Source: Chlorobiota bacterium (GTDB taxonomy: Bacteria; Bacteroidota; Bacteroidia; Bacteroidales; JAADGE01). Taken from it: a stretch of DNA of 32,300 nucleotides. The notes beneath the pieces are model-generated. The model worked only from the letters and a program-made list of their open reading frames with translations, was not told where the DNA came from and searched no databases. The first letter of the stretch is position 1. Each line of letters starts with the position of its first letter. This document shows, piece after piece, positions 1 to 32,300 of the stretch. Location of the stretch: contig JAADDR010000150.1 in the NCBI GenBank assembly GCA_013153865.1, forward strand, positions 1 through 32,300. Direction: 5' to 3'. Both the position numbers and the translations under genes were made by a program.

Positions 1-363
1 AAGCAGGAAGAAAAAAATTGCAGCAAGTGTTTGTAAAGGAGAGGTAAATCGTAAAATGCTTCCCGTTAAAAACATGAAAATAAAACCGTGTAAGTTTCTA
101 TAAGATTTAACTATTCTTAACTTGCGAATAATGTAATTGTAAAATATGCCGTCGGCAGTAAAGAACAATATCGACAAAAATCCGTAAGTAAAAGAAAAGA
201 AATTTCCGCTTATAAGTTTTATAAGAAGTTTATATAAAAAAGGATACCCGTTTATTTCCGATTGTTCGGAAGTTGTGCCGGGCAAAAAAATAACAAAAAC
301 CGCAGCCGTAAGCGGATATAAAATTGCGATAAGAGGATTTGTGCTTTTAAATAATTTCAGCAT
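1..363 (-). CDS. DUF6427-like membrane protein, N-terminal part
   Basis: This reading frame is open from the ATG at 363 to base 1, giving 121 codons without a stop, so the gene continues past the left edge. The start reads MLKLFKSTNPLIAILYPLTA and is followed by hydrophobic stretches at about residues 10-30, 55-75 and 90-121, separated by short basic segments, as in a multi-pass inner-membrane protein. The opening, a short basic run then NPL and a hydrophobic segment, resembles the Bacteroidetes DUF6427 family, whose function is unknown. That assignment is from memory of the family and is tentative. The gene is codirectional with the small gene at 517-777 but separated from it by about 150 bases holding a terminator-like hairpin, so it is probably transcribed separately. 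Confidence 0.72.
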   Translation of the reverse strand, partial: MLKLFKSTNPLIAILYPLTAAVFVIFLPGTTSEQSEINGYPFLYKLLIKLISGNFFSFTYGFLSILFFTADGIFYNYIIRKLRIVKSYRNLHGFIFMFLTGSILRFTSPLQTLAAIFFFLL

Positions 364-381
364 AATCAGATACAAAAAAAT

Positions 382-439
382 AAGACTGTGTCAAATATAA
401 AAAAGATATACGAAAAAAGTTATTTTTCGACACAATCTT
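382..439 (-). terminator. hairpin with T-run, likely terminator of the small gene at 517-777
   Basis: Bases 382-392 (aagactgtgtc) and 429-439 (gacacaatctt) are inverted copies with one mismatch, which is a G-U wobble in minus-strand RNA. The loop is long (36 bases) and A/T-rich. On the minus strand the stem is followed by a run of seven T. The position is downstream of the small minus-strand gene and just upstream of the gene starting at 363. A second small hairpin (tgccgg/ccggca) lies at 445-466. Confidence 0.5.
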
Positions 440-464
440 TTTATTGCCGGATTTTTGTTCCGGC

Positions 465-483
465 ATATTTTTGAAACAGTCTT
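465..483 (-). repeat. AAGACTGT-family short repeat, copy A
   Basis: The reverse complement of this 19-base stretch, aagactgtttcaaaaatat, is identical to 4621-4639 on the plus strand. Diverged relatives lie at 382-398 (plus) and 421-439 (minus). All copies sit in intergenic hairpins just downstream of genes, so they behave as a terminator-associated repeat family. Confidence 0.6.
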
Positions 484-516
484 TTTTATCCGGAAACGGA
501 AATAAGTTTGCAGCGG

Positions 517-777
517 CTATTTAGTAGCAGCCCATTTTCTTATTTCGGTTCTGAACCATTTGTCGGCTTCATCTGTCCATTTAAAATTATCACGGATGTA
601 TGCCATTGTATCTTTTTCTATATCCGTGTATTTTCCGCCGTCTTTTACTTCTGCCAATAACTTTTCGGCATCGGCTAAAGAAATTCTTCCGTCTCCTTGT
701 CCTTTAACCAATTTCTCGGCTAATTCAAGAAGTTCTTTGTCGTATTTTTTTCCGTTAATTTCTTTGTAATAACTCAT
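517..777 (-). CDS. small acidic/basic protein of unknown function (86 aa)
   Basis: This short soluble protein has no signal peptide or membrane segment. Its middle, GDGRISLADAEKLL at about residues 29-42, resembles half of an EF-hand or dockerin-type loop, but the remaining calcium ligands are not convincing. The C-terminal half is rich in Trp and charged residues (FKWTDEADKWFRTEIRKW). I recall similar small proteins in scattered bacteria but know no function. It is supported as a real gene by its composition, by a consensus Bacteroidetes promoter just upstream (808-838) and by a hairpin with T-run downstream. It appears to be monocistronic. A metal-binding or stress role would be a guess. 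Confidence 0.75.
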   Translation of the reverse strand: MSYYKEINGKKYDKELLELAEKLVKGQGDGRISLADAEKLLAEVKDGGKYTDIEKDTMAYIRDNFKWTDEADKWFRTEIRKWAATK

Positions 778-1060
778 GATAACTGTTTTTTGTTAATATT
801 AGAAAAACAAAAATAATCAATAAATTTATATAAACAAAATACATATTTTTTTAACTTGTAAACAATAAGCTTATATTGTTTAATTTTAAAGATTTAATTT
901 TTATCTGATATTTTTTGCCCGGATAAAAAATATTTTGTGACGGCAGTTGTGTCAAAAGTTTAAAAAACAAAACTGTTACCTTTCTTTTTTATTTCTGTTT
1001 TAAAAATTAAAGTCTTAATTTCGCTGTGTTTTTTATAAGACTAAAAATAAAAGTTATAAA
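778..1060. other. A/T-rich divergent intergenic region
   Basis: This 283-base region lies between divergently read genes. It contains the promoter of the minus-strand small gene. On the plus side only a weak -7-like match (TACCTTTC at 977-984) was seen, with no TTTG at the right distance. I see no further gene or RNA. Confidence 0.5.
808..838 (-). promoter_or_regulatory. Bacteroidetes-type promoter of the small gene at 517-777
   Basis: On the minus strand TTTG (838-835) is followed by exactly 19 bases and then TATTTTTG (815-808). This matches the known Bacteroidetes consensus, TTTG at -33 and TAnnTTTG at -7. The expected transcript start is about 800-803, giving a leader of about 25 bases. 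Confidence 0.65.
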
Positions 1061-4000
1061 ATGAAAAATTACAAATTAATAAATAATATTGCCGGCTGGT
1101 TTGTTTTTGCCGTTGCGGCATTTACATATTTGTCGACAATAGAACCTACCGCAAGTTTCTGGGATTGCGGCGAATTTATAACAACGGGATATAAAATAGA
1201 AGTGGGACATCCGCCCGGAGCACCGTTTTTTATGATCTTAGCCAGATTTTTTAACTTATTTGCTTTAGGCGATACTTCTCTCGTTGCAGTTACGGTAAAT
1301 ATATTGTCGGCATTGGCGAGTGCATTTACTATTTTATTTTTGTTCTGGAGTATAACTCATATAGCAAGGCGTGTTATTTCAAAAAACGGCATCTTAACAA
1401 AAGCTCAAACAATAACAGTTATAGGAAGCGGGCTTATAGGAGCATTGGTTTACACTTTTTCCGATTCTTTTTGGTTTTCGGCGGTAGAAGGTGAAGTTTA
1501 CGCCACATCTTCTTTTTTTACGGCTGTTGTTTTTTGGGCAATATTAAAATGGGAAGATGAAGCCGACCAAAAATATGCGGACAGATGGCTTATATTGATA
1601 GCTTATTTAATGGGACTTTCGATAGGAGTTCACTTATTAAACTTGCTGGCAATACCGGCAATAGTATTTATATATTATTTCAGAAGATACGAAACTACCA
1701 AAAAAGGAATTATTTATGCGGCTTTAATATCTTTAGGGTTGCTTATATTAATTATGTACGGTATAATACAAGGACTTTTTGTTATAGGTTCTAAATTTGA
1801 ACTTTTATTTACCAACGGGTTCGGATTTCCGTTTTATACCGGGTTGATTTTTTATTTTACCATATTGTTTGCAGGCGTTATTTACGGTATTTATCATACT
1901 CTTAAAAAGAAAAAAGTTTTATGGAATACCGTTTTTACCATGTTTGCGGTTATATTGGCGGGATACTCGACTTTCGTTATTATTTTGATACGATCTAAAG
2001 CCGATACTCCCATGAACCAAAACAGACCGGATGACCCGTTTGCCCTGCTGAGTTATCTGAACAGAGAACAATACGGTGACAGACCGCTGTTTTACGGACA
2101 ATATTTTAACGCACCTCTTGACCCCGATAATCCCTACCCCAACGTAAGACCCGTTTATTACGATAAAAAAGACGAGAACGGAAATGACAAATACGTAATC
2201 GTAGATTATACAAAAAAACGAAATTACATTCCTGAATACAAAACAATTTTCCCGAGAATGTACAGCGATTCGGAAAGTCCGGATCATATACACGGCTATA
2301 TGAATTGGACTAATACCTCCGAAAGCGACTTTTACTATGCTAAAACAGACCCCGAAACCGATCAAATAATTCGTAACAGGTTCGGGGAAATACAATACGA
2401 CCATTATCGTCCGAAAAGACCTCCTACATTTGCGGAAAATCTTAAATTCTTTTTCCGCTATCAGCTTAATTTTATGTATTTCCGGTATTTTATGTGGAAT
2501 TTTGCCGGAAGACAAAATGATATACAAGGGCACGGAAACGTAAAAAACGGAAATTGGATAAGCGGAATAAAATTTATTGATGAATGGCGTCTCGGAAATC
2601 AAGATGAAATTCCGCAAAAAATGAAAGACAATAAAGCAAGAAATACGTATTTCTTTCTTCCGTTTCTGCTCGGAATACTCGGAATGATTTACTTATACGG
2701 GCAAAAAGGAAAAGGGAGAAACTATTTTTGGGTTATTTTAATGTTCTTTTTCTTTACCGGAATAGCTATTGTCTTATATCTTAACCAACCGCCGTTTCAG
2801 CCCAGAGAAAGAGATTATGCTTATGCCGGTTCGTTCTACGTTTATTCTGTGTTTGTAGGATTCGGTACGGCATTTTTATACGATATATTCAGAAAATATA
2901 CAAAAGAACTTACCGGAGCAAGTCTCGCTGTTATTCTTGCTTTACCGGCACCTGTTATTATGGCGGAACAAAATTGGGATGACCACGATCGTTCATACCG
3001 TTATACAACAAGAGATTTTGCCGAAAACTATTTAAACTCGTGCGATAAAAATGCAATTATATTTACTAACGGCGACAACGATACATTCCCCTTATGGTAT
3101 GTTCAAGAAGTAGAAGGTTTCAGAACGGATGTAAGAGTTATTAATTTAAGTTATTTTAATACCGATTGGTATATAAATCAGATGCGTAAAAAAGCATATT
3201 TGTCGCCTCCGGTTAAATTTACACTTACCCCCGATAAATACGAACAAGGTAAAAGAGAAGTTCTTTATAAAATAGAAAACCCCGGAATTTATATCAACGA
3301 AAAATACAAAGCATCCGAAAAAGTTTTTGAACCTAACTATAAAGAACTTTTCGAGAAATACATGCAATTTTTACAAGGTTCCGATTTTGAAAATATATAT
3401 CCGAAAGAAGCAAAATTTTTATCTGAAGGGTATAAAAAAATATTACCCTTAAATTTTTATTCTTTCTTTGCGGATGTGGAAAAAAACAAAAAATGTAATT
3501 TCGATTACGATAAATTACATGCTCTGAATTCCGAATTTGAAAAATTCCTCGAAAAAGTATCACAATCGTGGTTACCTCTTAAAACGCTTATTTATCATAT
3601 TTCTCAAGACGACAACAGATATAAAACGCCGTTACAAAACGGAGAAACGGTAAATTATTTGCCTACAACCAAGTTTAGTCTGCCGGTAAATAAAAAAGTC
3701 GTTTTGGAAGAAGGTATTGTTGCACCGAAAGACTCTTCGAAAATAGTTGATGCCGTAAATTGGGATATAAGAAAACAACATATTACCAAAAACGAAATGA
3801 TGGTTCTGGATATGCTCTCTACCGCCGATTGGCACAGACCGATTTATTTTGCGACTACCGTAGGTAACAGTCTGTATTTAAACCTTGAAGATTATTTCCA
3901 ATTGGAAGGATTGGCATATAAGCTCGTTCCGATAAAAGAAAAAAGCAGATCTTTCGGTTCCGAAGGCAGTATTAATACGGATATCCTGTATGATAACATG

Positions 4001-4600
4001 ATGAATAAATTTAAATGGGGAGGTTTGGATGTTAATCCGGACAAGATTTATTTGGATGAAAATAACAGGCGATTTATCATGAACTTTAAAAGCAGTTTTA
4101 AAAATCTTGCCGAAGCTCTTATAAAAGAAGGCAAAAATGATAAAGCCGAAAAAGTTTTGGATAAATGCAACAGTATATTTACCGATAAATTAGCACCTTA
4201 CGGATATTATGATGTTCTTATGGCAGAACTGTATTTTAAAATAAATAAACCCGAAAAAGCCGTTAAAATATTAACGACTACCGCCGATAATTATCAAGAC
4301 GAGTTGGAATATTACTGCTCTCTCGACGATAAATATCTTCTCGGAATGCAAGATGACGTAGGACGTTTGGGCGCTTTATACCAAGAAGTTTTATCGAGAT
4401 TATATAATAACGGACAAGATGAAGCTGCTCAAAAATATACTTTAAGAGCATACAGTTTGCTTAACGAACGTTTCGGATTTAATTCGGCTTTGATGACTAT
4501 GGACAGGAAAGCTCAAGAAAGATGGTATGCCGATTTGCCCGATTATAAAGCAAGTTTATTGCAATTTAATATGTTCCTGGGGCAACATATCTCAGAATAA
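1061..4600 (+). CDS. GT117 (DUF2723) family membrane glycosyltransferase
   Basis: This 1179-residue protein belongs to the DUF2723 family, common in Bacteroidetes and classed as glycosyltransferase family 117, which is related in fold to protein O-mannosyltransferases. The N-terminal signature is clear: ASFWDCGEFI with D35 and E38, then GHPPGAP at 49-55, the usual acidic and His/Pro positions of the first extracytoplasmic loop. Many hydrophobic segments follow up to about residue 640, interrupted by a long soluble loop at about 320-500. The C-terminal third is soluble, with TPR-like helical pairs at about 1045-1130. By family analogy it transfers a sugar from a lipid carrier to a protein or glycan at the periplasmic face; the substrate cannot be read from the sequence. 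A hairpin terminator follows directly. Confidence 0.88.
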   Translation: MKNYKLINNIAGWFVFAVAAFTYLSTIEPTASFWDCGEFITTGYKIEVGHPPGAPFFMILARFFNLFALGDTSLVAVTVNILSALASAFTILFLFWSITHIARRVISKNGILTKAQTITVIGSGLIGALVYTFSDSFWFSAVEGEVYATSSFFTAVVFWAILKWEDEADQKYADRWLILIAYLMGLSIGVHLLNLLAIPAIVFIYYFRRYETTKKGIIYAALISLGLLILIMYGIIQGLFVIGSKFELLFTNGFGFPFYTGLIFYFTILFAGVIYGIYHTLKKKKVLWNTVFTMFAVILAGYSTFVIILIRSKADTPMNQNRPDDPFALLSYLNREQYGDRPLFYGQYFNAPLDPDNPYPNVRPVYYDKKDENGNDKYVIVDYTKKRNYIPEYKTIFPRMYSDSESPDHIHGYMNWTNTSESDFYYAKTDPETDQIIRNRFGEIQYDHYRPKRPPTFAENLKFFFRYQLNFMYFRYFMWNFAGRQNDIQGHGNVKNGNWISGIKFIDEWRLGNQDEIPQKMKDNKARNTYFFLPFLLGILGMIYLYGQKGKGRNYFWVILMFFFFTGIAIVLYLNQPPFQPRERDYAYAGSFYVYSVFVGFGTAFLYDIFRKYTKELTGASLAVILALPAPVIMAEQNWDDHDRSYRYTTRDFAENYLNSCDKNAIIFTNGDNDTFPLWYVQEVEGFRTDVRVINLSYFNTDWYINQMRKKAYLSPPVKFTLTPDKYEQGKREVLYKIENPGIYINEKYKASEKVFEPNYKELFEKYMQFLQGSDFENIYPKEAKFLSEGYKKILPLNFYSFFADVEKNKKCNFDYDKLHALNSEFEKFLEKVSQSWLPLKTLIYHISQDDNRYKTPLQNGETVNYLPTTKFSLPVNKKVVLEEGIVAPKDSSKIVDAVNWDIRKQHITKNEMMVLDMLSTADWHRPIYFATTVGNSLYLNLEDYFQLEGLAYKLVPIKEKSRSFGSEGSINTDILYDNMMNKFKWGGLDVNPDKIYLDENNRRFIMNFKSSFKNLAEALIKEGKNDKAEKVLDKCNSIFTDKLAPYGYYDVLMAELYFKINKPEKAVKILTTTADNYQDELEYYCSLDDKYLLGMQDDVGRLGALYQEVLSRLYNNGQDEAAQKYTLRAYSLLNERFGFNSALMTMDRKAQERWYADLPDYKASLLQFNMFLGQHISE

Positions 4601-4619
4601 CCGGCATTACAAATACACG

Positions 4620-4656
4620 GAAGACTGTTTCAAAAATATTTTTTGCGGCAGTCTTC
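4620..4656 (+). terminator. hairpin after the GT117 gene, containing AAGACTGT repeat copy B
   Basis: gaagactg (4620-4627) pairs perfectly with cagtcttc (4649-4656). Inside the loop an A5/T5 pair can extend the stem past an internal bulge, and a T-rich tail follows. Bases 4621-4639 are identical to the reverse complement of 465-483. The gene stop is at 4600, so a terminator role is likely. Confidence 0.6.
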
Positions 4657-4709
4657 TTGTTTTTATTGACAATTGCCGGATTATTATATGTGTTTCCGCA
4701 AATATTTAT

Positions 4710-4717
4710 TAGATTTG
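4710..4717 (+). promoter_or_regulatory. -7 element upstream of the Wzi/RemB-like gene
   Basis: TAGATTTG matches the Bacteroidetes -7 consensus TAnnTTTG and ends 33 bases before the ATG at 4751. No clear TTTG lies 19-21 bases upstream, so this is a half-supported promoter. Confidence 0.35.
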
Positions 4718-4750
4718 TTGCTTTCTTAACTTCGCTTATTACTTTTAACT

Positions 4751-6322
4751 ATGCGCAGCATTTACGGATATATTCTGCCGGTATTATTTGTTTTTTCGGG
4801 GAGTAATGTTTTTGCACAACAACAAATGTTGCCCTTGGGAGATTTTTTTACCGAAACGGTAAGCGAAGCTTTGAATAAATCTGCTGCTCCGGTAAATACC
4901 GGATTTAAACCTTTACTGAAATCGGAAGTGCAAACAGTTTTTAATGTTGATTCTTTGCTCTATGACACCGTTAAAGCGGCAGAGTTCTTAAAAAAACACA
5001 ATAATCGCAAAATTTGGAACAAATTATTTTTTGACGATTTTATTTCGGTTAAAGACAATGATTTTACATTGCTTATAAATCCTTTGTTTTATCTTCAATA
5101 CGGAAAAACCGATATTGACGACGATAACTTTTTTATAAATACGCGAGGTATCGAAATTAAAGGTAATTTAGGCAAAAAACTGTCTTATTATTCCGATTTC
5201 AGAGAAAATCAAGCACGTTTCAGACCGTATATTTATGATTGGTCGGAAAAAAGATTGGTTGTTCCGGGGCAAGGCGCTTTTAAAAGAACTTCGGATGATT
5301 TAAGTATTTTTGATTTTTCCGGCGCTTCGGCATATTTATCTTATACTCCGTTTAACCGGATTAATATACAAATAGGACAGGATAAGAATTTTATCGGCGA
5401 AGGGCACAGGTCTTTACTGCTCTCGGATAATGCGGCAAATTATCCTTTCGTAAAATTTTCGTTTGTTTTTAAAAGTTTTAAATATGTAACTTTATTTACT
5501 CAATTTCAAGACTTTGAAGGAGAATATTACTACTATCATTTTAAAAAACACGGAGCATTTAATTATCTTTCTTATAACTTTAAAAACAGATTTGAGTTAG
5601 GTTTGTTTGAGGGTGTAATATACAGAACAACAGATACTTCGGAATACATAAATAAAATACCCGCAGATTATTTCATTCCGGTTGCGGGTGTAAGAACCGT
5701 TGTAAACGGGTTTAATTCCGATAATAATTTGCTTGTCGGGTTAAATATTAAATTGAAAGTTAACGATTATATTCAACTTTACGGACAAGCGGCTCTCGAC
5801 GACCCCGGGCAAAACAAAACGGCTTATCAGGGAGGAATTAAAATATTTGATGTTTTAAGATACCGTATTAAAAATCTTAAATTTTATTTTCAGGCAGAAT
5901 ACAATACGGCTTCGGAATATACTTATTCGGTTTCGGATTATAAATTTCAAACGTGGACTCATTATAACCAGGAGCTTGCCGTTCCGTTCGGCGGAAGTTT
6001 TTCCGAAATATTTGTTAAATCCGAATTTTCATATAAAAATTTTTTGCTTGACATAAGATACAACGATATATCAACAAATAAAAACGGAGTTTATTCCGAT
6101 GTTTATTTTCTTGAAAATTATGTTTATACCGCAACTCCTCCGGAAATTGACATAACTCATAAAACAATTACCTTGTCTTATGTTATAAACAGAAGAACCG
6201 GATTATGCCTGTATGCCGGTGCGGATATCAGAACAGAAACCTCGGATGTTTCGGATATAACGGAAAAGTTTTTAATGTTCGGCTTACGAACTTCGCTGAG
6301 TAATTTTTATTACGATTTTTAA
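4751..6322 (+). CDS. Wzi/RemB-like outer-membrane beta-barrel protein
   Basis: This 523-residue protein has a signal peptide (MRSIYGYILPVLFVFSG, then cleavage near NVFA-QQQ). The mature part is rich in alternating aromatic and polar strands and ends in F (YYDF), as expected for an outer-membrane barrel. The diagnostic stretch is at about residues 208-230: QIGQDKNFIGEGHRSLLLSD followed by NAANYPFVKF. This resembles the capsule-assembly Wzi superfamily and the gliding protein RemB of Bacteroidetes. Family members hold surface polysaccharide at the outer membrane or act in motility. Which applies here is unknown, since no gliding genes are in view. It lies between two codirectional genes but has its own -7 element, and a weak hairpin follows at 6336-6353. 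Confidence 0.75.
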   Translation: MRSIYGYILPVLFVFSGSNVFAQQQMLPLGDFFTETVSEALNKSAAPVNTGFKPLLKSEVQTVFNVDSLLYDTVKAAEFLKKHNNRKIWNKLFFDDFISVKDNDFTLLINPLFYLQYGKTDIDDDNFFINTRGIEIKGNLGKKLSYYSDFRENQARFRPYIYDWSEKRLVVPGQGAFKRTSDDLSIFDFSGASAYLSYTPFNRINIQIGQDKNFIGEGHRSLLLSDNAANYPFVKFSFVFKSFKYVTLFTQFQDFEGEYYYYHFKKHGAFNYLSYNFKNRFELGLFEGVIYRTTDTSEYINKIPADYFIPVAGVRTVVNGFNSDNNLLVGLNIKLKVNDYIQLYGQAALDDPGQNKTAYQGGIKIFDVLRYRIKNLKFYFQAEYNTASEYTYSVSDYKFQTWTHYNQELAVPFGGSFSEIFVKSEFSYKNFLLDIRYNDISTNKNGVYSDVYFLENYVYTATPPEIDITHKTITLSYVINRRTGLCLYAGADIRTETSDVSDITEKFLMFGLRTSLSNFYYDF

Positions 6323-6335
6323 CCTCTTAAATATT

Positions 6336-6353
6336 ACGGTAAAATAATACCGT
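6336..6353 (+). terminator. small hairpin between the Wzi-like gene and the kinase
   Basis: acggta (6336-6341) and taccgt (6348-6353) form a 6-bp stem with a 6-base loop, followed by tttat. It starts 13 bases after the stop at 6322. It is weak, so read-through into the kinase gene is possible. Confidence 0.35.
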
Positions 6354-6387
6354 TTTATAAACGTTTGGAAAGAAACAGAAACCGCCT

Positions 6388-7539
6388 ATGAATACTTATT
6401 CCCGCAAACAAAGACTTAAGTTCGGCTTATTTGTTCTTGCCGTATTGCTCGGTGTGGGAATGATTTTATATACCGACGATTTGGTTAATAAGATTTCCGA
6501 GCAGGAGAGAAACAGAATAGAAGTTTGGGCAGAATCGGTAAGAGAACTTACCCGTATGAACCTTGACGAGCAGGTAAGTCCCACATTATACAAAATACTC
6601 GGCGAAAATAAAACAATACCGGTTATTTTAGTTGACGAAAACGATAATATTATAAGTTACAGAAATATAAAAACCGGTAATAAAAAAGATTCTTCTTATT
6701 TGCGAAAACAACTCGAAATAATGAAGCAACAACACGAACCCATTACTATAAAGTATGACGAAGGACATCGAAATTATGTATATTACAAAGATTCGGTATT
6801 ACTTGTTCAGTTATTGTATTATCCTTATATTCAGATAATTATAGTTTCTTTTTTTGTGGCTGTGGCATATTGGGCGTTCAGCAGTTCGCGCAAAGCGGAA
6901 GAAAATCAACTTTGGGCAGGACTTTCGAAAGAAACGGCACACCAGCTCGGAACACCCATTTCTTCGCTTGTGGCTTGGATAGAAATTTTAAAGTTAAAGA
7001 ATGAAGATTCGAAACTGATAGAAGAAGTTCAAAAAGATGTTAAACGTTTGGAAACTATTACCGAAAGATTTTCGGGCATCGGTTCCGCGCCGGTTTTGGT
7101 AAGAAGCAATTTGTATAAAGTGCTTACCGATTCTGTTTCTTACCTGCAAGCAAGAACTTCTAAGCACGTTAAATATATTCTTAATTTCGATAAAAACGGA
7201 GAATTGTTAATTCCGTTGAATACTTCGCTGTTTGAGTGGGTAATAGAAAATATGTGTAAAAATGCAGTCGATGCCATGCAGGGCAGAGGCAAAATAATTA
7301 TAAGCGTAGAGGAAAAGAAAGATAAAGTTTACATCGACATTAAAGATTTCGGTAAAGGTATGCCCAAATCAATGTTTAAAGCAGTATTTAAACCCGGCTT
7401 TACGACCAAAAAACGAGGATGGGGACTCGGATTATCGTTAGTAAAACGTATTATTGAATCTTACCATTCCGGAAAAATATTCGTAAAACACTCCGAACCC
7501 GACAAAGGTACGGTTTTCCGCATAGTTTTGAATAAATAG
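6388..7539 (+). CDS. orphan membrane sensor histidine kinase
   Basis: This 383-residue kinase has two membrane segments (about residues 12-29 and 145-165) flanking a short extracytoplasmic region of about 110 residues. The H-box is KETAHQLGTPISS with the phosphorylated His at 185. The ATP-binding domain shows the N-box (ENMCKNAVDAM, N292), the G1 box DFGKGM (320-325), the F-box region FTTKKRGWG and the G2 box GLGLSLVKRI. All catalytic elements are present. No response regulator lies nearby, so its partner is elsewhere in the genome. The sensed signal is unknown. The gene sits 65 bases after the Wzi-like gene and converges on gcvP. Confidence 0.88.
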   Translation: MNTYSRKQRLKFGLFVLAVLLGVGMILYTDDLVNKISEQERNRIEVWAESVRELTRMNLDEQVSPTLYKILGENKTIPVILVDENDNIISYRNIKTGNKKDSSYLRKQLEIMKQQHEPITIKYDEGHRNYVYYKDSVLLVQLLYYPYIQIIIVSFFVAVAYWAFSSSRKAEENQLWAGLSKETAHQLGTPISSLVAWIEILKLKNEDSKLIEEVQKDVKRLETITERFSGIGSAPVLVRSNLYKVLTDSVSYLQARTSKHVKYILNFDKNGELLIPLNTSLFEWVIENMCKNAVDAMQGRGKIIISVEEKKDKVYIDIKDFGKGMPKSMFKAVFKPGFTTKKRGWGLGLSLVKRIIESYHSGKIFVKHSEPDKGTVFRIVLNK

Positions 7540-7567
7540 TTTTCGTTTTTGTATTTTCCGTAATATC

Positions 7568-10435
7568 CTACATATAATCTTCAACAGGGTCGCAGGTGCA
7601 CATTAAATGCCTGTCGCCGTAGGCGTCGTCTATTCTGCCTGTCGGAATTTGAAATTTATTTTCTCTGATATGCGGCAACGGATATGCGGCTTGTTCCCTC
7701 GAATAAGGATGTTCCCAATTATCCGAAATTAAAGACTGCTCGCTGTGAGGAGCATTTTTAAGAACATTATCGGTCTTATCGGCTTTTCCGTTTTTAATAT
7801 CCTGAATTTCGTTGTAAACGGAAATCATTGTTTCTATAAATCTGTCGGCTTCGGCTTTTGATTCGCTTTCGGTAGGTTCAACCATTAAAGTTCCGTGAAC
7901 CGGAAACGACAGGGTAGGAGCGTGAAATCCGTAATCCATAAGACGTTTTGCTATGTCAACCTCGCTTATTCCGGCTTCTTGTTTAAAATTGCGACATTCC
8001 AAAATCATTTCGTGAGCCACGTATCCTGTTTCGCCGCTGTAAACTATGTTGTAGTATTTTTTAAGCGAAGCTGCTATGTAGTTTGCGTTTAATATTGCCG
8101 TTTCGGTAGATTTAAGCAAACCTTCTTTGCCGAGCATTTTAAGGTATCCGTGAGTTATCGGCAAAATGCTTGCACTTCCGTATGGTGCGGCGGTTATTGC
8201 TCTTACGGCTTTTTTGCCTCCTGTTTTTACCGCAACATGCCCGGGCAGGAAGTCCGCAAGGTGTTTTGCAACGGCAACGGGTCCTACACCCGGACCGCCG
8301 CCTCCGTGAGGAACGGCAAAAGTTTTATGCAGATTAAGATGACATACGTCGGCACCTATGGTTGCGGGATTTGTTATTCCGGCTTGTGCGTTCATGTTTG
8401 CTCCGTCCATGTAAACCTGTCCTCCGTATTTGTGTATAATGTCGCACATTTCGGTTACTTTACTTTCAAAAACTCCGTGCGTGGAGGGATAGGTTATCAT
8501 AAATGCCGCAAGAGTGTCTTTATTTTCTTCCGCTTTTGCTTTTAAATCTTCGGTATCTATATTCCCGTTCTCGTCGCATTTTACGACAGTAACGTTCATG
8601 CCTGCCGCTACCGCACTTGCGGGATTTGTGCCGTGTGCCGAAGACGGTATTAAAACCGTTTTGCGTTGTTTTTGATTTCGGCTTAAATGATATGCGCGAA
8701 TAATCATTAATCCGGTGTATTCGCCCGTTGCACCCGAATTAGGTTGAAAAGTAATGTCGTCGAATCCCGTAACTTCAAGCAAATCGTGTTTAAGTTCTTC
8801 GATTATTTGCATATATCCCTTAACCTGATTTTTCGGAACAAACGGATGTATTTCGCCGAGCAGAGGGCTGCTTAAAGGCATCATCAGTGTTGCCGGGTTC
8901 AGTTTCATTGTGCAGGAACCCAAAGAAATCATAGAGTGGGTGAGAGATAAATCTTTGCGTTCGAGTTTTTTTATGTAGCGCATCATTTCCGTTTCCGAAC
9001 GGTATTTTTTAAAAACGTCCTGTTGTAAGAATGAATCTTTTCGAAGATATTTTTTATCGAAATAAATACCGGTTTTTATTTCTTTTTGATATTCCGGTTC
9101 TTTTCCGCCGGCAAGAGCAAATATACGCAACAGGCGGTTGATGTCGGCGATGTTTGTTGTTTCGTCGATACTTATGCTTATTTCGTCGTTCGGAATGTAT
9201 CCGAGATTTACTTTCTTTTTTAGAGCTATTTTTTTAAGTTCTTTTATATTTACGTTTTCCGGAAGGGAAATTTTAAGGGTATCGAAGAAGTCGGTGTTTT
9301 TTTGTTTATATCCGAGTTTTTTAAGTTTTTCGGATAAAGTAAAAGCTTTTGAGTGAATTTCGGTTGCGATGTTTTTAAGACCTGCTTCGCCGTGATATAC
9401 GGCATACATCCCTGCCATTACGGCTAAAAGCGCTTGTGCCGTGCAGATGTTTGAAGTTGCTTTTTCTCTTTTTATGTGCTGCTCGCGAGTTTGTAAAGCC
9501 ATACGGTATGCTTTATTTCCGTGAACATCTTTAGATACTCCTATTATGCGACCGGGAATTTTGCGTTTAAATTTTTCGCTTGTCGCAAAGTATGCGGCAT
9601 GCGGACCTCCGTATCCCACGGGTATTCCCAATCGTTGGGTTGACCCGACGACAATGTCGGCGCCGAGTTTTGCCGGCGGCGTAAGAATTGCCAAACTTAA
9701 AATATCGGCAATTACGGTAAGTAAAAGACCTTTTTCGTGCAGTTTATCGGCAAATCCCGAAAAATCGGTAATCCGGCCGTCGGCACCGGGATATTGAACA
9801 ACGGCTCCGAAAACTTTGTCATGAATTTCGAAAGTTTTAAAATCGCCTGTTTCTATGACGATGTCGAGCGGTTCGGCTCTGCCGATTAATACGTCGAGAG
9901 TTTGCGGAAAGATGTTGTTATCGACAAAAAATACGTTTTTGCCGTTTTGTATGTCTTTACGGCTGCGATTGTTTGCCGTCATTATCATTGCTTCGGCTGC
10001 TGCCGATGCTTCGTCGAGCAAAGATGCGTTTGCAAGTTCGCAACCCGTAAGTTCCGTTATTACGGTTTGAAAATTCAGCAGTGCTTCGAGTCTGCCTTGC
10101 GATATTTCGGCTTGATAAGGCGTGTATGAAGTGTACCATGACGGGTTTTCGAAGATATTTCTCCAAATTACCGCCGGAGTAACGGTATTGTAATATCCTT
10201 GTCCGATATATGTTTTAAAAATTTTATTTTTTGAGAGTATTTTCGATATGTATTTTTGATATTCGTATTCGCTCATCGCTTTGTCGAGTTCCGGTTCTTT
10301 TTTAAGAAGAATATTATCCGGAACGGCTTTGCGTATAAGTTCTTTTACGGAGGAAACTCCTATTACTTCGAGCATTTCTTTTATATCTTTTTCGTTCGGT
10401 CCGATATGGCGATGAACAAATTCGGATGTTTGCAT
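7568..10435 (-). CDS. gcvP: glycine dehydrogenase (decarboxylating), P-protein of the glycine cleavage system
   Basis: The P-protein decarboxylates glycine using pyridoxal phosphate and passes the aminomethyl group to the lipoyl arm of GcvH. The 955-residue length is that of the fused one-chain form, with N-terminal (about 1-435) and C-terminal (about 450-955) halves both present. The PLP lysine is K704 in CHLNLHKTFAVPHGGGGPG, followed by the usual Gly-rich loop. The N-terminus (FVHRHIGPNEKDIKEML) and the PYGSASILPITHGY segment are typical. No gcvT, gcvH or lpd is nearby, so the system is dispersed in this genome. The upstream region has only an imperfect -7 match (TATCTTTA at 10483-10476), and I see no glycine riboswitch. 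Confidence 0.97.
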   Translation of the reverse strand: MQTSEFVHRHIGPNEKDIKEMLEVIGVSSVKELIRKAVPDNILLKKEPELDKAMSEYEYQKYISKILSKNKIFKTYIGQGYYNTVTPAVIWRNIFENPSWYTSYTPYQAEISQGRLEALLNFQTVITELTGCELANASLLDEASAAAEAMIMTANNRSRKDIQNGKNVFFVDNNIFPQTLDVLIGRAEPLDIVIETGDFKTFEIHDKVFGAVVQYPGADGRITDFSGFADKLHEKGLLLTVIADILSLAILTPPAKLGADIVVGSTQRLGIPVGYGGPHAAYFATSEKFKRKIPGRIIGVSKDVHGNKAYRMALQTREQHIKREKATSNICTAQALLAVMAGMYAVYHGEAGLKNIATEIHSKAFTLSEKLKKLGYKQKNTDFFDTLKISLPENVNIKELKKIALKKKVNLGYIPNDEISISIDETTNIADINRLLRIFALAGGKEPEYQKEIKTGIYFDKKYLRKDSFLQQDVFKKYRSETEMMRYIKKLERKDLSLTHSMISLGSCTMKLNPATLMMPLSSPLLGEIHPFVPKNQVKGYMQIIEELKHDLLEVTGFDDITFQPNSGATGEYTGLMIIRAYHLSRNQKQRKTVLIPSSAHGTNPASAVAAGMNVTVVKCDENGNIDTEDLKAKAEENKDTLAAFMITYPSTHGVFESKVTEMCDIIHKYGGQVYMDGANMNAQAGITNPATIGADVCHLNLHKTFAVPHGGGGPGVGPVAVAKHLADFLPGHVAVKTGGKKAVRAITAAPYGSASILPITHGYLKMLGKEGLLKSTETAILNANYIAASLKKYYNIVYSGETGYVAHEMILECRNFKQEAGISEVDIAKRLMDYGFHAPTLSFPVHGTLMVEPTESESKAEADRFIETMISVYNEIQDIKNGKADKTDNVLKNAPHSEQSLISDNWEHPYSREQAAYPLPHIRENKFQIPTGRIDDAYGDRHLMCTCDPVEDYM

Positions 10436-10546
10436 GGATTTTTGTTTTAAATAACGTGTTAAAAATTTTGCGGTGTAAAGATAAAAAGTTTGTTGATATT
10501 ATTTTTTGATATTTGTCATAAAACGGATATTTAAGAGCATATTATT

Positions 10547-11182
10547 TCAGCTTAAAAAAGGGTTATGTCTTTTTTCGAAACCGATTTCCGTTTCGGGACC
10601 GTGTCCGGGGTAAACGATAAAATCGTCGGGTAAAGCAAAAAGTTTTGTTTTTATGCCGGATATAAGTGTGTCGTAATCTCCTCCGGGCAGGTCGGTTCGT
10701 CCGATGCTGCCTTTAAAAAGCACGTCGCCGACTACGGCAAATTTATCGGCGGGCGAATAAAATACAAGACTTCCGGCAGTATGACCGGGGACGTGTAATA
10801 TTTTCAGTTCGGAATATCCGAATTTTACGGTGTTGTTTTCGTCTAAAAAATGTTTTACGGGATACGGTTTTTCCATTTTTATTCCGTAAAGGTTTGCGGC
10901 ATTTACCGAGTTTTCGATATTAAAGACTTCGTCTTTATGTGCTTCGGTATCGAGATTAAAATTGTCGGCAACGAATTTGTTTCCGAAAACGTGGTCGAGG
11001 TGGCAATGTGTGTTTAGAAGTTTGACGGGTTTAAGATTTTTTGATTTTATGAAGTCGAGCAGATAATTTTGTTCTTGTTTGTTGTTGCAAGCGGGGTCTG
11101 TTATCACGCATTCTTTTGATTTGTCGGAAATAACGTATGTGTTTACTTCGAAAGTGCTGAATATTAAGCGGTGTATTTTCAT
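10547..11182 (-). CDS. MBL-fold hydrolase, glyoxalase II-like
   Basis: This 211-residue metallo-beta-lactamase-fold enzyme has the full binuclear metal set: THCHLDH with H59, H61, D63 and H64, then PGHTAGS with H134, GDVLF with D153 and PGHGPETEIG with H194. The length and motif spacing fit the short YcbL/GloB-like group, which lacks the C-terminal substrate domain of classical glyoxalase II. Hydrolysis of a glutathione-type or other thioester is therefore plausible but unproven. It is read in the same direction as gcvP, 111 bases upstream of it. Its upstream side is the heptamer-repeat region. Confidence 0.85.
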   Translation of the reverse strand: MKIHRLIFSTFEVNTYVISDKSKECVITDPACNNKQEQNYLLDFIKSKNLKPVKLLNTHCHLDHVFGNKFVADNFNLDTEAHKDEVFNIENSVNAANLYGIKMEKPYPVKHFLDENNTVKFGYSELKILHVPGHTAGSLVFYSPADKFAVVGDVLFKGSIGRTDLPGGDYDTLISGIKTKLFALPDDFIVYPGHGPETEIGFEKRHNPFLS

Positions 11183-11199
11183 TTTTGAGGTTTTGATGT

Positions 11200-11241
11200 T
11201 TGAAACTTGAAACTTGATATTTGAAATTTGGAACTTGAAAT
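11200..11241 (+). repeat. heptamer tandem repeat block 1, TTGAAAY x6
   Basis: Six consecutive 7-base units in register read ttgaaac, ttgaaac, ttgatat, ttgaaat, ttggaac, ttgaaat. The block starts 18 bases upstream of the hydrolase start. Bases 11208-11226 recur exactly at 11367-11385. Confidence 0.8.
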
Positions 11242-11263
11242 TCGGAGGGAAAGTTAGATAAAA

Positions 11264-11340
11264 ATTATGAATTATGAGTTATGAATTATGAGTTATAAAT
11301 TATGAATTATGAATTATAAATTATAAGTTATGAATTGTGA
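11264..11340 (+). repeat. heptamer tandem repeat block 2, RTTATRA x11
   Basis: Eleven consecutive 7-base units fill 77 bases. Nine of the eleven are attatga, gttatga or attataa, and the variants are gttataa and attgtga. No reading frame uses them. The unit length equals that of the flanking blocks although the unit sequence differs. Confidence 0.85.
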
Positions 11341-11351
11341 GGATTGTTTTT

Positions 11352-11386
11352 TTGAAATTTGAGATTTGAAACTTGATATTTGAAAA
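11352..11386 (+). repeat. heptamer tandem repeat block 3, TTGAAAY x5
   Basis: Five 7-base units read ttgaaat, ttgagat, ttgaaac, ttgatat, ttgaaaa. They are of the same type as block 1 and share an exact 19-base segment with it. The block ends about 90 bases before the fucose synthase start. Confidence 0.8.
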
Positions 11387-11475
11387 ACTTATGTAAGAAT
11401 TGCGGGTTATATTTTTATTTAGAAAGATAAGAAATTTTTGTTTATTTTGAATTTTTGGAAAAAGTTACTTAAAAA

Positions 11476-12585
11476 ATGGATGTAAATACAAAAATATACG
11501 TTGCCGGAAGCGGCGGTTTGGTAGGAAGTGCGATAGTTCGTAATTTAGAATCGAAAGGATATAAAAATCTTGTTTTTACTCCTCATTCCGAGTATGATTT
11601 AAGAAATCAAAATACGGTAAGAGATTTTTTCGAGAGGGAAAAACCGGAAGTTGTATTTACGGCGGCGGCAAAGGTTGGCGGAATAGTTGCGAATAATACT
11701 TACCGTGCGGAGTTTATTTACGATAATCTTCAAATTCAGAATAATATAATTCATCAATCTTATTTAAGCGGCGTAAAGAAGTTGCTTTTTTTGGGGAGTT
11801 CGTGTATTTATCCGAAGAACAGTCCGCAACCGATGAAAGAAGAATATTTGCTTACTTCGGAGCTTGAATATACCAACGAACCGTATGCTGTTGCGAAAAT
11901 TGCCGGCATAAAAATGATTGAGAGTTATAATTTGCAATACGGTACTGATTTTTTGGCGGTTATGCCTACCAATTTATACGGATATAACGATAATTTTGAT
12001 TTGGAGAAATCTCATGTTTTGCCGGCATTAATCAGAAAAATGCATCTTGCAAAAGCTCTTAATGAAGATGTTTTTTGTTTTATACGTCAGGATTTGAACA
12101 AAATGCCGGTAGAAGGTATAGACGGAAGTGCGGAAAAAGCCGATATAGTGAGAGTGTTAAAAAAATACGGTATAAGTAAAAATAAAGTTGTGCTTTGGGG
12201 CAGCGGAAAACCTCGCAGGGAATTTTTGCATGCCGACGATTTAGCCGATGCTTGTGTTTATATTGCCGAAAATATCGACTTTGAAGATATTCTGAAAAAG
12301 AATTTTAATATTGAAAATCCGGAATTTCCTTTAACGGATAAAGAGGTAAGAAATACTCATATCAATATAGGAACCGGAAAGGATATTTCGATAAAAGAGC
12401 TTGCAGAATTGATAAAAAATGAAGTGGTAGAGTTTAACGGCGAAATAGTTTGGGATGAGAGCATGCCCGACGGAACATATCAAAAATTGCTGGATGTAAG
12501 TAAATTGCGCGAATTAGGATGGAGTGCGAAGACGGATTTTTTAAGCGGATTAAAAGATGTTTATCAAAAATATAAGCAATATTAA
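11476..12585 (+). CDS. fcl: GDP-L-fucose synthase
   Basis: This enzyme is a bifunctional epimerase/reductase turning GDP-4-keto-6-deoxymannose into GDP-L-fucose for surface glycans. It is an extended short-chain dehydrogenase of 369 residues. The NADP motif is GSGGLVG at 11-17, the catalytic Ser lies in GSSCIYP (107-113, with C110 the usual second catalytic residue), and the YxxxK pair is Y137/K141. The WGSGKPRREFLH substrate loop is present. It is longer than the roughly 320-residue enterobacterial enzyme because of an insert at about residues 195-230 and another at about 268-285, as I recall for Bacteroides homologues. The partner gmd is not adjacent. It converges on the propeller gene with only 6 bases between the stops. 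Confidence 0.93.
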   Translation: MDVNTKIYVAGSGGLVGSAIVRNLESKGYKNLVFTPHSEYDLRNQNTVRDFFEREKPEVVFTAAAKVGGIVANNTYRAEFIYDNLQIQNNIIHQSYLSGVKKLLFLGSSCIYPKNSPQPMKEEYLLTSELEYTNEPYAVAKIAGIKMIESYNLQYGTDFLAVMPTNLYGYNDNFDLEKSHVLPALIRKMHLAKALNEDVFCFIRQDLNKMPVEGIDGSAEKADIVRVLKKYGISKNKVVLWGSGKPRREFLHADDLADACVYIAENIDFEDILKKNFNIENPEFPLTDKEVRNTHINIGTGKDISIKELAELIKNEVVEFNGEIVWDESMPDGTYQKLLDVSKLRELGWSAKTDFLSGLKDVYQKYKQY

Positions 12586-12591
12586 GAAGAT

Positions 12592-15500
12592 TTAGTCGGT
12601 ATGTATTCTTAATCCTATAACCAGAATATCGTCAACCTGTTCCAGATTACCTTTCCATGTGTTAATAACTCTTTTTAAGATGTTTTTTTGTTCTCTCATC
12701 GGTTTTTCGTAATTGTTAAGCAGCAGGTGCCTGAATCTTCTGTATTTGAATTTTTTTTCGTCCGGTCCGCCGAACTGGTCCACGTATCCGTCTGAAAACA
12801 GATATATGGCATCTCCTTCTTCTACGTTAATGAGGTGATTTGTAAAAGTTCCGTATGTAAGATAGTTTGCGGGTGAAACGGAAAATCTGTCTCCTTTTAT
12901 TTCGGTAATTTTATCGTCTCTTATTAAGAACATTTGGTTCATAGCCCCCGCAAATTCCACTATGTTTTCCATTTTGTGCAATGCTATAAGACTTATATCC
13001 ATACCGTCTTTGAGTTTGTGTCCTTGGTCTTCGTTTCGGAACATTGCGTAAATGCCTCTGTTAAGATGGTCTAAAATTTTAGACGGGGTATTAATGCCTG
13101 ATTCGGTAATATTTCGCAGCAGGTCAAGTCCGATTATAGACATGAATGCTCCCGGAACGCCGTGTCCGGTGCAATCGACGGCGGCAATGAATATTTTGTC
13201 TTCCGTTTCTTCTATCCAGTAAAAATCGCCGCTTACTATTTCTTTTGACATAAACAGGACAAACGAATCCGGTATTATTTTTCTTATTTGGTCTTTTGTG
13301 GGCAGCAGAGCGTTTATAATTCCGGATGCGTATCGCATGCTTTCGGCAATGTTGTTATTTTTTACGGCAAGCAGTTCTTTTTGCTTTTCTACTTCTCTGG
13401 CTACGGTTTGTTTTTCGTGCAATATACGGTTTTCTTTTCTTATTTCGCGATTATAGAGTAAGAACCCGCCTCCTATTATTGATGAGAATATTAAGATGTA
13501 TATTATGTATGCTCCGGTTGTAAGCCACCACGGAGACGAAATAATAATTTTAATTACCGTAGGTTCGGGGTTCCATACGTTGTCGCTGTTGGCTCCCAGT
13601 ATTTGAAAGGTGTATGTTCCGGGAGCAAGCTGAAAAAAGTTTATAAAGTTGTTGTGCCCGAGATATGTCCATTCGGCATTAGATTCTTTTATTCGGTATT
13701 TGAAACTGTTTTTTGCCGGAAAAGTATATTCGGGGACTGCAAAATGTATGTCGAAACTGTTTTGGTTGTATGTAAGTTTTACGGTTTTTCGGGTTCCGAG
13801 CAGAACTTCTTTTTTTCCTTTTTTAGTGTGTTTGTAGAAATGTGTAATAACGGGTTTCGGAGCATATGTGTTCTTTTTTATTTTATTCATTTTAAGAGAG
13901 TTGAGTCCTTTTACTCCTCCCCAAAAAAGTTCGTTGTTTTCGTCAATGTAAGCTGCGTTTATGTTAAATTCGTATCCTTGCAGGTTATCTTCGGTAGAGA
14001 AATTTGTTACTTCTTCCGTTTTAGGATTAAATTTTATTATTCCTCTGTTTGTGCTCATCCAGAGATTTTTGTATTTGTCTTCCAGTATTGTGTAAATAAA
14101 ATCGTTGCTGAAACCGTGGCTTTGCGATGTGTAATATTTAAAGGAATCGGATTCGGGGTTATATTTGTTCAGACCTGTTCCGGTGCCTACCCATATTATT
14201 GAGTCTGAACTTTCGAAAACCGTAGGTACTATGTTATTGCTTATTTTACCGTTTTCTTTGGTATAGTTTGTAAATATTCCTGTTTCGGGGTTGTATTTGC
14301 TGAGTCCGTAAAGTGTAGCTATCCAATAATTTCCCGATGAGCTTTTTATTATTTTGAATGTTTCGTTGTCTGCAATTCCGTTACCGAAGTCTTTTTTTGT
14401 AAATTCCGTTATTTTGTTGTTTTCGTATTTAAGTAATCCTTTATAAGTTGCAAACCATATAATGTTACCGTCGAAAAGTATATCCGATAATCGTGTTCCG
14501 GCAAAAAACCGGTCGAAATTTTTACCGGTAAATTTATTAAACGGGATAAATTTTTTTTGTTTTACGGAATATATAACCGGTCCTTCGGCTGTTCCCGTCC
14601 AGATGTTTCCGTCGGGGCTTTTTACTATGCAAAATATGTTGTTGTCTGTAAGTCCGGAGTTGTGTTTGTAGAATTGTTTTACTTTACCTGTTTTTCTGTA
14701 AAAGAGGTTTAGTCCGTATCCTCGTGTTCCGAGCCATATTATGTCGTTTTTAACGTCGTGATAAACGGCGGATATTGTATTTGAAGAAAAATTAAGGTTG
14801 TTGTTTTTATCTTTTCTGTATAGTTCGAAGTTTGTTTTTTTAGTGTTTATTTTAAAAATTCCGAAATCCGTCGAGAGCCAAATTAATCCTGAGGGGTCTT
14901 TAAATATGTTTGAGATGTTGCCTATTTTTATTTCGTCGTATATGTAATCTTCGAGATTTATTTTTTGAAAGTCTCCCGTTCCGTTGTTACAGTATAATCC
15001 GGTAAGTCCGCCTATTCTGATAATATGAGATTCGTCAACATATATTGATTGTATTTGCGTAAAGTTTGTTTTGGTTTTATATTCCGTAAATTTATTGTTT
15101 TTTGTATCGAAAAGGTATAGTTTGTCTTTAGAACCTGCCCATATTTTATTTTTATTTTCGCAAAATACGGCGTATATTTCGTTATTTGCATCAGGCAGCG
15201 GGTTGTATTTGAATACCGTAAATTTTTTTTGTTTTTTGTTGAATTTTACCAGTCCTCCGGCAGATCCCGTCCATAAATTTTCGGAATCGTCGGCTAAACG
15301 GAATATGTCGAATACGCCTCCGGTAATGTCTGAATTGTTTTTTGTTATTCGGTATTCGAAAAATTCGTTATTGTTTCGGTCGTATTCTATTATGCTGTTG
15401 TAAGTTCTTATCCAAACGGTTCCGTTTTTGTCTGCCGCAACAGCTTTTATGTTTGTCGAATATGTTGAATTTTTGCTTTGTTTGTTTTTAAGTATTTCGT

Positions 15501-15858
15501 AAAATTTGTTTGTTTTGCAGTCGTAATATTCCAAGCCGTTGTTATTAACAATCCAAACTGTAGAGTCTTCGGCGGGGCAGAGGTCGATAATAAAGTTATC
15601 GGATAAAGATTGTTTGTCTGCGGGGTCTTGTCTGAAGACCGTAAAGTCATATCCGTCGAATCTGTTTAATCCGTCTTGTGTTCCTATCCAAATGTATCCT
15701 GTTTTGTCGCGGCAGATGTCCGTAGTAAAAGATTGCGAGAGTCCGTCGCTTATTTTGTAATGTTGTATGCTGAGCGATTTATTTTGAGAATATGAATATC
15801 CGGTTACGAAAAACGCGTAAAAACATATGAGTATGTATCGTTGTAAGTATTTTTTCAT
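12592..15858 (-). CDS. two-component-type propeller receptor with SpoIIE serine phosphatase domain
   Basis: This 1088-residue membrane protein has a signal peptide (to about residue 24), then repeated propeller blades of the reggie type (IWIGTQDGLNRFDGYDF is the hallmark first blade) up to about residue 665, and a Y_Y_Y domain at about 695-770 containing FKYRIKESNAEWTYLG. One membrane helix follows at about 778-801, then a short coiled coil, then a SpoIIE-type PP2C phosphatase at about 850-1085. The phosphatase metal residues are seen in SGDFYW (D878), DCTGHG (D895), DGMDIS (D951) and the final DD (about 1076). There is no histidine kinase domain. It most likely senses a periplasmic ligand and dephosphorylates a Ser/Thr-phosphorylated partner, perhaps an anti-sigma antagonist; the partner is not in view. 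It is the third gene of a tight minus-strand unit. Confidence 0.9.
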   Translation of the reverse strand: MKKYLQRYILICFYAFFVTGYSYSQNKSLSIQHYKISDGLSQSFTTDICRDKTGYIWIGTQDGLNRFDGYDFTVFRQDPADKQSLSDNFIIDLCPAEDSTVWIVNNNGLEYYDCKTNKFYEILKNKQSKNSTYSTNIKAVAADKNGTVWIRTYNSIIEYDRNNNEFFEYRITKNNSDITGGVFDIFRLADDSENLWTGSAGGLVKFNKKQKKFTVFKYNPLPDANNEIYAVFCENKNKIWAGSKDKLYLFDTKNNKFTEYKTKTNFTQIQSIYVDESHIIRIGGLTGLYCNNGTGDFQKINLEDYIYDEIKIGNISNIFKDPSGLIWLSTDFGIFKINTKKTNFELYRKDKNNNLNFSSNTISAVYHDVKNDIIWLGTRGYGLNLFYRKTGKVKQFYKHNSGLTDNNIFCIVKSPDGNIWTGTAEGPVIYSVKQKKFIPFNKFTGKNFDRFFAGTRLSDILFDGNIIWFATYKGLLKYENNKITEFTKKDFGNGIADNETFKIIKSSSGNYWIATLYGLSKYNPETGIFTNYTKENGKISNNIVPTVFESSDSIIWVGTGTGLNKYNPESDSFKYYTSQSHGFSNDFIYTILEDKYKNLWMSTNRGIIKFNPKTEEVTNFSTEDNLQGYEFNINAAYIDENNELFWGGVKGLNSLKMNKIKKNTYAPKPVITHFYKHTKKGKKEVLLGTRKTVKLTYNQNSFDIHFAVPEYTFPAKNSFKYRIKESNAEWTYLGHNNFINFFQLAPGTYTFQILGANSDNVWNPEPTVIKIIISSPWWLTTGAYIIYILIFSSIIGGGFLLYNREIRKENRILHEKQTVAREVEKQKELLAVKNNNIAESMRYASGIINALLPTKDQIRKIIPDSFVLFMSKEIVSGDFYWIEETEDKIFIAAVDCTGHGVPGAFMSIIGLDLLRNITESGINTPSKILDHLNRGIYAMFRNEDQGHKLKDGMDISLIALHKMENIVEFAGAMNQMFLIRDDKITEIKGDRFSVSPANYLTYGTFTNHLINVEEGDAIYLFSDGYVDQFGGPDEKKFKYRRFRHLLLNNYEKPMREQKNILKRVINTWKGNLEQVDDILVIGLRIHTD

Positions 15859-15877
15859 TAATGATATTTAAAAGAGC

Positions 15878-16384
15878 TTATTCGAAAATTATTAGTACTT
15901 CGTTTTTTTCGACAGAGTTACCTTTTTCTGTTTTAATGTCTTTTATTGTTAAATCGTGTTCCGCTTTCAGATTATTTTCCATCTTCATAGCTTCTAATAC
16001 GAGTAAAGTATCTCCTTGTTTCACAAAATCGCCTTTTTTTACCGGAATATTTACCACTAATCCGGGCATAGGAGCTTTAAGTTCTTTTTTTGCTTGTCCG
16101 GATTTGCTTTTAATTCCCATTGTTTTGAGCATCCGGTCTAATTCGTCCGTAAGAGTTACGTCGTATTTTTTGTTGTTTATTTTCAGTTTAACGTTTTTTG
16201 TATCCGTATTTATGTCGGTTATCGTAACTTTGTATGAAACATTATCGGATATGACGTGAAGAGAATGTTCTGTTTCTTTTTCTATATCGAGGATGAAATT
16301 TTTGTCGTTAATTTTGCCTTCCGATAAATTGTTGTTCGAAAATTCTATTTTATATTCTTTGTCGTTAATTTTAGCCGTAAGCAT
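15878..16384 (-). CDS. biotin carboxyl carrier-type protein
   Basis: This 168-residue protein has a C-terminal biotinyl domain (about 100-168) with APMPGLVV and EAMKMEN, where K134 is the expected biotinylated lysine. The N-terminal 95 residues form a separate, charged, beta-rich segment as in carrier subunits of acyl-CoA carboxylases and sodium-pumping decarboxylases. In relatives the carrier usually lies next to a carboxyltransferase (mmdA-like) and a biotin carboxylase. Neither is here, so the enzyme partners must be encoded elsewhere. It starts 22 bases after the Crp/Fnr gene and ends 19 bases before the propeller gene, suggesting cotranscription. Lipoylation instead of biotinylation is unlikely given the AMKM motif. 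Confidence 0.9.
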   Translation of the reverse strand: MLTAKINDKEYKIEFSNNNLSEGKINDKNFILDIEKETEHSLHVISDNVSYKVTITDINTDTKNVKLKINNKKYDVTLTDELDRMLKTMGIKSKSGQAKKELKAPMPGLVVNIPVKKGDFVKQGDTLLVLEAMKMENNLKAEHDLTIKDIKTEKGNSVEKNEVLIIFE

Positions 16385-16406
16385 TTGTTTTAAATTTAGT
16401 TGAATT

Positions 16407-17108
16407 TTAATAATAGCTTTGTGATATATGTTTGAGTTTTTTAATGTCTAAGAGTTTTATTTTTCGTTTGTCGAGTTTTATGAGCTTGTTTTTTTTAAAT
16501 TCGGACAAAAGTCTTATTACTGATTCCGTAGCCGTTCCTACCAGTCCTGCCAGTTCTTCGCGTGTCAGGAATATGTTAAGGTTTCCGTTATTGTCCGTTC
16601 CGAAGTTATCGTTGAGCAGAAGCAGTATTTCCGCCAGTCTTTCTTTTACGTTTTTTTGAGCTATGTCTAAGATATATTGATTTGCATCTCCCAGTTCTTT
16701 GCACGACAGTTTCATTACGCTTACCGCAAAGTCGGAGTTTTCTTTTATGAGTTTTAAGAAATGTGCAGCCGGAATAAAACAAACCGAACCGTCTTCTACA
16801 ACTTTTGCCGTAGTGCAAGCCGGTTCTCCGGCTAAAACGGATCTGTAGCCGAATATATCTCCGGTTTTAGAGAATCTTATTATTTGTTCTTTGCCGTCGT
16901 TGCCTGTTTTGTAATGTTTTATAATTCCTTTGTTAAGGCAATAAATTCCGGAAATACGGCTTCCTTCCGTATAAATTGTGTCTCCTTTTTTATAGGTGTT
17001 GCAGTTTTTTATGTATGATAAAATATCTGCCTGGTCTTTCGTGATTTTTTTAAATAAATCATTATTGACAAAACAACTTTCGCATGTATTTAATTTATAG
17101 TAATCCAT
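16407..17108 (-). CDS. Crp/Fnr-family transcription regulator
   Basis: This 233-residue regulator has a cyclic-nucleotide-binding-type beta-roll at about 20-135 (KKGDTIYTEGSRISGIYCLNKG is split across this fold) and a C-terminal winged helix. The recognition helix lies in LTREELAGLVGTATESVIRLLSEF (about 181-204), very close to classical Crp/Fnr. The N-terminus carries C9 and C12 (CESC), with other cysteines at 36, 57, 98, 110 and 136. An FNR-type iron-sulfur cluster is possible, but the spacing differs from E. coli FNR. The usual cAMP-contacting residues are not obvious. It is the first gene of the Crp/biotin-carrier/propeller unit and is divergent from the OsmC gene, so both could be controlled from the 112-base gap. 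Confidence 0.9.
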   Translation of the reverse strand: MDYYKLNTCESCFVNNDLFKKITKDQADILSYIKNCNTYKKGDTIYTEGSRISGIYCLNKGIIKHYKTGNDGKEQIIRFSKTGDIFGYRSVLAGEPACTTAKVVEDGSVCFIPAAHFLKLIKENSDFAVSVMKLSCKELGDANQYILDIAQKNVKERLAEILLLLNDNFGTDNNGNLNIFLTREELAGLVGTATESVIRLLSEFKKNKLIKLDKRKIKLLDIKKLKHISQSYY

Positions 17109-17124
17109 GTGAACGGTAAATACG

Positions 17125-17132
17125 CAAAAATA
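17125..17132 (-). promoter_or_regulatory. -7 element for the Crp/Fnr unit
   Basis: On the minus strand TATTTTTG matches TAnnTTTG and lies 16 bases upstream of the start at 17108. No TTTG at -33 was found, as may be expected of an activator-dependent promoter. Confidence 0.4.
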
Positions 17133-17168
17133 AAGAATTTTAATTTTTAATCGTTTATAAATTTTCTT

Positions 17169-17176
17169 TATTTTTG
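17169..17176 (+). promoter_or_regulatory. -7 element for the OsmC-like gene
   Basis: TATTTTTG matches TAnnTTTG and lies 44 bases upstream of the ATG at 17221. It mirrors the divergent element at 17125-17132. The -33 element is not clear. Confidence 0.4.
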
Positions 17177-17220
17177 CTTTTTCTGAAAATTAAGAATATA
17201 TAAATTTTAAAAAAATAATT

Positions 17221-17652
17221 ATGAGCGAAGTAATAAAGACAGTATGGAAAGGCAATATGGCATTTGAATGGGACGTAAACGGGCATAAAATAATGATTGA
17301 TGCCGTTGAAGCAGTAGGAGGAGAAAACCGGGGACCGCAACCCAAACCTTTTATGTTGGCATCTTTGGGCGGTTGTACAGGAATGGATGTTATTTCTATT
17401 TTGAGAAAGATGAAAGTTTCCGAGAAATTAGATGATTTTACCGTAGAGGTAAGCGGAGAATTAACGACGGAACATCCGAAGCATTACGTGTCTATGCATG
17501 TAAATTATATTTTTACCGCTAAAAACGGTGAAGAACTTCCTTTCGAGAAGTTGAAGAAAGCCGTAAGTTTATCTGAAGAGCGTTATTGCGGAGTAAGCGA
17601 AGTTTACAGAAAAGCCGGTATTAAAATGACATCGGAAATTACGGTAAAATAA
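17221..17652 (+). CDS. OsmC-family protein, peroxiredoxin-like
   Basis: This 143-residue protein of the OsmC/Ohr fold has both conserved cysteines: C52 in LGGCTGMDV and C123 in ERYCGVSEV. Family members are cytoplasmic thiol peroxidases for organic hydroperoxides, or act on other electrophiles; this sequence looks like the YhfA-type OsmC branch rather than Ohr. The start is set by the ATG at 17221, just after an A/T-rich leader without Shine-Dalgarno. The gene is divergent from a Crp/Fnr regulator, which makes regulation by that protein plausible but unproven. Confidence 0.88.
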   Translation: MSEVIKTVWKGNMAFEWDVNGHKIMIDAVEAVGGENRGPQPKPFMLASLGGCTGMDVISILRKMKVSEKLDDFTVEVSGELTTEHPKHYVSMHVNYIFTAKNGEELPFEKLKKAVSLSEERYCGVSEVYRKAGIKMTSEITVK

Positions 17653-17701
17653 TTTTGCTTTTATTTTTGTCGTGATAACGGCAAAATAGCTTGATATAAA
17701 G

Positions 17702-17796
17702 AAATTGCTTTAAAAGGGATACAGAAGACAAACCGAATTAAAATCATAAAGTTATATTGTGAATTAGTCTTTTGTCTAAAACTTTTAAGGCAATTT
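17702..17796. terminator. long nested hairpin between convergent osmC-like and phoD-like genes
   Basis: aaattgctttaaaag (17702-17716) pairs with cttttaaggcaattt (17782-17796), 15 bp with one wobble. Inside it, agacaaa (17726-17732) pairs with tttgtct (17771-17777). A T-run follows on the plus strand. The hairpin ends one base before the stop codon of the convergent gene, so it probably terminates transcription of the plus-strand gene. Confidence 0.55.
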
Positions 17797-17797
17797 T

Positions 17798-19123
17798 TTA
17801 TTCCGCCGTTATTTTGTATTTATAAATCAATTTTCCGTCCGAATCGTAGAATTTAATTATCAATATGCGGTTATCTTCTTTTCCGGAAACCGAGAAAACA
17901 GAGAAATTTCTTTTATTTATTAAAGATCCGGGAACTCTAAGAGTATTTATTTCGTTTTTGTTTGCCGACGCATGATGCGACGTAAGCGGAGATACGGTAA
18001 TGTCGTAAATTGCAGGTTTGCCTACACCCTTAAGGACGCTTATTTCGGAATGATGCCGGTCTCCGGTTAAGAAAATAACGTTTTTAATATTTTGGGTATG
18101 AATAAAGTTTATTATTTCGGCGCGTTCTTCGGAGAAACCGTAGTTTGAATATACTTCGTAGTTTCCGCCTGTTGTTAAGAACTGTCCTCCCATAACTACG
18201 AATTTGAATTTTGCTTCGCTGTATGTGAGTGCGTTTTTGAGCCATTCTTTTTGTTTTTCGCCCAATATTGTTTTGTTTTCGGCAATCAGATTGTTCGGGT
18301 CTCTGAAAGAGCGATTGTCAAGCAGGAAGAAATCGCAATCGCTTCGGTTGAAAAATGTTGTTGCGGCATTTATATCGCCTGTGCCGTATGACGGATTAGC
18401 CCAAAAAAGTTTAAAGGCGTTAAGGGTTTTATTTTTATTCCAAAAACTTTTGTCGGAATTGTTGGGTCCGAAATCGTGGTCGTCTAAAATAGCATAGTTA
18501 TTGGTTTTTGCGAGTAGTCTTTTCATTTCTTTTGTTGATCTTGTGTGTGTATAGCGGTGAAAAATACCTGTTTCGGTATTCCAGTCAGGTTCTCGTAGGT
18601 ATATGTTGTCTCCGAGCCAGAGCATAAAATCGGGATTTTTATCTGCAATACTTTCAAAAATACGGTAGTCTCCTCCGTAACCTTCACCGGGTCTGTCGTA
18701 AGCTTTTTCGTTTATATATGTGCCGCTTCCTGCCGCAAACGAAAAATCAGGCGGGTCTGTTCTCCATTTCCACAGAGGTTGAGTTTTAAATGTTGTTTCA
18801 AAATTCAGTTTTACCTTTTTGCCGTTTATATACAGGTCGTAATTATATTTTTTGCCGGGTTGTACTTTGTCTGCAATAAGATGTGCGGTAAAAGCTTTTT
18901 GTTTTTCGGTTTTTACCGAGTCTGTTTCGAAAATTATTTCCGGATTTTCCGTATCGTAATATTTTATTTTAACCGTTGCTTCTTTTTTGCTCTGAACCCA
19001 AATCATTACTTCGAACATATCGGCATAACCGAGCATGGGTCCTGATTGGAGTATATCTTTTTGGGCAGTGGAATTTTGCAAAAAAGATAATAATAAATAC
19101 AATGTTAGAAGTTTTGCTTTCAT
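17798..19123 (-). CDS. PhoD-like secreted phosphatase/phosphodiesterase
   Basis: This 441-residue protein has an N-terminal signal peptide (MKAKLLTLYLLLSFLQNSTA, cleavage near residue 20) and is therefore periplasmic or secreted. The N-terminal domain is a short beta-sandwich (about 25-115), followed by the PhoD metallophosphatase domain. Metal-binding motifs seen are LWLGDNIY (GDN 171-173), ILDDHDFGPNN (DDHD 214-217), VVMGGQF and FLTGDRHHSE (354-360). The family acts on phosphate mono- or diesters with Ca2+/Fe3+ in characterised members. The Tat-type twin-arginine signal of Bacillus PhoD is absent, so export is probably by Sec. No phosphate-regulation site was recognised. Confidence 0.88.
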   Translation of the reverse strand: MKAKLLTLYLLLSFLQNSTAQKDILQSGPMLGYADMFEVMIWVQSKKEATVKIKYYDTENPEIIFETDSVKTEKQKAFTAHLIADKVQPGKKYNYDLYINGKKVKLNFETTFKTQPLWKWRTDPPDFSFAAGSGTYINEKAYDRPGEGYGGDYRIFESIADKNPDFMLWLGDNIYLREPDWNTETGIFHRYTHTRSTKEMKRLLAKTNNYAILDDHDFGPNNSDKSFWNKNKTLNAFKLFWANPSYGTGDINAATTFFNRSDCDFFLLDNRSFRDPNNLIAENKTILGEKQKEWLKNALTYSEAKFKFVVMGGQFLTTGGNYEVYSNYGFSEERAEIINFIHTQNIKNVIFLTGDRHHSEISVLKGVGKPAIYDITVSPLTSHHASANKNEINTLRVPGSLINKRNFSVFSVSGKEDNRILIIKFYDSDGKLIYKYKITAE

Positions 19124-19575
19124 GATTATTTCGGTTTAAAAATGAATATCGGATATACGGTTTTGCACAATGAGTATTTTTTGCGTAAATAAAAATTGTT
19201 AAAAACTTTTTAATGTATTAGGCAAATATGCTAAAAATAAGGGTTTCCGCCAATAAATAACGGTTAAAAAGACGATATTTCCGATTTTTTATAAATAATA
19301 TTTAAGTATTTGATATTGCAAATATCCTTATTGTTCGGGCACTTTTGCCTTATTGTTAAGTTCTTCGTTATAAATAAGCGTGTTTTTTAAAACTTTTTTA
19401 AAAAATGCTTGCCGGTTAAAAATAAAGCAGTATGTTTGCCGCCGTTTTTTGAAAAAAATAAAGATTAAATCTTGTAAGTAATTGGATATAAGTGATTTGT
19501 CTTTATTTAAGGGAAAATCCCGAGGTCGAAAAAGGTTTAATTTTTTCGATTTATTGCATAACAAAAACAGATTAA
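19124..19575. other. 452-base divergent intergenic region
   Basis: This region lies between the phoD-like gene (minus) and the lysozyme gene (plus). No TAnnTTTG promoter was found on either side. It contains a small palindrome (gatattgcaaatatc, about 19311-19325) and a perfect hairpin at 19526-19549. A 78-codon minus-strand frame at 19328-19564 has no recognisable features and I do not support it as a gene. Confidence 0.4.
19526..19549 (+). promoter_or_regulatory. perfect inverted repeat just upstream of the lysozyme gene
   Basis: tcgaaaaa (19526-19533) and tttttcga (19542-19549) form a perfect 8-bp inverted repeat with an 8-base spacer, ending 26 bases before the ATG at 19576. It could be an operator or a leader hairpin; nothing in the sequence decides between them. 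Confidence 0.35.
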
Positions 19576-20187
19576 ATGAAATTTTATTTTAAGAGTTCTT
19601 TTTTATTGGTAATAGGAATGTTGTTTGCGCCGAATTCGTTTTTCGGCGGATTTATTTTTAATTCTCCCGCAACTCATGTTAAGTCGGAAAAAAAAGTTGT
19701 TTTGAGTAATGCGGAGAAAAATTACATCAGCAAATACCGGTTTGAAAAAGGATATGAGGAAGCTATAGAATTTATAAAAAAACATGAAGGTTTTGCCGGC
19801 GGAAAGGCATATTATGATGCTGCCGGGATAAAAACAATAGGTTACGGTCACGTAATAAAACCCGGGGAGCATTTTCCGGAGCGCATAACCAGGCAGCAAG
19901 CCGAAAATCTGCTGCGAAAAGATTTTGATAAAGCCGTAAGAGCAGCCGAGCGCGAAACGGATACCGAAGGTTATAAAAAAATTGTCGTGGCACATTTTAT
20001 ATATGCTAAAGGAATCGGAAATTTTTTGAAAAGTAATTTCAGAAAAAAGGTTTTGGCAAACGAGCCGGTTGACGACGAGCTTAAAAAATGGTGTTATTAC
20101 AGAAATTCCGAAGGAGTTCCGGTAAGAAGCGAATATATTTACAAAATACGTTTGTGGGAGATAGAAATGTATAACAGAGAGATGTGA
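19576..20187 (+). CDS. exported GH24 (T4-type) lysozyme
   Basis: This 203-residue protein has an N-terminal hydrophobic export signal (about residues 5-28) and a phage-type lysozyme domain (about 58-203). The catalytic triad of the T4 family is visible: E71 in KKHEGF, D81 in YYDAAG and T87 in IKTIGYGH, with spacing close to T4 lysozyme (E11, D20, T26). It should cleave the glycan strands of peptidoglycan. No holin, spanin or other phage gene is near, and the signal sequence implies a cellular role in wall turnover, or attack on other cells, rather than phage release. A strong terminator follows. Confidence 0.87.
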   Translation: MKFYFKSSFLLVIGMLFAPNSFFGGFIFNSPATHVKSEKKVVLSNAEKNYISKYRFEKGYEEAIEFIKKHEGFAGGKAYYDAAGIKTIGYGHVIKPGEHFPERITRQQAENLLRKDFDKAVRAAERETDTEGYKKIVVAHFIYAKGIGNFLKSNFRKKVLANEPVDDELKKWCYYRNSEGVPVRSEYIYKIRLWEIEMYNREM

Positions 20188-20216
20188 TGTATGTTTGTTT
20201 CATAAGCAAACGAAAG

Positions 20217-20246
20217 CCCTTACTTTTCCGGTAAGGGTTTTTTTTA
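20217..20246 (+). terminator. rho-independent terminator of the lysozyme gene
   Basis: cccttac (20217-20223) and gtaaggg (20231-20237) form a perfect 7-bp stem with a 7-base loop followed by about nine T. Confidence 0.85.
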
Positions 20247-20282
20247 TTCTGCAAAACATTTCGTCGGGCATTCTATATTTTG

Positions 20283-20290
20283 TATTTTTG
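20283..20290 (+). promoter_or_regulatory. -7 element of the hydroxybutyryl-CoA dehydrogenase gene
   Basis: TATTTTTG matches TAnnTTTG, lying 36 bases upstream of the ATG at 20327 and just after the preceding terminator. The -33 position reads poorly. Confidence 0.45.
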
Positions 20291-20326
20291 AAAATTATTG
20301 ATTGTAATTATTAAAATTTTTAAGAT

Positions 20327-21226
20327 ATGAAAAAAATAGCAGTTATAGGTGCCGGGACCATGGGAAACGGTATTGCTCACGTATTTGCGCAATCCGGTTA
20401 CGATGTTTCGTTAATTGATATAAGCGAATCGGCTTTGGAACGTGCTTTAGGCACAATACGAAAAAATTTGGACAGGTTGATTAAGAAAGAAAAGATTACG
20501 GAAGACGATAAAAATGCAACCGTATCGAGAATAACGACTTTTACGAGTATTGAAAGCGGGGTTAAAGATGTTGATTTAGCAGTGGAAGCGGCAACGGAAA
20601 ACGAAGAACTTAAATTGAAGATTTTTTCGGAGCTTGATAAAGCGACAAAACCCGAGGCAATATTGGCTTCGAATACTTCGTCTATTTCTATTACCAAAAT
20701 TGCGGCGGTAACAAGTCGCCCGGACAAGGTTATCGGCATGCATTTTATGAATCCTGTCCCGATTATGAAACTTGTGGAGGTAATACGCGGATATAAAACA
20801 TCCGATGAGGTATTGAATACGATAATGGATTTGTCGAAAAAGTTGGGTAAGGTGCCGGTAGAGGTTAATGATTTTCCGGGTTTTGTGGCAAACCGTATTT
20901 TAATGCCCATGATTAACGAGGCAATTATTACTTTAAACAGAGGTGTTGCGGGAGTTTACGAGATTGATACCGTTATGAAACTCGGGACTGCTCATCCGAT
21001 GGGACCTTTGCAATTGGCTGATTTTATAGGTTTGGATGTTTGTCTTGCAATTATGGAAGTTCTTTATGAAGGTTTGGGCGAGGCAAAATATGCGCCTTCT
21101 CCGTTGCTCAGAACTATGGTTGATGCCGGTAATTTGGGCGTTAAATCCGGAGAAGGATTTTATTCGTGGACACACGGCACAAAAGAATTAATAGTTGCCG
21201 ACAGGTTTAAGCCGAAAAATTCATAA
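20327..21226 (+). CDS. hbd: 3-hydroxybutyryl-CoA dehydrogenase
   Basis: This 299-residue single-domain enzyme interconverts acetoacetyl-CoA and 3-hydroxybutyryl-CoA using NAD(P). The nucleotide motif is IGAGTMGNG (G8, G10, G13) with D31 after the second strand. Catalytic residues fit the family: S117 in SNTSS, H139 in GMHFMNP and E151 in LVEVI. The C-terminal dimer domain contains NDFPGFVANRI and GEGFYSW. Absence of the hydratase domain separates it from FadB/FadJ. It could serve butyrate-type fermentation or fatty-acid or amino-acid breakdown; no other pathway genes are next to it. It is monocistronic. Confidence 0.92.
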   Translation: MKKIAVIGAGTMGNGIAHVFAQSGYDVSLIDISESALERALGTIRKNLDRLIKKEKITEDDKNATVSRITTFTSIESGVKDVDLAVEAATENEELKLKIFSELDKATKPEAILASNTSSISITKIAAVTSRPDKVIGMHFMNPVPIMKLVEVIRGYKTSDEVLNTIMDLSKKLGKVPVEVNDFPGFVANRILMPMINEAIITLNRGVAGVYEIDTVMKLGTAHPMGPLQLADFIGLDVCLAIMEVLYEGLGEAKYAPSPLLRTMVDAGNLGVKSGEGFYSWTHGTKELIVADRFKPKNS

Positions 21227-21240
21227 ATTTTTCGAAGATA

Positions 21241-21367
21241 AAAGTAAAAAGTTGAAAGTGAAAAGTTTAGCAGGTATTTTTGCTTACTTTTTGCATCTCA
21301 AGTTCGGGTTATGGTGTTCTAAGTAAATTATACTGTAATACTTTGAACTTTATATTTTTAACTTTCA
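21241..21367. repeat. heptamer repeats in inverted arms, AAAGTNN x4 and ACTTTNN x4
   Basis: Bases 21241-21268 read aaagtaa, aaagttg, aaagtga, aaagttt. Bases 21340-21367 read actttga, actttat, attttta, actttca. The second array is the reverse complement type of the first; agttgaaagt (21250-21259) pairs exactly with actttcaact (21361-21370). The arms flank about 70 bases of unremarkable sequence. Confidence 0.7.
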
Positions 21368-21443
21368 ACTCCCGATTATTTGTTAATAATTGTGGCTGAG
21401 AAGTAATTTTTCGGCTTGTTTTATCGCAGTTGCGGTTTTAAAT

Positions 21444-21480
21444 AAAAAAGAGGACATTATTTTAAAGTGTCCTCTTTTTT
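21444..21480. terminator. bidirectional terminator between hbd and atpC
   Basis: aaaaaagaggaca (21444-21456) and tgtcctctttttt (21468-21480) form a perfect 13-bp stem with an 11-base loop and T-runs on both strands. It ends 16 bases after the atpC stop and also faces hbd transcription. Confidence 0.85.
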
Positions 21481-21496
21481 TGTTTTGTTTCGGGAT

Positions 21497-21736
21497 TTAT
21501 AATTTAAGCAGGATAATAATATTGTTTTTAAGAACTTCGATAACACCGCCTTTTATGTCAAAGAATATTTCTTTTTCGTCCGGTTCCGTTACTTTTATTT
21601 TTCCTTTTTCCAAAGCCGATATAACGGGAGCATGGTTTTTCAGTATGCCGAATTCGCCTTTGCTTCCCGGAACTTTAACATATTTAACTTCGTTACTGTA
21701 AAGTGTTTTTTCGGGTGTTACTATTTCTAAAAACAT
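21497..21736 (-). CDS. atpC: ATP synthase F1 epsilon subunit, short form
   Basis: This 79-residue protein corresponds to the N-terminal beta-sandwich of epsilon (MFLEIVTPEKTLYSNEV, then GEFGILKNHAPVISAL, which is the family's signature). The C-terminal two-helix domain, which inhibits ATP hydrolysis in E. coli and Bacillus, is absent. Short epsilon subunits are known in Bacteroidetes, so this is probably not a truncation. It lies 19 bases after atpD and shares its transcript, followed by a strong terminator. Confidence 0.93.
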   Translation of the reverse strand: MFLEIVTPEKTLYSNEVKYVKVPGSKGEFGILKNHAPVISALEKGKIKVTEPDEKEIFFDIKGGVIEVLKNNIIILLKL

Positions 21737-21755
21737 ATTTTTTATAAAAAAAGAT

Positions 21756-23276
<1,521 letters not shown>

Positions 23277-23307
23277 TTATTGTTTCTAAAAATTTTCAAA
23301 ATTAATG

Positions 23308-23339
23308 CAAAGATAATATTCGTTTTACAGAGTTACAAA
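23308..23339 (-). promoter_or_regulatory. Bacteroidetes-type promoter of atpD-atpC
   Basis: On the minus strand TTTG (23339-23336), 20 bases, then TATCTTTG (23315-23308). Both elements fit the consensus. The leader to the ATG at 23273 is about 30 bases. The promoter lies directly after the tsf terminator. Confidence 0.6.
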
Positions 23340-23360
23340 TTTATTTCGGGCTTGCCGGAT

Positions 23361-23399
23361 ATTAAAAAAAGCTGCTCGTGCGGAGCAGCTTTTTTTAAT
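23361..23399. terminator. strong terminator after tsf
   Basis: attaaaaaaagctgctc (23361-23377) and gagcagctttttttaat (23383-23399) form a perfect 17-bp stem with a 5-base loop and T-runs on both strands. It begins 25 bases after the tsf stop and separates the ribosomal unit from atpD. Confidence 0.9.
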
Positions 23400-23424
23400 T
23401 TTATGTTGTTACGGCGGGATGTTT

Positions 23425-24252
23425 TTATCCTCCTACCGCGTATCTTTTGAATCCGGTAACTTTTACTTCCGGGTCTGCTTCTTTAAGGAAGTCTCTGATT
23501 GTTTTTTTGCTGTCTTTTACCCATTGTTGGTTCAGCAGCGTATTTTCTTTGAAGAATTTGTTAAGTCTTCCTACGGCAATTTTTTCGGCTAAGTCTGCGG
23601 GTTTGCCTTCTTGTATTGCCAATTCTTTTCCTATTTCGATTTCTTTGTTTACAACTTCTTCCGGAACGTCGTCTTTGTCAACGGCGATAGGGTTCATTGC
23701 GGCTATTTGCATTACTACGTCTTTAGCTGTTTCTTCGCTGATTTCTTTTGAGAATCCGGCTATTGATGCTAAGCGGTTTCCGGGGTGGATATATGAAGCA
23801 ACGCTTTCGCCTTCTACTTTATCGTAGTATCCGAGTTCTATTTTTTCGCCTATTATACCTGTTTGGTTAATTATTTCTTCGCTTATTTTTACGTTGTTTA
23901 TTTCGAGAGAGAGTAATTCTTCGATGTTAGCCGGATTTTTTTCTATGGCAATGTCGAGTATTTGTTTTGTGAATTTAACAAAGTCGTCGTTTTTAGCCAC
24001 GAAATCGGTTTCGCAGTTTAATGCTACGATAACGGCTCTTTTCCCGTCTGTCGATTTTCCTGCCAAAACGGCTCCTTCCGATGTTTCTCTGTCGGCTCTT
24101 TTACCTGCGACTTTTTGTCCTTTTTTTCTTAGGATGTCGATTGCTGCATCGAAGTCTCCTCCGGATTCGGTAAGAGCGTTTTTGCAGTCCATCATACCTG
24201 CTCCGGTCATTTTTCTTAATTTAGCAACGTCTGCTGCGCTTATTTTAGTCAT
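23425..24252 (-). CDS. tsf: translation elongation factor Ts
   Basis: EF-Ts exchanges GDP for GTP on EF-Tu. The 275-residue protein begins with the UBA-like domain (ISAADVAKLRKMTGAGMMDCKNAL, the family signature split here over residues 4-27) and continues with the core containing NCETDFVAKND. The length is normal for the full bacterial type. It lies 37 bases downstream of rpsB in the usual rpsB-tsf order, and a strong terminator follows, ending the ribosomal unit. Confidence 0.98.
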   Translation of the reverse strand: MTKISAADVAKLRKMTGAGMMDCKNALTESGGDFDAAIDILRKKGQKVAGKRADRETSEGAVLAGKSTDGKRAVIVALNCETDFVAKNDDFVKFTKQILDIAIEKNPANIEELLSLEINNVKISEEIINQTGIIGEKIELGYYDKVEGESVASYIHPGNRLASIAGFSKEISEETAKDVVMQIAAMNPIAVDKDDVPEEVVNKEIEIGKELAIQEGKPADLAEKIAVGRLNKFFKENTLLNQQWVKDSKKTIRDFLKEADPEVKVTGFKRYAVGG

Positions 24253-24289
24253 TTTAAATTTCTTTTTTATGCTTAAAAAATGAGGTTAA

Positions 24290-25045
24290 TTATTTTTTTC
24301 GAGCTCTTGTTTTTGCCGGCTCTTTAGTGTTATTTTCGTTTTTTTGTTCTTTTTTTTCCGCTTTTTGTTCGTTCAGACCTTCCGTTATTGCTTGTGTTAT
24401 TACGTCAACTATAACGGCAATTGATTTTGATGCGTCGTCGTTTGCCGGAATCGGGAAATCTACGTCGGGGTCTGAGTTAGTGTCAACCATTGCAAAAATC
24501 GGAAGTCCGAGTTTTTTTGCTTCTGCAACGGCTATTTTTTCTTTTGTAACGTCAACTACAAATATTGCGGAGGGAACACGTTTCATGTCTACGATGCTTC
24601 CGAGGTTTTTTTCGAGTTTTGCTCTTTCGCGCATTATTTGGAGTCTTTCTCTTTTGGATATTTTGTCGAAAGTTCCGTCTTCAGCCATTGCGTCTATGGC
24701 TTTCATTTTTTTGATTGCTTTTCTGATTGTTCGGAAGTTTGTAAGCATACCTCCTGACCATCTTTCCGTAATGTAAGGCATTCCGGTCGGTTTTACTTTT
24801 TCTTCGACGATTTCTTTGGCTTGTTTTTTTGTGGCGACAAAAAGTATTTGACGTCCCGATTTAGCTATTTGTTTTGCAGCTGCGGCTGCTTCGTCGAGTT
24901 TTACGATGGTTTTGTAAAGATCGATAATGTGGATACCGTTTTGCTCCATGAATATGTAGGGAGCCATTTTGGGATTCCATTTTCTTTTGAGGTGTCCGAA
25001 GTGGACGCCTGCGTCCAATAATTGTTTAAAATCTACTCTTGACAT
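24290..25045 (-). CDS. rpsB: 30S ribosomal protein S2
   Basis: S2 binds late in 30S assembly at the head-body junction. The 251-residue protein starts [26 protein letters not shown] and has the [10 protein letters not shown] and [13 protein letters not shown] motifs of the family, with a Lys/Glu-rich C-terminal tail (about 225-251). It sits between rpsI and tsf. Its 119-base leader contains a perfect 10-bp hairpin (25081-25120), a candidate for autoregulation or for attenuation between the two halves of the unit. Confidence 0.98.
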
Positions 25046-25080
25046 TTTTTTAAATTAAGTTTACATTCTTATAATAAAGC

Positions 25081-25120
25081 AATTACCAAGTAGCGACAAG
25101 TTATGCCGGTCTTGGTAATT
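25081..25120 (-). promoter_or_regulatory. leader hairpin upstream of rpsB
   Basis: aattaccaag (25081-25090) and cttggtaatt (25111-25120) are perfect 10-base inverted repeats around a 20-base loop. On the minus strand the hairpin is followed by a mixed sequence rather than a T-run, which argues against a plain terminator. It lies 35 bases upstream of the rpsB start. Confidence 0.5.
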
Positions 25121-25164
25121 TAGATACTAAACTTAAGTGTGATATTAAGTTCAAATCTTGTTTT

Positions 25165-25551
25165 TTATCGTTTACTGAATTGGAATTTCTTACGGGCTTT
25201 GGGTTGTCCGGGTTTTTTTCTTTCAACAACTCTTGCGTCTCGTGTCAGAAATCCTTCTTTTTTCAGTGCTTGTTTGTCTTCCGGGTTTATTTTTACTAAT
25301 GCTCTTGCAACGGCTAATCTTAAAGCTTCGGCTTGTCCTTTTATTCCGCCGCCTTTCAGGTTGACGTTTATGTCGTATTTGCCTTCCGCATCAACAACTG
25401 CAAACGGTCTTAATATTTGGTATTGTAATTCGGGGACGGTAAAATATTCGTTTAAAGGTCTTTTGTTAACGGTAATATTTCCTTTTCCTTCTTTTACGTA
25501 TATTCTTGCAATTGCTGCTTTTCGTCTTCCTGTTGCGTTGATAGTCTCCAT
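25165..25551 (-). CDS. rpsI: 30S ribosomal protein S9
   Basis: The 128-residue protein begins METINATGRRKAAIARIYVK and ends in the basic KKFQFSKR tail whose last residues reach the P-site tRNA in known ribosomes. The GGGIKGQAEALRLAVARAL segment is the family signature. It starts 3 bases after rplM, so the two are translated from one message, as in most bacteria. Confidence 0.98.
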   Translation of the reverse strand: METINATGRRKAAIARIYVKEGKGNITVNKRPLNEYFTVPELQYQILRPFAVVDAEGKYDINVNLKGGGIKGQAEALRLAVARALVKINPEDKQALKKEGFLTRDARVVERKKPGQPKARKKFQFSKR

Positions 25552-25554
25552 ATT

Positions 25555-26010
25555 TTATTTTATTGTGTTGATGTCAATTTTTTTGGGTTTTTGAGCTTCT
25601 TGTTTGTGCTCGTTACCTGTATAAACGTAAAGGTTTCTGAATAATGCTCTGCCGAGTCTGTTTTTAGGCAACATTCCTTTTACGGCTTTTTCTATGAGTG
25701 CTTCGGGTTTTTTTGCCAATAGTTGGGCCGGTGTAGTAATTCGTTGTCCTCCGGGGTATCCTGTGTGGCTGAAGTATTGTTTGTCTGTCCATTTGTTGCC
25801 GGTAAGTTTTATTTTTTCGGCATTTATGATAATTACATTGTCTCCGCAGTCGACGTGAGGGGTAAAGTTTGTTTTGTATTTTCCTCTTAAAAGTTTGGCA
25901 ACAACGGAAGCCAGTCGTCCTAATGTTTCTCCTTCGGCATCTATAATCAGCCATTCTTTATTTACGGCGGCTTTGTTAGCCGAGATTGTTTTGTAACTTA
26001 AGGTATCCAC
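25555..26010 (-). CDS. rplM: 50S ribosomal protein L13 (GTG start)
   Basis: The 151-residue protein starts at the GTG at 26010, reading (M)[20 protein letters not shown], and matches the length and N-terminus of Bacteroidetes L13. An in-frame ATG at 26088 would add 26 residues, but that extension overlaps a consensus promoter whose transcript would begin near 26053, so it cannot be the start on that message. The family signature is seen in [21 protein letters not shown]. It is the first gene of the rplM-rpsI-rpsB-tsf unit. Confidence 0.93.
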
Positions 26011-26058
26011 TTTTTTATATTTTGATTTATATCTGTCCGTCAAAAATTTTTCGGTCTG

Positions 26059-26088
26059 CAAAAATAGAACTATTTTATTAACCGGCAA
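26059..26088 (-). promoter_or_regulatory. Bacteroidetes-type promoter of the rplM unit
   Basis: On the minus strand TTG (26088-26086), exactly 19 bases, then TATTTTTG (26066-26059), fitting the -33/-7 consensus. The transcript should start near 26053, about 43 bases before the GTG start. Confidence 0.65.
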
Positions 26089-26172
26089 TAGTTATTAACA
26101 ACTTTTTGTCAATAAAGTTTTATGTTTTGTGTTTTGTATTGATTTACAACCTGTTATAATATTAAAGGGAAT

Positions 26173-27090
26173 TTACCGGAATGTATTTTCGGGTATGCTT
26201 TTTTGCAGTTCGGTTTTAAATTTTTGTATTATTGTTTTTACGGGATGTATTTCGTTTATAAATTGTACTGATTTTCCTGCTATCCACAGGTTTTTGTAAT
26301 TTCCCGGTTTTATTGATTGTTCGAGTTTATTTTGTTTATAGCCGATTTTTTGTGCGTATTTTGTGTTTATAATTGAGTCGGGGGTTCCGGATATTCGTTC
26401 GGTCATAACGATATCTTCCGATTTTGCTTTTAATTATTGCTTGTTTGTATTCTTCAGAAACGGGTGCTTCTTCGGATGCGATAAATCTTGTTTCTGCCGA
26501 TATGCCGTGAGCGCCTAAGATTAGAGCCGAATGCAGGGGATTTCCGGTGCTTATTCCTTCTGCGGCAATTATTATTGTTTCGGGAAATTTTTCTTTTAGT
26601 GCAGGTATGAGAATATGCAGAGGTTCTTGTCCGGCATGGCCTCGGCTCCTTGTTCTACGGCTATTATATCGTCGGCTCCGAGAGAAATTACTTTATTTGC
26701 GTGTTTCGTTTGTAACGTCGCAAAATACTTTTGCTCCGTATTTACGGGCTTTTTTAATTACTTCTTCGGGGTTTCCGAGTGATGTTATGTAAAAGGTACT
26801 TTATTTTCAATACATATATTTTAAGGTGTGTTTTGTAGTAAGGATTTGATTTTTGGGTTATTATATTTACTTCGTATATTCCGGGATTTTTTAGTTTTTT
26901 GATGTATTCTGTTAAGGTTTTTTAATACGGAGTTTAATTGTTCGGGTTTTCGGTAGTTCAGTGTAGGGAATGTTCCCGCTATTTGGTTTTTTACGGCTGC
27001 TTTTACCATGTTTTCGTCGGATACCAAAAACATGGGTGCCATTATAAACGGCAGGCTTATGTTGAGAGCGCCGGTAAGTTTTGTTTTTGT
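26173..27090 (-). pseudogene. nitronate monooxygenase family, decayed by about six frameshifts
   Basis: The family is FMN-dependent oxidase/2-nitropropane dioxygenase. The N-terminus from the ATG at 27090 is clear (LPFIMAPMFLVSDENMVKAA), as are the middle (ITSLGNPEEV, then KVFCDVTN, then the Gly-His segment GHAGQEPLHILIPALKEKFP), and the C-terminus (VMTERISGTPDSIINTKYAQKIGYKQN, split here, and WIAGKSVQFINEIHPVK). These pieces lie in different frames. Joining them needs shifts near 26885, 26813, 26791, 26711, 26650 and 26428. Coding similarity remains strong on both sides of each shift, so decay is recent or the assembly is poor here. It starts 13 bases after the kinase gene and was probably cotranscribed with it. 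Confidence 0.85.
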
Positions 27091-27103
27091 CATTTCGTTT
27101 TTT

Positions 27104-27742
27104 TTAAAATATTCCGAAAAGTTCGGCATCGATTTTGTCTATAACTTCGCTGAGGTCTTTCGGGTTATTGAGGAAGTCTTTATCGTTTACGTCCAGGATT
27201 AGGAGTTTTCCTAAGTCGTAATCGGTAATCCATGCTTCGTATCTTTCGTTAAGTCTTGTAAGGTAGTCTATTCTTATGCTGTTTTCGTATTCTCTTCCTC
27301 GTGCTTGTATTTGGCTTACGAGCTTCGGGACGTCGGCGCGCAGGTATATTAGCAGGTCCGGTGGTTGTATAAACGAGCTCATCAGTTTAAACAGGCTTTG
27401 ATAGTTTTCGTAGTCTCTTGCGGGCATTAGACCCATATCGTGCAGGTTGGGGGCGAATATTTTTGCGTCTTCGTATATTGTTCGGTCTTGTATTACTGTT
27501 TTGCCGGATTTTCGTATGTCTATTACTTGATTGAATCTGCTGTTAAGGAAATAAATTTGCAGACTGAATGACCATCGTTGCATGTCTTCGTAGAAATCGC
27601 TCAGGTATGGGTTTTCGTCGGCATTTTCGAAGCGTGCTTCCCATTTGTAATGTTTTGCGAGTATGTCCGTAAGGGTGGTTTTTCCGGAGCCTATATTGCC
27701 CGATATTGCTATGTGTTTGCTGTTTTTTATATTTTTATACAT
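27104..27742 (-). CDS. deoxynucleoside kinase
   Basis: This 212-residue salvage enzyme phosphorylates deoxynucleosides using ATP. The P-loop is GNIGSGKTT (15-23). The deoxynucleoside-kinase family features FENADENPYL (38-47), the DRT motif (D86-R87 in QDRTIYED) and the LID-like RGREYE segment (about 148-153) are present. It resembles the dAK/dGK-type kinases of Firmicutes and Bacteroidetes more than thymidine kinase, but the base preference cannot be read. It lies directly upstream of the nitronate monooxygenase pseudogene and 101 bases downstream of the PAP2-like gene. Confidence 0.92.
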   Translation of the reverse strand: MYKNIKNSKHIAISGNIGSGKTTLTDILAKHYKWEARFENADENPYLSDFYEDMQRWSFSLQIYFLNSRFNQVIDIRKSGKTVIQDRTIYEDAKIFAPNLHDMGLMPARDYENYQSLFKLMSSFIQPPDLLIYLRADVPKLVSQIQARGREYENSIRIDYLTRLNERYEAWITDYDLGKLLILDVNDKDFLNNPKDLSEVIDKIDAELFGIF

Positions 27743-27843
27743 GTCCGGATTTTTAAATGTTTGAGAGTTTATAAAAGTATGAATTTTATAATTTACGGCG
27801 GAATTTTTTTTTTGATTGTTGAAAAAAACGTAAATATTTTTTG

Positions 27844-28494
27844 TTATGTGTAGATTAATGTGCTTGCAAGTCCGACGGTTAGACCGAGCAGTAATCCGGA
27901 AATTATTTGTGCGGGTGTATGTGCTTTAAGAATAAGACGGGAGCTTGCCGTAATTCCCGCAATAAAGATCAATAAAGATAAGAGGTGAACGGATTTTATA
28001 GGTATGTTTGATATGTATAGTATTGTGTCCGGAATATGTTGTGTTGTAAGGAATCCGAGAAAGAATCCTGTTATTCCGCCTGTTGCAGCCGTATGAATGC
28101 TTATTTTGAATTTAAGTGTTATAATTGTTACAAGAAGAATTGTTATTGCGGATGACAGTATTAATGTTGTTATGTAAACGGGTATGCCTCCGGGAAAGTT
28201 TACGGTTATTATATATGCTGAAATATACATTATGAGAGTCGTGAATAACGGCAGTATGCGTTCTTTTTTTTCGTTTAGTTGCAGTGATTTTATTTTTTGT
28301 AAGTTCAGCAGTATCAGCATTATTAATAAAGGGGATATAAATGTAGTTGTAAATATTATAAGTATTACTGCTTTTTTGTAATTAACCGGATACAGCGATA
28401 TGTAGGTCGGCAATATAAACATAAGTAATGCTGCGTAGGTTGTCATCAGCATAGGGTGAAACAACAGGGAAATTATTTGTGCTGTTTTTTTCAT
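27844..28494 (-). CDS. polytopic membrane protein, divergent PAP2-like
   Basis: With the ATG at 28494, 4 bases after the rpoN stop, the product is 216 residues; a longer frame from 28557 would overlap rpoN and add a polar stretch, so I prefer the shorter. It has about six membrane helices. Two of the three PAP2 phosphatase motifs are recognisable: SIHTA (132-136) in place of PSGH, and SRLILKAHTPAQ (185-196), which has exactly the SRxxxxxHxxxD spacing but Gln instead of the last Asp. A partial first motif may be KKERILP (76-82). It may act on a lipid phosphate or have lost activity. It is likely cotranscribed with rpoN. Confidence 0.7.
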   Translation of the reverse strand: MKKTAQIISLLFHPMLMTTYAALLMFILPTYISLYPVNYKKAVILIIFTTTFISPLLIMLILLNLQKIKSLQLNEKKERILPLFTTLIMYISAYIITVNFPGGIPVYITTLILSSAITILLVTIITLKFKISIHTAATGGITGFFLGFLTTQHIPDTILYISNIPIKSVHLLSLLIFIAGITASSRLILKAHTPAQIISGLLLGLTVGLASTLIYT

Positions 28495-28498
28495 TTTT

Positions 28499-29968
28499 TT
28501 ACAGTTCTTTTCTGAGTCTTGCAACGAGGATACCGAGTTGTTCGCGATATTTTGCAACGGTTCTTCTGGCTATTTTATAGCCTTTTTCTTGCAAAATTTG
28601 TGCGAGTTTTTCGTCGGTAAGCGGTTTCTTTTTGTCTTCGTTATCGATACATTCTTGAAGTATTTTTTTTATTTCTCTTGTTGATACCGTTTCGCCGTCT
28701 TGAGTTTCCATTCCTTCCGAGAAGAAAAATTTGAGAGGGAATATTCCGAAATGAGTTTGTATGTATTTGCTGTTTGCGACTCTTGATACTGTTGATATGT
28801 CGAGCCCCGTAAGGTCTGCAATGTCTTTTAGAATCATAGGGCGTAATTTTGTTTCGTCGCCGGTAATGAAATATTCTTTTTGAAAACCTACAATTGCGTT
28901 AATGGTAAGTAATAATGTGTTTTGTCTTTGTTTTACCGCATCGATGAACCATTTTGCCGCATCTAATTTTTGTTTCATGAATCCGACGGCTTGTTTTTCG
29001 GATTTTGTTTGTTTTCCTTTGCTTTCTTTCAGTCCTTTCAGCATTTCTTCGTATGTTCTGCTTACTCTCAGCGGCGGAATATTTTTTGAATTTAAAGTTA
29101 CTACGGGTTCTCCTTCGACAATTTTAAGGATAAAATCGGGAGTTATTTCCGGTGCGGCTCTGTTTATTGCCGATGAATAGTTGCTGCCGGGTTTGGGGTT
29201 AAGTTTAAGAATAATATCTATTGCTTTTTTCAGTTCTTCGGATGATATTCCGAGACGTTTTTCTATTTTTGAGTAATGTTTTTTTGAAAATTCTTCGAAA
29301 TAATTTTGCAGTATGTTTATTGCCGTTTTTACTTCCGGATCTTGTTTTTTTGATGCATAGTTTCTGTTTATTTGTATTAACAGAGTTTCTTGCAGGTCTC
29401 GTGCTCCTACTCCGGGGGGGTCTAATTCTTGAACGACTTTCAGGGCAGCTTCTATTTCTTTAATGTCAGCCGTAATGTTTTGCGAGAAAGCTAAATCGTC
29501 GATAATTGATTCCAGGTCTCGTCTTAAATATCCTGCTTCGTCGAGCATCCCGATAAGGTATTCGGCTAAGAAGTATTCTTTTTCGTTCAGTTTTTTAAGT
29601 CTGAGTTGTTCTGTAAGGTGTTCTTGAAGCGAAAAACCTTCGGAATACGGGATTTCAACTGCTTTGTCGTCTTTTGAATAGTTGTTTACCGTTAATTTGT
29701 ATGATGGTATTTCGTCGTCGTCGGGTATGTAGTCTTCAACGGAAAATTCGTCGTCGTATTCGGAGTTATTTTCTTCGGTATCGTTTTTTATTTCGTCTTT
29801 TGTGTCTTCTTCTTGAGGGTGTCCTTCTTCTAAAACAGGGTTTTCTTCTATTTCTTTTTTAATTCGTTGTTCGAGTTGAACCATCGGCAGTTCCAAAAGT
29901 TTTATGAGTTGAATCTGCTGAGGAGACAACTTTTGCAACATTTTTTGACTGAGACCTTGTTTCAGCAT
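28499..29968 (-). CDS. rpoN: RNA polymerase sigma-54 factor
   Basis: This 489-residue sigma factor recognises -24/-12 promoters and needs an AAA+ activator for open-complex formation. Region I is Gln/Leu-rich (LSQKMLQKLSPQQIQLIKLL, about 5-24), region II is acidic (about 45-90), followed by the core-binding domain, the helix-turn-helix (LTGLDISTVSRVANSKYI, about 390-407) and the RpoN box ARRTVAKYR (467-475). All parts are intact. No sigma-54 activator gene and no recognisable -24/-12 promoter was found in the window. The PAP2-like gene follows after 4 bases. A -7 element (TACTTTTG, 30012-30005) lies upstream. Confidence 0.97.
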   Translation of the reverse strand: MLKQGLSQKMLQKLSPQQIQLIKLLELPMVQLEQRIKKEIEENPVLEEGHPQEEDTKDEIKNDTEENNSEYDDEFSVEDYIPDDDEIPSYKLTVNNYSKDDKAVEIPYSEGFSLQEHLTEQLRLKKLNEKEYFLAEYLIGMLDEAGYLRRDLESIIDDLAFSQNITADIKEIEAALKVVQELDPPGVGARDLQETLLIQINRNYASKKQDPEVKTAINILQNYFEEFSKKHYSKIEKRLGISSEELKKAIDIILKLNPKPGSNYSSAINRAAPEITPDFILKIVEGEPVVTLNSKNIPPLRVSRTYEEMLKGLKESKGKQTKSEKQAVGFMKQKLDAAKWFIDAVKQRQNTLLLTINAIVGFQKEYFITGDETKLRPMILKDIADLTGLDISTVSRVANSKYIQTHFGIFPLKFFFSEGMETQDGETVSTREIKKILQECIDNEDKKKPLTDEKLAQILQEKGYKIARRTVAKYREQLGILVARLRKEL

Positions 29969-30004
29969 TTCGAGGGTATTTTTTCAAATGAATATTTAAT
30001 TCGA

Positions 30005-30012
30005 CAAAAGTA
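30005..30012 (-). promoter_or_regulatory. -7 element of rpoN
   Basis: On the minus strand TACTTTTG matches TAnnTTTG, 36 bases upstream of the ATG at 29968. No matching -33 element at 19-21 bases. Confidence 0.4.
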
Positions 30013-30065
30013 TAAAAAAATCCCGAAATATAATTCCGGAATATTTATTGAGGGTATTTCGTTGT

Positions 30066-31001
30066 TTAAAGGTATTTGTCTTGGCGGTATTTGTTTTCTT
30101 CTCCCGATAATATATTTATGTAGTTGTTGTATCTTAATTTGCTTATTTTGTCATTATTTACGGCTTTTTTAACTGCACAATCCGGTTCGTTTGTGTGGGT
30201 GCAGTTACCGAAACGGCATTGTTTTGCAAATTTTTTAAATTCCGGAAAATATAAATGAAGGTGTTTTTTTATTTCTTTATCCAATCCGAAACTTTTTATG
30301 CCGGGAGTGTCTATTATGTATCCGCCAGCAACGGGAAACATTTCGGCAAAAGTTGTAGTATGTTTTCCTTGTTTGTGATATTCGGATATTTTTTTTGTTT
30401 TCAGATTAAGGTTGGGTTCAAGGGCGTTTATGATGCTTGATTTACCGACTCCGGAGTTGCCTGATATTACTGCTATTTTGTTGTTAATCAGTTTTTTTAA
30501 GTCATTAATTCCGTAATTTGTTTCGGCAGAGACTTTAAGGCATTTATATCCTGCATTTGAGTATGTTTCGATATATTTTTTTAACTTGCTTTTAAGTTCT
30601 TTAGTGTTGTATAAATCTGTTTTGTTGAAAATAATAACCGGTGTAATGTTACGATTTTCGCATGCAATAAGCCATCTGTCGATAAATACGGGATAAGTAA
30701 CGGGGTTTATGATTGCGGCAACTAATATTGCAATATCTATATTTGCGGCTATAATGTGTGTTTGTTTCGAGAGATTTGTTGATTTTCTTGTAAGAAAGTT
30801 TTTTCTTTCGTGTATGTTTGTTATTACTCCGGTATGATCTTTTTGGATTTTAAAATCGACAATGTCTCCTGCCGCAATCGGGTTTGTGGTTCGAAGATTT
30901 TCGGTTCTGAATTTACCGCGTATTTTACAGTTTATTGTTTTGTTGCCGTATTTTACGATGTAATTACTGCCCGTGGATTTTATTACTGTTCCGGTATTCA
31001 T
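30066..31001 (-). CDS. rsgA: ribosome small-subunit GTPase RsgA
   Basis: RsgA is a circularly permuted GTPase that checks late 30S maturation. The 311-residue protein has an N-terminal OB domain (about 1-68), then the permuted GTP motifs in the expected order: G4 NKTD (126-129), G1 GNSGVGKS (181-188) and G3 DTPG (231-234). The C-terminal zinc knuckle is CRFGNCTHTNEPDC with C262, C267, H269 and C275. All diagnostic residues are present. It is not tightly linked to rpoN; a 97-base gap with promoter-like sequence separates them. Confidence 0.97.
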   Translation of the reverse strand: MNTGTVIKSTGSNYIVKYGNKTINCKIRGKFRTENLRTTNPIAAGDIVDFKIQKDHTGVITNIHERKNFLTRKSTNLSKQTHIIAANIDIAILVAAIINPVTYPVFIDRWLIACENRNITPVIIFNKTDLYNTKELKSKLKKYIETYSNAGYKCLKVSAETNYGINDLKKLINNKIAVISGNSGVGKSSIINALEPNLNLKTKKISEYHKQGKHTTTFAEMFPVAGGYIIDTPGIKSFGLDKEIKKHLHLYFPEFKKFAKQCRFGNCTHTNEPDCAVKKAVNNDKISKLRYNNYINILSGEENKYRQDKYL

Positions 31002-31014
31002 AAATAAATTAAAG

Positions 31015-31022
31015 CAAAAATA
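31015..31022 (-). promoter_or_regulatory. -7 element of rsgA
   Basis: On the minus strand TATTTTTG matches TAnnTTTG, 13 bases upstream of the ATG at 31001. The short distance and missing -33 element make it uncertain. Confidence 0.3.
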
Positions 31023-31087
31023 ATATTCTTTGCGTAATTATTTGTTTTTTTTAGGTATAGGTAATTATTTTGTTTGTGTTAAGCGGG

Positions 31088-31729
31088 TTATTCTTTTCCT
31101 TTCAGCATAGGAACAAAAATAAATTTTCCGTGATTTTCCGTTTTGTATTCTGTTTCGGATATTTTTATTATTCTGAGCATTTCTTGCGAATCTCGTTTTC
31201 CTACGGGTATTACCATAACCCCGCCTGTTTTAAGTTGATTGAGAAGGTTTTCCGGTATATCCGGTGCGCCTGCAGTTATTAATATTTTATCGAAAGGCGA
31301 GTAAGCCGGTAATCCGTTGTATCCGTCGCCGTAATAGGAGTAAGGGAAATATCCGAGTTGTTTGAGTATTTTTTGTGATGAAAGGAATAATGTTTTTTGG
31401 CGTTCTACGGTAAAAAGTTTTGCTCCCAATTCTAATAAAACGGCAGCTTGATAGCCGGATCCCGTTCCTATTTCAAGTATTTTATCTCCTCTTTTAACAT
31501 TGAGTAGACTTGTTTGAAATGCAACTGTATAGGGTTGCGAGATTGTTTGGTCGGCAGCAATGGGTAAGGCATTGTCAGTATATGCTCTTTCTTCGAATCC
31601 TTTTGCCGTAAAAAAGTGTCGGGGTATGTTAAGCATTGCTTCCAATACTTTTTCGTCTTTTATTCCTTTGTTTTTTATTTCGTCAATTAATCTTTTTCTT
31701 AATCCTTTATGCCGGTATGAGTCTGTCAT
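31088..31729 (-). CDS. pcm: protein-L-isoaspartate O-methyltransferase
   Basis: This SAM-dependent enzyme starts the repair of isoaspartyl residues in damaged proteins. The 213-residue protein has the family N-terminal segment ending in IPRHFF, the substrate loop region with the TISQPYTVAFQTSLL segment, and SAM motif I ILEIGTGSGYQAAVL. The length is normal. It precedes rsgA in the same direction with an 86-base gap. The divergent sugar transferase gene starts 148 bases away. Confidence 0.95.
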   Translation of the reverse strand: MTDSYRHKGLRKRLIDEIKNKGIKDEKVLEAMLNIPRHFFTAKGFEERAYTDNALPIAADQTISQPYTVAFQTSLLNVKRGDKILEIGTGSGYQAAVLLELGAKLFTVERQKTLFLSSQKILKQLGYFPYSYYGDGYNGLPAYSPFDKILITAGAPDIPENLLNQLKTGGVMVIPVGKRDSQEMLRIIKISETEYKTENHGKFIFVPMLKGKE

Positions 31730-31877
31730 TCTTGTTTTTTATGCGAAAATAATAAGAATGCTTTCTTTTTTAAAATTAAATTTTCAATAAATTCGTTTTT
31801 TTACAATGTATCGTTTTATTTTACGTTTTTATTTATTGTTGTTTTTAAATGTAAATACGAACGATTTTTATTTTTTA

Positions 31878-32300
31878 ATGAGCAGAAAAAGTCAGGTTTT
31901 AAAATATATTATTGCGGATTATGTAAGCGCCTCGCTTGCGTGGTTTTTGTTTTATATTTTCAGGAAAGTTTATATAGAGTCTGCAAATTACGGTTATGAA
32001 GTGCCCGTAAAATTTGATATTAATTTTTTTGCCGGTTTGACGGGTCTTCCTCTTTTTTGGATTATGGTTTATTCTGTTTTCGGGTATTATAAAAATGTAT
32101 TCCGTAAATCCAGATTGCAGGAACTTTGGCTTACTTTTATTTCGGTAACGACAGGTGTTGTTATCGTATTTTTTATTCTGATATTGGATGATGTGGTATT
32201 TTCGTATAAGGATTATTATCAATCTTTTTCGGTATTGTTTATTTTACAATTTATTTTAACTTATATTCCGAGGGTAATTATTACCACCGATACTCAAAAT
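31878..32300 (+). CDS. WcaJ-type polyprenyl glycosylphosphotransferase, N-terminal part
   Basis: This frame is open from the ATG at 31878 through 141 codons to the right edge. It begins MSRKSQVLKYIIADYVSASL and shows about four membrane helices (about 8-28, 50-70, 84-106 and 116-132), with GYYKNVFRKSRLQEL between helices 2 and 3. This is the N-terminal membrane region of initiating sugar-phosphate transferases that load the first sugar on undecaprenyl phosphate for exopolysaccharide or O-antigen. The catalytic C-terminal domain lies outside the window, so the assignment rests on similarity of this region to Bacteroidetes homologues as I recall them. Confidence 0.75.
   Translation, partial: MSRKSQVLKYIIADYVSASLAWFLFYIFRKVYIESANYGYEVPVKFDINFFAGLTGLPLFWIMVYSVFGYYKNVFRKSRLQELWLTFISVTTGVVIVFFILILDDVVFSYKDYYQSFSVLFILQFILTYIPRVIITTDTQN

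Follow-up and report, generated by a model that had tools for sequence, protein, structure and literature searches.

Several kinds of tandem repeats with a unit of seven base pairs have been described in bacteria. The heptamer TAACTGA forms arrays in Beggiatoaceae, in Cyanobacteria and in five Bacteroidetes. These arrays often lie shortly before start codons, and some of those in Bacteroidetes are absent from close relatives (MacGregor 2015, PMC4679880). As relayed in PMC4679880 and PMC4692102, Mrazek (2007) found that a unit length of 7 is over-represented among long simple sequence repeats (LSSRs), and proposed slippage as their origin. In Haemophilus influenzae, the 7-bp repeat ATCTTTC lies in the 5' leader of hmw1A, downstream of the active promoter, and expression of this proven phase-variable surface adhesin gene decreases as the number of repeats increases (PMC8262952). 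The heptamers GGGGA(T/C)T of Nostoc and GGGAATC of Xanthomonas are intergenic repeats whose lengths vary between relatives (PMC4692102).

The preliminary description of the present locus knew of nothing described in Bacteroidota, which is not supported in view of the five Bacteroidetes of MacGregor (2015). The kind of repeat is therefore already known; what is new here are the unit sequences and a well-resolved lineage-specific gain. Like the TAACTGA repeats, the present arrays are 7-bp tandem repeats that are mostly intergenic, lie a few bases before start codons in one orientation, are reversed inside ORFs, have stop codons in all frames, and are absent in some close relatives, with other heptamers in the same gaps (PMC4679880). 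They differ in their units, RTTATRA and TTGAAAY instead of TAACTGA, in that one gap holds two unit families, and in that an alignment shows the ancestral short gap. Searching the literature for the unit string in repeated form gave no match. As with the heptanucleotide LSSRs, they are head-to-tail 7-bp tandems beyond chance and period 7 is over-represented, but compared with what is relayed of Mrazek (2007) the genome-wide excess in the present genus is only modest. The geometry of hmw1A, with 7-bp repeats between promoter and start codon and a unit that is also G-free in the sense strand, resembles that of the probable leader described below; however, here the gene encodes a hydrolase, and its promoter is placed by alignment only. 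The Nostoc and Xanthomonas repeats are likewise heptameric, intergenic and of different length between relatives, but they are G-rich and quadruplex-forming, whereas the present arrays are AT-rich.

Three heptamer blocks in one divergent gap

The window, i.e. the whole stretch of 32,300 nucleotides that was analysed, contains the arrays between divergent genes, as had been noted before: a hydrolase gene on the minus strand and an epimerase gene of the fucose synthase type on the plus strand (Table 1). According to both the sequence and Tandem Repeats Finder, the 293-bp gap between them is filled by three blocks of period 7. The positions and copy numbers reported earlier (6, 11 and 5) are confirmed by both, with the qualification that the TTGAAAY units are imperfect, since TTGATAT, TTGGAAC, TTGAGAT and TTGAAAA are also present. 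The core of block 1 spans 11200-11241, but period 7 reaches back to 11191, which leaves a distance of 9 bp to the start of the hydrolase gene; the final unit of block 2 (11264-11340) reads ATTGTGA, and the units of block 3 lie at 11352-11386. Blocks 1 and 3 have an exact segment in common, which measures 20 bases and not 19 as previously given. The period-7 structure of the gap is beyond chance: its highest score for period 7 is 43.5, whereas none of 1000 Markov shuffles scores above 17.5, and there are 157 lag-7 matches, against a shuffle mean of 99.7 (sd 8.9).

Table 1. Features of the hydrolase/fucose synthase region (positions in the window)
Feature	Position	Strand	Evidence
Metallo-beta-lactamase-fold hydrolase gene	10547..11182	-	PF00753
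Stretch of ~210 bp probably gained in this lineage relative to congeners	11183..11395		Congener gap of 65-80 bp aligns to 11396-11475
Block 1, TTGAAAY-type 7-bp tandem array	11191..11242	+	Tandem Repeats Finder, sequence
20-nt segment TTGAAACTTGATATTTGAAA, copy 1 (block 1)	11207..11226	+	Exact match to copy 2
Block 2, RTTATRA 7-bp tandem array, 11 units	11263..11340	+	Tandem Repeats Finder, sequence
Block 3, TTGAAAY-type 7-bp tandem array, 5 units	11351..11386	+	Tandem Repeats Finder, sequence
20-nt segment TTGAAACTTGATATTTGAAA, copy 2 (block 3)	11366..11385	+	Exact match to copy 1
Retained ancestral divergent promoter region (putative)	11396..11475		Alignment with seven relatives
TATCTTTC, where relatives have the hydrolase -7-like element (TATATTTG or TAACTTTG); no longer matches the consensus	11422..11429	-	Alignment
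TATTTTG, conserved -7-like element of the fucose synthase gene	11443..11449	+	Relatives' alignment
NAD-dependent epimerase gene, GDP-fucose synthase type	11476..12585	+	PF01370

Elsewhere in the window, short 7/14-bp repeats occur at 21234-21267 and 26116-26140, with the units AAAGTTG/AAAGTAA and GTTTTGT, respectively.

The same gene pair in relatives and the hydrolase leader

A search of 12 congeners found the hydrolase in 11, and the divergent pair is readable in many congeners and named MAGs, with proteins of 64-85% identity. After removal of duplicates of the same locus, nine distinct pairs were available for comparison. The gap measures 65-80 bp in seven of them, 195 bp in another and 782 bp in the last, and none of the nine gaps contains a heptamer array. 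The variability proposed for the locus is thus supported between lineages, at the level of other species, by every relative compared. The congener with the 782-bp gap (L177, G009) apparently carries extra short genes there, one of which reads like a PIN-domain (VapC-like) protein.

The short gaps of the seven relatives align to the part of the window next to the fucose synthase gene (Table 1), which suggests that the ~210 bp of repeats were gained in this lineage, directly beside the hydrolase start codon. The earlier proposal that the arrays affect promoter spacing between the divergent genes holds in so far as they alter both spacing and leader length, but they do so on the hydrolase side only; with the ancestral promoter region preserved next to the fucose synthase gene, the arrangement is more specific than what had been claimed. 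The locus offers a clean before/after case, in which the compact divergent promoter of the relatives can be compared with a promoter region moved ~210 bp away from one of its genes.

The promoter consensus of Bacteroidota is TTTG/TAnnTTTG (PMC6847099). Most of the relatives have TATTTTG upstream of the fucose synthase gene, at a distance of 17-27 nt from its start. Upstream of the hydrolase gene, 16-31 nt from its start, all of them except the pair with the 782-bp gap have TATATTTG or TAACTTTG. The first element is conserved in the window. At the site of the second the window reads TATCTTTC, and TAnnTTTG is absent from the hydrolase strand of the entire 293-bp gap, so that the hydrolase promoter has presumably drifted or been replaced. 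For the same reason, we rejected the idea that the arrays themselves carry a TAnnTTTG-type promoter for the hydrolase.

Most likely, the repeats now make up the greater part of the hydrolase leader, which would be about 240 nt long. Read in the hydrolase sense, this leader (238 nt) contains seven G residues and not a single ATG, GTG or TTG, against 26 of these triplets on the other strand, and would therefore add no false start. The lack of start codons is partly due to the low G content, as 177 of 2000 base shuffles of the leader were also free of them. Translation in Bacteroidota initiates without Shine-Dalgarno pairing and needs unstructured, A-rich leaders (PMC6847099), and hence a G-poor leader should be tolerated by these bacteria. 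A structured RNA leader was rejected, given a folding z-score of -0.97 and no Rfam match in the gap.

Period, orientation and turnover of other arrays

RTTATRA arrays occur at about eight places in the 2.5-Mb draft genome and TTGAAAY arrays at about four, while the reverse-read control pattern of RTTATRA has no match in it. Two contigs (C89 and C129 of G000) have their first bases already inside RTTATRA arrays, as expected if assembly breaks there, and some arrays are probably longer than assembled. An excess of the 7-base period in intergenic DNA, as had been anticipated, was found. In stretches from three species of the genus (~1.0 Mb, chosen without bias), period 7 is the commonest below 17, with 11 intergenic arrays, four of them in this window, against at most three for each of the other periods from 3 to 16. 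A wider sample of 80 loci from many taxa (723 kb), which was picked via the fucose synthase gene and contains arrays within that gene, yielded 31 arrays of period 7 against at most nine of any other; one shuffle of this sample gave no period-7 array. The excess is therefore only modest in the own genus and clearly dominant in the wider sample. Sister arrays contain higher-order repeats of 14 and 28 bp, which points to growth in multiples of 7. The longest array in the sampled stretches is one of 228 bp in a congener (L320 6208-6436, G003:C160), consisting mainly of CCTAACT units.

The orientation of arrays was tallied for 60 cases with a gene on either side, pooling all 7-bp units from the relatives and the own genome. 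For 48 of them, the G-richer strand reads away from whichever gene edge is nearer (48:12, p = 3e-6). Among codons within 30 bp of an array, starts lie on the 5' side of the G-richer strand in 28 cases and on the 3' side in four, and stops in 23 and 11, respectively. Of 17 arrays inside genes, 15 have an excess of C over G on the sense strand (15:2). It should be borne in mind that these figures are approximate, since a few arrays are orthologous pairs and ORFs were called mechanically, that most loci were gathered by the RTTATRA pattern, and that two loci of the own genome were counted twice (L035 = L069 and L017 = L070), correction of which gives 46:12 overall and 27:4 for starts. A general depletion of G upstream of genes was rejected as the source of the bias because upstream G and C are nearly equal. 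Units such as TTATGAA and TTTGAAA would bring ATG or TTG codons ahead of a gene and TGA stops within one. The bias is most simply read as a tolerance filter, under which arrays are start-free before genes and stop-free inside them; at the present locus, too, the orientation is one-sided and avoids false start codons.

Array sites turn over to different degrees. At the same place upstream of the carbamoyltransferase gene, congeners have arrays of TTCATAA, CACTAAA or TTTTAAC, or none, and the NIF3-family gene has its TTTCAAA array only in the source genome among the congeners compared. Five array sites are nevertheless common to congeners, so that the arrays are not all transient.

Explanations for the arrays

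We consider it quite probable, judging from the sequence comparisons above, that lineage-specific gain by slippage, with retention by a tolerance filter, is the explanation. Repeats of 7 bp would arise at random and grow by local slippage in multiples of 7. In this lineage, arrays would have expanded beside the start of the hydrolase gene, pushing it away from the retained promoter region, and would now form most of a G-poor hydrolase leader which, free of ATG, GTG and TTG, offers no false start site, so that the array is tolerated. The same filter would operate elsewhere, leaving arrays that point away from starts before genes and are stop-free inside genes. This suggests that much of the placement of heptamer arrays in bacteria may be explicable by what genes tolerate, ahead of any regulatory role.

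A regulatory role is the substance of the first alternative, according to which gain and loss of 7-bp units tunes the expression of the hydrolase, and perhaps of the fucose synthase, and selection maintains the array. The geometry would be that of the hmw1A leader repeat (PMC8262952), and arrays often lie a few bases from start codons; an effect of the array on hydrolase expression is plausible by this analogy. However, the genes adjoining arrays (those for carbamoyltransferase, NIF3, aldolase, amidotransferase, SurE, aromatic lyase, RadC and GTPase) are unrelated housekeeping genes without a common category, so that no regulon is visible among them, and relatives maintain the gene pair without arrays. 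We thus regard selection for tuning as rather unlikely, and any copy-number tuning of the hydrolase is more likely to be a by-product than the reason for the array.

The tolerance filter leaves one feature unexplained, namely the genus-specific mix of units. About one quarter of the units in the own genus are GTTATRA; four other genomes have none, and in one further genome they make up about two thirds. Their share is alike across the loci of a genus and unlike between genera (82% of the variance lies between genomes, permutation p = 2e-4), although the arrays used were gathered by unit pattern, a source of bias in unit statistics. Such a mix is not what independent local slippage predicts, and it is our least explained result. 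It would fit arrays that arise within a genome not by local slippage but as copies, made from other arrays or from a common template and inserted at gene edges in a fixed orientation. So would the finding that in the own genus G-type units stand next to each other less often than expected (2 cases against 8.3, p = 0.003), and the occurrence of one and the same unit in 13 of the 46 genera of the order that were sampled. Against such copying, the arrays of the own genome have no conserved flanks or ends, and inverted repeats of at least 12 nt are absent from 11150-11500, on which ground a mobile element of the MITE or REP type was also rejected. Three-unit words are not shared among non-orthologous loci to a significant extent (p = 0.058), and we rejected such sharing as proof of copying. 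Templated copying therefore has, in our estimation, a small chance of being correct, and its corollary, that the arrays of a genus derive from one source whose unit mix is a genus signature while sites turn over, is similarly improbable.

Iteron-like binding sites for a sequence-specific protein controlling the divergent pair would account for head-to-tail units of constant length and for RTTATRA varying mostly at two positions (in part a product of array selection), but are very improbable, as one gap holds two different units, congeners carry different units at one site, relatives lack the array at this locus, and the array-adjoining genes are of no common kind.

Heptamer arrays are also found in frame within GDP-fucose synthase genes of Bacteroidota, Campylobacterota and a Desulfohalobiaceae MAG (loci L100, L103, L114, L122, L129, L134, L151 and L160). 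They sit at three variable loops, at about residues 38, 236 and 283-310, and their sense strand is G-poor in nearly all cases.
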